Shown: positions 1 to 64,000 of the stretch, in pieces
How the letters are laid out: every line of letters starts with the position of its first letter
How positions within the stretch are numbered: the first letter of the stretch is position 1
Assembly (NCBI RefSeq): GCF_002243515.1
Contig: NZ_CP022657.1
Coordinates: forward strand, 1,851,001-1,915,000
Direction: 5' to 3'
Source of the DNA: Tumebacillus algifaecis
GTDB lineage: Bacteria > Bacillota > Bacilli > Tumebacillales > Tumebacillaceae
DNA length: 64,000 nt
Program-made: the position numbers and the translations under genes
Notes under the pieces: generated by a model
Told to the model about the DNA's origin: nothing
Seen by the model: the letters and a program-made list of their open reading frames with translations, nothing else
The model's database searches: none

Positions 1-377
1 CGACGAGGCATGGCTTGGAGATTGACGAAGTTGAACTGCAACGACTTACACCCTCGAGTTGCGTTGCACGGCCAGTTTTTCCGCATGTTCTTCGGAACTG
101 CCTACTTGAAACCGAGAGAAAGGGCAGACATGGAGAATGAAGAAGTTGAACTGCAACGACTTACACCCTCGAGTTGCGTTGCACGGCCAGTTTTTCCGCA
201 TGTTCTTCGGTACTGCCTACTTGCAACCGAGAGGCAGGTTAGACATGGTGTTTGACGACGCTGAACTACAACGCCTAACCCCCTCGAGTTGCATTGCTCG
301 GCCAGTTTTCCACATGCTCTTCGCCTCTGCCTACTTGCAAACGAGAAGCAGAGCAGCATTGCTATTATCCCCATTCA
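1..377. repeat. 115-bp non-coding tandem repeat, three units plus the tail of a fourth
   Basis: Units begin at about 32, 147 and 262 with an exact 115-base period. Each opens with the same core (TGAACTGCAACGACTTACAC in units 1 and 2). Units 1 and 2 differ at one position over roughly the first 75 bases and then diverge in the last 35; unit 3 is more diverged throughout. Bases 1-30 resemble the tail of a unit, so the array runs off the left edge. The period is not a multiple of three, so the same bases fall in a different frame in each unit, which argues against a repeat protein. Within a unit, GCAACG and CGTTGC form a short inverted repeat. Bases 378-431 hold only weak traces of a further unit. 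Confidence 0.85.
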
Positions 378-431
378 ATCGAATGCAACAAACAAGCCCC
401 AGTGTCGCCCTGGAGCTTGTTCGGCACTGCC

Positions 432-638
432 TTATTTTCCTTTGGATGCTTCAGCGTGCGTTTGCAATTCGGCTTGTTTGATAGCTTCGCGCTCTTCTTT
501 CTTTTTCATATATTTTTCTACGTACGGCCACCAGAGGCCGGGCACGCTCAAATATAGCGCGATAACGACTGCAACAATGTGCCAGACCCAGTCCCAAATT
601 GTCGCTCCGCCCATCCAGTACAGAAAGCTTTCCCACAT
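432..638 (-). CDS. Small single-pass membrane protein, unknown function
   Basis: This is a 68-residue protein. The start at 638 is chosen because an AAAGGAG sits nine bases upstream of it; the reading frame is open for eight more codons but that extension would contain the ribosome site. Residues about 10-38 form a Trp-rich hydrophobic segment (IWDWVWHIVAVVIALYLSV), followed by a strongly charged tail (KKKEEREAIKQ) ending in Lys. The expected topology is one membrane span with a basic cytoplasmic tail. It lies between the tandem repeats and a 12-bp palindrome at 674-702 that could control it. I do not recognise the family. Confidence 0.6.
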   Translation of the reverse strand: MWESFLYWMGGATIWDWVWHIVAVVIALYLSVPGLWWPYVEKYMKKKEEREAIKQAELQTHAEASKGK

Positions 639-673
639 GGTGCATAGCTCCTTTACGATCAACTGTCTTGATT

Positions 674-702
674 ATGTTACAATGACGCCTTCATTGTAAC
701 AT
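674..702. promoter_or_regulatory. Perfect 12-bp inverted repeat, operator-like
   Basis: ATGTTACAATGA at 674-685 is repeated as its exact reverse complement at 691-702, with a five-base spacer. No T-run follows on either strand, so it does not look like a terminator. It lies about 36 bases upstream of the small membrane protein gene and 140 bases upstream of aroK, a typical place for a repressor site. The protein that would bind is unknown. Confidence 0.5.
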
Positions 703-842
703 AGTGCAGCTTGATTCCGAGCCATGTCGCTGAGCTAATTATTACGAAACACGTAATTTTTTCATGACATGCTGTGACGGTAGCTCGTTTTATTACGTCA
801 TATTATGATGAGTCCAAAAGATTGTGACAAGGAGCGAATAAT

Positions 843-1361
843 ATGGAGAGGCGACTCTTTCTGATCGGGTTTATGGGCACGGGCAAAACGACGATCGGGC
901 ATGCTTTGGCCGAAGAGCTGCAGTTTGCGCTCTATGACAGTGATCGGGAGATCGTGTCGCGGGAGGGCATGGAGATTTCGGAACTGTTTGCCGAAAAAGG
1001 CGAAGCGTACTTTCGGCGCAAAGAATGCGAAATGCTGGCCGAATTGTCACACTGTCAGGATGCGGTGATCACCACCGGAGGCGGGGCCGTGCTGAGTTCG
1101 GCCAACCGCGAACTGATGAGCAAGAGCGGCTATGTGATCGCGCTCACCGCATCGGTCGATGAGATCGCAATCCGTGTGGAACAGGATCGCAACCGCCCGC
1201 TTTTGCAAAGCCAGGGCGAGTTGCGCACACGAATTAGGGAGATGATCGAACAGCGCAAGGGTTACTATGATTTTGCGAATTTAACGGTGGACACGACTGG
1301 TCGCTCCATAGAGTCGATCAAGACCGAAATCATGCAAAATCTGTCTAGTTCTTCGCGTTGA
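843..1361 (+). CDS. aroK: Shikimate kinase
   Basis: This cytoplasmic enzyme phosphorylates shikimate with ATP in the fifth step of the shikimate pathway to chorismate. The 172-residue length is normal for the family. The Walker A loop GFMGTGKT is at residues 9-16, the substrate-binding DSD follows near residue 33, a GGG motif (TTGGGAV) near 80, and the lid region with RNRPLL near 118. An AAGGAG lies just before the ATG. The gene stands alone here; another shikimate-pathway gene, aroQ, is at 15427. Confidence 0.93.
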   Translation: MERRLFLIGFMGTGKTTIGHALAEELQFALYDSDREIVSREGMEISELFAEKGEAYFRRKECEMLAELSHCQDAVITTGGGAVLSSANRELMSKSGYVIALTASVDEIAIRVEQDRNRPLLQSQGELRTRIREMIEQRKGYYDFANLTVDTTGRSIESIKTEIMQNLSSSSR

Positions 1362-1453
1362 CGAGCAGAATGAAAGAGACTACACTTTAATAGTTCTGCT
1401 ACAAACAAAGTGATTTTTATCGTCTTTTATACGGAAAGCGAGGTTTTACATAG

Positions 1454-3376
1454 ATGTGTGGCATCGTGGGAATGTACAACAAAACCGGGCGTGGGGTTGA
1501 CGAACAGGTACTCGAGCGGATGCATGCTCAAATCGTACACCGTGGTCCGGATGATTCGGGCGTTCACTTCGACGGGCCGGTCGGGCTCGGGTTTCGCCGC
1601 TTGTCGATCATCGACTTAGAAGGCGGGCACCAGCCGATGCCGAATGAAGATGGAACGGTCTGGATCTCATTTAATGGTGAGATTTACAACTTCCAAGAGC
1701 TTCGCAAATGGCTTCTGGAGCGAGGTCATCAGTTCCAGACCGAATGTGACACTGAGGTCATCGTTCACCTGTATGAAGAAAAAGGCGTTGACTGCGTGAA
1801 AGAGTTACGCGGCATGTTCGCCTTTGCGATCTATGATACGAAAAATGATCTGGTGATGATTGCACGCGACCATTTTGGGATCAAGCCGTGCTATTATACG
1901 GAAACGGCCGACTCGATCGCTTGGGGCTCTGAGATCAAATCATTGCTCGAAGTGCCTGGTGTCGCGCGCGAAGTCAATCCGGAGTCGTTCTGGAACTATT
2001 TGACCTTCCAGTACGCTCCAGACCCGCTGACGATGTTTAAGGGCATTCACAAATTGCCGGCTGCCCACTATATGGTGATCAAAGGTGGCAAGATCAAGAT
2101 TGAGCGTTATTGGGACCTCTCCTTTGAACCGGAAGATCGTCCGCTGTCCTATTACATCGAAGGCACTCAGGAGATCCTGCGCAACTCCGTAAAAGCACAC
2201 ATGAACTCCGATGTGCCGCGCGGCGCGTTTCTCTCTTCTGGCGTTGACTCTTCGACCATCGTCTCCCTGCTCAAAGAACTGGAGCAAGTCAAGACGTTTA
2301 CCGTTGGATTCGAAGGGGCGGGTGGGCAGTCGGAAGTCGGCTATGCCCGTGAGACGGCGAACATTTTAGGCACCGAACATCGCGACACGATCATCACGGC
2401 CAAAGAATATCTCGATGTCTTGCCGCGCCTGATGTTCCACCAAGACGAACCGATCGCCGACCCGTCTGCGATCGCCCTCTATTTTGTTGCTGAGCTGGCC
2501 AGCCGCTATGTCACCGTGGTCTTGTCTGGCGAAGGCGCGGACGAAGTGTTTGGCGGCTACACGATCTATCGGGAGCCCTTGTCTTTGAAAATGTTCGATT
2601 ATCTGCCGATGTCGATGCGCCGCACGTTAGGATCGCTGGCCGAGAAGTTCCCAGAAGGCATGAAAGGTCGTTCCTTCTTCATGCGCGGCGGCAAGACGCT
2701 TCCTGAGCGCTTCGTCGGTAACGCATTCATCTTCGGTGAGCAGATGAAAGAGGAATTCGTGCGGATGAATCCTGAAGCGATGGGTCTTCGTCGCTATCTG
2801 GACATCACTCAACCGTACTATGACCGTGCGGCAGGCTATGATGATGTGACGAAGATGCAGTATCTCGATTTCCATACTTGGTTGCCAGGCGACATTTTGA
2901 TGAAGGCAGACAAGATGACGATGGCCAATTCGTTGGAGCTTCGCGTCCCGTTTCTCGATAAAGAAGTGTTTGAATTTGCCGCTAAAATCCCGGCGCACTA
3001 TCGCACGATGAACGGTACGACCAAATATGTGCTGCGGGAAGCGGTACGCGATATTCTACCCAAAGAAGTCGCAGAACGTCCGAAGTTGGGCTTCCCAGTG
3101 CCGACTCGTCACTGGTTGAAAAAAGAGCACTATCAGTGGGCACGTGAACTGATCGATGCGAGCCCGATCGATCATTTGATCAACAAGCAGTATGTGATGC
3201 AGATGTTGGAAGACCATAAAAATGGCGTTCGTGACAACGCGCGCAAAGTCTGGACGATCCTCGTCTTCATGATGTGGCACCAGATTTATGTCGAGCGTTC
3301 CGTGACGATCGCCCCGCAAGTACCGCCAACTGTCAAAACGCGCCGCGAGCACAACGCGCCGCTGGTGGCGAATTAA
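1454..3376 (+). CDS. asnB: Asparagine synthetase, glutamine-hydrolysing
   Basis: It makes asparagine from aspartate, glutamine and ATP. The protein starts MCGIVG, so Cys2 becomes the N-terminal nucleophile of the class II glutaminase domain (about 1-210) after Met removal. The ATP-pyrophosphatase synthetase domain follows, with the PP-loop SSGVDSS near residue 262 and SGEGADEVFGGY near 359. At 640 residues it is close to Bacillus AsnB (about 632). A GAGG lies upstream of the ATG and a good terminator follows. I use asnB for the general type; which Bacillus paralogue it matches best cannot be decided by eye. Confidence 0.92.
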   Translation: MCGIVGMYNKTGRGVDEQVLERMHAQIVHRGPDDSGVHFDGPVGLGFRRLSIIDLEGGHQPMPNEDGTVWISFNGEIYNFQELRKWLLERGHQFQTECDTEVIVHLYEEKGVDCVKELRGMFAFAIYDTKNDLVMIARDHFGIKPCYYTETADSIAWGSEIKSLLEVPGVAREVNPESFWNYLTFQYAPDPLTMFKGIHKLPAAHYMVIKGGKIKIERYWDLSFEPEDRPLSYYIEGTQEILRNSVKAHMNSDVPRGAFLSSGVDSSTIVSLLKELEQVKTFTVGFEGAGGQSEVGYARETANILGTEHRDTIITAKEYLDVLPRLMFHQDEPIADPSAIALYFVAELASRYVTVVLSGEGADEVFGGYTIYREPLSLKMFDYLPMSMRRTLGSLAEKFPEGMKGRSFFMRGGKTLPERFVGNAFIFGEQMKEEFVRMNPEAMGLRRYLDITQPYYDRAAGYDDVTKMQYLDFHTWLPGDILMKADKMTMANSLELRVPFLDKEVFEFAAKIPAHYRTMNGTTKYVLREAVRDILPKEVAERPKLGFPVPTRHWLKKEHYQWARELIDASPIDHLINKQYVMQMLEDHKNGVRDNARKVWTILVFMMWHQIYVERSVTIAPQVPPTVKTRREHNAPLVAN

Positions 3377-3397
3377 GCGCTTCGCGCAACTCCACAG

Positions 3398-3425
3398 GCC
3401 CTCTGTTCTGGCAGAGGGTCTTTTT
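3398..3425 (+). terminator. Rho-independent terminator after asnB
   Basis: GGCCCTCTG and CAGAGGGTC form a stem around a short loop, followed by five T residues. Confidence 0.8.
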
Positions 3426-3500
3426 GTGGAGATAGACTATTAAATAGTTCGTAATTTCTATAGAATAGAAATGAAAGTTAAATTCGAGGAGGGTTCGAAC

Positions 3501-3947
3501 TTGAGTTCCAAGCGTCGCCGCTTTTTCCTGGTCGCCGAGGACATTATGCCAGAAGCGATGATCAAAACGGTACAAGTCAAAGACATGCTGGCCCGCGGCG
3601 AGGCAAACACCGTGCATGATGCGGTCAATCTGGCCGGCTTATCGCGATCCGCTTTTTATAAATATCGGGATCTTGTTTTTCTCTATGAAGAGGAAGGGCA
3701 AGGAAGATTGATCACCTTATCCCTGATTCTGGAGCATCGGCAAGGGGTGCTGTCAGCCGTGCTCAATTCAATTGCCAAACAAGGCGGCAACATCATCACG
3801 ATCAACCAAGGGATTCCGATGAGCCAAGCTGCCCACTTGACGATGACCGTCGAAGTGCAGCATTTGACCAACTCGGTGGACGAACTGCTCGAAAGTTTAG
3901 AAGCGCTACTTGGCGTGCGGAAAGCAGAAGTGGTCGGGTACGCCTAA
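3501..3947 (+). CDS. pheB: ACT-domain protein, PheB/UPF0735 type
   Basis: The 148-residue protein has an N-terminal helix-turn-helix-like segment (about 15-60, including VHDAVNLAGLSRSAFYKYRD) and a C-terminal ACT domain (about 70-145, beginning ITLSLILEHRQGVLSAVLN). This layout is that of the UPF0735/PheB family, thought to sense an amino acid; its regulated target is not established. The TTG at 3501 is chosen because GAGGAGGG ends about eight bases before it; an ATG ten codons upstream would place that site inside the gene. No pheA is adjacent, unlike in Bacillus. Confidence 0.8.
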   Translation: MSSKRRRFFLVAEDIMPEAMIKTVQVKDMLARGEANTVHDAVNLAGLSRSAFYKYRDLVFLYEEEGQGRLITLSLILEHRQGVLSAVLNSIAKQGGNIITINQGIPMSQAAHLTMTVEVQHLTNSVDELLESLEALLGVRKAEVVGYA

Positions 3948-4051
3948 TCTGTCAGATTTCGTATCTTGAGGAGGCGCTTGACCTCATGGTACTCTAAATC
4001 GTATATGCACATCGATCATATTCATCAGAAGACCTGAGAGGAGGGTATGCA

Positions 4052-4996
4052 ATGGAGCACATCGGTTCGGCAATGGGCATTGCCGCGCGATTGAAAGGGC
4101 AGTTCGACTATTCGCCCGACTATTTTCGGGAACGGCTGCCGCTTTTGAGATCGTTTGATGTGAACGATCAAACGATCAAGCGAGGCGCGATCCTTTTGCT
4201 CGATTTGATCAAACAGGAGCGGATCTGCGGCAACTGCCAAGGCTACGACAAGTGTGGGAAAGAAGGCGACTCCAAAGGCCTGTACGACTATCTTGACCTG
4301 TATCAGGATCAGTTGACCGTTCGCACCGGCCCTTGCAACCCCTTTTTAAAACATATTGAAATGCGGGAAGCGTCGAGCCTGCGTGAGTTTTCTGAAAAGA
4401 CGTTTACCGATAAAGAGTATCGCTTTGAAAATTTCCCGCAGGAACAGGCCCGCAAACACCCGGAGCTGTATGCGGCGGCGATGGAGTTCGCCAGTGGATA
4501 CGACCATCGCCGCAATCCGCTGGAACAGGCGGCCGCTTTTAAAGGGCTTTATATCTTTGGATCTCCGGGTGTTGGGAAAACGCACCTGATGCTGGCCATC
4601 TGTAACATGCTTGATGATCGGCAGGTTCCGAACATCTTTGTGCGCGCCGACACCATTTTTGACAAACTTCGCGGTATGGCGGCAAGCGGGCAGGACATGG
4701 AAGCGGTGCTGGAAAAATACTGCACCGTTCCGGTGCTAGCGATCGACGAATTTGCACAGGAGCGTGCGAATGAGTTTACGCTCGACAAGATGTTTCGGAT
4801 CATCAACCATCGTTTTTCCAATCGGTTGCCGACCTTGTTTACGTCGAACTACGAGCCGCCCGCCGTTTACAAAACATTTTACGATTCGACCAAAACGGTC
4901 GATGCGATGATTTCGCGCATCGTGCAAATGACGCGCATCGGTCGTTTGACAGGCAAAGATGCAAGGCTGAGCCAAGTTGAATTTTTAGATGCTTGA
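4052..4996 (+). CDS. dnaI: DnaI-type replicative helicase loader
   Basis: DnaI loads the replicative helicase on DNA during initiation and restart. The 314-residue protein has the family layout: an N-terminal helicase-binding region with a zinc site (Cys59, Cys62 and Cys68, plus a Cys near 95), then an AAA+ ATPase with Walker A GSPGVGKTH near 171-179, Walker B LAIDEF near 230, and a C-terminal sensor region with SRIVQMTRIGRL. GAGGAGGG lies six bases before the ATG. In Bacillus dnaI follows dnaB; here dnaB is not adjacent and an ACT-domain gene lies upstream. A DnaC-like loader of a prophage is less likely because of the zinc site and the setting. Confidence 0.8.
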   Translation: MEHIGSAMGIAARLKGQFDYSPDYFRERLPLLRSFDVNDQTIKRGAILLLDLIKQERICGNCQGYDKCGKEGDSKGLYDYLDLYQDQLTVRTGPCNPFLKHIEMREASSLREFSEKTFTDKEYRFENFPQEQARKHPELYAAAMEFASGYDHRRNPLEQAAAFKGLYIFGSPGVGKTHLMLAICNMLDDRQVPNIFVRADTIFDKLRGMAASGQDMEAVLEKYCTVPVLAIDEFAQERANEFTLDKMFRIINHRFSNRLPTLFTSNYEPPAVYKTFYDSTKTVDAMISRIVQMTRIGRLTGKDARLSQVEFLDA

Positions 4997-5023
4997 GGAG
5001 GACTGAACAGGTCCTCCTCTTTT
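4995..5023 (+). terminator. Rho-independent terminator overlapping the dnaI stop codon
   Basis: GAGGAGGAC and GTCCTCCTC pair perfectly around a seven-base loop, followed by TTTT. The 5' arm begins within the TGA stop codon of dnaI. Confidence 0.8.
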
Positions 5024-5088
5024 CTATACATGACATACATAGAGAAACGCGGAGCTACTCATACTAGCAGGTAAGAGGTGAGGATCAT

Positions 5089-5595
5089 TTGAACAAGTGG
5101 CTGCGCAACTTGAGCACACGATCTCTCCTAACCGTGCTGATAGTAAGCGTGAGCGCTGTGGCATCTGCCGAAACTGTGCTGGAACAGCCCCCTGTGACGC
5201 AAGAGACCAAGGCCGAACTGACTGAGCTTCGCGGACAATTGGGTTCGATCAAACAAAAGGAGCACCATATTCGCCAACTCAATCACCAGATGCGAGACAA
5301 CCGCTATGAACTGCGCCAATTGCTACACGATGGGGGAGACAAAGGGCTTCACGCGCAAGTAGAGCAAGAATTGCAAAGCTTTCATAAGCGCTTGAACAGC
5401 GCCTATGTCCTGCACAAACAGGGAGAAGCATTGAAAAAGAAAATCCAGGCCGCCCGTAGCGAGCGCGATCTGAAACGATTGCGGACACTGACAGGGGAAC
5501 TCGAGCGATTGAAGGGCAAACAGCTCGAACTGCTGCGAATGGCTCATCAAGACTTGAAAGGCGTCTTAGAAAGAGTAAGAAAGCACGTCCGCTAG
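5089..5595 (+). CDS. Secreted coiled-coil protein, unknown function
   Basis: The 168-residue product begins with a signal peptide (basic N-terminus, hydrophobic core LLTVLIVSVSAVASAE, probable cleavage after ASA near 27). The rest is highly charged with long runs of Glu, Lys, Gln and Leu in heptad-like spacing (about 40-165), so an extended helical or coiled-coil rod is expected outside the membrane. The TTG start at 5089 is supported by GAGGTGAGG just upstream. No family was recognised. It stands alone between two transcription units. Confidence 0.7.
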   Translation: MNKWLRNLSTRSLLTVLIVSVSAVASAETVLEQPPVTQETKAELTELRGQLGSIKQKEHHIRQLNHQMRDNRYELRQLLHDGGDKGLHAQVEQELQSFHKRLNSAYVLHKQGEALKKKIQAARSERDLKRLRTLTGELERLKGKQLELLRMAHQDLKGVLERVRKHVR

Positions 5596-5763
5596 AGAAA
5601 ACAGAAGAAATTGCCAGATTGGTGAACCTATTGTTGTCGTTTTGTTGCGTTTGATAACGAAAACTACAAAAAACCGATATTTCTTTTTGGAACGAATGTG
5701 CTATACTAATCGTGGCAATAGCCCATTAAATGATCCTATTTACACATTTGGGGGAAAAAACGA

Positions 5764-6672
5764 ATGTTCAAAAAGACTTTTGCAGTTGGTATGACTTTGG
5801 CTTTGGCAGCAACCATCGTTGGTTGTGGCACCGATGAAAAAGAAAAAGGCGGCGAAGCAGCGAAGGCCGAAAAAGATCCGGAGAAACTGACAGTAGGCTT
5901 CATTCCGTCCCAAAACGCGGAAAACCTGTCGGCAAAAGCAAAGCCGCTGGGCGACCTGCTCTCCAAAGAGCTGGGAATTCCGGTAGAAGTACAAGTTACC
6001 ACCAACTTCAACGGTCTGGTTGAAGGTATGGCAGCGAAGAAAGTAGACGTTGGCTTCCTGAACCCGATCAACTACGTATTTGCACATGACAAGAAGAAAG
6101 CAGTTAAAGTCCTGCTGCAAACTGAGCGTAACGGTTCGCCGTCCTATCGTGCCATGTTCGTAAAACGTGCTGATGACACGACCCTGAACAAAGTTGAAGA
6201 TGTAAAAGGTAAGAAAGTAGCGTTTGTTGACGCAGCTTCCGCAGCTGGTTACATCTACCCGGCTGTTATGCTGAAAGGTGTCAACATCAACCCGGAAACC
6301 GACGTAAAAGCAACCCTCGCTGGCGGTCACGACAAAGCGCTGATGGCGCTGGTACGCGGTGACGTTGACGTTGCGACCGTATTCGAAGACGCTCGTACCG
6401 TTATCACCAAAGAAGTTCCGGATGCAACCACCAAGCTCGTACCGTTCGCATACTCCGAGCCGATCCCGAACGACACCGTTTCGATCCGCAACGGTTTCTC
6501 CGATGAGTTCAACAAAAAAGTTCAAGACGCGTTCATCGCGATCATGAAAACTGACGAAGGTAAAAAGATCGGTAAAGAGATCTACTCCTTCGACAACCTC
6601 GTGGTTTCCGACGACAAGAACTTTGACCCGGTTCGTAAAGCGATCGAAGTTATGGGCCTCGAACCGAAGTAA
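5764..6672 (+). CDS. PhnD-type phosphate/phosphite/phosphonate-binding lipoprotein
   Basis: This is the extracytoplasmic solute-binding protein of an ABC importer for oxidised or reduced phosphorus compounds. A lipoprotein signal is clear: basic start, hydrophobic core, and lipobox IVGC with lipidated Cys at residue 21, followed by a charged linker. The mature part starts LTVGFIPSQNAENLSAKAKPL and carries the PhnD-family segments VDVGFLNPINYVFAHD and VKGKKVAFVDAASAAGY. The 302-residue length is typical. No ATPase or permease gene is adjacent. Codon use is unusually uniform (GTT, GTA, CTG, CGT, CCG), which hints at strong expression. A TATACT -10 lies near 5702. Confidence 0.85.
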   Translation: MFKKTFAVGMTLALAATIVGCGTDEKEKGGEAAKAEKDPEKLTVGFIPSQNAENLSAKAKPLGDLLSKELGIPVEVQVTTNFNGLVEGMAAKKVDVGFLNPINYVFAHDKKKAVKVLLQTERNGSPSYRAMFVKRADDTTLNKVEDVKGKKVAFVDAASAAGYIYPAVMLKGVNINPETDVKATLAGGHDKALMALVRGDVDVATVFEDARTVITKEVPDATTKLVPFAYSEPIPNDTVSIRNGFSDEFNKKVQDAFIAIMKTDEGKKIGKEIYSFDNLVVSDDKNFDPVRKAIEVMGLEPK

Positions 6673-6691
6673 GTTATATAAACGACAACAA

Positions 6692-6722
6692 ACGACTCTC
6701 CTCACGGAGGGTCGTTTTTTTT
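6692..6722 (+). terminator. Rho-independent terminator after the PhnD-type gene
   Basis: ACGACTCTCC and GGAGGGTCGT form a stem with a TCAC loop, followed by eight T residues. Confidence 0.85.
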
Positions 6723-6836
6723 GTCAAAAAATTTATCAGAACGCCCGACAGGTTTTAACAAACATTGCATGCCAGACTCGTTACTCTAAAAGCAGAGGCA
6801 CCGAACCAGGCACCATCTGCCAAAGGAGTGAAGACC

Positions 6837-7763
6837 ATGGGCCAGAAAATCCGCACCATCACGATGCTGATGATCCTGTTTGCGACTAGCTCCGCCATAT
6901 CCACTCTCGCAGAAGCACCTGTAACCGCGACGCAACCTGCACAACAGCGACAAAAAGATCTGAACATACGCACCCCGCAGCTTTCCGAAGCCCCCGACAT
7001 TACCGCTCTCTTGCAGCGCGTTGCCAAACTCAGCGAATTTTCCGGATGGCAAGGCGCCACTGCTCAGTTTGTGCGTGTGCTTCACAACACAGTGGGTCGG
7101 CAAAACGCCTTGCTCTATCACATCCAAAGCGATGGTCAGCCAGCCGGTTATGTCGTCACGACGCCCGATGGGCAGCGCCTGTTCGAATTTGGGCGTCAAC
7201 AAGCCCGGATGCCGCCTGAAGAAGTGGAAAGCCAATTGTTAGAAAGTGGATATCTTTACGCTGGACCGATGCTGCACCTTGTCTATTACGGGCATGACCA
7301 CGACGGGGCAACCCTCGACCTTTACAATCTGCTGACCGGGGAGACCCTCCCTTGGGGAGAAGTGAGAAGCAAAGTTCCGGTCATGGACGTTGCTCAAACA
7401 TCACCAATTCTGGCGGAGTATGATGTTGCAAGCTCCACATCGACCGAAAGCGATGCGCTCTATGCCACGGGCCGATTCGGGCAGTTCCAACTACAGGCGG
7501 CCAATCAAAAAGGCGTCTACCCGCTACAGACCTATGCAGCAGGAGACACCTTTTCAGCACCGTCCTACATCGTCTATGACGCCATACCGGGCAAATTATA
7601 CGTCACCTTGCAAGTGACAAAAGTTGTGGCGCTTGAGAGTGGGCGATATGTAAAAGTTCAGGACCCCTTTGCTCAGGATCGCGCGGCGGTCTACATCGAC
7701 AGCCGATTTCCGGTGAACGTGTTCCTGACCGAGTCGTCTGCCACATACACCCAGCCAAAATGA
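6837..7763 (+). CDS. Secreted protein of unknown function
   Basis: The 308-residue protein begins with a signal peptide (IRTITMLMILFATSSAISTLAEA). The mature part has no recognised motif, transmembrane segment or cysteine pattern; it looks like a mixed alpha/beta secreted protein with a Tyr- and Val-rich C-terminal half. The ATG at 6837 is chosen because AAAGGAG lies eight bases before it, although the frame is open for 24 more codons. Its last 73 bases overlap the end of the convergent yqhG gene on the other strand. Confidence 0.6.
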   Translation: MGQKIRTITMLMILFATSSAISTLAEAPVTATQPAQQRQKDLNIRTPQLSEAPDITALLQRVAKLSEFSGWQGATAQFVRVLHNTVGRQNALLYHIQSDGQPAGYVVTTPDGQRLFEFGRQQARMPPEEVESQLLESGYLYAGPMLHLVYYGHDHDGATLDLYNLLTGETLPWGEVRSKVPVMDVAQTSPILAEYDVASSTSTESDALYATGRFGQFQLQAANQKGVYPLQTYAAGDTFSAPSYIVYDAIPGKLYVTLQVTKVVALESGRYVKVQDPFAQDRAAVYIDSRFPVNVFLTESSATYTQPK

Positions 7764-8563
7764 AACGGTTCGATCTGCACGCGTGGAGCGCAGCGCCATC
7801 TTAGCTCAGCGACCCGCAGTTCCCGTTCGGCTGCGTACAGCGCAGCCTTTTTCTCTTGTTCAACAGCCGTTTTGGACTCATCGGCATGGAGCAGTCCGAG
7901 CGACTCATAATAGGTTTCCAACTGCTCCAATTCTTGGGCCAGATGTGCCTCCGCTTGCTCAGCCCACGAATGATCCAGCCTTTCGATCTGCTCGGTCAAG
8001 CTCGCTTTCAATCGTCGATACCCTTCCGCTAGTGACAGTTGGACAGGCTGAAGCATGGCGGCAGCAGGGGGGGTCTCTCGAAAGGGGAGATTGGCAAGGC
8101 GAGCATCAAATTCTGGCACCACCTCACCTGTGCCGAGATGAACGCCATACGATACGATCTCATCACGCCTGCGATCGGCAATATAGGACAGCTTAAATGT
8201 TGTCATCAAATAGGGAGCGAGTGGCTTCGCGTTCACCAGTTGATAGGCTTTTGTCACGCGACCGCGTTTTTGCGTTGACTCGATGATCTTATTCAGTCGA
8301 AAACTCCCGAGCGTCACAAACTCCATGCGCTCAACACCCTCGATGACCAGATCCGGATCGAACGCTAAAGAGAGCACCGAATTGGGCACCTCCTGACCTA
8401 TCGCCTCTACATACATCCAGTAATAGGGACGATCGGTTAACTCCTTGTCCACATCCCGTGGCAGTTCGACCTGTAAGAAGTTGACCTGATCCACTAAAAT
8501 TGTAGCTCCGACCGCTTGGAAATAGCGCCGGCAAAAATCTTGAATCTCCTGCTGATTCTCCAC
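7691..8563 (-). CDS. yqhG: YqhG family protein
   Basis: A 290-residue protein of unknown biochemical role, recognised as YqhG by its N-terminal region (QEIQDFCRRYFQAVGA, PYYWMYVEAIGQ, RMEFVTLGSFRLNKI) and by its position after the YqhH-type helicase gene and opposite gcvT, the order seen in Bacillus. The second half contains a long charged helical stretch (EQAEAHLAQELEQLE) and then a WVYVADDS-like segment. The GTG at 8563 is chosen because AAAGGAGG lies six bases before it; an ATG ten codons upstream would put that site inside the gene. The 3' end overlaps a convergent gene by 73 bases. Confidence 0.8.
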   Translation of the reverse strand: MENQQEIQDFCRRYFQAVGATILVDQVNFLQVELPRDVDKELTDRPYYWMYVEAIGQEVPNSVLSLAFDPDLVIEGVERMEFVTLGSFRLNKIIESTQKRGRVTKAYQLVNAKPLAPYLMTTFKLSYIADRRRDEIVSYGVHLGTGEVVPEFDARLANLPFRETPPAAAMLQPVQLSLAEGYRRLKASLTEQIERLDHSWAEQAEAHLAQELEQLETYYESLGLLHADESKTAVEQEKKAALYAAERELRVAELRWRCAPRVQIEPFHFGWVYVADDSVRNTFTGNRLSM

Positions 8564-8636
8564 AAAAACCCTCCTTTCCGCCGCTGCTGCCATCGAGTTT
8601 CGCTAGCTGTCCGCAGCGATCAACAGTGCCAGTGCG

Positions 8637-10319
8637 CTACATCTTGACCGAAGCTTCCTTCAACTTCTCGCCCAATTCCTCATATTTTGCCTGCAACTCG
8701 TCCTGCGAGGCGCCATTAACCAACAAATCCATCATGTCATGATCAAACTGTCGCCCCACTTTTAAATTGCCTAGGATCAGATCCAACTCGCCGATCACCA
8801 GTTCGAACATCGTGATCTTTTCATTGAGCAATCCGACAATATGCTCCTCGATCGTTCCTCTGGTCGATAGATTGTAGACGTTGACGTCATTCGTCTGTCC
8901 CAACCGATGCACCCGTCCAATCCGTTGTTCGACCCGCATGGGGTTCCAGGGTAAGTCAAAGTTGATCACATGATGACAAAACTGCAAATTGATCCCCTCA
9001 CCGCCTGCTTCTGTCGCAACGAGCACCTGAAATCGATTTTTAAACAACTCGGTCATCCAATCCTTTTTACTCTTCTTAAACCCGCCGCGAAACATCACAG
9101 CTTTGATTCCGTTTTGCTGCAACATGTATAAAATAAAATCCTGAGTGGCTCTGTACTCTGTAAAAATGATCACCTTATCATCGATTTGCTTCAACAGTTC
9201 AATGCATTTATTGACCTTGGTATAGGCTGGGATACTTTCGGCCAACTCATACAGATGCTGGACGCGATCTTTGATCTCATGCGGGGTCTTCTCGCTTTCT
9301 TTCATCCCTTTCAACGAGACGAGCGCAGCATATGGCGACGAGCAGATCTGACGTTGCAGATTGATCAACTGCAACACGTTACCTTTGCCTTCCTCGCGCA
9401 GTGCCGTATACTGCTCCTTGATAAAAGCACTCACGCTGTCGTACAATTCTCGCTCATCGGGTGACAAGTCGAGCATGATCGACTCGACAATCCGTTTGGT
9501 AAACTGTACGCCGCCTTCCGAACGTTTATTGCGAATCATCACTTCGGACAACGCTTCCTTCAGTTCAGTGCGGTTTTTGGGGAGGCGTTTATTCTCCACA
9601 AATGTGCTCGAATATTCGGTTGAAGAGCCTAACTGTCCAGGTTTGAGCAAAGTGATCAAGTTATACAATTCTTTCATATCATTCTGCACCGGAGTGGCCG
9701 TCAGCAACAAAAGATACTTTTTGCGGAGCGTATTGATCAGCTCCCAATTTTTCGATTTGCGGTTCTTCAGCTTATGTGCCTCATCGACGATCACGAGGTC
9801 CCAATCCTGAGCCAGTACGATCTCCCGATGCGCATCGCGCTTCGCTGTATCGATCGAAGAGACGACAATCTCATAATCGGTCCAACTGTACGTGTTCTTT
9901 TGCGCCCAAGCTTGAATGTTAAACTTGGTGCTCAACTCCCGTACCCACTGAATCACCAAAGAAGAAGGCACCAAGATCAGCACCTTCTTCACCAACCCCC
10001 GAATCAGATACTCCTTCAAAATCAACCCGGCCTCGATCGTTTTGCCAAGCCCGACCTCATCGGCTAAGATCGCCCGGCCATGCAGTTCATTGAGCACCTT
10101 TTTCGCCGTCTCGATCTGATGGGGGAAAGGTGTGATCAAAGGCAGTTGTTGCATGCAGATCAACTGATCAAAATTGGGCACGACACGCGTTCTTTCCGCC
10201 TCAAGCGCCAGACGGAACAACTCCCACGAATCCCACTCCCCATCTTTCTCACGCTCGAACAGCTGATCGGCCACACTCTCTTGCCAGTCCAATTTTGGCA
10301 TGAAGCGAGACTTCTCCAA
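8637..10319 (-). CDS. yqhH: SNF2-family DEAD/DEAH helicase YqhH
   Basis: An ATP-dependent SNF2-type translocase on double-stranded DNA or nucleoprotein. Helicase motifs are complete: motif I DEVGLGKT near 87-94, motif II VDEAHKLKN, motif III LLLTATP, motif V EAGGEGINLQ, and motif VI QRIGRVHRLGQ. The 560-residue length is close to Bacillus YqhH. The TTG at 10319 is preferred because GGAGGTGA lies six bases before it; an ATG six codons upstream has no such site. It lies 73 bases before yqhG, probably in one unit, and is transcribed away from the gcv operon. The cellular role of YqhH is not established. Confidence 0.87.
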   Translation of the reverse strand: MEKSRFMPKLDWQESVADQLFEREKDGEWDSWELFRLALEAERTRVVPNFDQLICMQQLPLITPFPHQIETAKKVLNELHGRAILADEVGLGKTIEAGLILKEYLIRGLVKKVLILVPSSLVIQWVRELSTKFNIQAWAQKNTYSWTDYEIVVSSIDTAKRDAHREIVLAQDWDLVIVDEAHKLKNRKSKNWELINTLRKKYLLLLTATPVQNDMKELYNLITLLKPGQLGSSTEYSSTFVENKRLPKNRTELKEALSEVMIRNKRSEGGVQFTKRIVESIMLDLSPDERELYDSVSAFIKEQYTALREEGKGNVLQLINLQRQICSSPYAALVSLKGMKESEKTPHEIKDRVQHLYELAESIPAYTKVNKCIELLKQIDDKVIIFTEYRATQDFILYMLQQNGIKAVMFRGGFKKSKKDWMTELFKNRFQVLVATEAGGEGINLQFCHHVINFDLPWNPMRVEQRIGRVHRLGQTNDVNVYNLSTRGTIEEHIVGLLNEKITMFELVIGELDLILGNLKVGRQFDHDMMDLLVNGASQDELQAKYEELGEKLKEASVKM

Positions 10320-10389
10320 GCGACTCACCTCCGTCATCTACTTGTACGGATAGTATGACCACAAAAGGGGAAAATTTTTCGAGAGACGG

Positions 10390-10417
10390 TTCCAAATGGG
10401 TGAGATTATGATATGAT
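10390..10417 (+). promoter_or_regulatory. Probable sigma-A promoter of the gcv operon
   Basis: TTCCAA (10390-10395) and TATGAT (10412-10417) are separated by 16 bases. A transcript starting near 10424 would include the whole glycine riboswitch. The -35 box is imperfect. Confidence 0.5.
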
Positions 10418-10446
10418 GTAAGCGTAACCAAACAATAATTGCGAAT

Positions 10447-10680
10447 GATCGTCGGTGGGAGAGAGCACAATGTTCGTTTTTTCGGAATCGAACCTCCTGT
10501 GACGCCGAAGGAGCAAGCAGCATCCCGCCCAAGGGTGTGTGCGAATCTCTCAGGCAAACGTACCGCCGCGGGACGCAACTCTGGAGAGAGCCGAGCTTTC
10601 GGCCACCCAAGGTGTAAAACTCTCAGGTAAAGTGTACAGAGGAGACCGGGCCTAACAGGCATACGTGTCTCCTTTTTTGA
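10447..10680 (+). ncRNA. Tandem glycine riboswitch with terminator
   Basis: Two adjacent gcvT-type aptamers are visible. The first (about 10449-10572) carries the conserved GCCGAAGGAGCAAGC and CTCTCAGGCAAA segments, closed by CGGTGG/CCGCCG. The second (about 10578-10648) carries CTGGAGAGAGCC and CTCTCAGGTAAA. Directly after it, GGAGAC (10641-10646) and GTCTCC (10667-10672) can form a terminator stem followed by TTTTTT, and the 5' arm overlaps the end of aptamer 2. Glycine binding would therefore be expected to block the terminator and switch on gcvT-gcvPA-gcvPB, as is known for this class. Confidence 0.95.
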
Positions 10681-10711
10681 TCGCTACATACAAGCAATAG
10701 GGGGTATTTTG

Positions 10712-11809
10712 GTGGAGAATTTGAAAAAAACACCTTTGTTCGAAGTGTACCCGAACTACAACGGCAAAATTATCGATTTTGGCGGCTGGGCGTTGCCCGT
10801 TCAGTATTCTGGCATCTTGGACGAACATGAAGCGGTGCGTAACCGCGCAGGCTTGTTCGACGTGTCGCACATGGGCGAACTGATCGTCACAGGCACGGAC
10901 GCGCTGGCAAACATCCAAAAGTGGATCACCAATGACGCTTCCAAATTGGCGGACGGCCAAGCGATTTACTCCCCGATGTGCTATGAAAACGGCGGCGTTG
11001 TCGATGATCTGCTCGTCTACAAAAAGGGTGATCACAACTATCTGATCGTCGTCAATGCATCGAACATCGAAAAAGACTTCGCTTGGGTGCAAGAGCACGC
11101 ATTTGGCGATGTCTCCATCCACAATGCTTCGGACGAAACGGCTCAACTCGCGCTGCAAGGACCGCTCGCTGAACAAGTGTTGCAAAAGATGACCGATGCG
11201 GACCTCTCGCAGATCAAATACTTTTGGTTTCTTGACAACGTTGATGTCGCAGGCATCAAATGCCTCGTCTCTCGCACGGGCTATACAGGGGAAGACGGGT
11301 TTGAACTGTACTGTGCAGCAACTGATGTCGCCAAGCTCTGGGACTCGATCCTTGCGACCGGCAAAGAGGACGGCGTGTTACCGATCGGACTTGGTGCTCG
11401 CGACACGCTGCGCTTTGAAGCGCGTCTCCCGCTCTACGGCCAAGAGATCACCGAGAACATCTCGCCGCTCGAATCGGGCCTTGGCTTCTTCGTGAAATTG
11501 GACAAAGGCGATTTTATCGGTCGTGAAGTGTTGGCGAAACAAAAAGAAGAAGGTGTCAAGCGCAAACTGGTCGGCTTCGAGATGACCGAGCGCGGCATCC
11601 CGCGCACGCATTATGAAGTGCAAGTTGACGGCGTGAAAATCGGGGAAGTCACCACGGGCACGATGGGACCGACTGTCAAGAAAAACATCGGTCTGGCGCT
11701 GATCGACGTCCAGTATGCGACGATCGGACAAGAGCTCGACATCATCATCCGCAATAAGCCTGTCAAAGGTGTCATCATCAAAACGCCGTTCTACAAGCGT
11801 CAGAAGTAA
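10712..11809 (+). CDS. gcvT: Glycine cleavage system T protein (aminomethyltransferase)
   Basis: GcvT transfers the methylene group from aminomethylated H protein to tetrahydrofolate, releasing ammonia. The 365-residue sequence shows the family segments [19 protein letters not shown]-like FDVSHMGEL near 50, [14 protein letters not shown] near 190, [19 protein letters not shown], and the C-terminal [12 protein letters not shown] region. GGGGG lies nine bases before the GTG at 10712; a TTG one codon upstream is also possible. It is the first gene after the riboswitch, and gcvPA starts 17 bases after it. The gene for H protein is not in this window. Confidence 0.95.
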
Positions 11810-11826
11810 AAGGGAGGCCAACCTGA

Positions 11827-13179
11827 GTGAATAAATTCAGTTACATTCCGAACACGGAAGCTGACCGCAAGCAAATGCTCGACTTTCTGGGCGTCGAAAA
11901 AGTAGAAGACCTGTTCAACGACATCCCGGAGCGTGCTCGCCTCGGACGCGCGCTGAACATCCCCAAAGAGCTGTCTGAAGTCGAACTGTATCGTTATTTT
12001 AACGAACTTGCTTCCAAAAACAAGAACCTCGAAGAGCACATCAACTTCCTCGGTGCAGGCGCCTATCAGCATCACATTCCGGCAGTTGTCGATTCGATCA
12101 TCGGCCGTTCCGAGTTCTTTACCTCCTACACCCCGTACCAGCCGGAAATCTCGCAAGGGATGTTGCAGGCGATCTTCGAATACCAGACGATCGTCTGCGA
12201 ATTGACCGGCATGGACGTTTCGAACGCTTCGATGTACGACGGCCCGACCGCCTTTGGCGAAGCGGCGTTCATCGCCTGTGCGGCAACGCGCAGAAGCAAA
12301 GTGATCGTCGCGCGCTCGGTCAACCCGGAGTATCGTGAAGTTCTGGCGACTTACTCCTATGGTCAAAACATCGAAGTGGTGGAAGTTGGCATCGAGAATG
12401 GCCTCATCGACCTGAACGATCTCGAGGCGAAGCTCGATGATACGGTTGCTGGCGTGTTTGTTCAATATCCGAACTTCTTCGGTAGCATCGAAGACCTGAA
12501 AGTGATCGGCGAAATGGCACACAGCAAAAAAGCGCTGTTCATCGTTTCTGTCAACCCGATCGCGATGGGTGTGCTCGAAGCGCCGGGCAACTTTGACGCA
12601 GACATCGTCGTCGGAGAAGGTCAGTCGATGGGCAACCGCATCTCCTTTGGTGGCCCGTACCTCGGCCTTCTGGCTGTTAAAAAAGATCAAGTGCGCCGCA
12701 TCCCGGGCCGTGTTGTCGGACAAACGACCGACTTGGATGGCCGCCGTGCGTTCGTGCTGACTCTGCAAGCGCGCGAACAGCACATTCGCCGCGAAAAAGC
12801 GTCCTCCAACATTTGCTCCAACCAAGCGCTCAACGCACTGGCTGCGACGGTGTACGCTACCTACATGGGCAAGCACGGTTTCCAAGAAGTCGCACGTCTC
12901 AACCTGCAAAAAGCGCATTATGCATTTAAGCGTCTGACTGCGATTCCGAAAGTGAAAGCACTCTTTGAAAACACGCCGTTCTTCAACGAGTTCGCGATCC
13001 AGATCGAAGGCGATGTGGCCGAAGTAAACAAACAGCTGCTCGAAAGCAAGATCGTCGGCGGCTACGACCTTGGCACGACCTATCCGGAGTTCAAAGGTGC
13101 GATGCTGATCGCCGTGACCGAGCTGCGCACGAAAGAAGACATTGATCTGTTGGCCGAAAGACTGGAGGCGATCCTGTAA
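11827..13179 (+). CDS. gcvPA: Glycine dehydrogenase (decarboxylating) subunit 1
   Basis: This is the N-terminal half of P protein, which in Firmicutes is split into two polypeptides that together decarboxylate glycine with PLP. The 450-residue sequence begins with the typical [15 protein letters not shown] and contains [26 protein letters not shown] and [14 protein letters not shown] start at 11827 behind GGGAGG. It shares one base with the gcvPB start codon (TAATG), so the two subunits are probably translationally coupled. Confidence 0.95.
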
Positions 13180-14648
13180 TGCGTCAAGAGAAAGATAAAG
13201 CGTTGATTTTTGAACTGAGTCAAGCGGGCCGCATCTCCTACAGCTTGCCGGATCTTGATGTGCCGGAAGAGCCGATCGAGAACTTGCTTCCGAAACAATA
13301 CATCCGCAGCACTCCGGCCGCTTTGCCGGAAGTGGCAGAACTGGACTTGGTGCGTCACTTCACCGAGCTCTCCAAGCGCAACCACGGGGTCGATGACGGC
13401 TTCTATCCGCTCGGTTCCTGTACGATGAAATACAACCCGAAACGCAACGAAAAGGCGGCAGCGATCACCGGCTTGGCACAGATTCACCCGCTGCAGCCGC
13501 AAGAGCAGGTGCAAGGCGCTCTCGAACTGATGTACAAGTTGCAGAGCGAGCTTGCTGAAATCACTGGCATGGACGAAGTGTCACTGCAACCGGCAGCAGG
13601 CGCACACGGCGAGTGGACCGGCTTGATGATGATTCGCGCCTACCATGAGTCGCGTGGCGAGAAGCGCACCACCGTCATCGTGCCAGACTCTGCGCACGGT
13701 ACCAACCCGGCGTCGGCGACCGTTGCTGGCTATCGCACCGTCACCGTCAAGTCGAACGAAAACGGCGGTGTTGACCTCGAAGCGCTGAAGCAGGTGGTCA
13801 ATGAGGACACGGCAGCTCTGATGCTGACCAACCCGTCTACGCTCGGACTGTTCGAAGACCAGATCATCGAGATTTCCGAAATCGTGCACGAAGCTGGCGG
13901 CATGCTCTATTATGACGGCGCGAACGCCAATGCGATCTTGGGTTATGCGCGTCCGGGCGACATGGGCTTTGACGTGGTTCACTTGAACTTGCACAAAACG
14001 TTCACCACTCCGCACGGCGGCGGTGGCCCAGGCTCCGGTCCGGTCGGCGTGAAAAAAGAGTTGATTCCTTTCCTGCCGAAACCGCGCGTGGAGCAAGCAG
14101 CAGATGGCTCTTATGTACTGAACTGGGATCGCCCGCAGTCGATCGGCAAAGTCAAAGGTTTCTGGGGGAACTTTGGCATCAACGTGCGTGCGTACTCTTA
14201 CATCCGCACGATGGGTCCGGAAGGCTTGAAGCGTGTCACCGAAGATGCGGTGCTGAACGCCAACTACATGATGCGTCGTCTGCAGCCGCACTTCGAACTG
14301 CCGTATGATCGCGTCTGCAAGCATGAGTTCGTCCTCTCTGGCCGCAAGCTGAAAAAAGAGTACGGAGTCAAAACGCTCGACCTGGCCAAGCGCCTGCTCG
14401 ACTTCGGTGTCCATCCGCCGACGATCTACTTCCCGTTGAACGTGGAAGAAGCGATCATGATCGAGCCGACCGAAACTGAGAATCTGCAAACGCTCGACTC
14501 CTTCTGCGATCTGATGATCCAAATTTCCAAAGAAGCAGAGGAAAACGCAGACCTCATCAAAAACGCACCGTACAACACGAAAGTCAATCGCCTGGACGAA
14601 ACGACAGCCGCACGCAACCCGGTACTCCGTTTCAACTTCGAAGGGTAA
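13179..14648 (+). CDS. gcvPB: Glycine dehydrogenase (decarboxylating) subunit 2
   Basis: This is the PLP-carrying half of P protein. The cofactor lysine is in [19 protein letters not shown] (about residue 273), and the [10 protein letters not shown] segment near 85 is also typical. The length of 489 residues is normal. It overlaps gcvPA by one base and ends just before a strong terminator, so the unit is riboswitch-gcvT-gcvPA-gcvPB. The T protein works downstream of this enzyme. Confidence 0.96.
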
Positions 14649-14652
14649 GCGA

Positions 14653-14680
14653 AAAGGGAGTGCCTTGCGGCACTCCCTTT
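14653..14680. terminator. Bidirectional terminator between gcvPB and the phosphatase gene
   Basis: AAAGGGAGTGCC and GGCACTCCCTTT pair perfectly around TTGC. The arms end in runs of A or T on both strands, and the flanking genes converge here. Confidence 0.8.
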
Positions 14681-14697
14681 GCAATCCCTTGTGAACC

Positions 14698-15315
14698 CTA
14701 TCCGTCCAGATGGGCGGTACAGCCAATCTCGATGATCTGCCAGCTCCCGTCCGCCTCGCGAAAGACGCGGGTGATGCTGGTATTGCCTAATTTGTTGACA
14801 CCAGACCCGTGCAGGCCGGCGGAGATGGCGTTGAGAAAGGCGTTGAGAAAGGCGTTGATCGTGCCGCCGTGAGAGACGATGACCACATGTTCGCCCAGGT
14901 GATGGTCTGCGATCTTGTCTATCGCTTGGTGTGCGCGGTCGCGAAGAGCTACAAATGATTCGACACCTGCGACATCATATGTGTGATCGCCGTTCCAAAA
15001 TTCTGGGTAGTGGCGCAAGATTTCCTCGCGGGTCAGTCCTTCGACCTCGCCGAAATGACGCTCGCGCAGGTCTTCAGCAACATGATGGGGCACTTGCGAG
15101 CGGCTGGCGATCGTTTCGGCCGTTTTGTGGGCACGCTGTAAATGGCTGGAGTAGAGGGCGTGGAACTGTTCGGCAGACAGGCGTTTGGCGACCGCCTCCG
15201 CTTGTGCGAGCCCGATTTCAGACAGCGGGATGTCTTGTGAGCCCTGCAGCCTCATCTCACGGTTCCAGATCGTCTCTCCGTGGCGAACGAGCGTCAACCG
15301 TACTAGCTGGTTCAT
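14698..15315 (-). CDS. Histidine phosphatase superfamily (phosphoglycerate mutase-like) protein
   Basis: A 205-residue cytoplasmic phosphatase with the catalytic LVRHGET (His near residue 11), a second histidine in IVSHGGT, and the acid-donor region ERHFGEVEGL. The ATG at 15315 follows GAGGTG with five bases between; the frame is open far upstream but without support. The C-terminal part has a local duplication: the 12-base unit GCGTTGAGAAAG (plus strand) occurs twice and a third time in part, giving NAFLNAFLNAIS. The substrate cannot be told from the sequence (CobC-, PhoE- and GpmB-like enzymes all share these motifs). Confidence 0.85.
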   Translation of the reverse strand: MNQLVRLTLVRHGETIWNREMRLQGSQDIPLSEIGLAQAEAVAKRLSAEQFHALYSSHLQRAHKTAETIASRSQVPHHVAEDLRERHFGEVEGLTREEILRHYPEFWNGDHTYDVAGVESFVALRDRAHQAIDKIADHHLGEHVVIVSHGGTINAFLNAFLNAISAGLHGSGVNKLGNTSITRVFREADGSWQIIEIGCTAHLDG

Positions 15316-15426
15316 GATGTCACCTCGCAATCCAATTTTCTTCAGTATACCATTTCGCGGGCTCAACTGTTCAATGGCCGATTTTCGTGATAAAATGATT
15401 CTTGGACTTTTTGGGAGGTTATCCCT

Positions 15427-15885
15427 TTGGCGAAAATACTGGTTTTGCATGGACCTAACCTCAATCTTCTCGGCACTCGGGAGCCCGATGTGTACGGGCG
15501 GACGACATTGTCTCAGATCAACCGAGACTTGGCGCTGTTGGCCGATCGGTTTGGTGTGGAGTTGGAGAGCTTTCAATCCAACCACGAAGGAGCACTGATC
15601 GACCGCTTGCAGGCGTCTGTCGGCAATACGGACGGGATCATTTTCAATCCGGCTGCCTACACGCATACCAGCATCGCCATCCGCGATTGTCTGTCGGCGA
15701 TCATGATCCCGACAATCGAAGTGCATCTGTCCAACATCCATGCACGAGAGGAGTTCCGTCATCGCTCGATGATCGCTCCGGTCGTCATGGGACAGATCAG
15801 CGGCTTAGGCGCGCTCGGCTACACGCTGGCTTTCCATGCGTTGCTTGAAGATTTTGCCAAAAGAGGTTTGTTATCTGCTGAGTAG
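15427..15885 (+). CDS. aroQ: 3-dehydroquinate dehydratase, type II
   Basis: It converts 3-dehydroquinate to 3-dehydroshikimate in the shikimate pathway and forms a dodecamer in other bacteria. The 152-residue length is typical. Visible are [20 protein letters not shown] at the start (with the essential loop Arg and Tyr), [25 protein letters not shown], and [17 protein letters not shown] with the conserved His and Arg. The TTG start follows GGGAGG. In Bacillus this gene precedes yqhT and efp, as it does here. Confidence 0.95.
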
Positions 15886-15911
15886 GCAACTTAGAATAAG
15901 GGGGAGATTCT

Positions 15912-16979
15912 GTGGAACAACGTCTGATCCGTTTGCGTGAAGCGATGACTGCACAGGGCTTGGAAGCGATGCTCATCCTGAAAAAGGAGAACCGTTTTTA
16001 CATCTCCGGCTTTACCGGTTCGACGGGCTACTTGCTCGTCACGCATGATGAAGCAATTCTGCTCACCGACTTCCGTTATACCGAGCAAGCGACCGAGCAA
16101 TGCCCGCATTGCCGAGTGGTGGAAGCGAAAGAGCTCCTCGAGTCTCTGAAAAGTGAACTGGCAGCGAAGAAGCTGACCAAGCTGGCGTTTGAAAAGGACT
16201 TTGTCAACTACGGTCTGTACGAAACGCTGCGCAATAAGCTTGACGGTGTCACGCTCGAGCCGGCCAGCGATCTTGTTGAGTCAATTCGCATGTTCAAAGA
16301 CGAGAGTGAACTTGTGATCATGCGCAAAGCTGCTCAGATCGCAGATCAAACGTTCTCGCACATCTTGGGTGTTCTGCGCCCAGGTATCTCCGAGATCGAT
16401 GTTGCGCTCGAACTGGAGTTCCACATGCGCAAACTTGGCGCAAAGTGCTCCTCGTTCGACATCATCGTAGCTTCGGGGACTCGCTCCTCCTTGCCGCATG
16501 GCGTGGCCAGCGAGAAAATTCTCGAAGCGGGCGATTTAGTGACGATGGATTTTGGTGCATACTATCAAGGGTACTGCTCCGACCTCACGCGTACTGTTGT
16601 TTTGGGTCAACCGAACGACAAGCAGCGTGAGATCTATGACATCGTCCTGAAATCCCAACTCTTCACGCTCGAGAACATCAAAGTGGGCATGACCGGCATT
16701 GAAGCGGACGCGCTGGCACGCGACATCATCACAGAGCATGGTTACGGCGACAACTTCGGTCACTCGCTCGGACATGGTCTGGGCACTGTAGTCCACGAAA
16801 TGCCGAGCCTGTCTGTTCGCGGCAACATCGTGCTCGAGCCGGGCATGGTCGTGACGGTCGAACCGGGCATCTACATCCCGAACTTCGGTGGCGTGCGCAT
16901 CGAAGATGACATCGTGATGCAGGAAGGCGGCATTGAGATCCTCACCTCTTCCACCAAGGAACTCCTGATCATCGGGTAG
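15912..16979 (+). CDS. yqhT: Xaa-Pro aminopeptidase-type metallopeptidase (M24B)
   Basis: It removes N-terminal residues that precede proline, or is a close relative of such peptidases. The N-terminal creatinase-like domain (about 1-125) is followed by the pita-bread fold with its five metal ligands: two Asp in [17 protein letters not shown], His in GHSLGHGLG, Glu in TVEPGIY and Glu in VRIEDD. The 355-residue length is typical of the Bacillus YqhT group. GTG start behind AAGGGGGA. The gene lies between aroQ and efp, the usual Bacillales order. Confidence 0.92.
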
Positions 16980-17019
16980 TAAACAAGAAACATCTGTAAC
17001 CATATAGGAGGCATTTTTC

Positions 17020-17577
17020 ATGATTTCTTCGAACGATTTTCGTCCAGGCGTAACGATTGAGTATGATGGCGGCCTTTGGCGCGTTGTCGAGTTTATGCAC
17101 GTTAAACCGGGCAAAGGCGCAGCTTTCGTCCGCACCAAGCTGAAGAACATCCGCACCGGTGCGGTTCGTGAGATGACGTTCCGCGCAGGCGAAAAGGTTC
17201 CGCGTGCACGCGTTGAAACTCGCAAAATGCAATACCTCTACAACGACGGTGAACTCTACACGTTCATGGACAATGAGACGTATGAGCAATTGGGAGTTCC
17301 GGCGAACATGCTGGAAGATGAAATGAAATATCTGCTGGAGAACATGGAATGTGCGGTCATGATCTACGAAGGTCAAGCGATCGGCGTCGAACTGCCGAAC
17401 ACGGTAGTGCTTGAAGTGGCAGAAACCGAACCGGGCATCAAAGGCGACACTGCACAAGGCGGTTCCAAAAACGCTGTCATGCAAACGGGTGCTGTGGTGC
17501 AAGTTCCGCTGTTCATCGAAGTCGGTGAGAAACTGATCATCGACACTCGTAACGGCGCATACGTGTCCCGTGCATAA
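17020..17577 (+). CDS. efp: Translation elongation factor P
   Basis: EF-P relieves ribosomes stalled at runs of proline. The 185-residue protein has the three-domain layout, beginning [21 protein letters not shown]. The tip loop VKPGKGAAF places Lys32 where Bacillus EF-P is modified with 5-aminopentanol, so the same type of modification is likely here, though this is inferred. The C-terminal segment with GDTAQGG and [12 protein letters not shown] is typical. AGGAGG precedes the ATG. Confidence 0.97.
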
Positions 17578-17593
17578 CGAATAGCTTGTCCAA

Positions 17594-17638
17594 AACAAAA
17601 AGGTGCGTCCTGGTAGAGGGACGCGCCTTTTTGTTTTG
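17594..17638 (+). terminator. Rho-independent terminator after efp
   Basis: A long stem (AAAAAGGTGCGTCC with GGACGCGCCTTTTT) followed by further T-rich sequence ends the aroQ-yqhT-efp unit. Confidence 0.9.
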
Positions 17639-17704
17639 GTGATACCTTGTCCCGCGCGTGCATATCTTCGAGTAGTGGATGTTTGCAGATGAGGAGGCAA
17701 GGTG

Positions 17705-17980
17705 ATGTTTTCGTATCTTCGCGATCATATTCTGATCGGAATGGCCGGACTAAGGCTGCTCTCCGGGATGATTGAGGTGACGGTTGCCATCCTGATGTTT
17801 TACTTCGGCAGCGTCCAGAAAGCGGTGCAACTAAACGCAGCTCTTGCCTTAGTAGGGCCAACCGTATTGATTTTAGTGACGTCGCTCGGTCTGATCGGTC
17901 TGGCTGACAGGTTGGAATTTTGGCGCATGGTCGTTGTGATGTGTGGTGTGGGACTGATTCTTTGGGGCGTTCGCGGTTAA
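17705..17980 (+). CDS. yqhV: YqhV family membrane protein (DUF2619)
   Basis: A 91-residue membrane protein with three predicted spans: LLSGMIEVTVAILMFYF, ALALVGPTVLILVTSLGLIGLA and MVVVMCGVGLILWGV. The sequence and the position after efp match Bacillus YqhV, which there precedes the spoIIIA operon. Here the following gene is a CD1247-type protein and no spoIIIA gene is seen. GAGGAGG sits seven bases before the ATG; the GTG one codon earlier is an alternative start. The function is unknown. Confidence 0.8.
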   Translation: MFSYLRDHILIGMAGLRLLSGMIEVTVAILMFYFGSVQKAVQLNAALALVGPTVLILVTSLGLIGLADRLEFWRMVVVMCGVGLILWGVRG

Positions 17981-18065
17981 TTCGTGGCAAGGTTGGTCAA
18001 ACTAGCGTGTGGATGGAAATATTAGCGTAGCGACGCTTTATAGCCGCGAAGGAGGATCGAGTCAC

Positions 18066-18515
18066 TTGAACCAAATCAAAGAACGATTGGCTTATCTGAA
18101 AGGTTTGGCAGAAGGATTGAACGTAGGGCAAAGCACTCCGGAAGGCCGCGTGCTTGTCGGTATCATGGAAGTCATGAATGAGATGGCTCGCTCTCTTGAT
18201 CGCTTGACGATGATGCAGGATCAATTGGAAGAGTACATCGAAGCGGTCGATGATGACCTCGGAGATTTGGAAGATCACGTATTTGGCGAGAGTCTTGAGG
18301 AAGATGATTTCGAATATGACGAGGATCTTGAGCTGGATGACGACACCGCCATCGAATATTTGGAGATGATTTGCCCAAACTGCGGGGAGACCGTGTTTGT
18401 GGATGAAGATGTATTTAAAGGTGATGAAATTATCGAAGTGCTCTGCCCGGAATGTCAAGAGACCGTTTTGGTCAATGACAACACGGGCGAGGATGAAGTG
18501 ACTACAGACTTGTAG
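18066..18515 (+). CDS. CD1247-type protein with C-terminal zinc ribbon
   Basis: The 149-residue protein begins with the CD1247 N-terminal pattern (NQIKERLAYLKGLAEGL), then a helical region, an extremely acidic middle (EEDDFEYDEDLELDDDT, about 77-95) and a C-terminal zinc ribbon with CPNC and CPEC near 103 and 126. These proteins are often mislabelled AraC-type regulators; the function is unknown. The TTG at 18066 is preferred because AAGGAGG precedes it and the protein then starts as its relatives do. Confidence 0.75.
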   Translation: MNQIKERLAYLKGLAEGLNVGQSTPEGRVLVGIMEVMNEMARSLDRLTMMQDQLEEYIEAVDDDLGDLEDHVFGESLEEDDFEYDEDLELDDDTAIEYLEMICPNCGETVFVDEDVFKGDEIIEVLCPECQETVLVNDNTGEDEVTTDL

Positions 18516-18533
18516 CCTTGCTTAAAGTGTGGA

Positions 18534-18569
18534 AAAAGAGCCCCTGTCCTTGTGCGAGGACAGGGGTTT
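18534..18569. terminator. Terminator between convergent genes
   Basis: CCCCTGTCC and GGACAGGGG form a perfect stem. On the minus strand five T residues follow, and on the plus strand three, so it probably serves mainly the small minus-strand gene. Confidence 0.7.
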
Positions 18570-18571
18570 CG

Positions 18572-18709
18572 CTATGCCCTTGAGAAGAGGGCGGAGGGGA
18601 GCGTGTTTTTCTTTTTGTGGAAGAAGCTGAGAAGGAGTATGATGCAGAGCAGAAAAATGATGAGGAACGCGACGATCCATTTGGTAATTGTGGAGACGAG
18701 GTCAGACAT
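18572..18709 (-). CDS. Small single-pass membrane peptide
   Basis: A 45-residue protein with one strongly hydrophobic segment (WIVAFLIIFLLCIILLLSFF, about 11-30) and a basic tail (HKKKN). AAGGAGGG lies seven bases before the ATG and a terminator lies just past the stop, so it looks like a real small gene. The family was not recognised; a holin- or toxin-like peptide or a regulatory membrane peptide are all possible. Confidence 0.55.
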   Translation of the reverse strand: MSDLVSTITKWIVAFLIIFLLCIILLLSFFHKKKNTLPSALFSRA

Positions 18710-18841
18710 GTACCGTCCCTCCTTGGTTTTGTCTTCTCCATTGGTAGTAGATGCAGGTGCAGGAAAGGTTGACTCGTACATGTGTGGAACTTACGAAAAA
18801 GATAGGCGGAATAAAATTTAATATATATTTCAGTAAAACTA

Positions 18842-18871
18842 TTGTACATATTGGAATTATTATGGTATGAT
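18842..18871 (+). promoter_or_regulatory. Sigma-A-type promoter of the small peptide gene
   Basis: TTGTAC at 18842-18847 and TATGAT at 18866-18871 are separated by 18 bases, in an AT-rich stretch. The transcript would start about 30 bases before the ATG at 18906. Confidence 0.65.
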
Positions 18872-18905
18872 TTTTCTGAAAATAAAAACAAGGAGGGAAA
18901 TTACA

Positions 18906-19049
18906 ATGCATGAAAATGGTTTCGTGAATGCAAATGAAATGACTCGTGAAGCGATGTTTGAACTCGATGTTGAAGTGACATCGGTTCAAGCGACGGCTGA
19001 GCGCAACACATGGATTACTGGTGCGAGCTGCCTGTACCCGCCGAAGTAA
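18906..19049 (+). CDS. Candidate class I lanthipeptide precursor (orphan)
   Basis: A 47-residue peptide with AAGGAGGG eight bases before the ATG, its own promoter and its own terminator. Residues 17-20 are FELD followed by VEV, which matches the F-N/D-L-D box recognised by LanB/LanC enzymes in leaders of nisin, subtilin and gallidermin. Twelve residues later comes AER, a plausible cleavage site (nisin has a similar spacing and also ends in Arg). The putative core is NTWITGASCLYPPK, with Thr and Cys four residues apart as in nisin ring A. There is only one Cys, so at most one thioether ring. No lanB, lanC, lanP or lanT gene lies in the window. The leader match is clear; a true modified product is inferred. 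Confidence 0.6.
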   Translation: MHENGFVNANEMTREAMFELDVEVTSVQATAERNTWITGASCLYPPK

Positions 19050-19072
19050 TTGTCATCGTTTGGAAGAGATCT

Positions 19073-19100
19073 GACCTGCTCACAGGTCGGGTCTTTTTTT
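19073..19100 (+). terminator. Rho-independent terminator after the small peptide gene
   Basis: GACCTG and CAGGTC form the core stem around CTCA, extended by outer pairs, followed by eight T residues. It isolates the peptide gene from the exporter downstream. Confidence 0.8.
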
Positions 19101-19192
19101 ATTACACCTTTTCAGACGGAACATGTTTCGCGTACAATTATTACGTGTATCGAAAGAACTAATAGGATTATTTTTGAAAGGACGGGGTGTTT

Positions 19193-20419
19193 ATGCAAAC
19201 GGTTGCCAAGGCAAACGTGAAGTCCACTCCAACCGGCACGATGTACCGGATTTTGTTTGCGATCAGCTTCGTCCATCTGCTCAATGACTCGATGCAGGCG
19301 GTGATCCCGGCGATCTATCCGATTTTGCAGCAATCGATGGCGCTGACCTTTACGCAAGTCGGATTGATCTCGTTTGCGCTGAACATGACCTCTTCGGTGT
19401 TGCAGCCGGTCGTGGGCTATTGGTCGGACAAACGGCCTAAGCCGTTTTTGTTGCCGTTTGGGATGGGGCTCAGTTTGATCGGGATGCTCGGTCTGGCATT
19501 TGCGCCAAACTATGTGCTGATTTTGTGTGCAGTTCTGTTTATCGGACTCGGGTCGGCCGTGTTCCATCCAGAAGGCTCGAAAGTAGCTTATCTGGCGGCC
19601 GGAACGAGACGAGGCTTTGCACAGTCTGTGTATCAGGTCGGCGGCAACACGGGGAGTTCGCTGGCTCCGCTGATGACCGCTTTGATCTTTGTGCCGCTAG
19701 GGCAGTTTGGCGCAGTCTGGTTCACCTCATTTGCGGCGATCGCAATTTGTGTGCTCCTGTTTGTGTCATCCTGGTACACGCGGGAACTGGCGGCACAGCC
19801 CTTGCAACGCAAGTCAAAAGGGGAGCGTAAGTCTGGAGCGCTGAAAAAGCAGATCACGACTGCGATCGTGCTGTTGGTGTTTTTGGTGTTTGCGAGATCG
19901 TGGTATTCGTCCGGTCTGGCCAACTACTACCAGTTTTATTTGATCGAAAATTATGGTTTGTCGATATCGAAAGCACAGGTGTTCATCTTCTTGTATATGA
20001 TCGCAGGTGTCATCGGCACGTTTATCGGGGGACCGCTTGGAGACCGTTTTGGCAAGCGCAAGATGATCTTCTTTTCGATGATTGGAGCGGCACCGTTCGC
20101 GTTGCTGTTGCCACACGTTGGTTTGGCGTTGGCGTATCCGCTGTTGTTTGTGATCGGCGTGATCTTATCGACCAGTTGGTCGGTGACGGTGGTGTATGCT
20201 CAAGAGTTGATTCCAGGCAAAGTGGGAACGGTGTCTGGGCTGATCGTTGGTCTTGCTTTTGGCCTTGGTGCAATCGGTTCGATCGCACTCGGAAAACTGT
20301 CAGACGTGCAGGGGCTCAACTTTACGATGCTCTTCTGCTCCGTGTTGCCACTGCTTGGCATTTTGACCTATCTCTTACCGACAGATCAGAAATTGAAGGA
20401 ATGGGAAGCGAAAGCGTAG
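19193..20419 (+). CDS. Major facilitator efflux protein, fosmidomycin-resistance (Fsr) type
   Basis: A 408-residue inner-membrane exporter with about twelve hydrophobic spans in two halves. The N-terminal segment ISFVHLLNDSMQAVIPAIYP, GYWSDKRPKPFLLPFGM and SAVFHPEGSKVAYLA (about 125) are characteristic of the Fsr group of MFS transporters; AAGTRRGFAQSVYQVGGN follows. AAAGGA lies nine bases before the ATG at 19193; a GTG two codons earlier is less well placed. The substrate is unknown: family membership alone does not prove fosmidomycin export. It stands alone between two terminators. Confidence 0.85.
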   Translation: MQTVAKANVKSTPTGTMYRILFAISFVHLLNDSMQAVIPAIYPILQQSMALTFTQVGLISFALNMTSSVLQPVVGYWSDKRPKPFLLPFGMGLSLIGMLGLAFAPNYVLILCAVLFIGLGSAVFHPEGSKVAYLAAGTRRGFAQSVYQVGGNTGSSLAPLMTALIFVPLGQFGAVWFTSFAAIAICVLLFVSSWYTRELAAQPLQRKSKGERKSGALKKQITTAIVLLVFLVFARSWYSSGLANYYQFYLIENYGLSISKAQVFIFLYMIAGVIGTFIGGPLGDRFGKRKMIFFSMIGAAPFALLLPHVGLALAYPLLFVIGVILSTSWSVTVVYAQELIPGKVGTVSGLIVGLAFGLGAIGSIALGKLSDVQGLNFTMLFCSVLPLLGILTYLLPTDQKLKEWEAKA

Positions 20420-20423
20420 AATT

Positions 20424-20451
20424 AAAATCGGTCGATTCGGCCGATTTTTTT
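20424..20451 (+). terminator. Rho-independent terminator after the exporter gene
   Basis: AAAATCGG and CCGATTTT form a stem followed by T residues. It also lies 24 bases before the deacetylase start. Confidence 0.7.
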
Positions 20452-20474
20452 GTTAGTTTGAGGAGGTTTTTCGA

Positions 20475-21203
20475 ATGAAGAAGCGATGGAAATATGGTGG
20501 AATTGCGCTGCTTGTGCTATTCGCCTTGAATGTGTTCGTTTTTTTCGTCTACAACAGGCCGCCCGATCGGGCTTTGTTTCTAGATCCGATCACACATTTT
20601 GAGACGGACGAGAAGGTGGTGGCACTGACCTTCGACGACGGGCCGACCAAAGAGTGGACCCTGCCGCTGTTGGATTTGTTAGCCAAACAGGATGTGAAAG
20701 CGACGTTTTTTATGACAGGGGATCAAATTGTGGAGAACAGGGAAGTTGCGCAGCGCTTGGTGGAGGTAGGGCATCAGGCCGGGAACCATACGTTGCACCA
20801 TGACCGGATGATCTATAAATCGCCACAGTATATCAAAGATGATCTGCGCGAGATGGACGGGTTGTTTAACGAGTTGGGCGTGGAAGATACGAGCCTGTTC
20901 CGTCCGCCTTACGGAGACAAAATGGTCGTGCTACCGCTGATCCTAAAGCGTCAGGAGCGCAAGTTGGTCACATGGGATATCGACCCGCAGGAGCAGTATG
21001 CGCCAAGTTATAAGGGAGAGTTGATCGTGGAGCAGATCATGGCAGATGCTCATCCAGGCGGAATCATTCTGCTACACGATGGCAGGCGCAGCGATCCGAG
21101 TACATTTTTGAAGGTGGTCGATGAGGTGATCACGAAGCTGAAGGAACAGGGCTATCGATTTGTGACCGTGTCGGAAGGTCTGCAGCTCGGGTCGGCTCGC
21201 TGA
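20475..21203 (+). CDS. Membrane-anchored polysaccharide deacetylase (NodB domain)
   Basis: The 242-residue protein has one N-terminal anchor (GIALLVLFALNVFVFFVY, about 9-27) and an extracellular NodB domain (about 48-235). All five carbohydrate esterase 4 motifs are visible: TFDDGP near 53, HTLHH near 101, RPPYG near 141, a Trp/Asp motif VTWDID near 163, and ILLHDG near 197. The metal triad Asp-His-His is intact, so an active zinc-dependent deacetylase of peptidoglycan or another N-acetylated glycan is expected. GAGGAGG precedes the ATG. A minor role in sporulation cannot be excluded. Confidence 0.88.
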   Translation: MKKRWKYGGIALLVLFALNVFVFFVYNRPPDRALFLDPITHFETDEKVVALTFDDGPTKEWTLPLLDLLAKQDVKATFFMTGDQIVENREVAQRLVEVGHQAGNHTLHHDRMIYKSPQYIKDDLREMDGLFNELGVEDTSLFRPPYGDKMVVLPLILKRQERKLVTWDIDPQEQYAPSYKGELIVEQIMADAHPGGIILLHDGRRSDPSTFLKVVDEVITKLKEQGYRFVTVSEGLQLGSAR

Positions 21204-21440
21204 GGGAAGACAGAGGATGCAGGAGTTGCATTGCAGGGGTTGCAGGCTCAAACCGACTGCGGTGTATCTGCCGAAACACACGTCGTGTGCCGACAAGACC
21301 GCTTGCTGGAACGAGGCACCGCATCCTTTTCAGATCGGACATACTTTTAAGCGAACGCAGAGAGCGCATTGAATTCGAATTCGTATTAACTGGCGGCGTC
21401 CAGATGAAATTTATGAGCTAGGTCAAAAGGTGGAATGAAG

Positions 21441-22100
21441 ATGAGTGAGCAGAAGCAACAGCTACGCGTTATTTTTAATGAATTGGCCAAGGAGTATTTG
21501 GTCAACGATCTGGTCACGGAGCAGGCGCAATTTCTATTTTTGTTAGAGAGCCCGCATGTGCAGGAGTTGAAATTCGGCGCGCCTGTGTCCGGTTCGTCAG
21601 GCGCTTCGATGACGAAACATCTCTACGGTGATCAGTATGAGAAGTATCCTCTGGGCGTGCTGATCAAAAAGAACCACGATGAGCAGTTGAACCGCCCTTC
21701 GCTAAACAAGGTCGGGTTGATGAACGTCTGTCCAATTCCGATGCAGGGAGCGGCTTATCAGAGCGCTGCTGTCCGTGCGCGTTATGGTGAGTTTTTTCAG
21801 GTGTTGGAGGGAGTGCGTTCTGGGAACAACAAAGTGGTATACAGCAATCCGGCGTGGAATGCTGTGCAGGAGATCCTGGTCAACAGCCTGCGCAAAAAGC
21901 TGGTCAAGCTACAAGAGCGATCTTTGGTCATCGTGCCGTGCGGGCGATTTGCGCAGAAATTTTTCCGGCTTGCTGCTGTGCAAAGCACGATGTGGCAGGT
22001 GATCGAAGGCGTGCCGCATCCCTCATATAACGGGTGGAGCAAAAGCGAGTATGCGGGGGCGGTCGATCGCTTAAAGAAAGAATTTTTCAATCGAGAATAG
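21441..22100 (+). CDS. Uracil-DNA-glycosylase-superfamily-like protein
   Basis: The 219-residue protein has features of the UDG fold: an early hydrophobic strand ending in LFLLESPHVQE (about 28-38), which resembles motif 1, a middle strand VIVPCGRFAQKFF, and late EGVPHPSYNGW, which resembles the HPS motif. MNVCPIPMQ near 95 also fits a strand-turn position. No iron-sulphur cysteine set is visible. AAAGGTGG is eight bases before the ATG at 21441; another ATG two codons earlier lies too close to it. It may act in DNA repair or on nucleic-acid-like substrates; the superfamily call is tentative. Confidence 0.5.
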   Translation: MSEQKQQLRVIFNELAKEYLVNDLVTEQAQFLFLLESPHVQELKFGAPVSGSSGASMTKHLYGDQYEKYPLGVLIKKNHDEQLNRPSLNKVGLMNVCPIPMQGAAYQSAAVRARYGEFFQVLEGVRSGNNKVVYSNPAWNAVQEILVNSLRKKLVKLQERSLVIVPCGRFAQKFFRLAAVQSTMWQVIEGVPHPSYNGWSKSEYAGAVDRLKKEFFNRE

Positions 22101-22175
22101 CTTTAATCTTCGCAACGCTTGGTGTGAGGTGTATACTTTCTCTAAAGTGTGACAGCTTGAGAGAGGATGCATGGC

Positions 22176-23087
22176 ATGAATGCGCGGGTAAGAGGGTTTT
22201 CGATGGTGTTGATTGGAGCGATGTTGTGGGGCCTGTCTGGGACGGCCGCCCAAAAGCTCTTTGAGGATTATGGCTTTACGACAGGTTATCTGGTCACGAT
22301 GCGGCTGTTGATCGCAGGTTCGTTGCTGCTTGGCTTCGCTTGGATTCGTGGGAAACGCGTGGCATTGCTCGGGGTGTGGAAGGATCGCCGGGACCGGATC
22401 GGGCTGATCGTCTTCGGTCTGCTCGGGTTACTTGGGGCACAGTATACCTATTTTATCGCCATCGAGACGGGAAATGCGGCGACGGCGACCTTGCTTCAAT
22501 ATTTAGCGCCGCTTTTGGTCACGATGTACGTCGCTGTTCAAGCGCGCAAGATGCCGCGGGCGATTGAAATGGGAGCGGTGCTGCTCGCGCTGTTGGGAAC
22601 TGCGCTCTTGGTGACCAACGGGCGCTGGGACGCCTTGTCGGTGCCTGGCATTGCGGTGTTCTGGGGCGTGATCTCGGCAGTGCCTTTGGCGTTTAACACG
22701 CTCTATCCGGGTGGACTTCTCTCGCGCTATGGGGCAGAAGTTATCGTCGGGTGGGGGATGTTGATCGGCGGCTTGGGGCTATTGTTCATCGAACGACCGT
22801 GGCTTTCGATCGGCCACGTTTGGACGGGCATGAGCTTGTCGCTTGTACTGTTTGTCATTTTCTTCGGCACTTTGATCGCATTTCTGCTGTATTTGGGCTC
22901 GCTGCGGTATAACACGCCGACGGAGACCAGTCTGCTCGCTTGCCTTGAGCCGCTGGTTGCGGTCATCGCATCGGTGGTATGGTTACACGTGCAGTTTGGG
23001 ATCTATCAAGCGATCGGTGGACTCTGTATCATGGGAACGGTGGCGATATTATCGCTTCCGAAGAAGGAAGACAGATCTAACCGCTAA
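22176..23087 (+). CDS. EamA-family (DMT) transporter
   Basis: A 303-residue membrane protein with about ten spans made of two EamA repeats (about 5-135 and 150-295). Family signs are MLWGLSGTAAQKLF in the first span, AQYTYFIAIETGNAATATLLQYLAPL, and in the second repeat TPTETSLLACLEPLVAVIASVVWL. Members export amino acids or other metabolites; the substrate is not predictable. The ATG at 22176 is preferred since GAGAGGA is about nine bases upstream; an ATG three codons earlier overlaps that site. Confidence 0.85.
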   Translation: MNARVRGFSMVLIGAMLWGLSGTAAQKLFEDYGFTTGYLVTMRLLIAGSLLLGFAWIRGKRVALLGVWKDRRDRIGLIVFGLLGLLGAQYTYFIAIETGNAATATLLQYLAPLLVTMYVAVQARKMPRAIEMGAVLLALLGTALLVTNGRWDALSVPGIAVFWGVISAVPLAFNTLYPGGLLSRYGAEVIVGWGMLIGGLGLLFIERPWLSIGHVWTGMSLSLVLFVIFFGTLIAFLLYLGSLRYNTPTETSLLACLEPLVAVIASVVWLHVQFGIYQAIGGLCIMGTVAILSLPKKEDRSNR

Positions 23088-23116
23088 TTTTGACCCATTT
23101 TGATTGTTTGGTGAGA

Positions 23117-23145
23117 TTGAGATTGAGAAGAGGCCATGATAAGAT
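23117..23145 (+). promoter_or_regulatory. Sigma-A promoter for the tRNA-5S unit
   Basis: TTGAGA (23117-23122) and TAAGAT (23140-23145) have a 17-base spacer and lie about 44 bases before tRNA-Thr. Confidence 0.6.
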
Positions 23146-23188
23146 AACTCTTGTCACCGCGATACACAAGCGGTTGTCACAAAAACGT

Positions 23189-23264
23189 GCCGGTGTAGCT
23201 CAGATGGTAGAGCAACTGACTTGTAATCAGTGGGTCGAGGGTTCGATTCCTTTCGCCGGCACCA
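23189..23264 (+). tRNA. tRNA-Thr (anticodon TGT)
   Basis: A complete 76-base cloverleaf with a genome-encoded CCA. The acceptor pairs GCCGGTG with CGCCGGC, the D arm is GCTC...GAGC, the anticodon loop is CTTGTAA, and the T loop contains TTCGATT. Confidence 0.97.
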
Positions 23265-23281
23265 CTTTATCAATCGAATAC

Positions 23282-23368
23282 GCGGTCATGGCGGAATTGG
23301 CAGACGCGCAAGATTCAGGTTCTTGTGGGGGCAACCCTGTGGAGGTTCAAGTCCTCTTGACCGCACCA
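23282..23368 (+). tRNA. tRNA-Leu (anticodon CAG)
   Basis: An 87-base type II tRNA with a long variable arm and an encoded CCA. The acceptor pairs GCGGTCA with TGACCGC, and the anticodon stem CAAGA/TCTTG encloses TTCAGGT. It lies 17 bases after tRNA-Thr. Confidence 0.96.
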
Positions 23369-23381
23369 TCAATTTTTATAT

Positions 23382-23497
23382 CTAGTGATAATGTCGTAGA
23401 GGTCACACCTGTTCCCATCCCGAACACAGAAGTTAAGCTCTACAGAGCCAATGGTACTTGGACCGCAGGGTCCTGGGAGAGTAGGACGTCGCTAGGT
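23382..23497 (+). rRNA. rrf: 5S ribosomal RNA
   Basis: The conserved core CCCATCCCGAACACAGAAG and the later GGGAGAGTAGGACG are both present. The closing helix pairs CTAGTGAT with GTCGCTAG. It follows tRNA-Leu by 13 bases and ends before a strong terminator. No 16S or 23S gene is linked to it in this window, so it belongs to a separate tRNA-5S unit. Confidence 0.96.
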
Positions 23498-23508
23498 AAT
23501 AAGAGAAA

Positions 23509-23537
23509 GGACCCGATCTTCTTAGATCGGGTCTTTT
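23509..23537 (+). terminator. Rho-independent terminator after 5S rRNA
   Basis: GACCCGATCT and AGATCGGGTC pair perfectly around TCTT, followed by six T residues. Confidence 0.9.
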
Positions 23538-23613
23538 TTGTTGTTTAACAAGTACATAGAAACAGTGCCACGTTCGAAGCGGAGCGAAGAACCACCGGAG
23601 CGAAAGCGGAGGT

Positions 23614-23659
23614 ATGGTACTTGGACCGCAGGGTCCTGGGAGAGTAGGACGTCGCTAGG
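23614..23659 (+). pseudogene. Duplicated 3' end of 5S rRNA (46 bases)
   Basis: These 46 bases are identical to 23451-23496, the 3' part of the 5S gene upstream. The 5' part of the gene is missing and the sequence before the junction (23540-23613) is unrelated. A separate terminator follows. It looks like the relic of recombination or deletion between ribosomal RNA units. Confidence 0.9.
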
Positions 23660-23668
23660 CGAGTGAAA

Positions 23669-23698
23669 GACTCAATTCATAGAATTGAGTCTTTTTTT
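23669..23698 (+). terminator. Terminator after the 5S fragment
   Basis: GACTCAATTC and GAATTGAGTC pair perfectly, followed by seven T residues. Its sequence differs from the first terminator at 23509, so it was not copied from it. Confidence 0.85.
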
Positions 23699-23751
23699 GT
23701 GTCGATTATTAGGTTCCTCGAATATACTGAACATGGATTTGAGGTGATTTT

Positions 23752-24102
23752 ATGAAACCAGATTGGCGTCCTTGGCTCGATCCTTTTGTTAACGGCATGC
23801 GACAAACGCTCGATCTAGCAGTCGCAGCTTTGTTATTAAGCGGTCAGATCACGGTGCGATCGCTCATATTGTCAACCTCATCAGAATTTCGTCTCAACCT
23901 CACTGGCCCCATTTTTGGCGGACCACGCACTATAGCGAAAGGGAAGTCAAAGAGCGGGGCGCTGATCTTGGATGCTGTCGATGTGATGATAGCTTTTTTG
24001 CTCATCTTGAATCAGCTCAATGTGTCAGGAGTTTTTTTACAAAGCCAACGTTTCAGTTTGACGGTTAGCGGCCCGGCATTTGGCGGGTCAAGGGAGGGGT
24101 AA
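23752..24102 (+). CDS. Unknown 116-residue protein built of two internal repeats
   Basis: Two halves resemble each other: about residues 20-58 and 72-113. Both have a hydrophobic helix (DLAVAALLLSGQ and DVMIAFLLILNQ), then V-R/S-S/G-x-x-L/Q, then an F-x-L-x-V/L-T/S-G-P-x-F-G-G-x-R ending (LTGPIFGGPR and VSGPAFGGSR). An intragenic duplication is the simplest explanation. A Ser/Gly/Lys linker joins the halves. I do not recognise the family. A 39-residue membrane peptide gene starts two bases after the stop, so the two are probably co-transcribed. The conserved GPxFGG tails suggest a shared binding or packing element; this is inference. Confidence 0.6.
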   Translation: MKPDWRPWLDPFVNGMRQTLDLAVAALLLSGQITVRSLILSTSSEFRLNLTGPIFGGPRTIAKGKSKSGALILDAVDVMIAFLLILNQLNVSGVFLQSQRFSLTVSGPAFGGSREG

Positions 24103-24103
24103 C

Positions 24104-24223
24104 ATGGGGCTGACAGATTTGCCAACGATTAAATTCTCGCCGGAGACGAGGTTTTTTATCGCTGTATTTATCGGTTTTTTCTTGTACTTTTTCACAACAG
24201 AAGAAAAGACCCAATCGAAATGA
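24104..24223 (+). CDS. 39-residue membrane peptide
   Basis: The peptide has a short polar N-terminus, one hydrophobic segment (FFIAVFIGFFLYFF, about 17-30) and a charged tail (TTEEKTQSK). GGGAGGGG lies just before the ATG, overlapping the end of the previous gene. The stop codon lies inside a terminator stem at 24208-24236. The tight linkage to the repeat protein upstream suggests a common job, possibly with this peptide as a membrane partner. Confidence 0.55.
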   Translation: MGLTDLPTIKFSPETRFFIAVFIGFFLYFFTTEEKTQSK

Positions 24224-24237
24224 TCGGGTCTCTTTTT
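24208..24237. terminator. Terminator between convergent genes
   Basis: GACCCAATC and GATCGGGTC pair with one mismatch around GAAAT, followed by C and a run of T. It contains the stop of the 39-residue peptide and touches the end of moeB on the other strand. Confidence 0.7.
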
Positions 24238-25265
24238 TACATTCCTATGTATTTGGCGTACAGGCTGCGAGCGACGCTCACATCGTCGGTGCCTTGGACA
24301 AGTACACGCCCATCAGCGAAGATGACGAGGCGCAGATCGTCAGTTACATAGAAGCGCACAAGGAATTTGTTATGCTCCACCTTTCCGCTTTGCAAAAGGC
24401 GGTCTGCGATCGCCTGCAAATCGACATTCCAAGGCTCTGAAGGGGAAATTTGGATCGAGTTGCGCCCACAGAGCGAGACAACTTCATCGCCTGTGCTGGG
24501 ATTTAGATACTCAAATACGCGTTGCCCACAGCAGATGCAGTTGGGACGCTTCGCTTTCGAGATGTCGATCGACGAAGTGGACGAGTCCCAGATCCCGATG
24601 TTGAGCATGGTGCGGCGTACTTTGTCTTGGGCGCCGACCAACAGTTTCATCGCTTCGACCGCTTGATAGGAAGCGACGATATGAATGATTGGGCCGAGCA
24701 CACCCGCCGTATCACAGGTTGCAGTCGTGCCCGGTGCGGGTGCCGATTCGAACAGGCAGCGCAGGCAAGGCGTCTCGCCCGGCAGGATCGGCACCGTCAT
24801 CCCATTGGCGCTGACACCGCCACCGTAAACCCAAGGAATCTCGTGTTGCACACAGACATCATTGACCAAAAAGCGCACCTGAAAATTGTCGCTGCCATCA
24901 AGCACCAGATCGACGTCTGTGAGCAACTCTTCCGCATTTTTCCACGTCAGATCGGCGACGATAGGCTCGATCTCAACCTGCGAATTGACTTCGCGAAGCA
25001 TTTCGGCGGCTGCGATCGCTTTGGGCAGTCCATCGGCCGCATGTCGCTCTGTGTAGAGCATCTGCCGTTGTAAATTAGATGCTTCTACAAAATCGCGGTC
25101 GATCAGGCGGACGAATCCGACTCCGGCCCGTACCATGTGATTGGCGAGCACAGTACCGAGCGCCCCCATCCCAACGACCGCCACACGGCTGTTCAGCAAC
25201 TTGCGCTGACCGTCTTCACCGATTCCGGCAAATAATATCTGTCTCGAATAACGCGTCAGATCCAT
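24237..25265 (-). CDS. moeB: MoeB/ThiF-family sulphur-carrier adenylyltransferase
   Basis: It activates the C-terminal glycine of a sulphur carrier (here probably MoaD) by adenylation. The 342-residue protein has the family nucleotide site VVGMGALGT near 30, DRDFVEASNLQRQ with the conserved Asp and Arg, DGSDNFQVRFLVND, and two zinc pairs (CLRC near 173 and CICC near 253). The extra C-terminal 80 residues have no rhodanese motif. GGGAGGG lies seven bases before the ATG. It follows the moaD-moaE fusion gene by three bases, which makes the MoaD role more likely than a thiamine (ThiF) role. Confidence 0.88.
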   Translation of the reverse strand: MDLTRYSRQILFAGIGEDGQRKLLNSRVAVVGMGALGTVLANHMVRAGVGFVRLIDRDFVEASNLQRQMLYTERHAADGLPKAIAAAEMLREVNSQVEIEPIVADLTWKNAEELLTDVDLVLDGSDNFQVRFLVNDVCVQHEIPWVYGGGVSANGMTVPILPGETPCLRCLFESAPAPGTTATCDTAGVLGPIIHIVASYQAVEAMKLLVGAQDKVRRTMLNIGIWDSSTSSIDISKAKRPNCICCGQRVFEYLNPSTGDEVVSLCGRNSIQISPSEPWNVDLQAIADRLLQSGKVEHNKFLVRFYVTDDLRLVIFADGRVLVQGTDDVSVARSLYAKYIGM

Positions 25266-25268
25266 TCT

Positions 25269-25988
25269 TCAACCCTCCCTCTCTGTTCCTGCACGTAGCG
25301 GGTCCCATGGCCCTTGCTGATGGCCGATCCACTCCGTGCCGTCCTCCCAAATTTCCTTTTTCCATATCGGAACGATCTCTTTCAAGCGTTCAATCGCATA
25401 GCGACCTGCCTCATATGAGGCGGCCCGGTGCGGGGTCGCGACGGCGATCACCACCGCAGCATCTTCAATCTCCAGCTTGCCGATCCGATGCGACATCGCG
25501 ACGAGGGTTCCAGGCCATCTTTCGGCGATCTCGCGGTCGATCTGTTCCATCATTTTCACGGCCATCGGCGCATAGGCTTCATATTCCAAATGCACGGTGC
25601 GCTTGCCTTGTGTCAGTTCGCGCACAGTGCCGACAAACAGGTTGATCGCTCCGCAAAGCGGGTTGCGCACTTTGGCAAGCACTGCATCGACCGAGATGGG
25701 ACGTTCGGTGATTTCAAAGCGCTGCTCGGTCTTTGAAGCGTCCTGCCCGCCTGACACGGGTGGCAAGATGGCGATCTCGTCCGCTTCGCTAAGCTCGGTG
25801 TCAGGTGGGGAAAACTGCTGGTTGACCGAAGCGAAGGAGATGCGCAGCACCGGCCCAGCAGCAGGGTGTTGTCTGATCAGTTCTGCAAATAAATCGGCAA
25901 CGCGCGCGCCATCGGGGAGCTCGCCTTCCCAAACTCGGGAGCCGAGCGCTTCGGCGACACCTGCGAATAGTTGTACCGTCAATTTCAT
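25269..25988 (-). CDS. MoaD-MoaE fusion, molybdopterin synthase
   Basis: Both subunits of molybdopterin synthase are in one 239-residue chain. Residues about 1-82 are MoaD (beta-grasp, LFAGVAEALG, ending PPVSGG), and about 90-230 are MoaE (FVGTVRELTQGK, HRIGKLEIEDAAV, PIWKKEIWEDG with the catalytic lysines). In separate MoaD the Gly-Gly is the free C-terminus that is adenylated and thiocarboxylated; here it is buried in the chain and followed by QDASKTEQ, so cleavage after GG is probably needed. AAAGGAG precedes the ATG. moaA lies divergently on the other side. Confidence 0.9.
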   Translation of the reverse strand: MKLTVQLFAGVAEALGSRVWEGELPDGARVADLFAELIRQHPAAGPVLRISFASVNQQFSPPDTELSEADEIAILPPVSGGQDASKTEQRFEITERPISVDAVLAKVRNPLCGAINLFVGTVRELTQGKRTVHLEYEAYAPMAVKMMEQIDREIAERWPGTLVAMSHRIGKLEIEDAAVVIAVATPHRAASYEAGRYAIERLKEIVPIWKKEIWEDGTEWIGHQQGPWDPLRAGTEREG

Positions 25989-26071
25989 AGAGGGAACTCC
26001 TTTATCATCATGGGGTCATCCTATATGATATAATAGTTGTCACGAGTTTTCTAGGAAAGGGGGCATTCCCC

Positions 26072-27070
26072 ATGCTGATCGATCAATTCCAGCGGGTCCA
26101 CGATTATTTGCGCATTTCGGTCACCGACCGTTGCAATTTGCGCTGTCGCTACTGCATGCCGGAGGAAGGGTTGGCCTTTCTCGAACCGAACCGCTACTTG
26201 AGCTTTGAGCAGATTACCGAAGTGGTGACCGTGGCGGCCAAACTAGGTGTGCGCCGTCTGCGCATCACCGGAGGGGAACCTTTGGTAAGACCCCACCTTG
26301 AACAACTGATTCAACGTTTGTCGGCTATTCCCGGCATTGATGATATCGCGCTGACCACCAATGGGATCTACTTGGCCCAGCGGGCCCAAGCGCTAAAAGA
26401 GGCGGGGATCACTCGCGTCAACATTTCCCTCGATTCGCTCCGCCCGGAGCGTTTTGCCAAGATCACCCGCGGCGGCGACCTGTCGCGAGTGCTGGAGGCA
26501 ATCGAAACCTCTTATGAAGTTGGCTTTGACCCGGTCAAGCTCAACGTCGTGCTGATGAAAGGGTTCAACGACGATGAAATCGACGACTTCTTGCGCCTGT
26601 CAATCGAACGCAATGTGACGGTGCGCTTTATCGAATATATGCCGATCGGCCATGAGGGCGAGGACTGGAAAGCGACATACCTGCCGTTGGAGACCGTCTT
26701 GGAGCGCTGTCGGGTCAACGGTTGGGAACCTGTCATGCTCGAGCGTGGCATCAAAGGCAACGGCCCAGCGCAGAACTATCAGCTTCCAGGCGCCAAGGGC
26801 GCATTCGGGCTGATCCACCCAGTCAGCGACCATTTTTGTCAGAGTTGCAACCGACTTCGACTGACTGCAGACGGCAATCTCAAGCCCTGTTTGTATTGGG
26901 AAGATGAGTTCAACGTGAAACAGGCTCTCGGAGATGAACAAAAGCTGGCCGACCTGTTCCAGCGTGCGCTTGAGGCCAAGCCGGAGACACATGAGATGGC
27001 AAAAGCGTTGCACGGTGAAGAAAAATCACACAATCCGACACTGCGGCGCATGTCGCAGATCGGTGGCTGA
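26072..27070 (+). CDS. moaA: GTP 3',8-cyclase
   Basis: The first enzyme of molybdenum-cofactor synthesis, a radical SAM protein acting on GTP. The N-terminal cluster motif is CNLRCRYC (Cys21, 25, 28). The second C-terminal cluster has [19 protein letters not shown] (about 260-278). The protein ends in Gly-Gly, as functional MoaA does. The length of 332 residues is typical. GAAAGGGGG precedes the ATG; a TATAAT at 26029 may be the -10 box of the moaA-moaC-mogA unit. Confidence 0.96.
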
Positions 27071-27087
27071 TAAGAAGAGGTGGAACG

Positions 27088-27579
27088 GTGGACGAGAAAA
27101 AGCTGACCCATTTTAATGAGCAAGGCCGTGCGCAGATGGTCGATGTCACGCAAAAAGAGGTCACCAAGCGCACTGCGACCGCTTCTGCCCGCATCGAGAT
27201 GCAGCCGGAGACGTTGACCCTGATTCGCGAAGGCAAAATGAAAAAGGGCGATGTGCTGGCCGTGGCTCAAGTCGCAGGGATCATGGCGGCGAAAAAGACG
27301 TCCGACCTCATTCCGATGTGCCATCCGCTGCCCTTGACCAAAGTGGACATCTCCTTTGCGGAGGATGGCGAGCGCGCCTTGCTCGTTCATGCCACCGTCG
27401 CAACGACTTATGTGACCGGGGTGGAGATGGAGGCGTTGACCGCTGTGACCACCGCGGCGCTGACCGTCTATGACATGTGCAAAGCGGTCGATAAAGGGAT
27501 GCTGATTCAAAATGTCGCCCTCGTTGCCAAGACAGGCGGCAAAAACGGCGATTTTCTTCGAGAGGAGGCGGCGCTATGA
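27088..27579 (+). CDS. moaC: Cyclic pyranopterin monophosphate synthase
   Basis: It acts with MoaA to make cyclic pyranopterin monophosphate. Family segments are [20 protein letters not shown] at the start, PMCHPLPL near 75 and [23 protein letters not shown] near 115-135. The 163-residue length is normal. The GTG start follows AAGAGGTGG. It begins 17 bases after moaA and its last four bases overlap the mogA start (ATGA). Confidence 0.95.
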
Positions 27580-28064
27580 AGTGGAAAGTGGGCATTCTCA
27601 CCTCGAGTGACAAAGGAGCGCGAGGCGAACGCGAAGACTTGAGTGGACAGGTGATCCGCGAGATGATGCTCGACATCGCGGGTGACGTCGTTGTCTATCA
27701 GATTGTTCCTGATGAATTTGACATTTTGCGCAATTCTATGGTAACCTACTGTGACGAGTTAAATCTGGATATCCTGATCACCACAGGTGGAACGGGTCTC
27801 GCTAAGCGCGATGTGACGCCAGAAGCAACGCTTGCGGTGATCGACAGGGAAGTGCCAGGCATGGCGGAAGCGATGCGCGCCGCCTCGATGGAGAAAACCA
27901 AGTTCGCCATGCTTTCCCGCGCCGTGGTCGGCACGCGAGGCACTACCTTGATCATCAACTTGCCGGGCAGTCCGAAAGGCGTCCGTGAGTGTTTAGAAGT
28001 GCTTCTGCCCGTTTTGCCGCACGCTTTGGAGATTTTACAGGGGCAGGTCGGCGAACATAAGTAA
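27576..28064 (+). CDS. mogA: MogA/MoaB-family molybdopterin adenylyltransferase
   Basis: It adenylates molybdopterin before molybdate insertion. The 162-residue protein has the MoCF-binding signature [17 protein letters not shown] near 68-84 and [12 protein letters not shown] near 126. GAGAGGAGG precedes the ATG, which overlaps the end of moaC. A moeA gene for molybdate insertion is not in this window. MogA and MoaB subgroups cannot be separated with certainty by eye. Confidence 0.92.
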
Positions 28065-28097
28065 TGATTAGTGACAATCGTAAAAACTTTTTTTCTT

Positions 28098-28114
28098 GGT
28101 GAAACTTTTTCACC
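28098..28114. promoter_or_regulatory. Short inverted repeat downstream of mogA
   Basis: GGTGAAA and TTTCACC pair perfectly across three bases. No T-run follows, although a run of seven T residues precedes it. It may be a weak terminator for the reverse direction or an operator for the RNA that follows. Confidence 0.3.
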
Positions 28115-28124
28115 TCGAAAATCA

Positions 28125-28293
28125 TCTTACATATATGTAAGACCCACAAGCACGGCTCCGCTCTGTTTGCGAAATGGCTAGCGCAGAAGAGTGCAAGTTC
28201 CCCAACAACAGACGTTCTGTTTGTGCAGAATGTGGGGACGGTTCGAGCTTATAGGAAAGAGAGACCCTGATTTCGAGCCAAGGGTCTTTTTTT
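28125..28293 (+). ncRNA. Structured RNA candidate with intrinsic terminator upstream of steA
   Basis: The 340-base gap between mogA and steA holds no convincing gene. It contains an 18-base perfect palindrome (TCTTACATATATGTAAGA, 28125-28142), then a region able to form at least two hairpins: one around CTCTG...CAGAAGAG (about 28158-28194), and one where TCCCCA pairs with TGGGGA (about 28199-28241) with an inner CAGA/TCTG stem. It ends in a terminator stem (AGACCCT/AGGGTCT, 28262-28287) and seven T residues. The terminator lies 110 bases before steA. This could be a small RNA or a leader that controls steA by attenuation. It does not match any riboswitch class I know. The pairings were found by eye. 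Confidence 0.4.
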
Positions 28294-28404
28294 CTTATCT
28301 GCATGTTCGAAACTCCAATTTTCCATTTGAGGGATTATCTGACGGATGCCTGTTCCATACTAGGGGTATCCGTTTTTTTGTGTCCAGAAAGGTGGGCGTT
28401 CGAG

Positions 28405-29556
28405 ATGCGGTTTGCGTTGGAGAAAAAGGGAACTGGGGTCAGACTGCACGGTGTCGCGCGCAAAGACCGCAAGACGAAACAACTCGTCAAACGCATACAG
28501 CCAAACGAAATTGCGGTGATTCAGCATGTGGACCTCGACGAGGTGGCGGCCGATGCGCTGATCGCTACGAAAGTGCAAGCGGTGATCAACACAGCCCCTT
28601 CCATTTCGGGACGCTATCCGAACCTTGGACCTTTAAAACTGGTGCGGGCCGGCGTTTTCCTGCTCGATGAAGCGCCTGCCGAACTGATGCAGAAGCTGAC
28701 AGACGGACAGATCGTCTCGGTGATCGACAACCTGATCGTCTTGGAAGATGCGGTCGTCGGCAAAGCACAGGTGCTAGATGAAGAACTGATCCTCGCCCGC
28801 ATGGCAAAGGCGCTGGTCAATGTCAGGAGCGAACTGCGCGCCTTTGTGGAAAATACGCTGACCTATGCGCAGCAGGAAAAAAACTTTTTTCTCGGCGATC
28901 TGCCGAAGTTGGATATGAAAACAAAAATGAGCGGGCGGCACGTGCTGGTCGTGGTGCGCGGGCCGACGTATAAAGAAGATTTGCGTGCAATCGCCACTTA
29001 CATCCGGGATGTCAAACCGGTGCTGATCGGCGTGGATGGCGGTGCGGATGCTCTGGTGGAAGCGGGATTTCGACCCGACTTGATCGTCGGCGACATGGAC
29101 TCGGTCAGCGACGCGGGCCTGCGTTCAGGGGCGGAGCTGATCGTTCACGCGTATGCGGATGGTCGTGCGCCAGGGCTTGTGCGGATCGAGACGTTGAAAC
29201 TGCAAGCACATGTCTATCCTGCACCGGGGACGAGCGAAGATGTGGCGATGTTGCTCGCTCACGAATACGGAGCGGAGCTGATCGTGGCGCTGGGCACACA
29301 TTCGAACATGATCGATTTTTTGGAAAAAGGACGGCGGGGCATGGCGAGTACAGTGTTGACGCGAATGCGCATCGGCAACAAACTGGTCGATGCGAAAGGG
29401 GTTTCACAGCTGTATTGCCCGACGATCGACTGGCGGGCGGCCTGCCTGATCGTTGGCGCTGCGAGCGTGCCGCTCGGCGTGGCCGCTTGGTTGAATCCGC
29501 TGACCCGCTCCTTTTTGAAGATGGTGTACTTGAACGTGAGGCTGTTTGTGACCTAA
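28405..29556 (+). CDS. steA: SteA-like protein (putative cytokinetic ring protein)
   Basis: The 383-residue protein has an N-terminal domain ending around residue 150 and a middle domain that resembles thiamine pyrophosphokinase (LIGVDGGADALVEAGFRPDL and IVGDMDSVSD, about 208-235). A C-terminal hydrophobic segment (ACLIVGAASVPLGVAAW) can anchor it in the membrane. This layout, with a SteB/MctB-like gene next, is that of SteA, which in corynebacteria acts with SteB in cell division. The ATG at 28405 follows AAAGGTGG; an upstream ATG in the same frame lies next to the terminator of the RNA candidate and lacks a ribosome site. Confidence 0.8.
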   Translation: MRFALEKKGTGVRLHGVARKDRKTKQLVKRIQPNEIAVIQHVDLDEVAADALIATKVQAVINTAPSISGRYPNLGPLKLVRAGVFLLDEAPAELMQKLTDGQIVSVIDNLIVLEDAVVGKAQVLDEELILARMAKALVNVRSELRAFVENTLTYAQQEKNFFLGDLPKLDMKTKMSGRHVLVVVRGPTYKEDLRAIATYIRDVKPVLIGVDGGADALVEAGFRPDLIVGDMDSVSDAGLRSGAELIVHAYADGRAPGLVRIETLKLQAHVYPAPGTSEDVAMLLAHEYGAELIVALGTHSNMIDFLEKGRRGMASTVLTRMRIGNKLVDAKGVSQLYCPTIDWRAACLIVGAASVPLGVAAWLNPLTRSFLKMVYLNVRLFVT

Positions 29557-29574
29557 GTTTTGCACGTCCTGGGG

Positions 29575-30474
29575 GTGAACAGGCTGTACGGCATTCGATA
29601 TCACATCATGACCTTGATCGCAGTCTTCCTCTCGCTAGGGCTGGGACTTTTGCTTGGTGGAACGCTTGGCGATGAGGTGATCGTCAAAGAGCAGGTGCAA
29701 CTGCTGGAGCAGTTGGAAGAGCGCTATACGCAGACCAAAGCGGACAACGCAAAGTTGAAGAAGCAAAATGGTGAACTGACCCGTGGCCAGTCGCTGTTGG
29801 AACAGGTGGTCGCGCAAGTTGGCGGACACTATGTCAAAGACCGCCTCGCAGGCAAAAAAGTGGCCGTGTTGCAACTGGAGACGCTCGATCTTTCCGGTCT
29901 GCTCACCGAGTTGCATGCGGCAGGTGCAAATGTGACCAGCACGGTGGCGCTGACTAATGTAGTGCCGTTGCTAGACACGCGTCAGGAACGGTTGGTGCAA
30001 GCGCTGGGGATTCAGACGACCGGCGATGTAAAACTGGTGCACACTGCCTTCGCTGAAAATCTGGTGCGGGACTTGTACCTGCAAAAGGGCGGAGCGGCGC
30101 TCAACTACCTGCAAGACAGCGATGCACTGACCGCAAGCGGCGACCTCGGGGTGCGCCCCGATGCTGTGATCCTGGTCGGCGGAGCGGGCAATGCGAGCAA
30201 ATCGCGCCTGCAAGCTGTCGATCTGCCGCTGCTCAAAGCGTTGCAAACGCAGGAATTGAACGCCGCCTGTGTCGAGCGTTCCGATGTGGCCCATTCGGGA
30301 GTGAGTCACTACCGCGAGCTTGGGTTCTCCACGGTGGATAACATCGACCAAGTGACCGGGCTGGTCGCACTGATCGACATCTTAGGCGGGGCCAACGGGC
30401 ATTTTGGAGTGAAAAAGACGGCCGAGGCATTGCTCCCGAAAGTCACAACTGCGAAGGAGGTCAGCGCCCAGTGA
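29575..30474 (+). CDS. SteB/MctB-like single-pass membrane protein
   Basis: The protein of about 299 residues begins with YGIRYHIMTLIAVFLSLGLG, one N-terminal span with the RYH mark of the MctB (so-called copper transporter) family. An extended coiled coil follows (about 35-70, EQLEERYTQTKADNAKLKKQ), then an extracytoplasmic domain. The gene is directly after steA, the pairing seen in actinobacteria, so SteB-like partner is more likely than copper transport. The start is uncertain: GTG at 29575 is used, but TTG at 29560 or CTG at 29584 are possible and none has an ideal ribosome site. Confidence 0.75.
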   Translation: MNRLYGIRYHIMTLIAVFLSLGLGLLLGGTLGDEVIVKEQVQLLEQLEERYTQTKADNAKLKKQNGELTRGQSLLEQVVAQVGGHYVKDRLAGKKVAVLQLETLDLSGLLTELHAAGANVTSTVALTNVVPLLDTRQERLVQALGIQTTGDVKLVHTAFAENLVRDLYLQKGGAALNYLQDSDALTASGDLGVRPDAVILVGGAGNASKSRLQAVDLPLLKALQTQELNAACVERSDVAHSGVSHYRELGFSTVDNIDQVTGLVALIDILGGANGHFGVKKTAEALLPKVTTAKEVSAQ

Positions 30475-31136
30475 AAGTGTGTGTGCTCATCCCAGCTTGG
30501 AATGAAGCGGATCGGATCGACCAGACGATTCTTGCTGTGCGGACCTTGGACATCGTTGATGAAATTTGGGTGATCGATGACGGCTCGACCGACGATACGT
30601 ATCGCGTGTCGATGGAAGCGGGCGCGCGCGTGATCCGACACTCCACCAACTACGGAAAAGGGGCTGCTCTGTACTCGGGCATGTTGGTCGCAGATGCGGA
30701 CATCGTGGTGTTTCTGGATGCGGATCTGTGTGAGACGGCAGTGGAATGTGAGAAGCTGATCCGACCCTTGCTAGAAGATCGCTGTGACATGACGATCGGA
30801 CAGTTGCCCAAGCCGTTAAAAGGTGGGTTTGGCCTCGTCAAAAACTTTGCGCGGGGTGGCATTCGCAAACTTGGCGGTATCGAGGTGCAGGCACCGCTCT
30901 CTGGGCAGCGGGCGTTAAATCGCCGCGTTCTTGATGCGATCGGCAATCTCGGCAGCGGCTATGGGGTCGAAGTGGGGATGACGATCGATGCGGCGCGCAA
31001 AGGGATGAGGTTGTTAGAGGTGGAGGTAAATATGAAAAATCGTGAGTACGGACGCGATCTGCGTGGATTTGTACACCGTGGCAAGCAGTTGATCCAGATC
31101 GCGCGCGTGCTGTTGAGTAGGTGGCAGATGAGATGA
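30471..31136 (+). CDS. Family 2 glycosyltransferase
   Basis: A 221-residue enzyme with the GT-A fold: VLIPAWNEADRIDQTI at the start, VIDDGSTDDT near 36, NYGKGAALYSGM near 60 and the DxD-type FLDADLCE near 83. The C-terminus has GSGYGVEVGMTIDAARKG. It lacks the long membrane segments of dolichol-phosphate-type enzymes. The gene overlaps steB by four bases (GTGA) behind AAGGAGG and overlaps the MraY-like gene by four bases. It may transfer a sugar onto a polyprenyl carrier made by its neighbour; acceptor and donor are unknown. Confidence 0.85.
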   Translation: MKVCVLIPAWNEADRIDQTILAVRTLDIVDEIWVIDDGSTDDTYRVSMEAGARVIRHSTNYGKGAALYSGMLVADADIVVFLDADLCETAVECEKLIRPLLEDRCDMTIGQLPKPLKGGFGLVKNFARGGIRKLGGIEVQAPLSGQRALNRRVLDAIGNLGSGYGVEVGMTIDAARKGMRLLEVEVNMKNREYGRDLRGFVHRGKQLIQIARVLLSRWQMR

Positions 31137-31996
31137 ATCCTTATTGGGCAGGAACGGCTGTAGGGCTGTTAATGGCGTTTTGGGGCGGTTATCTGCTCAC
31201 GACTTTGATGGTCCCCCCTTTGCAAACCGCATTTCAAAAAGCGGGTCTGATGCGTCCCAACTTTGCAGGGAAGCAGGTGCCAGTCGGGATGGGGAGCGCG
31301 TTGTGGCTCGGGATGTTTTTGACGGTGGTCCCGTTTTTTCTGCTGAGCGACCTGTTGCCGATCCCATGGGCGATGGTGCAGGATCTGATCGGATTGCTGA
31401 TTGTCGGGACAGGTTTTTTTGTGATCGGCCTGCTCGACGATGTAGCGGGCAATCGAGAAGTGACCGGCATTCGTGGGCATTTGAGAAAATTGCTGTGGGG
31501 GCGGGAGCTGACCACAGGGTTGATCAAAGCGCTGGCGGGTCTGTTCACTGGCATCGTCGGCGCGTGGATGATCGGAGCAGAAGGGATGGAACTGGCGGTG
31601 AACAGTGCGGTGATCGCACTGTCGGCCAATCTGGTCAACCTGCTCGATCTCCGTCCTGGCCGAGCTTGCAAGGGGGTGCTGCTCATCCTGCTACTCGTGG
31701 CCGTCTGCTCACTGCGCGCGATCAACTCTCCTGTTTTTTGGTTGGTGCTCGGCGTGGTGCTGGCCTACTTCCCCGGTGATGTGAAAGCGCGGATGATGAT
31801 GGGCGACGCAGGCTCCAATTTGCTTGGCGGTAGCATCGGGCTGTTGGTCGTCGCGACCTGCTCCCCGACTGTGACGGTCGGTTGGCTCATCGTCCTGCTG
31901 ATTCTGCATGTATATGCGGAAAAATATTCGCTCTCCGATACGATCGAAAACAACAGATTGTTACGCTGGCTGGATGTGCTGGGGCGGTCCGCATAA
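31133..31996 (+). CDS. MraY/WecA-family polyprenyl-phosphate sugar-1-phosphate transferase, divergent
   Basis: A 287-residue protein with about eight to ten membrane spans. Family motifs are recognisable but altered: LLDDVAGN (about 102-109) for the Mg-binding Asp pair, SANLVNLLDLRPGRACKG where MraY and WecA have N-x-x-N-x-x-D-G-x-D-G-L, and MMGDAGSNLLGG near 222. The Asp after NLL is kept while the DGLDGL loop is replaced by DLRPGRA. AGGTGG precedes the ATG, which overlaps the glycosyltransferase gene. In this setting it probably makes a lipid-linked sugar for the envelope, with a substrate different from MraY. Confidence 0.75.
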   Translation: MNPYWAGTAVGLLMAFWGGYLLTTLMVPPLQTAFQKAGLMRPNFAGKQVPVGMGSALWLGMFLTVVPFFLLSDLLPIPWAMVQDLIGLLIVGTGFFVIGLLDDVAGNREVTGIRGHLRKLLWGRELTTGLIKALAGLFTGIVGAWMIGAEGMELAVNSAVIALSANLVNLLDLRPGRACKGVLLILLLVAVCSLRAINSPVFWLVLGVVLAYFPGDVKARMMMGDAGSNLLGGSIGLLVVATCSPTVTVGWLIVLLILHVYAEKYSLSDTIENNRLLRWLDVLGRSA

Positions 31997-32016
31997 GTCA
32001 TCTGTAGCTCGTAGAG

Positions 32017-32050
32017 AAGGCCGAGGTGCACACTGTCGCATCGGCCTTTT
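32017..32050 (+). terminator. Probable terminator after the steA cluster
   Basis: AAGGCCGA and TCGGCCTT form a stem around a 16-base loop, followed by TT. The T-run is short. Confidence 0.55.
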
Positions 32051-32143
32051 GGATGGTTGTCAGATAGTACCGCTATCTCTTTCCCGGCGATTCTACTACC
32101 CTATAAAGTAGACCGAACGCTACTTATGAAGGTGGGGAATCGT

Positions 32144-33283
32144 ATGAAAAGAAGAGCCATATGGGGCATTGCTGCGGTTCTCGTTCTGTTTTTTGCGGTG
32201 CTGGTGTGGGTGTTTCTCAGGACAGAACCCAACACCGAAACCGAGCCAGCACCACAAGGGGCGGTGCCGTCAACGCCGCCGATCGTGGAGCAGCAAGCGC
32301 CTGTGCCAGATACGTCGGAGCCCGCTAAGTCGGTGCTCGGCTATTATACGCAATACGCAGCGGAGGACAAGAACTCCTATCGGTCGCTAGCCACGCACAG
32401 CGACTATCTTGATCAAGTGACCATGATGACGTTTCATGTGACAGCCACAGGCGATATTGCGGGCACTCCTGCTACGGAGGGCATCGACTTGGCCGCTTCG
32501 AAACGAGTGCCGTTATATGCGTCGCTGACCAATGAGTCTGATGCAGGGTTTGATAAAAAATTGGCGCATACGGTGCTGTCCAATCCGGACTTGCGACAGA
32601 AGACGGTGAGCCGTGCGCTCGATTTAGTAAAGCAAAATCGATTCGGTGGATTGAATCTCGATTTTGAAAATATGTACCCGACCGATCGAGCTGCGTACAC
32701 TTCGTTTGTGCAGGAGCTGGCCGAGGCGATGCACAACCACAGTTATCGCTTGATCGTCTCGGCAGCCGCCAAACAAGCGGATGCTCCACAGTCTAACTGG
32801 TTTGGCGCTTTCGACTATGCAGCACTCGGGCAGGCGGCCGATCAGGTACAGCTCATGACCTATGATGAAAACGGACCATGGGGCGATCCTGGCTCAGTGG
32901 CAGGTTATCCATGGGTGGAGAGCGTCATAAGCTATGCGGTGTCAGTAATCCCGTCCCACAAAATTTTGATCGGTCTGCCTTCTTACGGATATGATTGGAA
33001 CATGACGGCTGGTACTGGCAAAGCGGTGACCTGGAAAGGCATTCCCAACCTTTTGGCGAAGACGGGTGCGAAGCCGCAATGGGATGTCGGTAAGCGCTCT
33101 CCGTATTTTTCCTATACAGCGGAGGACGGCTCAGCGCACATCGTCTGGTATGAAGACGAGCGGTCGATCACAGCCAAAGTGCAGTTGGTACATGGCTATG
33201 AGCTTGGAGGCGTCTCCGTCTGGCGCATGGGGCTCGAAGACGAGTCGTTTTGGCAGGCTGTGCAAAGCGGACTTGCTGAATAA
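32144..33283 (+). CDS. Membrane-anchored glycoside hydrolase family 18 protein
   Basis: The 379-residue protein has an N-terminal anchor (AIWGIAAVLVLFFAVLVWVF, about 4-23), a Pro/Glu-rich linker (about 27-65) and a GH18 barrel. The active-site strand reads GGLNLDFENM (about 182-191): the catalytic Glu and the preceding Asp are kept while the first Asp of the DxxDxDxE motif is missing, as in spore cortex-type enzymes such as YaaH and SleL. QLMTYDENGPWG and GLPSYGYDWN are typical later strands. No LysM domain is present. AAGGTGG precedes the ATG. A role in spore or wall glycan remodelling is likely, but the substrate is not shown. Confidence 0.85.
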   Translation: MKRRAIWGIAAVLVLFFAVLVWVFLRTEPNTETEPAPQGAVPSTPPIVEQQAPVPDTSEPAKSVLGYYTQYAAEDKNSYRSLATHSDYLDQVTMMTFHVTATGDIAGTPATEGIDLAASKRVPLYASLTNESDAGFDKKLAHTVLSNPDLRQKTVSRALDLVKQNRFGGLNLDFENMYPTDRAAYTSFVQELAEAMHNHSYRLIVSAAAKQADAPQSNWFGAFDYAALGQAADQVQLMTYDENGPWGDPGSVAGYPWVESVISYAVSVIPSHKILIGLPSYGYDWNMTAGTGKAVTWKGIPNLLAKTGAKPQWDVGKRSPYFSYTAEDGSAHIVWYEDERSITAKVQLVHGYELGGVSVWRMGLEDESFWQAVQSGLAE

Positions 33284-33328
33284 AAGAAACCGCCGCTTCT
33301 CTTTTCTGGAAGCAGGCGGTTTCTTTTC
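33283..33328. terminator. Bidirectional terminator between the GH18 and lipoprotein genes
   Basis: AAAAGAAACCGCC and GGCGGTTTCTTTT pair perfectly around a 20-base loop, so both convergent genes can use it. Confidence 0.8.
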
Positions 33329-33341
33329 GAACGAGGCTACG

Positions 33342-33719
33342 TCATTGCTTGATTCGACGCTCCAACTCCTCTTGGATCAATGTCAGCACGGCGCCATCGA
33401 GCACGCCGTTGTTCGCGATGACCTGTTGCTGAATGATGCCGATGACCACATCATAGCCGAGCTCGTTGATCGCTTGTTGCGTGGTCGGGTTTTTCATCAC
33501 TTCGCCTAAAAATCGGTTGATTTCAGTTTGGCCGACATGGGCCGCATCCATCAATTTTTGCGTGAGCTGCGTATCTTCTTTTAACTGTTTCAGCGTGTCT
33601 TGTGCCTGCTGTTTCAGTTCGTTCGCTTTTTCGGTCAGTGTATCTTGGTCCACGGAAATCGAGCATCCGCTGAAGAGCAGGATTGCAGCGAGCGCTGTCA
33701 GAGCCCATTTCTTTTTCAT
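33342..33719 (-). CDS. Small lipoprotein, unknown function
   Basis: A 125-residue protein with a lipoprotein signal: MKKKWALTALAAILLFSGC, lipidated Cys at residue 19. The mature part is mainly helical and acidic, with a coiled-coil-like stretch (TEKANELKQQAQDTLKQLKE), then a domain with NPTTQQAINELGYDVV. The ATG at 33719 follows AAAGGAGG with eight bases between. No known family was recognised. The next gene upstream on the same strand is DUF2627, 29 bases away. Confidence 0.7.
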   Translation of the reverse strand: MKKKWALTALAAILLFSGCSISVDQDTLTEKANELKQQAQDTLKQLKEDTQLTQKLMDAAHVGQTEINRFLGEVMKNPTTQQAINELGYDVVIGIIQQQVIANNGVLDGAVLTLIQEELERRIKQ

Positions 33720-33748
33720 CAAGAATGCCTCCTTTGTCTCGAACCGCG

Positions 33749-33991
33749 TTATTTCGTTTTCCAAGCCGGGGGTTTGACTTTGCCCCTCTTGCGGTCGCGG
33801 TAGAAGACCAAGCCGCCGAGAAATGCGATGCCGCCAGTTGTAAGGATGACGCCTAGCACGATCCGCCACCAGATGACCGCATCCGGGTGCGCCATCTTGT
33901 CAACGATCGCGATCCGAATCAGATTTAAGCCGTAGCCCGATACGAGAAAGACGCCAACTAAGATCGCCCAGACGATCAATTTTGCTAACAT
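33749..33991 (-). CDS. yqzF: DUF2627 (YqzF-like) membrane protein
   Basis: An 80-residue protein with two membrane spans (LIVWAILVGVFLVSGYGLNLI and IVLGVILTTGGIAFLGGLVFY) and a basic tail. It resembles DUF2627 proteins such as YqzF, which lie next to bkdR in Bacillus, and it is divergent from bkdR here too. The function is unknown. AAAGGA is about ten bases before the ATG. Confidence 0.7.
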   Translation of the reverse strand: MLAKLIVWAILVGVFLVSGYGLNLIRIAIVDKMAHPDAVIWWRIVLGVILTTGGIAFLGGLVFYRDRKRGKVKPPAWKTK

Positions 33992-34150
33992 AGAGGTCTC
34001 GTCCTTTCAAACTTGCCGATAGATTCATGTCCACTATACCGCACTGAGCAGGTGTTTCACAAGAATGCGAAGCAGTCCTTGCTGGCCACTGTGGGGAGAG
34101 CCATGCAGGGTGGCAGGATTTCCTATTGGGATGTCGAAAGCGTTTTGGAT

Positions 34151-34197
34151 GTGCAATTTTTTTCATGCCTGCAATTCTTTGCAAACATTTTTTTGCA
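34151..34197. promoter_or_regulatory. TGCAA/TTGCA repeats upstream of bkdR
   Basis: TGCAAA (34180-34185) and TTTGCA (34192-34197) form an inverted repeat, with further TGCAA copies at about 34152 and 34170. The same TTGCA/TGCAA words occur in the inverted repeats at 36349-36395, upstream of the sigma-54 promoter. Autoregulation of bkdR through a shared operator is a plausible inference. Confidence 0.35.
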
Positions 34198-34233
34198 GAC
34201 GATTCGATAGATCAATGAGTGGGGATGGTAGGG

Positions 34234-36321
34234 TTGATAAAAATCTTAATCGTAGGGGCGGGCCGCGGGGGATCGGCGATGCTTCGCGCCTTTGAAGATT
34301 TGGCCAAAGTGCGAGTGGTCGGGATTGTCGATATCGATACGAACGCACCCGGATTAGCGTTGGCGCGTGAGATGGGAATTGCGACCGGCGTGTATTTCGA
34401 AGACTTTTTGAATGAAAGCGTCGATGTGGTGATCGAAGCGACAGGAGACCCGCGAGTCAATCGGAAGATCAGTGAACTGAAATCGCCGCAGACGACGCTG
34501 GTGCCTGGGGCGATCGCCTCTTTGATGATGCATCTCTTGCTGGAAAAAGAGGAGTTGATTCGCCAGCTCACCGTTTCGCGGCAAGAATTGAACATCGTGT
34601 TGAACTCAACGCATGATGCGATGATTGCGATCAATGCGGAAGGTATTCTCACGCTGTACAACACCTCGGCGGAACGACTGACCGGGATTCCTGCCGAGGA
34701 GATGATCGGACTGTTGGCAAGCGAGGTGGTGCCCAACTCGCGCCTGCATGTTGTGTTGCAGACGGGGGAGTCGGAACTCAATCAATTGCAACTGTTCGGC
34801 AACACGCGGATCATCACCAACCGTGTGCCGGTGCGGGATGAGTCGGGCGATGTGGTCGGCGCGGTCGCGGTGTTTCGGGACATCACAGAAGTGCAGCAAC
34901 TGGCTGAAGAGGTGACCAACCTCAAAGAGATCCAGGAACTGTTGCAGGCGATCATCAACTCGACGCAAGACGCGATCTCCGTCGTTGATACGGAGGGTCG
35001 GGGCATCTTGATCAATCCGGCTTATACGCGTTTGACGGGACTTACGGAAGGGGACATCATCGGCAAACCGGCTGAAGCGGATATCGCAGAAGGGGAATCG
35101 ATGCATATGAAAGTGCTGACCACGCGCAAACCGGTGCGTGGTGTCGGCTTGAAAGTCGGCCCGGCGAAAAAAGAAGTGCTGGTCAATGTAGCACCGATCG
35201 AAGTGGACGGCATTTTAAAAGGTTCGGTCGGCATCATCCACGACATTTCGGAGATCAAAAAGCTGACCGATGAACTAAATCAGGCCAAGCAACTCATAAG
35301 AAAGCTGGAAGCGAAATATACCTTTGATGATATCATCGGTACCTCAAACGAGATGGTCGCGGCGATCGAACAAGCTCACAAAGCGGCGCAGACCCCGGCT
35401 ACCGTGTTGCTGCGCGGCGAATCGGGGACGGGGAAGGAACTGTTTGCCCACGCCATCCACAACGACGGCGAGCGCAAATACAATCAGTTTATCCGCGTCA
35501 ACTGTGCGGCGATCTCCGAAAGCTTGCTCGAATCGGAGTTGTTTGGCTATGAGGAAGGCGCCTTCACCGGGGCTAAACGCGGCGGCAAAAAGGGCCTGTT
35601 TGAAGAGGCGTCGGGCGGCACGATCTTCCTCGATGAGATCGGGGAGCTGTCGATGAGCATGCAGGCCAAAATTTTGCGCGTGCTGCAGGAAAAAGAGATC
35701 CTGCGCGTCGGCGGCGCTAAGGCGACGACCGTAAACGTGCGCGTGATTGCGGCGACCAACGTCAATTTAGAGCGGGCGATGCAGCAAGGAGCATTTCGTG
35801 AAGATCTGTACTACCGCCTGAACGTCTTGCCGATCATCATTCCGCCACTGCGTTTTCGGAAAGTGGATTTAGCAGCGATCGCCTCGCGTTTGATTCAAAA
35901 ATACAACCAAGAGTATGGGCGTAGCGTAGAACGAATCGCTTCGGACACGCTGATAAAAATGCAAAACTACGCCTGGCCGGGTAACGTGCGGGAATTGGAG
36001 AATTCGATCGGACGGGCTATGATCAACATGAAGTTTACGGAGACGGTGATCGAACCGTATCACCTGATCCTGCCGGGAGAAGTGCCAGAACAAAATGGAG
36101 TTGGCGGCACTGCGACAGAACGGGGAGCGGTGTCTGCGGAGGCGGCGAACTCGGTTTCGGGCGAGGTGCGTCCGCTCGACGAGGTGGTCGGTGAGGCCGA
36201 GCGCCAGCACATCGAGCGGGCCTTAGAGCAGACCAAAGGCAACAAGACCGAAGCGGCCAAACGATTGGGCATCGCTGTGCGCAGTCTGTATTACAAGTTG
36301 GACAAATATGGATTGCAGTAA
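34234..36321 (+). CDS. bkdR: Sigma-54-dependent activator of the bkd operon
   Basis: The 695-residue protein has four parts. An N-terminal Rossmann-like domain (ILIVGAGRGGSAM, then EATGDPRV; about 1-110) is followed by two PAS domains (about 120-230 and 240-360), a sigma-54 AAA+ domain (Walker A GESGTGKE near 396, the sigma-54 contact loop GAFTGA near 447, Walker B TIFLDEIGELS) and a C-terminal Fis-type helix-turn-helix (NKTEAAKRLGIAVRSLYYKL). Bacillus BkdR, which responds to branched-chain amino acids, has a similar size and gene position. The TTG at 34234 has GGGG about nine bases upstream; ATG 34225 or GTG 34219 are alternatives. Its target promoter is at 36486. Confidence 0.9.
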   Translation: MIKILIVGAGRGGSAMLRAFEDLAKVRVVGIVDIDTNAPGLALAREMGIATGVYFEDFLNESVDVVIEATGDPRVNRKISELKSPQTTLVPGAIASLMMHLLLEKEELIRQLTVSRQELNIVLNSTHDAMIAINAEGILTLYNTSAERLTGIPAEEMIGLLASEVVPNSRLHVVLQTGESELNQLQLFGNTRIITNRVPVRDESGDVVGAVAVFRDITEVQQLAEEVTNLKEIQELLQAIINSTQDAISVVDTEGRGILINPAYTRLTGLTEGDIIGKPAEADIAEGESMHMKVLTTRKPVRGVGLKVGPAKKEVLVNVAPIEVDGILKGSVGIIHDISEIKKLTDELNQAKQLIRKLEAKYTFDDIIGTSNEMVAAIEQAHKAAQTPATVLLRGESGTGKELFAHAIHNDGERKYNQFIRVNCAAISESLLESELFGYEEGAFTGAKRGGKKGLFEEASGGTIFLDEIGELSMSMQAKILRVLQEKEILRVGGAKATTVNVRVIAATNVNLERAMQQGAFREDLYYRLNVLPIIIPPLRFRKVDLAAIASRLIQKYNQEYGRSVERIASDTLIKMQNYAWPGNVRELENSIGRAMINMKFTETVIEPYHLILPGEVPEQNGVGGTATERGAVSAEAANSVSGEVRPLDEVVGEAERQHIERALEQTKGNKTEAAKRLGIAVRSLYYKLDKYGLQ

Positions 36322-36343
36322 TCCGGAAGCGGCTTTCAGTTGA

Positions 36344-36396
36344 AATGCGCAAGTTTTTGCAAGCAACAACTTGCGCATTTTCTGCAAAAACTTGCA
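36344..36396. promoter_or_regulatory. Nested inverted repeats, probable BkdR enhancer site
   Basis: AATGCGCAAGT (36344-36354) is the exact reverse complement of 36369-36379. Overlapping it, GCAAGTTTTTGCA (36349-36361) is the exact reverse complement of 36383-36395. The sites lie about 90-140 bases upstream of the -24 element, a usual distance for sigma-54 enhancers. The first pair might also end the bkdR transcript. The rest of the 394-base gap holds the promoter and a leader with an 8-base inverted repeat (TGGTAGCA 36572, TGCTACCA 36602); no gene was seen. Confidence 0.6.
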
Positions 36397-36485
36397 CGAC
36401 ACATGAAGGGCTCTTCCCTTTGAAAATGATTTCGCAGGGGCAAGATGCCCTTTTTGCGCCAACTTTGAAAGCGATTGCGAAAAAG

Positions 36486-36503
36486 TTGGCACGAACCTTG
36501 CAT
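36486..36503 (+). promoter_or_regulatory. Sigma-54 (-24/-12) promoter of the bcd-bkd operon
   Basis: TTGGCAC, five bases, then TTGCAT match the sigma-54 consensus at all key positions, with the invariant GG and GC the correct ten bases apart. It follows the bkdR gene and would give a leader of about 200 bases before bcd. Confidence 0.88.
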
Positions 36504-36715
36504 ATATATAATTGGCGTGAACGGTTTTCAGACCAATGTGCATTTGGTAAGACTGGACATAGTTAGCGTAATGGTAGCAGATGCTATCCATAACTGCCTT
36601 TTGCTACCACTCCAGCCTAGACTTATGGTATTCTGTTTTTTGAGTGTGGGGTACTGTTAAGCTCTTGTATTATCATTCCGAAAAACGATTCACAACAATC
36701 AAAGGGGGAACTATC

Positions 36716-37807
36716 GTGAAAATTTTTGAATATATGGAGAAATACGACTACGAACAGCTGGTGTTCTGTCATGACGAAGCATCCGGACTGAAGGCAATCA
36801 TCGCGATTCACGATACCACTTTGGGCCCGGCACTCGGCGGCACCCGCATGTGGACCTACGATACCGAAGAAGCTGCGATCGAAGACGCACTGCGCCTCGC
36901 TCGCGGCATGACCTATAAGGCAGCAGCAGCCGGCCTCAACCTCGGCGGTGGCAAGACCGTTCTGATCGGCAACCCGAAAACGGACAAATCGGAAGCGCTG
37001 TTCCGCGCGCTCGGCCGTTATGTCGAGTCCCTGAACGGCCGTTACATCACTGCAGAGGACGTCGGCACCTCCGAAACGGACATGAACTACATCCATATGG
37101 AAACCAAATACGTGACCGGCGTCTCGGTCGAATACGGATCTTCCGGCAACCCGTCTCCGATGACCGCTCTCGGCTGCTTCCGCGGTCTGCAAGCGGCAGC
37201 GAAAGCAGCGTTTGGCACGGATGATGTATCCGGCAAGACGGTCGCTGTTCAAGGCGTTGGCAATGTCGGCTACTACCTGTGCAAACAACTGCATGAAGCG
37301 GGCGCGAAGCTGATCGTCACCGATATCAACCAAGATTCGCTCGACCGCGTCGTTCGCGAGTTTGGCGCAGAAGTGGTAGCACCCAACGATATTTTCGGCG
37401 TGGAATGCGACATCTTCGCACCTTGCGCTTTGGGTGCGATCATCAACGATGAGACGATTCCGAAGTTCAAATGCAAAGTGATCGCAGGCTCTGCGAACAA
37501 CCAGCTGAGAGAAGAACGTCATGGTGATACGATCCATGAGATGGGCATCTTCTACGCACCGGACTACGTGATCAACTCTGGCGGCCTGATCAACGTGGCT
37601 GTCGAGTTGGAAGGCTACAATGAAAACTTGGCGCGCAAAAAGGTTGAGAACATCTACAACATCATTTCGACCATCTTTGACATCTCCAAGCGCGACAACA
37701 TTCCGACCTACCAAGCGGCAGATCGCATGGCGGAAGACCGCATCAACCAACTGAAAAACACTCGTTCGAACTTCCTGAGCACCGAGCGTTCCCTGCTGTC
37801 GAAATAA
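36716..37807 (+). CDS. bcd: Leucine dehydrogenase (Glu/Leu/Phe/Val dehydrogenase)
   Basis: It deaminates leucine, isoleucine and valine to the 2-keto acids with NAD. The 363-residue protein has the catalytic GGGKTVLIG (Lys near 80), the substrate-specific [10 protein letters not shown] near 38, the Rossmann loop [11 protein letters not shown] near 179 and GSANNQL near 261. GTG start behind AAAGGGGG. First gene after the sigma-54 promoter; it supplies the keto acids to the Bkd complex encoded downstream. Bacillus has ptb and buk beside it; neither is present here. Confidence 0.95.
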
Positions 37808-37856
37808 CTCTTCGTCGTAGGACTACTTGAATCAGTGGAAGGAGCCAAGGAAATCA

Positions 37857-39302
37857 ATGTCTGATCAATATGATGTTGTTGTCCTGGGCGGGGGCACGGG
37901 CGGCTATGTAGCCGCCATTCGTGCTGCCCAGCTCGGACTGAAAGTGGCTGTAGTAGAAAAAGAGAAGGTCGGCGGTACTTGTCTGCATCGTGGTTGCATG
38001 CCCTCCAAGGCGCTGCTCAAAAGCGCTGACATCATGGCGACCTTGCAAAAGTCCAAGGAGTTTGGCGTTGCGGTCGAGGGATCTGTGTCGCTCGATTTTG
38101 GCAATGTCATGGCGCGCAAAGAAAAGATCATCAACAACTTGTACAAAGGCGTGCAAGGTTTGCTCAAAAAGAACAACGTCGAGGTCATCGAAGGTCTTGG
38201 CCGCGTCATGGGTCCGTCGATCTTCTCCCCGATTGCAGGTGCTGTCTCTGTGGAACGCGCGAACGGCGAAGCGGAAATCATCGCGCCGCGCAACGTGGTC
38301 ATCGCGACCGGGTCCCGCCCGCGTTCGTTGCCTGGCCTTGAGATCGATGGCAAGTATGTGATCACCTCCGACGAAGCGCTGGAGATGGAAGAGCTGCCTA
38401 AGTCGGTGATCATCGTAGGTGCTGGTGTCATCGGTTGCGAGTGGGCCTCGATGCTGTCCGACTTCGGAGTTGAAGTGACGATGATCGAGTACGCGCCGCG
38501 CATCTTGCCGCTCGAAGATGAAGATGTGTCGGCAGAACTTGCCAAACTGTTCGGCCGCCGCAAGTCGAAGATCAAGATTCATACGTCTACCGGCGTGCTT
38601 GCTGACACCGTCAAGGTGGAAGGGGAACAGGTATCGATCTCAGCGACCGTCAATGTGGGTACTGAGAAAGAAGCGGTGCAAACGTTTACCGCCGACAAGA
38701 TTCTGGTCTCCGTCGGCCGTGCCGCGAACGTGGAGAACATTGGCCTTGAAGCGACCGAGATCGTCGTGGAGAAAGGCACGATCCAAGTGGATGAGCATTA
38801 TCGCACGAAAGAAAAGAACATCTTTGCGATCGGTGATGTGATCAACACGCCGCAATTGGCGCACATTGCCGCGCATGAAGGGATTCATGCGATGGAAGTG
38901 ATCGCAGGCGAGCACCCGCATCCGATCGACTACAAGATGATTCCGCGTTGTACATATACCCGTCCGGAAATCGCTTCCCTCGGCTATACGGAAGCAGAGC
39001 TTCGCGCGGAAGGCCGTGAGATCAAAGTGGGCAAATTCCCGTTCCGTGGCATCGGCAAGGCGATGATCAACGGCGAATTTGACGGCTTTGTGAAAATGAT
39101 CGCGGATGCGAAGACGAACGACCTGCTTGGCGTGCACATCATCGGTCAAAACGCGACCGACATGATCTCGGAAGCAAGTCTGGCGCATCTGCTCGATGCG
39201 ACTCCGTGGGAGATCGGCACGGCGATTCATCCGCATCCGACCCTTTCGGAAGCGATCGGCGAAGCAGCGCTCGCCGTCGACGGCAAAGCGATTCATTTCT
39301 AG
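37857..39302 (+). CDS. lpdV: Dihydrolipoyl dehydrogenase (E3)
   Basis: It re-oxidises the dihydrolipoyl arm of the E2 subunit using FAD and NAD. The 481-residue protein shows the FAD loop VLGGGTGGYVAA near 9, the redox-active disulphide GGTCLHRGC (Cys42, Cys47), the NAD loop IIVGAGVIGCEWASM near 180, and the C-terminal catalytic HPHPTLSEAIGEAAL. Although the frame is open ten codons upstream, the ATG at 37857 follows AAGGAG and starts the protein as its relatives do. It is the second gene of the operon, before the E1 genes, as in Bacillus lpdV. Confidence 0.95.
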   Translation: MSDQYDVVVLGGGTGGYVAAIRAAQLGLKVAVVEKEKVGGTCLHRGCMPSKALLKSADIMATLQKSKEFGVAVEGSVSLDFGNVMARKEKIINNLYKGVQGLLKKNNVEVIEGLGRVMGPSIFSPIAGAVSVERANGEAEIIAPRNVVIATGSRPRSLPGLEIDGKYVITSDEALEMEELPKSVIIVGAGVIGCEWASMLSDFGVEVTMIEYAPRILPLEDEDVSAELAKLFGRRKSKIKIHTSTGVLADTVKVEGEQVSISATVNVGTEKEAVQTFTADKILVSVGRAANVENIGLEATEIVVEKGTIQVDEHYRTKEKNIFAIGDVINTPQLAHIAAHEGIHAMEVIAGEHPHPIDYKMIPRCTYTRPEIASLGYTEAELRAEGREIKVGKFPFRGIGKAMINGEFDGFVKMIADAKTNDLLGVHIIGQNATDMISEASLAHLLDATPWEIGTAIHPHPTLSEAIGEAALAVDGKAIHF

Positions 39303-39316
39303 GGAGGTTTTCCTTC

Positions 39317-40312
39317 ATGTCCAAGTACGATTACAAAGAACTGGGCCTGTCTGAAGAACAGGTTCTTGATCTCTATTATTTCATGCTGCTCGCCCGCAAG
39401 TTGGACGAGCGTTTCTGGTTGCTCAACCGTGCCGGCAAAATTCCGTTCGTCATCTCCTGCCAAGGTCAGGAAGCGGCGCAAGTTGGCGCTGCCTATGCGC
39501 TGGACAAAGAGATCGACTATCTCGCTCCGTACTACCGTGACCTCGGCTGTGTGCTCGTGTTTGGTCAAACGCCGACAGAGGTCATGATGTCTGCGTTTGC
39601 AAAGCCAGGTGACGTCAACTCCCACGGTCGCCAGATGCCAGGTCACTTCGGCGGGCGCAAATACCGCACTCTGTCCGGTTCCTCACCTGTTACCACCCAA
39701 TTCCCGCATGCGGTTGGCGCTGCGCTCGCAGCGAAGATGCGCGGCGAGAAGAGCGTTGCCTACACCTCGACAGGTGAAGGCTCCTCTAACCAAGGCGATT
39801 TCCATGAGGCGTGCAACTTTGCGGCGGTACATAAGTTGCCGTGCATCTTTTACATTGAGAACAACGGCTATGCGATCTCCGTTCCGCTTTCCAAACAGCT
39901 CGGCAATCACAACACGGCGGACCGCGCGATCGGCTATGGCATGCCAGGTTATCAGATCGACGGCAACGATGTACTCGAAGTGTACAAGTATGTGAAGGAA
40001 GCGGCAGAACGCGGTCGCAACGGTGAAGGACCAACCATGATTGAAGCGCGTACCTACCGCCTCGTTCCGCACTCCTCGGACGATGATGACAGAGCCTACA
40101 GAAGCCGTGAAGAAGTTGAAGCGGCGAAGAAGCAGGACCCGCTGATCACGTTTGCGCAGTATCTCCGCGACAAGGGCGTTCTGACCGAAGAGAAGGAAAA
40201 AGAGATGAACGACCGCGTAATGCGTGAAGTCAACGAAGGCACTGAAACGGCAGAAAAAGAGCCGTTCTATGCGCCGGAAGACGCGCTTACGCACGTCTAC
40301 GAAGAACAATAG
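39317..40312 (+). CDS. bkdAA: Branched-chain 2-oxo acid dehydrogenase E1 alpha
   Basis: This thiamine-diphosphate subunit, with E1 beta, decarboxylates the keto acids of Leu, Ile and Val. The 331-residue protein has the ThDP signature GEGSSNQGDFHEACNFAAVHKLP and IENNGYAIS (about 155-190), and the phosphorylation-loop region YRLVPHSSDDDDRAYRS near 240-256. AGGGAGG precedes the ATG, which is 14 bases after the lpdV stop. It is followed directly by the E1 beta gene. Confidence 0.94.
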   Translation: MSKYDYKELGLSEEQVLDLYYFMLLARKLDERFWLLNRAGKIPFVISCQGQEAAQVGAAYALDKEIDYLAPYYRDLGCVLVFGQTPTEVMMSAFAKPGDVNSHGRQMPGHFGGRKYRTLSGSSPVTTQFPHAVGAALAAKMRGEKSVAYTSTGEGSSNQGDFHEACNFAAVHKLPCIFYIENNGYAISVPLSKQLGNHNTADRAIGYGMPGYQIDGNDVLEVYKYVKEAAERGRNGEGPTMIEARTYRLVPHSSDDDDRAYRSREEVEAAKKQDPLITFAQYLRDKGVLTEEKEKEMNDRVMREVNEGTETAEKEPFYAPEDALTHVYEEQ

Positions 40313-40327
40313 GAGGTATTCGCAGAC

Positions 40328-41311
40328 ATGGCGATTAAATCATATATCGAAGCAGTAACCGAAGCGCTCGATCAGGAGATGGAGCGCGACTCCTCGATTT
40401 TTATTCTCGGTGAGGACGTTGGCGTTCGTGGCGGCGTTTTTCGCGCCACCACAGGATTGATCGAAAAATATGGCGAAGATCGCGTGATCGACTCCCCGCT
40501 CTCCGAGTCGGCGATCGTCGGCGTATCGATCGGTGCCGCGATGGTAGGTATGCGCCCGGTGGCGGAGATCCAATTCGCAGACTTCATCTTCCCGGCCTAT
40601 AACCAAATCGTGTCCGAAGCGGCACGTATCCGCTATCGTACCAAGTCGGACTGGTTTGTTCCGATGACGATCCGCGCACCATATGGCGGTGGCGTTCACG
40701 GCGCACTCTACCACTCGCAGTCGGTAGAAGCACTGTTCCACCACGTACCGGGTCTGAAAATCGTCATGCCGTCCACTCCGTATGATGTGAAAGGTCTGTT
40801 GACCGCTGCGATCCGCGACAATGACCCGGTGCTGTTCTTCGAGCACAAGCGTTGCTACCGCTTGATCAAGGGTGAAGTGCCGTCCGAACAATACACGATC
40901 GAAATCGGCAAGGCGGACGTCAAGCGTGAAGGAGATGACGTCACCGTCATCACGTACGGCCTGATGGTTCACTACGCGCTGGAAGCGGCTGAAACGCTGG
41001 CACAAGAGGGCATCTCCACGCATATCCTCGACCTGCGTACGATCAAGCCGATCGATCGTGAAGCGATTTTGGAAGCGACGAAAAAGACGGGCAAAGTCCT
41101 GATCGTCCACGAAGACAGCAAATTTGGCGGTGTCGGTGGTGAAATTTCTGCAATCATTGCAGAAGAAGCTTTGTTCGACCTCGACGCGCCGATTCAACGA
41201 CTTGCAGGTCCGGATGTCCCAGCGATGCCATACTCCCCGCCGCAAGAGAAGTTTTTCATGCTGAGCCCTGCTAAAATTGCAGATGCGATCCGCGAACTGG
41301 CCAAATTCTAA
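40328..41311 (+). CDS. bkdAB: Branched-chain 2-oxo acid dehydrogenase E1 beta
   Basis: The partner of BkdAA. The 327-residue length is typical, and family segments are present: LGEDVGVRGGVFRATTGL near 24-41, DSPLSESAIVG near 57, PVAEIQFADFIFPA near 77, GGGVHGALYHSQS near 118-130 and the C-terminal VHEDSKFGGVGGEISA near 255. AGGAGG precedes the ATG, 15 bases after bkdAA. Confidence 0.95.
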   Translation: MAIKSYIEAVTEALDQEMERDSSIFILGEDVGVRGGVFRATTGLIEKYGEDRVIDSPLSESAIVGVSIGAAMVGMRPVAEIQFADFIFPAYNQIVSEAARIRYRTKSDWFVPMTIRAPYGGGVHGALYHSQSVEALFHHVPGLKIVMPSTPYDVKGLLTAAIRDNDPVLFFEHKRCYRLIKGEVPSEQYTIEIGKADVKREGDDVTVITYGLMVHYALEAAETLAQEGISTHILDLRTIKPIDREAILEATKKTGKVLIVHEDSKFGGVGGEISAIIAEEALFDLDAPIQRLAGPDVPAMPYSPPQEKFFMLSPAKIADAIRELAKF

Positions 41312-41334
41312 TTCGTACGAAGGAGGACTTCACC

Positions 41335-42684
41335 ATGGCAACGATCCTCATGCCGCAGCTTGGCGAGTCTGTCACGGAAGGCACAATTGCCAAGTGGCTC
41401 AAACAACCTGGCGACACAATCAACAAGTATGACTCGATCGCTGAGGTCATCACCGATAAAGTAAACGCTGAAGTTCCGTCCGAGTTTGTCGGCACTTTGA
41501 CCGAAATCCTCGTTCCGGAGGGTGCGACCGTCTCGGTGGGCACGCCTATCGCAGTGATCGCAGAAGAAGGTGAAGCTTCGGCTCCGGCAACAGCGCCTAA
41601 AGCTGAGGTTGCATCGACTCCGACAGCTCCTGCAGCAGCCGTTTCTGCAACCGCTCAGGTTCCGTCCGCTCCGCAGCGCGGGGAAGGCGGCGCTCGTTTC
41701 TCTCCGGCCGTTCTGCGCTTGATCCAAGAGCACAACCTTGATGCAAGCCAAATCAGTGGTACTGGTGCTGGCGGACGCATCACCCGCAAAGACGTGCTGG
41801 CCTTTGTCGAAGGCGGTGGTGCAACAGCACCGCAAGCGACCAAGACCGAAGCAGAACTGTCCACTGTGGCAGCTCCGACCAAGCCTGCGACCGGTCTGAC
41901 CGAAATCGGCGCACAGGGAGCGGCAGCAGCACCTGTGGCGGCACCGGTTTCTACTCCGTCTGTCAAACCGTCGTACCAAGCGGCTGAAGGTGACACGGTG
42001 ATCGAGGCTTCGGGTGTTCGCAAGACGATCGCCCGCAGAATGCTGGAATCGAAACATAACGCGCCGCACGCTTGGACGATGATGGAGGCGGATGTGACTT
42101 CGCTTTCCAAGTTCCGCGACAAGAGCAAAGATGCGTTCAAAGCAAAAGAAGGCGTGTCCTTAACCTTCTTGCCGTTCTTCATCAAAGCGGTTGTCGAGTC
42201 GCTCAAAGAGTTCCCGATCATCAACTCGACATGGCAAGATGATAAGATTATTATTAAAAAAGATATCAACATTTCGATTGCAGTGGCGACAGAAGACGCA
42301 CTGTTCGTTCCGGTCATCAAAAATGCTGACCGTCTGAGCATTCTGGGTCTGTCCCATGCGATCAATGATCTGGCAAAACGCGCACGTGCAGGCAAGTTGA
42401 CACCGGACGATATGTCTGGCGGCACGTTCACCGTCAACAACACCGGATCGTTCGGCTCGATTCAGTCGATGCCGATCATCAATGCACCGCAAGCGGCAAT
42501 TCTGTCGATGGAAGCGATCGTCAAGCGCCCGGTCGTGACACCGGATGATTCGTTTGCGATTCGTTCGATGATGAACATGTGCATGTCGCTTGACCACCGA
42601 GTTCTCGATGGACTGGTTTGCGGTCGCTTCCTGCAAGCGGTCAAGAAGCGCATCGAGTCCTATGTGGAGCCGAACCTGTACTAA
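41335..42684 (+). CDS. bkdB: Dihydrolipoyl acyltransferase E2 of the branched-chain complex
   Basis: The E2 core of the complex. The 449-residue chain has one lipoyl domain (about 1-77, lipoylated Lys42 in ITDKVNAEV), an Ala/Pro/Thr-rich linker, a peripheral subunit-binding domain (about 121-157, [22 protein letters not shown]), a second linker and the acyltransferase domain (about 215-449) with the catalytic SLDHRVLDG (His near 422). GGAGG precedes the ATG. The gene is followed by lipA and lipB, which can attach the lipoyl group to Lys42. Confidence 0.95.
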
Positions 42685-42710
42685 GATTTGAGGAAAGTAG
42701 GTGTGTCAGC

Positions 42711-43640
42711 GTGGAAGAACTGAACGTTCTGAACAATTCCCCGGAGGCAGCAGAGGAGGAGCGTCCGCTGCGTCGGCCGGACTGGCTGAAGATTCAATTG
42801 CGCACGGGTCCGAACTTCACGGAACTGAAAGATCTGTTGCGGGGAAATACGCTCCACACCGTCTGTGAAGAAGCTCGTTGCCCGAACATCTACGAATGTT
42901 GGGAGAACCGTACAGCGACCTTTATGATTCTCGGAGACATCTGTACCCGTGCTTGTGGATTCTGCGCGGTGAAGACGGGCCTGCCGTCCGAATTGGATTT
43001 GCAGGAGCCGGAACGCGTGGCCGATTCGGCTGAGATCATGAAACTGCGGCATGCTGTGGTCACTGCGGTTGCCCGCGATGATTTGAAAGATCACGGTGCT
43101 TCCGTGTTTGCGGAGACGGTACGCGCGATTCGCCGCCGAATGCCACTGTGCACGGTCGAGGTATTGCCATCCGATATGGGTGGTCAATACGAAGCGCTGA
43201 AGGTGTTGCTCGATGCTGAGCCTGACATCTTTAATCACAACATCGAGACGGTTCGCCGCCTGACGCCGAAAGTGCGCGCCAAGGCGACCTATGACCGGAC
43301 GCTCGACGTGTTGCGCTTCGCGAAAGAGTACAAGCCGCAGATCCCGACCAAATCATCGCTGATGCTCGGCCACGGGGAAACGTGGGAAGAGATCATTCAG
43401 GTGATGGATGACTTGCGGGCTGTCGATGTGGATATCATGACGATGGGACAATACTTGCAACCGACGAAAAAGCATCTTCCAGTCAAGAAGTATTGGACGC
43501 CGGAAGAGTTTGCCGCTTTGAAAGAAGAGGGGCTGAAACGCGGTTTCAAGCACGTCGAGTCGGGTCCGCTGGTGCGCAGTTCCTATCATGCGCACGAACA
43601 AGCCCAATCGACCGATCAAAAGTTCAGAGAAAACGCATAA
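42711..43640 (+). CDS. lipA: Lipoyl synthase
   Basis: A radical SAM enzyme that inserts two sulphur atoms into the octanoyl group bound to E2. Both clusters are visible: [12 protein letters not shown] (Cys52, 57, 63) and the SAM motif CTRACGFC (Cys78, 82, 85). The C-terminal RSSYHAHEQ keeps the Ser-containing RSSY motif. The 309-residue length is normal. The GTG start at 42711 lies 26 bases after bkdB, which suggests co-transcription with the bkd genes. A terminator before lipB may reduce but not fully block read-through. Confidence 0.95.
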
Positions 43641-43646
43641 TGCACA

Positions 43647-43675
43647 GGGTCACAGCGTCTGCTGTGGCCCTTTTG
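43647..43675 (+). terminator. Terminator between lipA and lipB
   Basis: GGGTCACAGC and GCTGTGGCCC form a stem around GTCT with one mismatch, followed by TTTT. It may be partial because lipB follows directly without an obvious promoter. Confidence 0.6.
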
Positions 43676-43692
43676 TAAGGAGGCGTAGCACC

Positions 43693-44439
43693 ATGAAACC
43701 GCATTGTCAGATCTATGACCTGGGAAAGATCGAATATGGCCCTGCGTTTGACTTGCAGAAACAAGCGGTGAGGGCGATGCTGGAAGGGAAGTTGGAAAAT
43801 ACGATCCTGCTCTTGGAGCACCCGCCCGTCTTTACCATCGGGCGTTCAGGGGGGGCTGAGAACGTGCTGGTGTCCCCAGAGCAGCGCGAACGGCTAGGGA
43901 TCACGATATTTGATGTCGATCGCGGCGGGGACATCACCTATCACGGGCCAGGGCAATTGGTCGGCTATCCGATCCTGCAATTAGCTCCTTGGAAAAACGA
44001 TGTGCGTCACTATGTGCGGATGTTAGAAGAGGTGATTATCCGCGTGCTGGCCGATTTTGGTCTGAGCGGAAGTCGCAAAGAGGGGATGACTGGGGCGTGG
44101 GTTGGTGATGAAAAAATTTGCGCGATCGGGGTGAAAGCGAACCGCGATACCGCACACAAAGGATTTATCACCTCACATGGTTTTGCTTTCAACATCCAGC
44201 CAGACTTGAGTCATTTCGGCTATATCGTGCCATGTGGCATCACCGACTATGGAGTGACCTCTCTGTACCAACTGCTCGGTCATGCACCGGACATGTTGGA
44301 GATGAAGCTCCGCTGGGTCAAAGCATTTCAGGAAGTGTTCGATTGCACCGTCGAGTGGCCCACAGATGACATCATTAAGACTCTGCAAGGTGAAGTGCAA
44401 CATGACAACCACGCCTTTCGCACAGATCGCATGTATTGA
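43693..44439 (+). CDS. lipB: Octanoyltransferase (LipB type)
   Basis: It transfers octanoate from acyl carrier protein to lipoyl domains before LipA adds sulphur. The 248-residue protein has DRGGDITYHGPGQLVGYPIL near 76-95, the catalytic Lys141 in DEKICAIG and the catalytic Cys181 in IVPCGITDYGVTSL. These fit LipB rather than the LipM/LipL enzymes common in Bacillus. AAGGAGG precedes the ATG. Its position at the end of the bkd-lipA run suggests coupled production of complex and lipoylation. Confidence 0.92.
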   Translation: MKPHCQIYDLGKIEYGPAFDLQKQAVRAMLEGKLENTILLLEHPPVFTIGRSGGAENVLVSPEQRERLGITIFDVDRGGDITYHGPGQLVGYPILQLAPWKNDVRHYVRMLEEVIIRVLADFGLSGSRKEGMTGAWVGDEKICAIGVKANRDTAHKGFITSHGFAFNIQPDLSHFGYIVPCGITDYGVTSLYQLLGHAPDMLEMKLRWVKAFQEVFDCTVEWPTDDIIKTLQGEVQHDNHAFRTDRMY

Positions 44440-44483
44440 TGCGCTCCATATTGAGGAAGAAAAAGCAACTGTGCAAGAGCATG

Positions 44484-44521
44484 AAAAAAGCAACCGAGCC
44501 AAGTGGTCGGTTGCTTTTTTA
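44484..44521. terminator. Bidirectional terminator after lipB
   Basis: AAAAAAGCAACCGA and TCGGTTGCTTTTTT pair perfectly. The chemoreceptor gene on the minus strand ends 22 bases away. Confidence 0.85.
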
Positions 44522-44542
44522 GTAGGGGCTTGAGCCCAGGTC

Positions 44543-46294
44543 TTACTTCGTTTTGTCGCCTTCTTCGTCATCGGTGCGGATCAGTTGGCTAGCGAGGCGG
44601 TTTGCTTGTTCTTGCAGTGCTTGGTTCGAGTCATTGAGCGAGTAGATCGACTTCAACTGCTCGGTAAAGTTTTGTTGGATCAGTTCGACCGATGCAGCCG
44701 TTTGTTCCGACATCGAGGATACCGATTCGACGGTGGAGAGCAGCGATTCCTTGCTTTGTTCAACCACTTGGATCGTCTGGGTAACTTTTTGTACGGAAGA
44801 AGCAACCGCTTGTACATTATTGCGGATGTGGTAGAAGCTTTGGATCGTGTCTTCAACCTGCGTGGTTTGTTCACGCAGCGAGTCTTCTGCGATCCGCATT
44901 TCTTGACCGGTTGAGACGATGTCGCGAGAGATGTCGCTCAACAGCTCGTCGATCTCCTGTGAAGCTTGTTTGGTGTTCGCAGACAGTTTGCGAATCTCAT
45001 CGGCAACGACAGAGAAACCACGGCCATGTTCGCCTGCGCGTGCTGCTTCAATCGATGCGTTCAGCGACAGCAAGCCCGTTTGTTCCGCAACGTCCTGAAT
45101 GCTGGACAGGAGGGAGTTGATGCGGCGCGTACGTTCTTCGAGCGAGTAAATCTTTTGTCCCAAACCGAGGGTGATCGCTTCCGTCTGCGAAGACTTTTGC
45201 TTGAGTCCTTCGACGATGTCGATCCCTTGTACCGACTCGTCCACACATTTGGCGATCGAGCTGTGCGCTTCGGAGGTGTGGGTGAGAATTTCTCCGATCT
45301 TGGCATTGATGTCCCAGAGCTGGCTGTTGCCGCGCTCCGCTTCGGACGCCAAGTATTCGGTGGTGGTGGAGATTTCTTGCAGGGAGCGCAGAACGTGCTC
45401 CGCTTGGCCTTTCGAGTTGTCAGAAACGGCTGCAACTTGCGTAAAGGTGGTTACCAGTTGACCAGTGGCCGATTCGATCTCTTTCATCATATTGCGAATC
45501 TTTTTCACCATCTCGTTGAAACCGGTGACAACGACGCCGATCTCATCTTGGCTGTTCACTTTCATTTCCACATTCAGGTTGCCCGATCCGACTTGATCCA
45601 CAGCGTTGGAAAGTTCTTTGATCGGAGACAGCATGCGCTTGAGGTAGAAGTATTGGACTGCGAAGATGATCAGGAACAGCACAACCAGCGCAACACCTAG
45701 ACCTTTAACCATACTAATTTGTGATTCATGAATGATGTTTGCGCTCATGTCGATCGAGAACATTGCGACCACGTTGCCGCTCGAATCGAGCACCGGCGTG
45801 ATGACGGTGAACCAGCTGCCAAATTGGTCTTCATAAATGTTGGTGGTGGCAGGTTCTTTTGTTGCTTTTGCTTTTTCCACGGCTGCTACGTATGCCGGGA
45901 AAGGTTCCATTTCAGCACCTGGAACGGCTCCCACTTCGATCAGCGAGGACGGGTTGGAGATCGATTTGAACATGCCGTTGGTGTTCAGTTCACCTTCGAA
46001 AAGATAGGCTTGTGCAACGTTGGTGTTATATTTCGAAATCTTGTCCAACTGTGCGACCAGTTCTTTTTGCGAAGCAGCATTGACATCCAGTTCTGATTCA
46101 GCCTTTTTGACCAGATTGGGGTCAAAGCTGTTTGCAATCAGGTTGCCCAATCCTTTACCTTGTTGGGAAAGTGTCTCGGTGATGACCTTTCCTTCAAAAT
46201 AGTAGCTGGCAGCGATCATTGTAATACCAACTAAGAAGGTAAAGATGGCTGAGAGCAAAAGATTTTTCTGAAAAAAGGAAAATCTTTTAAACAT
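44543..46294 (-). CDS. Methyl-accepting chemotaxis protein
   Basis: A 583-residue chemoreceptor. It has a membrane span at about 10-32 ([22 protein letters not shown]), an extracellular sensor domain of about 155 residues, a second span near 190-212 ([21 protein letters not shown]), a HAMP domain (about 213-265) and a long helical signalling domain with the conserved tip [31 protein letters not shown]. It should relay an external signal to CheA and CheW, which are not in the window. The second of two close ATG codons is preferred, behind AAGGCGGTG. The ligand is unknown. Confidence 0.92.
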
Positions 46295-46601
46295 GCACAT
46301 GCACCGCCTTAATATGATAAATATTTCGATTGTACTGAATAGTTCTACGTCAAGAGCATTTTATCCTTCCTTGAAATATTCTTCTAATCATGTAAGTTCA
46401 AGATTTTACTAATAGTAGTATATTACCTGATAAATATCAAAACTTCAAAACTTATTTTTAGTTCAAACAAGCAGGAAAAATAGTTTTTAGGTAATAGAAT
46501 GGTGCGCATTGAGTTTTTGTTCGGTTCAAGTGAACAGTTTATAAAAAAAACCGAAACAACCCGGGAAAAAAACCGGGTGTTTCGGTTACAAATGTTCTGC
46601 C
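46295..46601. other. AT-rich gap between the chemoreceptor and NRPS genes
   Basis: About 300 bases, clearly more AT-rich than its surroundings. It holds the start region of the chemoreceptor gene, a 12-base palindrome GTTCAAGTGAAC (46523-46534) and the NRPS terminator. I saw no gene and no convincing promoter; a sigma-D-like match for the chemoreceptor was too weak to annotate. Confidence 0.5.
46543..46587 (-). terminator. Rho-independent terminator after the NRPS gene
   Basis: On the minus strand AACCGAAACACCCGG pairs with CCGGGTTGTTTCGGTT, with one mismatch, and is followed by T residues. Confidence 0.8.
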
Positions 46602-49600
46602 TTACACAAACTGCAGCTGTTTTTCCGCTTTTTTTGCGGCTTTGGCTTGCGTGTATGCGGCGGCTTGCTTTTTCGCTTCGAGCGTCTCCAACAGGGCCCA
46701 ATGCTTGGAAGCTGGCAGATAGCCTATGTTGATCGCGTGTTTGAGAATGGCATAGATCAGCTCGCGATCCGGTTCGGGGCAAACGATGTTCGATCCAGCA
46801 AGCAATTTTTTCGTGGCTTTGCAGGAGATCTTCATCACCGGGTCTTCGGTATTCAGCTCGTTAAAGTGAGCGAAGATCAGTTGCAGCGCCTCATGATGTT
46901 TGGGAGAATCATTGTCTTGGAACAGCCACCACATGTAATCTTGCGAATCCATGGTCAGGATGCTATAGCCAAGCCCTTGCACGATCGAGATGAATTTCTC
47001 CGTTTTGATTTGCTTTGGATTGCATAGATGCAGGGTCTGAGAGATCGTATCCTTACGCATGACCGAATGAACGAGCGCTTTCGAGCAGTAGTTGACAGGA
47101 GTCATATCGACATAATTCGGGTCTTCCGGCGTCGTTTCCAGCATCAAGGTCGCTTTCATCCATTGATAGAAAGCGTTGCTTTCGATATTGCGCTGGAAGC
47201 GTCCTGTCACCGAATGGCCGACGAGGTTGCCGACGCGGTAAACGGTGCACAGCACCCCTTGCTTGATCGCTTCGCGCACAAGCTTTTCTGCGCGGAATTT
47301 GGTCTCGCAGTAGAGGTTGTGGAACGTTTGACCACGGTCAAAGTCGCCTTCGGTCACGACGTACTCTTCCTCGTCCGTTTCGTTTGGACCCATGATGCTC
47401 AGCGTCGATACGTAGTGGAAGCGAACGCCTTCACGTCGGCGCGCGATGTCGAGCAACTGCTCGGTCGAGCGGACGTTGACCTGTTGGAAATGCTCTTCAT
47501 CTCCGTAGTAGCGGACATCGGCGCCACAGTGGATGACAGCATCCGATTGGGAGTAGACGATCTCGCGCTCTTCCTCGGAGAGGCCAAGCCCTTCTTGGGT
47601 CAGGTCGCCTGAAAGCGCGGTGACGCGCTCTTTCGCTTCCTCTGCCATCGCATGTCCGAAGTAGTAATCGACCGTTTCGAGCAGACGCTCTTGCGGGGTT
47701 ACGTCTTTGGAAGGGCGAATCAGGCAGTAGATGTGAGCATCGGTGTCTTTCAGCAGATCGTGCAGGATGTGCGAGCCGAGGTAGCCAGTCGCTCCGGTCA
47801 GGAAAACGACGTTTGGCTTTTGCAGCTTCAAGCGGCAGACCGCTTCTTTTTTCCCGGCTGCTGCGCCTTCGGCCGTTTGCACGATAAACTGCTCAAACTG
47901 GGTCAGCGCGATTTCGCACGCGGCATCTTGGGCGATGCGAAGTTCAAGTTCGGCGACGGTCGGATGTTTGTAAAAATCTTGAATCGTCAGCGTCGGATAG
48001 TAAGGTTTTAATTTTACAAGGCACGGCAGAATGTTCAGCGAGTGGCCACCCATGGCGAAAAAGTTATCATGGATGCCAACTTGCTTCACGCCGAGGATCT
48101 CTTGCCAGACTTCTGCAATCAGGCGTTGTACATCATTTTGCGGCGCTACATAAACCTCGTCTCCGCCCGAGTTGACATCTTCGGGAGACGGAAGCGCTCG
48201 GTGATCGATCTTTCCGTTGATTGTAACCGGAATCGACGGAATGTTGATCACATAGGCCGGAACCATATAGTCGGATAAAGATTCCGCCAGGAAGGCTTGA
48301 ATTTCTGCCGGGCGGACAGGTTGTTCGGTCACGACATACGCAACGAGACGCTTTTGTCCAATCGGGTCTACGCTTGCGATGACGATTCCTTCTTTGATCT
48401 GCGGATGCTGCAAAAGCGCCGCTTCGATCTCGCCGAGTTCGATGCGGTATCCACGGATTTTGACTTGGTTGTCGATGCGTCCTTGGAACTCGATGTTTCC
48501 ATCGGGCAACATCCGGCCCAAGTCGCCAGTTTTGTACATCTTTTCACCCGGACGGAAAGGGTTGCTGATGAACTTTTCTGCGGTCAGTTCCGGACGGCGG
48601 AAATAGCCGCGCGCTACGCCGGCACCACCGATGTAAAGTTCACCGCATGCTCCGATCGGTACGAGGTTCAAATGGCTATCTAGCAGATAGACTTCGGTAT
48701 TCTGCAGAGCGCGGCCAATCGGCAATGGATTGGGCAGGCTTTGCTTACCGCGGGAAGACCAGCCGGTGGCACTGACAGTTGTTTCGGTCGGACCGTAGTT
48801 GTTGATGTAATGTACGCGCTGGGACCAAAGTTCAGCGAGCGGAACGGGACAAGCGTCACCTCCGGTGACGATCACTTCCAAGTTTGGGCCTGCTTCAAGC
48901 GGCAATTGGCTGAGCATCGACGGCGTGGTCACGAAGAATGTGATCGCTTCGCGCTCCAGCAAGTCGGTCAAAGCCTCAGCGTTTTTCAACTCGTGAGAAG
49001 GAGCCATGATCAGCGTGGCACCGCGCGTCAAAGTAAAGAAGACCTCCATGACGGACGGGTCGAACGCCAGCGAGATGAACTGCAGTACACGGCTCTTTTC
49101 ATGAAGTTCAAAAAATTCGCCTTGTGCCACCGCAAGATTGCACAGGCCGCGGTGATGAAGCATCGTCCCTTTCGGCTTACCGGTCGAACCGGATGTGTAG
49201 ATGACGTACGCCAAATCTTCCGGGGCGGTTTCCGAAGCAACCGCGGTTGTCGGATACGTGCCAACGACCGGCATTTCTGAGTCCAGAGAGAAGACTTCGC
49301 CGTTAAAGCCGATCAGCTTATCGAGCAGGAAGTCCTTCGTGATGATGAGCAACGCGTTCGAGTCTTCGAGCAAGTAGTCAATGCGCGCCTGCGGTGCATC
49401 GGGGTCGATCGGCAAATAGGCGCCGCCGGCCTTCAGTACACCCAAGACGCTAATGATCATCTCCATCGAGCGGTTGACCATGATCGCGATAATGGAGTCG
49501 CGGTCGCAGCCGCACGCACGAAGCGCATGGGCTAACTGGTTTGCCTTCTCGTTCAGCTGGACGTAGGTTAATTCCTCGTCCTGGTAGCGAACGGCGATGT

Positions 49601-50492
49601 TATCAGGCGTGCGCAGAACTTGTTCTTCGAAGACGTCGATGATCGTTTTGTCAGACGGGAAAAAGGCTTCCGTTTCGTTGAAGGAAGCGAGCAGTTGCAT
49701 CTCAACTTCGGACAGCATGTGCAGCTCGGAAACCAAAGTTTTTGGCGCTTCGGTGATCGAGTGCAGCAGCGTTTGGAAGTTTTGCAACATCCGTTTGATC
49801 GTGCTCGATTCGTACAGCCCGCCATCATAAGTGAAGGACACGCGCAGATCGGTCTTCGTGTTTTTGAGCGTAAGTCCAATCTCGACGCCAACTTGTTTCA
49901 AAGCGCGGATATGCCCTTGGCGTTTGCCGTTTTCCATCGCAAAACAAGCAGGAAACGCTGCATGTTGAAATTCGGCGTTCTGTGCCGAATGATCGGCGAT
50001 CAGTTGCTCCATTTCGCAGGTTTGCGCAACGAGTGCGGCGATGTTGATCTCGGCCAGCACTTCCGAGAAATCGGAGTTTTGCGAAAAATCAAGGCGAAGC
50101 GGCAAAAGGAAATTCCGTGCTTCACTCGTCTCCGTCAAGGCGGAGTTGTGCACGCCGATCATCATTTCGTCGGCACGGCTGTAGCGGTGCAAAAGCACTG
50201 AAAACGCAGCTAGCACGACAGAGGAGAGCGAGGTTTGCGTCGAGTTGCTCAGGTTGCGAAGCTTCTCCGTCAATTCTGCAGACAAGGTGATTTCGCTTTC
50301 ACGCAGTTCTGTCGCTTTCTTTTGAGCGCGAGAGAAATCGGTCGACATTTCCAAGACCGGCAGTGGAGACTGCCAGTGATTGGCAAAGAAGTTTTTCAAG
50401 CTGTCAGATGCTTGCGTCGGCCCCGTAGACGCAAGTGAGTTATCGGCGGTCTCTTTCCCAGAGAGACCTTTGCCTTGATCATCATTTAGCAT
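46602..50492 (-). CDS. One-module NRPS with C-terminal thioester reductase (partial C-A-T-R)
   Basis: A protein of about 1296 residues (numbers from this start). Residues 50-250 resemble only the C-terminal half of a condensation domain; HHxxxDG is absent. The adenylation domain (about 280-770) is complete: YTSGSTGKPKG at 432-442, NNYGPTETT, YKTGD, RGYRIELGEIE, and NGKID with the A10 Lys. The carrier domain has GGHSL, phosphopantetheine Ser818. The reductase (about 890-1290) has GATGYLG at 900 and YCETK at 1061. The product should be released as an aldehyde or alcohol. The layout recalls fungal Lys2. By alignment to GrsA, I read the specificity code as D-P-M-V-V-G-N-V-S-K, without a match I know. 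An ATG four codons earlier is an alternative start. No other biosynthetic gene or phosphopantetheinyl transferase is adjacent. Confidence 0.9.
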   Translation of the reverse strand: MLNDDQGKGLSGKETADNSLASTGPTQASDSLKNFFANHWQSPLPVLEMSTDFSRAQKKATELRESEITLSAELTEKLRNLSNSTQTSLSSVVLAAFSVLLHRYSRADEMMIGVHNSALTETSEARNFLLPLRLDFSQNSDFSEVLAEINIAALVAQTCEMEQLIADHSAQNAEFQHAAFPACFAMENGKRQGHIRALKQVGVEIGLTLKNTKTDLRVSFTYDGGLYESSTIKRMLQNFQTLLHSITEAPKTLVSELHMLSEVEMQLLASFNETEAFFPSDKTIIDVFEEQVLRTPDNIAVRYQDEELTYVQLNEKANQLAHALRACGCDRDSIIAIMVNRSMEMIISVLGVLKAGGAYLPIDPDAPQARIDYLLEDSNALLIITKDFLLDKLIGFNGEVFSLDSEMPVVGTYPTTAVASETAPEDLAYVIYTSGSTGKPKGTMLHHRGLCNLAVAQGEFFELHEKSRVLQFISLAFDPSVMEVFFTLTRGATLIMAPSHELKNAEALTDLLEREAITFFVTTPSMLSQLPLEAGPNLEVIVTGGDACPVPLAELWSQRVHYINNYGPTETTVSATGWSSRGKQSLPNPLPIGRALQNTEVYLLDSHLNLVPIGACGELYIGGAGVARGYFRRPELTAEKFISNPFRPGEKMYKTGDLGRMLPDGNIEFQGRIDNQVKIRGYRIELGEIEAALLQHPQIKEGIVIASVDPIGQKRLVAYVVTEQPVRPAEIQAFLAESLSDYMVPAYVINIPSIPVTINGKIDHRALPSPEDVNSGGDEVYVAPQNDVQRLIAEVWQEILGVKQVGIHDNFFAMGGHSLNILPCLVKLKPYYPTLTIQDFYKHPTVAELELRIAQDAACEIALTQFEQFIVQTAEGAAAGKKEAVCRLKLQKPNVVFLTGATGYLGSHILHDLLKDTDAHIYCLIRPSKDVTPQERLLETVDYYFGHAMAEEAKERVTALSGDLTQEGLGLSEEEREIVYSQSDAVIHCGADVRYYGDEEHFQQVNVRSTEQLLDIARRREGVRFHYVSTLSIMGPNETDEEEYVVTEGDFDRGQTFHNLYCETKFRAEKLVREAIKQGVLCTVYRVGNLVGHSVTGRFQRNIESNAFYQWMKATLMLETTPEDPNYVDMTPVNYCSKALVHSVMRKDTISQTLHLCNPKQIKTEKFISIVQGLGYSILTMDSQDYMWWLFQDNDSPKHHEALQLIFAHFNELNTEDPVMKISCKATKKLLAGSNIVCPEPDRELIYAILKHAINIGYLPASKHWALLETLEAKKQAAAYTQAKAAKKAEKQLQFV

Positions 50493-50729
50493 AACTACAC
50501 CCATCCCCCAATGGTTATTTTATCTTCAATCCCCATTAAAATTATACTTCTCTATCATTCCGTCGTCAACTTAATAGACCGTTAATTTTAATGCCCTTTT
50601 ATCTTCTAGTATAATCAGTGAACCAGAAATGAACTTCAAAGGCAAAATTTAGGAAATTTTATGCGGTTTTTTCTGTATCCAACTTATGCTAAAATGCAGA
50701 GTAGAAGAGTAAGAGAGGGGCCGTTTGGT

Positions 50730-51713
50730 TTGAAAAGAGTTTTTTCAGGTGTACAACCGTCAGGCAATCTGACGATCGGTAACTATTTAGGTGCACTCAA
50801 GCAGTTTGTAGAGTTGCAAAACGAGTCGGAAGCCCTCTATTGCGTCGTCGATTTGCACGCGATCACCGTTCCACAAGACCCGGATGATCTGCGCAGACGC
50901 TCGCGGGAGATCGCCAAGCTGTATTTGGCGTGCGGTGTGGACCCGAATAAAGCGACCGTGTTCATTCAATCTCATGTCAAGGAGCACGCAGAACTGGGGT
51001 GGCTTTTGCAATGCTCATCCTACATGGGAGAGTTGAACCGCATGACGCAGTTCAAAGATAAGTCGGAAGGGAAGCAGTCGGTGCAGGTCGGTCTGTATAC
51101 ATACCCGGTGCTGATGGCGGCCGACATCCTGCTTTACGACGCTACGCATGTGCCGGTCGGCGACGACCAGAAACAGCACATCGAGCTGACCCGTGACATC
51201 GCTGCACGCTTCAACGGGCGTTTTGGCGAGACGTTTGTCATTCCGGAACCGCAAATTCAGGAATTTGGCGCCCGCATCATGGCGCTGGATGAACCGACGA
51301 AAAAAATGTCCAAATCGGCGGAGAACGAAGGGGCGCGCATCGCGATTCTCGAAGATCCGTCCGTGTTCAAGAAAAAGATCATGCGCGCTGTGACCGACAC
51401 CGAGAATGAAATTCGTTTTGACGAAGAGAACAAGCCGGGCGTATCGAACTTGCTGACGATCTACTCCCTGTTTGCAGGCGAGTCGGTGGACACGTTGGTC
51501 GCTCGCTACCAAGGGCAAGGTTATGGCAACCTCAAAAAGGATCTCGTCGAAGTGATGACCGACAAGCTCGGAGCGATTCAACAGCGGTATAACGAACTGA
51601 GCGACACAGACGAGCTCGACAAAATTTTGGCGGCCAGCGCCGAGCGAGCGCGCACAATCGCTGAGCGGACGGTCAATCGCGTGAAAGACGCGATGGGTCT
51701 GGTTCGTTTGTAA
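50730..51713 (+). CDS. trpS: Tryptophanyl-tRNA synthetase
   Basis: A class I synthetase that charges tRNA-Trp. The 327-residue protein has the HIGH-type motif in GVQPSGNLTIGNYLGALK near 6-23 and KMSKS in KKMSKSA near 194. VGDDQKQHIELTRD near 143 is typical. The TTG at 50730 is chosen because GAGAGGGG precedes it and the protein then starts KRVFSGVQPSG as its relatives do; 23 more codons are open upstream. A TGCTAAAAT extended -10 lies at 50687-50695. No T-box leader is seen. It is divergent from the NRPS gene. Confidence 0.96.
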   Translation: MKRVFSGVQPSGNLTIGNYLGALKQFVELQNESEALYCVVDLHAITVPQDPDDLRRRSREIAKLYLACGVDPNKATVFIQSHVKEHAELGWLLQCSSYMGELNRMTQFKDKSEGKQSVQVGLYTYPVLMAADILLYDATHVPVGDDQKQHIELTRDIAARFNGRFGETFVIPEPQIQEFGARIMALDEPTKKMSKSAENEGARIAILEDPSVFKKKIMRAVTDTENEIRFDEENKPGVSNLLTIYSLFAGESVDTLVARYQGQGYGNLKKDLVEVMTDKLGAIQQRYNELSDTDELDKILAASAERARTIAERTVNRVKDAMGLVRL

Positions 51714-51766
51714 AGCATCGCGATTGTAAAGGGTACAAAGTTGGAGTGTTTGTAAAACTTCCTAAT

Positions 51767-51806
51767 AAAACTGACAGGTTTCCGCTAGGGATTTGTCAGT
51801 TTTTTC
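51767..51806 (+). terminator. Rho-independent terminator after trpS
   Basis: AAAACTGACA and TGTCAGTTTT pair around a 17-base loop, followed by T residues. Confidence 0.85.
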
Positions 51807-51951
51807 CATGTGGAATAGAGGATTCATTCACTGATTTACCCTTTATGAAAGCGGTTGTGTGGTATAATAAGCCGTATGTGCCATTCTTTTTACTCGTGGT
51901 GACAGCATATATCCAACACATAGAAGCACTTGGGTAGGAGGTTTTTGATTC

Positions 51952-53607
<1,656 letters not shown>

Positions 53608-53622
53608 GAGGAGGAACACATC

Positions 53623-54027
53623 ATGTCTGAAACAAAAATCCGTGTACTTGTTGCCAAGCCCGGTCTCGACGGTCATGACCGCGGGGCGCTTGTCGTCGCC
53701 AAAGCGCTGCGCGATGCGGGGATGGAAGTGATCTACACCGGCCTGCGTCAGACCCCGCAGCAGATCGTAGCTTCGGCGATCCAAGAGGACGTCGATGTGA
53801 TCGGCCTCTCCTCACTGTCCGGAGCGCACATGCATCTGTTCCCGGAGGTGGTGCGCCTGATGAAGGAACAAGGTTCGGACGACGTGCTGATCATCGGTGG
53901 AGGTGTCATTCCGGATGAGGACATCCCGGCGCTGAAAGCAGCGGGCATCTCCGAAGTGTTCACGCCGGGCACTCCGCTGACCGCTATGTCCGATTACATC
54001 CATGCCAACGTCAAAGACCGGGGGTAA
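53623..54027 (+). CDS. mcmA2: Methylmalonyl-CoA mutase, cobalamin-binding subunit
   Basis: A 134-residue protein with the B12 motif DGHDRGA (Asp17 to Gly21), SLSGAHM near 66 and GGG near 89. Together with the large subunit it gives the split mutase found in archaea and some Bacillales. AGGAGG precedes the ATG. The epimerase gene starts two bases after its stop. Confidence 0.94.
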
Positions 54028-54029
54028 GC

Positions 54030-54461
54030 ATGATGACGTTTGTTCCTTACAAAATTGATCATCTGGGTTTGGCTGTCTCTTCCATCGAAGAGACGCTCCC
54101 CTTGTATGCGAACGTGATCGGTCTAAAGGTGATTCATGAGGAGATCATCGACGACCAGATGGTGCGTGCGGTCTTCTTGGAGGTTGGAGAGAGTTGTGTG
54201 GAACTACTCGAACCGACTTCCCCCGAGTCGCCGATCGCCAAATACATCGAGAAAAAAGGACCGGGGATTCACCATGTCGCCTATGCGGTCGAGGATGTGC
54301 AAGCCGCGCTCGACCATGCGCAAGCGCAAGGGTTACGCCTGATCGACAAACAGCCGCGGCGGGGTGGCCACGGCAAATTGATCGGTTTCGTGCACCCGAA
54401 AGATACGCACGGTGTTTTGACCGAGTTCTGCCAGAAGATCGAGGAGACGGAGGAGAAGTAA
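54030..54461 (+). CDS. mce: Methylmalonyl-CoA epimerase
   Basis: It interconverts the (S) and (R) isomers so that carboxylase product can enter the mutase. The 143-residue VOC-fold protein has metal-ligand segments KIDHLGLAV, GIHHVAYAV and a late VLTEFCQK. GGGGG is just before the ATG; a second ATG is one codon later. The gene lies between mutase and carboxyltransferase genes. Confidence 0.93.
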   Translation: MMTFVPYKIDHLGLAVSSIEETLPLYANVIGLKVIHEEIIDDQMVRAVFLEVGESCVELLEPTSPESPIAKYIEKKGPGIHHVAYAVEDVQAALDHAQAQGLRLIDKQPRRGGHGKLIGFVHPKDTHGVLTEFCQKIEETEEK

Positions 54462-56003
54462 GTGGAGAAGAAGTTGATGGAACTGCATGATCGCCGCCGC
54501 AAGATTGAATTGGGCGGAGGTGACAAGCGGATTGCGGCCCAGCACGACAAGGGCAAGCTGACCGCCCGCGAGCGTTTGGAGATTCTGCTTGATGAAGGAT
54601 CGTTTCGCGAACTGAATCCTTTTATCGAACACCGTGCCACCCACTTTGGCATGGCTGATGCGGAAGGTCCGGGCGAAGGTGTCGTCACCGGTTGGGGCAA
54701 GATCAATGGCCGGATCGTCTATGTTTTTGCGCAAGACTTTACCGTTTTTGGCGGTGCGCTCGGTGAGATGCATGCGCTGAAAATTGCCAAGGTCATGGAT
54801 CTGGCAGCCAAAAATGGTGCTCCGGTGATCGGCTTGAACGATTCGGGCGGCGCACGAATTCAAGAAGGTGTCGCCTCGCTCGATGGGTATGGACATATCT
54901 TCTACCGCAACTCGATCTACTCCGGTGTCATCCCGCAGATCTCCGTGATCATGGGGCCGTGCGCAGGCGGCGCCGTCTATTCGCCTGCGATCACCGACTT
55001 CATTTTCATGGTCGAAGGCACCTCGCAGATGTTCATCACTGGGCCGAAAGTCATCGAGACGGTGACTGGTGAAAACATCTCCGCAGATAACCTCGGCGGC
55101 GCGCGCGTGCAGTCCAGCGTCTCTGGTGTCGCACATTTTACAGCCAAGACGGAAGAGGAAGTGTTGAACGAAGTTCGCCGCCTCTTGTCCTTCCTGCCGC
55201 AGAACAACATGGAAGAGCCGCCGCGAATCTTCTCCAAGCCGGATGACGGCTACTGCGAAGAACTGCTGGAAGTGGTTCCGGTCGAAGCGACGAAAGCGTA
55301 CGATGTGCGCGACGTGATCACCCGCATCGTTGACGACGGCGACTTCCTGGAAGTGCAGCCGAACTTTGCGAAAAACGCGGTGATCGGCCTGGCGCGCATC
55401 GAGGGCCATCCAGTCGGACTGATCGCCAACCAGCCCAAGTATATGGCGGGCGGTCTGGATATCGATTCGTCAGACAAAATCTCCCGCTTCATCCGTTTCT
55501 GCGACTGTTTCAACATCCCGCTGATCACGTTTGAAGATGTGACCGGCTTCATCCCAGGTGTCATGCAGGAGCACCGCGGCATCATTCGCCACGGCGCGAA
55601 GATCCTCTATGCGTATTCGGAGGCGACTGTGCCAAAGATCACCATCATCTTGCGCAAAGCGTTTGGCGGTGCGTATGTGGCACTCAATTCCAAAGCGATC
55701 GGGGCAGACCTCGTCTACTCGTGGCCGACCGGAGAAGTAGCCGTCATGGGTGCAGAAGGTGCGGCGAACATCGTGTTTGCCAAGGAGATCGCAGACAGCG
55801 AGAACCCGACCGAAACGCGTGCCCAAAAGATCGCAGAGTACAAAGACAAGTTCTCCAACCCCTATGTGGCAGCTTCTCTTGGCATGGTTGACGATGTGAT
55901 CGACCCGCGCGAGACCCGTCAGAAGCTGAAAGAGGCGCTGGAAATCTTGCGCAACAAGCGTGAGACTCGCCCGCCGAAGAAGCATGGGAACATCCCGCTC
56001 TAA
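54462..56003 (+). CDS. yqjD: Acyl-CoA carboxyltransferase beta subunit (propionyl-CoA carboxylase type)
   Basis: The 513-residue carboxyltransferase moves CO2 from biotin to an acyl-CoA, here probably propionyl-CoA to methylmalonyl-CoA. Crotonase-type oxyanion segments are GLNDSGGARIQEGV (about 124) and GPCAGGAVYSPA (about 164), and later FEDVTGFIPGVMQEHRGIIRHGAK and AFGGAYVALNSKAIGAD. The GTG start directly follows the mce stop. No biotin carboxylase or biotin carrier gene is in the window, so the partners must lie elsewhere. A sodium-pumping decarboxylase subunit is the alternative. Confidence 0.9.
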   Translation: MEKKLMELHDRRRKIELGGGDKRIAAQHDKGKLTARERLEILLDEGSFRELNPFIEHRATHFGMADAEGPGEGVVTGWGKINGRIVYVFAQDFTVFGGALGEMHALKIAKVMDLAAKNGAPVIGLNDSGGARIQEGVASLDGYGHIFYRNSIYSGVIPQISVIMGPCAGGAVYSPAITDFIFMVEGTSQMFITGPKVIETVTGENISADNLGGARVQSSVSGVAHFTAKTEEEVLNEVRRLLSFLPQNNMEEPPRIFSKPDDGYCEELLEVVPVEATKAYDVRDVITRIVDDGDFLEVQPNFAKNAVIGLARIEGHPVGLIANQPKYMAGGLDIDSSDKISRFIRFCDCFNIPLITFEDVTGFIPGVMQEHRGIIRHGAKILYAYSEATVPKITIILRKAFGGAYVALNSKAIGADLVYSWPTGEVAVMGAEGAANIVFAKEIADSENPTETRAQKIAEYKDKFSNPYVAASLGMVDDVIDPRETRQKLKEALEILRNKRETRPPKKHGNIPL

Positions 56004-56013
56004 GGAGGATGTC

Positions 56014-56232
56014 ATGTCACAGGACCAATTTGAAGTGACCTTCATCCGTGGACCGCGCGACGTTTCACCTTGGAAGCGCGCCGCCCGTGAGCTGGCGATG
56101 GCAACTGAGCGCTTGCAAACCGCAGAGACAGCGCTGCAGGCTCGCAACAGGTACGTGGAGAAGCGTCACGAGATCGCATGTGAGAAATATCCGAATGCCA
56201 TTTATACGCTGAAAGGCAGGAACACAAAATGA
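56014..56232 (+). CDS. 72-residue protein linked to the carboxyltransferase, unknown
   Basis: The peptide begins with a short strand-like segment (FEVTFIRGPRDVSPW) followed by a long charged helix (AARELAMATERLQTAETALQARNRYVEKRHE). AAGGAGG lies five bases before the ATG, 10 bases after the carboxyltransferase stop, and its end overlaps the peptidase start by four bases. There is no membrane segment or biotin site. Its position and the V-x-x-I-R-G start recall the small epsilon subunit of actinobacterial acyl-CoA carboxylases; this likeness is slight and is offered only as a hypothesis. Confidence 0.65.
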   Translation: MSQDQFEVTFIRGPRDVSPWKRAARELAMATERLQTAETALQARNRYVEKRHEIACEKYPNAIYTLKGRNTK

Positions 56233-57347
56233 TCCAAGTAAATCGGGAACGACTGATCCAAGAGTTTATGGAACTGGTACAAATCGACTCCCTGTCTCGC
56301 GATGAGCGGAACATGGCCGATGCTGTCATCGCGAAGCTGAAAGCGCACGGCGTCGAAGTGGTAGAGGACAACGCGGGGGAAAAGATTGACGGCAACACAG
56401 GCAACCTGATCTGCACGATCAAAGGCGACCCGTCGAAAAAGACGATCCTGTTCACCTGCCACCTCGATACGGTTGCTCCAGGCAGAGGCATCAAGCCCCA
56501 ACTGCTCGATGACCGCATCACCTCGGACGGCACTACCATTTTGGGAGCGGATGACAAAGCGGGTATCGCCGGGATTTTGGAAATGGTGCGCGTACTCAAG
56601 GAGCAAAACTTGAACCACGGCAACATCGTGCTCTTCCTGACCGTCTCCGAAGAGACCGGACTGCTCGGTTCCCGTCATGCCGACTGGAGCAAACTGCCAC
56701 ATGTTGATATGGGCTTCGCGTTCGACTCCAACGGCCCGATCGGCAAAGTGGTCACCAAATCTCCGTCTCAGGCGCGTCTTGACATCATGATCAACGGCCG
56801 ACTGGCACATGCGGGTGTTAATCCAGAAGCGGGCATCTCGGCGATCAAAGTGGCTTCTGCTGCGATCTCTCGCATGAAGCTCGGTCGCATCAACGAAAAC
56901 ACGACAGCGAACATCGGCTCGTTCCACGGCGGCGAAGCGACCAACATCGTTTGCGACCGTGTTGAAATCAAAGCGGAAGCGCGTTCGTTAGACCCGGCTG
57001 AATTGGACGTGCAGATTGCACACATGAAGGAAACGTTCGAGGCGACTGCAAGGGACTTTGATACCACAGCGGAAGTCACTGTGAACAAGCTGTATCACAA
57101 TCTGCGTCATGAAGAAAGCGCAGAAGTGGTGCAAACGGCGTTCAAGGCGATCAAATTGCTGGGCATCGAGCCGAGCACGATGTCGTCGGGCGGCGGCTCT
57201 GATGCAAACGTTTTGAACGGTCAAAACATCCCGACTGTCAACCTGGCGATTGGCTATCAAAAAATTCACACTGTTGAAGAGTTCATCATGCTAGACGACC
57301 TGGAAACGGCTGCTAAGCTGTTCATTGCCGTGACCCAAGCGGTCTAA
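56229..57347 (+). CDS. yqjE: YqjE-type M20 metallopeptidase (tripeptidase-like)
   Basis: A 372-residue di-zinc peptidase related to PepT. Metal-binding segments are FTCHLDTV (about 74-81), the bridging Asp in LGADDKAGI near 103, EETGLLGS near 138, AFDSNG near 160 and a late GGGSDANV with a terminal YQKIHTVEE His. The dimerisation region contains HAGVNPEAGISA. It overlaps the previous gene by four bases. The order carboxyltransferase then peptidase is that of Bacillus yqjD-yqjE. A close relative starts at 63271. Confidence 0.9.
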   Translation: MIQVNRERLIQEFMELVQIDSLSRDERNMADAVIAKLKAHGVEVVEDNAGEKIDGNTGNLICTIKGDPSKKTILFTCHLDTVAPGRGIKPQLLDDRITSDGTTILGADDKAGIAGILEMVRVLKEQNLNHGNIVLFLTVSEETGLLGSRHADWSKLPHVDMGFAFDSNGPIGKVVTKSPSQARLDIMINGRLAHAGVNPEAGISAIKVASAAISRMKLGRINENTTANIGSFHGGEATNIVCDRVEIKAEARSLDPAELDVQIAHMKETFEATARDFDTTAEVTVNKLYHNLRHEESAEVVQTAFKAIKLLGIEPSTMSSGGGSDANVLNGQNIPTVNLAIGYQKIHTVEEFIMLDDLETAAKLFIAVTQAV

Positions 57348-57366
57348 CGAACTTACATGCAATCGG

Positions 57367-57403
57367 CACCGCCTCTCTGCTTTTAAGAGGCGGTGTTTTT
57401 TTT
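57367..57403 (+). terminator. Rho-independent terminator after the peptidase gene
   Basis: CACCGCCTCT and AGAGGCGGTG pair perfectly, followed by eight T residues; it closes the mcmA1-yqjE unit. Confidence 0.9.
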
Positions 57404-57479
57404 GTGAATTAAACAGGTAAACTGTCATTCTTCGTCAAAGTATTACAAACGAACATCAGTGTGAAAGGGATGGAAGCCT

Positions 57480-59459
57480 TTGAAATTGAGAACGAAGACA
57501 TTTGGCATGCTGCTTTGCATGGCACTGATTCCGATGATTATTATGGGCAGCGTCAATAACTTCGTCTCCTCGCAGGCACTGAACTCGCTCCAAGAGTCGG
57601 CAGTGTTGGCGGCGGAAGAGACGACGATCGAATTGATCGAGTCGCAAAAACGCATGGCGGTGATCGTGGCTGAGCAAGCTTCGATGAACCAACAGCTGCT
57701 CGGTGCGGTGATGTCTGGCGATCGTGGGCAGATTGCCAAGGAGATGGATACGCTGTTTCAAACATTGAAACAGAAGGGGCTCACGGTGTTAGAAGCTGGT
57801 AATGCGATGGGCAACGTGCTCTATCGTGGGCACAACCCAGAAAAATATGGAGATAACAAATATGCCGATCCGATCGTCTCACTTGCGCTTACCAGAGGAC
57901 AGGTTGTGGCCTCCGCTGAGGAAGGAGAGTCTGGAATTGCGATGCGCGGTGTTGCTCCACTCAAACAGGGCAATACCATCCAAGGCACGATCCTAACCGG
58001 ATTTAGCACCGATCTCGATTTTGCCGAACAACTGAAGAAGATGGTTGACGGTGAAGTGGGGATTTATAGCGCCGAGAAGCAAGCGATGCTCGTTTCCACG
58101 ATTCAAGGCGAGCAAGACAATATGACCGATCAAACATTGATCGACACAGTGCTCAATCATCAGCAGATGTACCGCACGCAAGGGGAAGTAAACGGAGTGC
58201 CTTACGATTTTTTATACGTGCCGTTGACCGATTATGATCAATTTAAAACGCTCGGAGTGCTGCGCATCGCCAAGTCACGGGAAGCGATCGTCGCGGTACA
58301 ACTGGAAAACCAACTTTACAGCATCGGACTCGCACTGGTCGTGATCCTGCTCGCTGTGTTGATCGCATCGTTTAGCACCAACTCGATCGTTCGACCAATG
58401 ACGGTGGTGATGAACGGGTTGCGACGTGCGTCGGATGGTCATCTAACGTTGGCCGAACCGGTCAGGGCAACTGGCGAACTGTCTCAGTTGCGCGAACATT
58501 ACAACTTGATGATAAAAAATATTGGTGATCTGCTTACGATAGCTAAAGGTACGGCCTCGCGGGTTGCTGGACTAACCGAATCGCTGTCACAAGGCACCGA
58601 GGAGGCATCGGCTGCGGCCGATCAGGTCACACAGTCGGTCGATGCGGTGGCGATGGGGAGCGATTCACAAAATGATGCCTTGCAACGCGCCAACCAACGT
58701 CTGGGCACGGCCCTACATTCGCTAGAGGAAATCCAAAAGCGCTCAGCCGAATTAAGCCAGCATGCTAAAGATGTGGACGCAGCGACCCTGCTTGGACGAC
58801 GTACGATGAGCCAAACTCGAACCGAGATGAATTCGATTCACACGCAGGTGGAACAAACGGCGGAGACGATGAATCGTTTGGGGGAACGGTCGCAACAAAT
58901 CGGCCACATCGTCGATCTGATCGGTGGGATCGCCGCCCAGACCAATCTCTTGGCACTGAACGCGGCCATCGAAGCGGCACGCGCTGGTGAGCAAGGCAAA
59001 GGGTTTGCTGTCGTTGCTGACGAAGTGCGCAAACTTGCCGAGCAATCGGGGAAAGCGGCCGAAGAAATCGGCCTGTTAATCGGGGAGATACGCAAACAGG
59101 TCGAAGTGAGCATCGCTGATATGCAGCAAGGTCTGACTGTTGTTGCAGCAGGCAACCGCGCAGTCGAGGAGTCGGAACAGGCGTTTGAAATTGTTAGCAA
59201 GGGGCTGACCGAGGTGACCCGGGAAATTGCGAACGTTCACCGCCTGACCGACGATGCGACAACAGAAACAAGCGGTGTCGAAGCGGAATTTCGTTCGATT
59301 GCGGCTGTCTCGGAACAGACGGCAGCTTCAAGCGAAGAGGTCGCGGCCGCCATTGAGGAGCAGGGGGCTTCGATGACCACGCTCGCCGAATCGATGCACG
59401 AACTCGCACAGTTGGCGGAAGAGTTGAACCGTGCCGTCAACAGATTTAAATTTGAATAA
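57480..59459 (+). CDS. Methyl-accepting chemotaxis protein with large Cache-type sensor
   Basis: A 659-residue chemoreceptor. First span at about 8-26 ([16 protein letters not shown]), an extracellular sensor of about 250 residues (Cache-like, [19 protein letters not shown]), second span at about 282-303 ([17 protein letters not shown]), HAMP region, and a signalling domain with the tip [35 protein letters not shown]. The TTG at 57480 follows GAAAGGGATGG. It is unlike the chemoreceptor at 44543 in its sensor domain. The H-x-P-x-x-Y sensor stretch resembles receptors that bind small carboxylates, but the ligand is not known. Confidence 0.92.
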
Positions 59460-59467
59460 GCGCATGC

Positions 59468-59498
59468 AAAAAGCACCTGTCGAAAGACGGGTGCTTTT
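59468..59498. terminator. Bidirectional terminator after the chemoreceptor gene
   Basis: AAAAGCACC and GGTGCTTTT form the outer stem with an inner GTC/GAC pairing. The flanking genes converge. Confidence 0.75.
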
Positions 59499-59506
59499 GG
59501 TTTGGA

Positions 59507-59731
59507 TCAATTGCTTTGTGACGTTTGTAGACTGGCAAGGATCTTATGAAGGAGCTGTTCGGCAGAAATTGCTTCGATCAACACGCCATCGATGAGGGCG
59601 ACGTAACAGAGGAAACAACCGGCGCAGCGGTTCAGACAGGCATAGGCGACAATGTCTGCATCGTGAAAAGTGATGCGCAACTGATTGATCAGCTTGGCAG
59701 TCTCATTGGTCTCACAAATCTCAATGACCAT
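59507..59731 (-). CDS. DUF1450 (YuzB-like) protein
   Basis: A 74-residue protein with the DUF1450 pattern: an N-terminal strand (MVIEICETN) and a four-cysteine stretch ACLNRCAGCFLCYVALIDG near 31-49. It may bind metal through the cysteines; its function is unknown. GGGAGGAGG lies about eleven bases before the ATG. Confidence 0.75.
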   Translation of the reverse strand: MVIEICETNETAKLINQLRITFHDADIVAYACLNRCAGCFLCYVALIDGVLIEAISAEQLLHKILASLQTSQSN

Positions 59732-59811
59732 CCGTTCGATCGCCTCCTCCCGAGCCTATTTTCGCGCATCCTGATCTTGTCCGTCAACGCTGACCATGCC
59801 TGAACCCTGAC

Positions 59812-59845
59812 AAAAAGACGGGATGCTTAGGTCAGCACCCCGTCT
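59812..59845 (-). terminator. Terminator of the zinc-ribbon gene
   Basis: On the minus strand AGACGGGGTGC and GCATCCCGTCT form a stem with one wobble or mismatch, followed by TTTTT. Confidence 0.75.
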
Positions 59846-59849
59846 GCAT

Positions 59850-60089
59850 TTATACTTTAAAATTGTCTGGTTCGAGCTCAGTAAAAACTGGATGGTCGAT
59901 GACGGCACCGTTCAGCTCATAGACGAGCACCGTATCGGCCGCAGGTACAGTTTCTTCTACATAGTGCTGGTTTGGGCAGAGCCGATAGCGGCTGCCAAAT
60001 CCCGTTTCGGACGGTGCTGTCAGCAGTTTGTCACTGCAATAGGGACAGCGGCCGGTCAGCGGTTTCCAAAACCTTTGCCAAGCGTTCAT
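59850..60089 (-). CDS. Small zinc-ribbon-like protein, unknown
   Basis: A 79-residue protein with CPYC near 16 and CPNQH near 40, spaced as in a zinc ribbon with a Cys3His set. The second half is acidic with no known motif. The start at MNAWQRFWKPLTG is chosen because GGTGA lies five bases before it; an earlier ATG at four codons upstream and a longer frame beginning at 60182 are possible but unsupported. The family was not recognised. Confidence 0.55.
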   Translation of the reverse strand: MNAWQRFWKPLTGRCPYCSDKLLTAPSETGFGSRYRLCPNQHYVEETVPAADTVLVYELNGAVIDHPVFTELEPDNFKV

Positions 60090-60231
60090 CTTTATCACCA
60101 TATCCCTATCTTTATACTTGGTATTATAAAGGGTGGTCTCCCGGCTGACAAGTGAAAGTGCAAGCGTACAGACAATTTCCACTTGTGCTACACTACATGT
60201 AAGAGTTGCGGTTTAGTAAGGAGATTCCAGA

Positions 60232-60431
60232 TTGACCGATGTGGATGTGACAGTATACGTGCTGATCGGCTTGATCGGTTCCTTTTCTCGGGCATCGGAG
60301 GGATGATCGGCAAGATCAGCTCTGGGAGCCTGCACGACGGATTCGCCTGGCTGTTCGTGGTTGCCTCCAGACTCGGTTCGGTACTCGGCCTGCGCAACGG
60401 ACAAAAGATAAATGTGCGCTTGCTACGCTAA
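60232..60431 (+). pseudogene. Frameshifted small hydrophobic protein gene
   Basis: AAGGAG is followed eight bases later by TTG at 60232. The frame encodes TDVDVTVYVLIGLIGSF and then stops early (TGA near 60304). In the next frame a coherent continuation (FSGIGGMIGKISSGSLHDGFAWLFVVASRLGSV...) runs to 60431. Adding one T to the four at 60283-60286 joins both parts into a 66-residue protein with two hydrophobic parts. This is either a true one-base loss, a slippage-dependent gene, or a sequencing error at the T-run. The family was not recognised. Confidence 0.6.
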
Positions 60432-60525
60432 TTTTTGAGCGGGGTGAATCTTTTCTTTGCGCTAAATAGCTGGGGCGAATTGATCTGGAATGGGTGGAAG
60501 TGGTGAAAAGATGGAGGAAGAAAAC

Positions 60526-60858
60526 ATGGCAACGTTTGACGATTTTCAAAAATTGGATCTGCGCATCGGTACGGTGATTCGAGCGGAACCGTTTCCGGAG
60601 GCGCGGGTGCCGGCGATCAAGATGGAGATCGATTTTGGCACAGAGATCGGAATCAAGCGCTCCAGCGCGCAGATTACCGTTCATTATTCGCCAGAGCAGA
60701 TGGTCGGTCGGCAGGTGACAGCCGTCGTCAATTTCCCGCCGCGGCGCATCGCTGGCTATGTTTCGGAAGTGTTGGTGTTAGGCGCTGTGCTGCCCGAAGG
60801 TGACGTTGTGCTGATGAACCTGGACCATCAGGTGCCAAACGGCACGAAGATCGGTTGA
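60526..60858 (+). CDS. csaA: CsaA-type tRNA-binding-domain chaperone
   Basis: A 110-residue OB-fold protein, the same length as Bacillus CsaA, which has chaperone-like and export-related activity. Family segments: FQKLDLRIGTVIRAEPFPEAR at the start, IGIKRSSAQITVHYSPEQMVGRQVTAVVNFPPRRIAGY in the middle and a late LPEGDVVLMNLDHQVPNGTKIG. GGAGG lies eight bases before the ATG at 60526; the frame is open twelve codons upstream but that would contain the site. The transporter gene starts two bases after the stop. Confidence 0.92.
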   Translation: MATFDDFQKLDLRIGTVIRAEPFPEARVPAIKMEIDFGTEIGIKRSSAQITVHYSPEQMVGRQVTAVVNFPPRRIAGYVSEVLVLGAVLPEGDVVLMNLDHQVPNGTKIG

Positions 60859-60859
60859 G

Positions 60860-61762
60860 ATGCAGAAGCTATTTGGAGCGGTTTGCCTCGCTGCCGCAGC
60901 TGCGATCTGGGGCGGTACATACGTCGTTTCAAAATATGTGTTGGCCTATGTGCCAGCACTGACCTTGGTGGTCGTGCGCTTTGCGATCGCCGCGATCGTT
61001 TTGGGGCTGGTCCTGCGTCTTTTAGGCGGTGACAAGGTACATAGAGGGGATTGGGGCAAACTGGCTCGCTACGGTTTGGTCGGTTACACGATCTCAATCT
61101 CCACCCAATTTATTGGCACTCATCTCTCCACCGCCCACATGGGCGCAGTGATCACTTCAGCTTCTCCGGTCTGCATCGCCCTGTTCGCATGGCTGTTGCT
61201 CAAAGAGCGACTGAGCGGGAAAAAAATCGGTGCGCTGCTCGTCGCGACGCTTGGTGTGCTGATCGTCATCGGCTACGATCATGGGTCGGGAGATGGCAGC
61301 AATCTGCTCGGCAACCTTTTTCTCGTCATCGCGGCGGTGACGTGGGGGCTCTATTCGGTGCTTGGCAAAGCGCTGACGGAGCGCTATACGCCGCTTACCG
61401 TCACGTTCTGGGCGACCGTATTTGGGGTGTTGTTCACCTTGCCATTGTCACTGTGGGAGATTTCGGTGGAAGGCTTTACCTTGCCGCTAGATGATCCGTT
61501 GATCGTCTGGGGGATTTTGTTCCTCGCCATCATCTCAACTGCCGTCGCGTTTTTCCTCTGGGCGAAAGGTTTTGAGCTGCTGGATGCGGGCACGGCCGCC
61601 CTGTTTTTCTTTGTACAGCCGATCTTTGGCTCCTTTCTTGGCTGGTTGATGCTCGGGGAGCAGTTGACTGCTTCGTTCATCATTGGCAGTGTCTTGATTT
61701 TCGTCTCTGTAGGAATTTCCATGTTGGGTGACGAAAAGAAGAAGGAGGCGGTTGCGACCTGA
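60860..61762 (+). CDS. EamA-family (DMT) transporter
   Basis: A 300-residue membrane protein with about ten spans and two EamA repeats. AAAIWGGTYVVSKY in the first span, ASPVCIALFAWLLLKERLSGKK at the end of the first repeat and LFFFVQPIFGSFLGWLMLGEQL at the end of the second are typical. The C-terminus is basic (DEKKKEA). It follows csaA directly and is probably co-transcribed. It shares the family, but little obvious sequence, with the protein at 22176. The substrate is unknown. Confidence 0.87.
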   Translation: MQKLFGAVCLAAAAAIWGGTYVVSKYVLAYVPALTLVVVRFAIAAIVLGLVLRLLGGDKVHRGDWGKLARYGLVGYTISISTQFIGTHLSTAHMGAVITSASPVCIALFAWLLLKERLSGKKIGALLVATLGVLIVIGYDHGSGDGSNLLGNLFLVIAAVTWGLYSVLGKALTERYTPLTVTFWATVFGVLFTLPLSLWEISVEGFTLPLDDPLIVWGILFLAIISTAVAFFLWAKGFELLDAGTAALFFFVQPIFGSFLGWLMLGEQLTASFIIGSVLIFVSVGISMLGDEKKKEAVAT

Positions 61763-61825
61763 CACTTGGGGTATGTGCAATCGCAATCGTTGGGCAGACT
61801 GAAGGAATGATCGAAAGGAAGGTGT

Positions 61826-62095
61826 TTGATCGACATGACAATGAACGTACTCAAGGTATTCACTCAAAATATTGAGGTCTTCTCCGACCTGTACCATTTA
61901 CTTGAGAACTTGTCCCTTACCGAAGGCCAAGAGACCGAAGTCGAAGGTGTAAAGGTAAGTGGCGGTGGTCAGGTGGATGAAGAATATTTGGATACGATGC
62001 GCGTCAAATTGGACGTTGCGGTGCTGAAAGTGAAGCCTGGCAACGTTACGATCCTCCAGCACAGCGGTATGTTCGAAGTGCTGTTCCCGGAGTAA
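61826..62095 (+). CDS. Small soluble protein of unknown function
   Basis: An 89-residue (or 86-residue) protein with a helical N-terminal half (VFTQNIEVFSDLYHLLENLSL) and a strand-rich C-terminal half (VKVSGGGQVDEEYLDTMRVKLDVAVLKVK). AAAGGAAGG precedes both TTG 61826 and ATG 61835, so the start is uncertain. A strong terminator follows. I do not recognise the family. It may be transcribed with csaA and the transporter, 63 bases upstream. Confidence 0.65.
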   Translation: MIDMTMNVLKVFTQNIEVFSDLYHLLENLSLTEGQETEVEGVKVSGGGQVDEEYLDTMRVKLDVAVLKVKPGNVTILQHSGMFEVLFPE

Positions 62096-62112
62096 CTTGA
62101 TCTACGTTATAG

Positions 62113-62147
62113 AAAAACAACTCGAGAGCTGCTCGAGTTGTTTTTCT
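62113..62147. terminator. Bidirectional terminator between convergent genes
   Basis: AAAAACAACTCGAG and CTCGAGTTGTTTTT pair perfectly around five bases. Confidence 0.9.
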
Positions 62148-62154
62148 TTTTGTC

Positions 62155-63117
62155 CTATTCTTCTGAGTTGCGCAGTGATTCTAAGATGACCTGCACCTCG
62201 TAGCCTGCTTGGAAGTCGTACAGTTGCGCAGACTCGCCTTGCAGCGCGCGCACCAGATTGTGCACGACATTTGTAGAGTCTATATCGTCCGTTTGGAGTG
62301 GGAGGATCGGCTCGCCCAATTTGCCGCCCTCAAGTGTTTGCCAATCGGTCAGGCGCAGGGTGCCTGCCGATCCGTATGCGGTGAAGGAGACGCGTTCCGA
62401 ACCGGCCAGTTGCGCGAGTCCGTCGTAGAGAACCGGCGTTCCGTCTTCCAGTTCTAACTGGGCGAGGATGCCCGTTTCGGAGCGGGTCGAGTCGGCTGGG
62501 AACTCTAGCGTTTTGGAGAGTACGTTGAGCGGCCCGAACACAGTTTGGAGCAAGTGGACAAAGTGCGCGCCCGTTTCCATCACGAACCCGCCTTGTTCAC
62601 GACCGCCGACCCAATCGTTTTGTTGCCAAGCACGAGGCCACTGTGGAAAATGGGTGTGCACCTCCAAGCGGCGCAGCGTACCGAGGTAGCCCTCTGCGAG
62701 CAAGGTGCGAAATTTGTTGCATCCTTGCGTGTAAGGCAAGGGGAAATTGATGGCATGTAACACGCCTGCCGTCGTTGCCGCTTCCATCATCTCCTTGGCT
62801 TCTTGCAACGAGTTGGCCAGCGGTTTTTCACAGAACAGATTTTTGTTGGCAGCCAGAACATCGAGGGCGATGCGGTGGTGGTACTTCGGAGGGACGGCCA
62901 GGTAGACGAGATCCAACTCCGCTTCTTGCAACATCGCTTTGTGATCGGTAAACCACGGGATGCCGCCCAGTTCATTCGATTTTTGCATGGCGAGGTCTGC
63001 CAGCACGTCGGTGACCGCCACCACCGTGGTTGCAGGGTGCATGGTGAAGCTTTTGATCAAGCGTTCACCGATCGCGCCAAGTCCGATAATGCCAACTCGA
63101 AAAGGTGTAGTGCTCAT
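62155..63117 (-). CDS. Gfo/Idh/MocA-family NAD(P)-dependent oxidoreductase
   Basis: The 320-residue protein has the N-terminal Rossmann fold (VGIIGLGAIGERL near 8-20), the family signature FCEKPLANSLQEAKEM near 94-109 with the catalytic EKP Lys, and a C-terminal alpha/beta domain with GGFVMETGAHFVHLL that places the usual D/E-x-x-x-H residue. Substrates of this family are sugars, inositols or related compounds; none can be assigned. GGGGGA precedes the ATG. It stands alone and is divergent from the peptidase gene at 63271. Confidence 0.9.
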   Translation of the reverse strand: MSTTPFRVGIIGLGAIGERLIKSFTMHPATTVVAVTDVLADLAMQKSNELGGIPWFTDHKAMLQEAELDLVYLAVPPKYHHRIALDVLAANKNLFCEKPLANSLQEAKEMMEAATTAGVLHAINFPLPYTQGCNKFRTLLAEGYLGTLRRLEVHTHFPQWPRAWQQNDWVGGREQGGFVMETGAHFVHLLQTVFGPLNVLSKTLEFPADSTRSETGILAQLELEDGTPVLYDGLAQLAGSERVSFTAYGSAGTLRLTDWQTLEGGKLGEPILPLQTDDIDSTNVVHNLVRALQGESAQLYDFQAGYEVQVILESLRNSEE

Positions 63118-63270
63118 GAGCTATTCCCCCACTCGATATGAAATCTGTTGCTTTTGTTCAATACTACCATTTTTCGAAGATCCCGATAAGCGTGGTCACT
63201 TGTCTTTGCGGCTGAGCCGCTTATCCCTGTCAAATTCAGGTCATACTAGGTGCTGAAAGGGGGGCTTTGC

Positions 63271-64000
63271 ATGCAATTGAATCAACAGCAGGTGGTCGAT
63301 CGCTTTTTAGAACTCGTCAAAATCGACACACCATCGCATGAGGAGCGGCTGATGGCCGATTATTTGCTGAAGGCGCTAAAGGAATTGGGTCTTGAGGTGC
63401 ATGAGGATAGCGCTGGTGCATTAGCCAGTCATGGAGTGGGGAACGGGACGCTCGAGAGTCTCGGGAAACGGACGCAGACGGGCAACCTGATCGCCAGTTT
63501 GAAAGGCGATCTGGAGGGCGTTCCGCCGCTGATGTTCACCGCCCACATGGACACGGTCGTTTCCAATCGAGGGATCAAGACGGAGATCGACAATGGGGTG
63601 ATCCACACGGATGGCAAAACGATCCTTGGGGCGGACGACCGGGCGGGGATTTGTGCGATTTTGGAAGCGATTCGTTTTTTGAAAGACAATGATGTGAAGC
63701 ATGGAGATTTGCAGTTTGTGTTTACGATTGCAGAGGAGACCGGGCTGTATGGGTCGCTCTATTTGGAAGAAAAGGAGATCAAATCGCAATACGCTTTTGT
63801 GATGGATTCGGGCGGTCCACCCGATACGATCATCACGATGGCACCGACCGAAGTTGATTTTACAGTGCGCATCTATGGAAAAGCGGCGCACAGCGGTGTC
63901 AATCCGGAGGACGGTTTAAACGCGATTTCCGTCGCAGCCGATGCGATCTCCAAGTTAAAGTTGGGGCGAATCGATGACGAGACCACGATCAACATCGGCA
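63271..64000 (+). CDS. YqjE-like M20 metallopeptidase, cut by the window edge
   Basis: The first 243 residues are present. ELVKIDTPSHEERLMADYL at the start, FTAHMDTVVSNRGIK near 89, LGADDRAGI near 121 and AEETGLYGS near 153 are di-zinc M20 sites, and HSGVNPEDGLNAIS near 209 is the dimerisation region. It is clearly a paralogue of the protein at 56229, with which it shares most of these segments, but it has a longer insertion (ASHGVGNGTLESLGKRTQTG) before the first metal site. GAAAGGGGGG precedes the ATG. Confidence 0.9.
   Translation, partial: MQLNQQQVVDRFLELVKIDTPSHEERLMADYLLKALKELGLEVHEDSAGALASHGVGNGTLESLGKRTQTGNLIASLKGDLEGVPPLMFTAHMDTVVSNRGIKTEIDNGVIHTDGKTILGADDRAGICAILEAIRFLKDNDVKHGDLQFVFTIAEETGLYGSLYLEEKEIKSQYAFVMDSGGPPDTIITMAPTEVDFTVRIYGKAAHSGVNPEDGLNAISVAADAISKLKLGRIDDETTINIG

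Follow-up and report, generated by a model that had tools for sequence, protein, structure and literature searches.

A solitary FELD-leader peptide gene of Tumebacillus algifaecis as a predicted trans substrate of a dispersed class I lanthipeptide system

The window analysed here, a 64,000-nucleotide stretch (C1:1851001-1915000) of the Tumebacillus algifaecis genome, which is available as one contig of 4.517 Mb, carries a small gene, P0001, that raises the question of whether a peptide with the leader of a class I lanthipeptide precursor can be served by enzymes encoded far away from it. The genes around it encode EF-P, a DUF2619 protein, an acidic protein, an MFS transporter and a polysaccharide deacetylase. 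A preliminary description, made from the DNA letters of the window, had proposed that P0001 might be the substrate of LanB and LanC enzymes encoded elsewhere, giving a product with one small ring, and this reading has been strengthened by the comparisons below: we consider it probable that P0001 is a trans substrate of a dispersed class I lanthipeptide system comparable to that of the prochlorosins.

P0001 occupies positions 18906..19049 of the forward strand and specifies a 47-residue peptide, MHENGFVNANEMTREAMFELDVEVTSVQATAERNTWITGASCLYPPK. The frame is also open from an ATG at 18867, which would give 60 residues; the shorter version is favoured because a strong Shine-Dalgarno sequence, AAGGAGG (18890..18896, forward strand), stands nine bases upstream of the start codon at 18906. 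Upstream, a promoter-like site on the same strand (18843..18871), recognized by consensus match, combines TGTACA and TATGAT at a spacing of 17 with the TG of an extended -10 element; its nine matches out of 12 consensus positions are weak evidence when taken alone, as six such sites occur in the 3 kb scanned, against 3.3 expected. Downstream, an intrinsic terminator with a 17-bp stem ending in a U-run (19062..19099, forward strand) is absent from the listing of the consensus scan and is seen upon folding 19058-19105, which yields -23.1 kcal/mol (z = -6.35, with none of 200 shuffled sequences folding equally well). The description of a 47-residue gene with its own promoter and terminator holds, the promoter being plausible and the terminator strong. 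Between 17000 and 21000 of the window no Rfam RNA element reaches its gathering score.

The layout of the peptide is likewise as first described. A FELD box, a leader recognition motif, lies at residues 18-21 (18957..18968, forward strand) in the context FELDVEV, and is followed after 12 residues by Arg33 (19002..19004) and then by a 14-residue tail, the predicted core NTWITGASCLYPPK (N34-K47; 19005..19046), holding T35, T38, S41 and C42. Three residues separate Thr38 from Cys42, the same spacing as between the Thr and Cys of nisin ring A, and a methyllanthionine ring between the two is predicted. For this core the calculated [M+H]+ is 1550.767 when unmodified, and 1532.757, 1514.746 and 1496.735 after the loss of one, two and three waters. 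Arg33 is the putative boundary of leader and core, by analogy with nisin and with peptides of the host's own genome reading ..AARTAVGSC... The resemblance to nisin thus extends over the FxLD box, the Arg before the core and the ring A spacing, whereas P0001 differs from it in having a single possible ring, no cluster and no match to the gallidermin/nisin model (TIGR03731, searched at E <= 0.1).

Membership of P0001 in the FxLD precursor family was examined with a profile of 21 other such precursors from which P0001 itself was left out. This profile gives 26.9 bits for the whole frame, while the next best of 1748 frames in the window reaches 6.6, and 28.2 bits for the 47-mer, a score attained by none of the 19,833 shuffled versions scored (of 20,000 made; best 9.8), with the qualification that five of the 21 rows had entered the profile via weak tblastn matches of P0001 itself. 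A profile built from three genomes of the other genus still gives 22.4 bits (best shuffle 8.9), and one from two congeners, G001 and G002, gives 31.4 bits, which no shuffle attains. With the curated models the situation is more graded: P0001 obtains 16.5 bits (E 0.011) with NF038155, the FDLD family of NCBIfam, and, being below the cut-off of 20, is not filed under it; with NF033457 (elgicin/penisin) it obtains 12.9 bits against a cut-off of 40, and Pfam returns no Nif11 match. Among the 51 rows of a larger profile, A2, which includes P0001, 50 match NF038155 at E <= 0.1 and 20 match NF033457. P0001 therefore shares with the families of these two models the FxLDV box in the leader, the short precursor and the Cys-containing core, but falls under both cut-offs, has a longer N-terminus and is encoded alone. 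Judged by what characterizes a LanA, it has the FxLD box and a Ser/Thr/Cys core, and its genome also encodes LanB and LanC; adjacency to lanB/lanC, which is usual but not obligatory, is lacking.

Compared with its relatives, P0001 has 17 residues N-terminal to the box, where most have 1-7 and a pair from G002 up to 12; its distance from box to first Cys, 20 residues, equals the family median of 20. The closest layout is found in two peptides of the family genome G006 (..NKWSLACTEPPTLV and ..EKWSLACSGPPTNTLAV), both with FELDVQV, Lys, Trp, a single Cys and Pro-Pro, which sit within about 1 kb of lanB. The G002 pair, ..DDRAWAYTMNAPCAWTVK and the Cys-free ..NERWSYSPSRGFVV, is also similar in layout; it is encoded at C6:135503-135764, and an IstB (IS21) gene lies some 500 bases away. 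An ortholog of the P0001 core was not encountered: tblastn in the six other genomes of the family gave weak matches only (best E 0.33), and 32 stretches matching MF[DE]LDV[QE]V in genome contigs included none confirmed as a P0001 ortholog; a query with the host LanB brought up none either, and from both searches near records may have been left out.

The window contains no match to LanB or LanC, in agreement with the earlier statement that modification genes are missing from the vicinity. A genome without any lanthipeptide synthetase, together with homologues in which Cys and FELD box vary freely, had been named as refuting the substrate reading, and the outcome is the opposite: the chromosome encodes a sole full-length LanB (C1:1495652-1497619; PF04738, E 1.6e-198) and one LanC (C1:1491491-1492660; PF05147, E 2.6e-59). 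This locus at 1.49 Mb, whose full lanB is separated from P0001 by about 372 kb, also includes an ABC transporter, whose gene lies between those of the two enzymes, and two FDLD precursors adjoin lanB. Among the matches listed for the transporter none passes an NCBIfam cut-off; it is the presumed exporter of the P0001 product. The host LanB aligns with NisB over residues 63-1045, and the aligned C-terminal motifs FIRYADPEPHIRLRF, YDPEIERYGG and SVIHLHLNRL, which have a catalytic role, recur slightly changed in the eight other full-length LanBs of the family. The only LanC-domain match of the host lies in an open frame of 458 residues, which reaches 71 bits under the LanM model, the cut-off being 304. 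In its alignment with NisC this LanC retains the zinc-site motifs WCYG and CHG; the zinc ligands are described in PMC9889658.

Among solved structures the best matches are 9g04 for the host LanB (E 6.8e-176, aligned over almost the full length) and 8byk for the host LanC (E 1.8e-62). The latter is MadC (PMC9889658) and the former presumably MadB, of the maddinglicin system of Clostridium maddingley. In that system the FDLD box of the precursor MadA continues with VKVK, R161 and R182 of MadB are tied to the box, and changing FDLD to AAAA renders leader binding undetectable, according to the account in PMC12241602. R161 and R182 align with R182 and R208 of the host LanB. Across nine full-length LanBs of the family the position of R182 is kept in eight and that of R208 in six (it is Lys in G003 and G004), with one LanB of G002, on contig C3, differing at both, so that these leader contacts are not strictly kept. 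The likeness to MadA/MadB/MadC lies in these enzyme matches and in the FDLD box; in the host, most precursors lie far from the enzymes.

Further LanB- and LanC-related genes were noted elsewhere in the host and in its relatives. A second PF04738 match of the host (C1:2650099) was set aside as a candidate modifier of P0001, as it is split and belongs to a thiopeptide-like cluster (C1:2642000-2661900) comprising a LanB N-terminal protein, two LanB C-terminal proteins, YcaO, a nitroreductase and a 633-residue protein without a Pfam match, near what appears by eye to be an NRPS-like gene. Full-length LanBs number two in G001 and three in G002. LanC domains at G001 C1:532358-533440 and G002 C2:717209-718291 lie in frames of 821 and 819 residues, sizes that suit class III/IV synthetases, and were left out as lanC. 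In G003 a short LanB N-terminal match (C1:681006-681140), in an 81-residue frame directly beside a precursor, is perhaps the remnant of an earlier local lanB.

The preliminary description had recommended a search of the genome for further peptides with such leaders, and about 23 were found in the host besides P0001. At the level of DNA, the pattern F-[D/E/N/K]-[L/F]-D-[V/I/M] occurs at 53 sites of the host genome, whereas its reversed form occurs at 16, and 21 of the 53 are small precursor frames as judged by layout. The pattern ignores Cys, and yet 20 of these 21 frames hold one, the exception being a copy broken by a stop; a 23-residue Cys-free frame at C1:2569006 fits the layout loosely and was kept out of the count. 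Nine of the 21 frames, including the broken one, form an array at 1.793-1.795 Mb, and seven form another at 3.732 Mb, which the profile extends by two. The stop-split copy lies at C1:1793223-1793327, and what lies upstream of it is unlike the corresponding regions of the two further array copies examined. A DDE transposase adjoins the 3.73 Mb array, and in G001 a recombinase zinc-ribbon gene adjoins a precursor.

Searched at E <= 10 with a profile of 22 rows that includes P0001 (A1), the seven family genomes yield 26, 22, 30, 22, 23, 0 and 16 matches, the weakest being chance matches. The counted set comprises 127 FxLD precursors in six genomes. It was obtained from the profile matches by removing three rows of the host (the two halves of the split copy and one chance frame), shortening one G006 frame to an inner start and adding one G002 peptide, with start codons picked by script; weak rows of G003 and G006 (E up to about 6) were retained because they have the box and lie next to other precursors. 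Their boxes read FDLD in 110 cases, FELD in 15, and FQLD and LNLD in one each. Cys is present in 124 of the 127, a count that is partly circular since the profile holds both box and Cys; with this proviso the residue does not vary freely among homologues, the behaviour that had been named as damaging to the lanthipeptide reading. Fourteen precursors have just one Cys and three have none (G001 C1:19866, G002 C24:159 and G002 C6:135642); two of the latter end in GWTISE and HTYTISA, and peptides of this kind cannot give thioether rings on their own. Of the 127, 45 are found on the same contig as lanB/lanC and no more than 10 kb away, and 82 are not; as distances were taken within contigs and G002, G003, G004 and G006 are drafts, some of the 82 are possibly nearer. 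In the contiguous host genome the 24 counted precursors are distributed over six sites, two of them within 10 kb of lanB/lanC and 22 not.

The precursors also keep company with LanC across genomes. With profile A2 at E <= 0.01, six of 14 genomes of the order have precursor matches (25, 18, 27, 21, 22 and 13) and eight have none, and LanC, searched in the same 14 genomes at E <= 1e-5, is found in exactly the same six. The corresponding Fisher probability (6/6 versus 0/8), computed by hand as 1/3003, overstates the association because the genomes are related. LanB was searched in the seven genomes of the family, and G005, which is inside the family, is missing LanB, LanC and precursors alike. 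Across 398 genomes of the class, with at most 19 candidates scored per genome and at E <= 1e-4, the matches listed fall in those six genomes and in two of another genus, which have one peptide each among these matches, elgicin-type-like by eye.

The surroundings of P0001 bear on its history. Promoter, gene and most of the terminator are contained in an AT-rich segment of about 306 bp (18790..19095) whose GC content is 39%, compared with 53% in the window; a value this low is found in 1.2% of 306-base stretches, and the upstream part of the segment (24% GC) contributes heavily to the value. In G001 and G002 the neighbourhood from EF-P to the MFS gene is retained at 79-83% DNA identity without the segment: 41 bp in G002 take the place of 18790-19095, and 83 bp in G001 that of 18758-19098. 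The stretches compared at either end of the segment share no exact direct repeat of 8-15 bases. Both a gain in the host lineage and a loss in the congeners fit these observations. The acidic protein (18009-18515), which lacks a Pfam match at E <= 1e-5 and has a CPNC and a CPEC pair close to the C-terminal end, falls in the region conserved in both congeners.

These comparisons also decide upon a role of the adjoining transporter, which the preliminary description had suggested as an exporter of the peptide. The MFS protein is 88-89% identical in G001 and G002, where its gene occupies the same place without the peptide gene, so that the MFS gene is not dependent on P0001 and was rejected as its specific exporter. 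With it recedes the view of P0001 as an unrelated small secreted or signalling peptide with a chance FELD, possibly exported by this MFS: the presence of its own transcription signals beside the MFS gene would suit such a peptide, but the profile and shuffle tests speak against a chance resemblance, and we regard it as highly improbable. Nothing was found in support of the signalling role that had been mentioned as an option.

The same segment lends some colour to a different reading, namely that P0001 is a relic, an acquired precursor copy with its signals remaining that is no longer modified or exported. The AT-richness of the segment, its lack at the same place in two congeners, the failure to find an ortholog with a conserved core in the six family genomes or the genome contigs, and the existence of a broken copy in the 1.79 Mb array all agree with this, whereas the frame, the Shine-Dalgarno sequence, the 20-residue spacing from box to Cys and the terminator are intact and LanB and LanC are present in the host, which makes decay an unlikely, though not negligible, explanation. 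Less probable still is that the leader is bound by LanB/LanC with a product that is merely dehydrated, or acts as an intracellular regulator or decoy, rather than being exported as a cyclic peptide. This would draw on the occurrence of the same leader on the three Cys-free peptides, of which G002:C6:135642 belongs to the pair whose first member resembles P0001; against it, P0001 has Cys42 with Thr/Ser at ring-forming distances, and LanC is present.

For P0001 as a trans substrate, the established class I pathway and the binding data for MadB (PMC12241602) suggest the following course. The single full-length LanB would bind the FELDVEV leader through its recognition domain and dehydrate Thr/Ser residues of the core through glutamylation; LanC would then close one ring, most likely by adding Cys42 onto the residue derived from Thr38. 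The product may be carried out by the ABC transporter of the lanB/lanC locus, and the leader would be removed, probably after Arg33; any activity of P0001 is likewise presumptive. The same LanB and LanC are predicted to serve about 23 other FxLD precursors across the chromosome. On this reading the system would be a class I counterpart of the prochlorosins. More broadly, and with somewhat greater reserve, we favour the view that in this bacterial family one or a few LanB/LanC sets, a single one in the host, tailor the products of about two dozen self-contained precursor genes genome-wide, and that the system evolves by dispersal of small cassettes, some of which are gained or lost at unrelated places, with cores that include single-ring and Cys-free forms.

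Parts of this picture have precedents: class I lanthipeptides whose leaders carry FDLD are already known (NF038155), as are a class I cluster with several precursors in Tumebacillus and far-off precursors in class II. Tumebacillus flagellatus has a class I cluster that encodes 10 distinct precursors (PMC7268733), probably of the same lineage as the host system; the survey reported there was restricted to genes no more than seven away from LanC, whereas 82 of the 127 precursors counted here are not within 10 kb. The class II prochlorosins comprise 29 precursors, many of whose genes are remote from that of LanM, and resemble the host system in that numerous scattered precursors, alike in leader type but variable in their cores, go with a single synthetase, as outlined in PMC7268733 and PMC12328550. 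The dispersal is found in the host genome (24 precursors at six sites), but the class II LanM and the Nif11-type leader of the prochlorosins are not, their counterparts being LanB plus LanC and an FxLD leader. In the literature searched, in which subscription journals were little covered, no report of a genome-wide dispersal of class I precursors was found. Work on the class I lanthipeptides of Pedobacter lusitanus may have a bearing on class I systems with multiple precursors.

With 22 of 24 precursors in the host and 82 of 127 in the six genomes lying beyond 10 kb, mining confined to enzyme neighbourhoods would miss most precursors of this kind. If the enzymes act in trans, the precursors would constitute a natural class I library for the leader specificity of LanB and its tolerance of diverse cores, and the design of one enzyme with many substrates would reach beyond class II.
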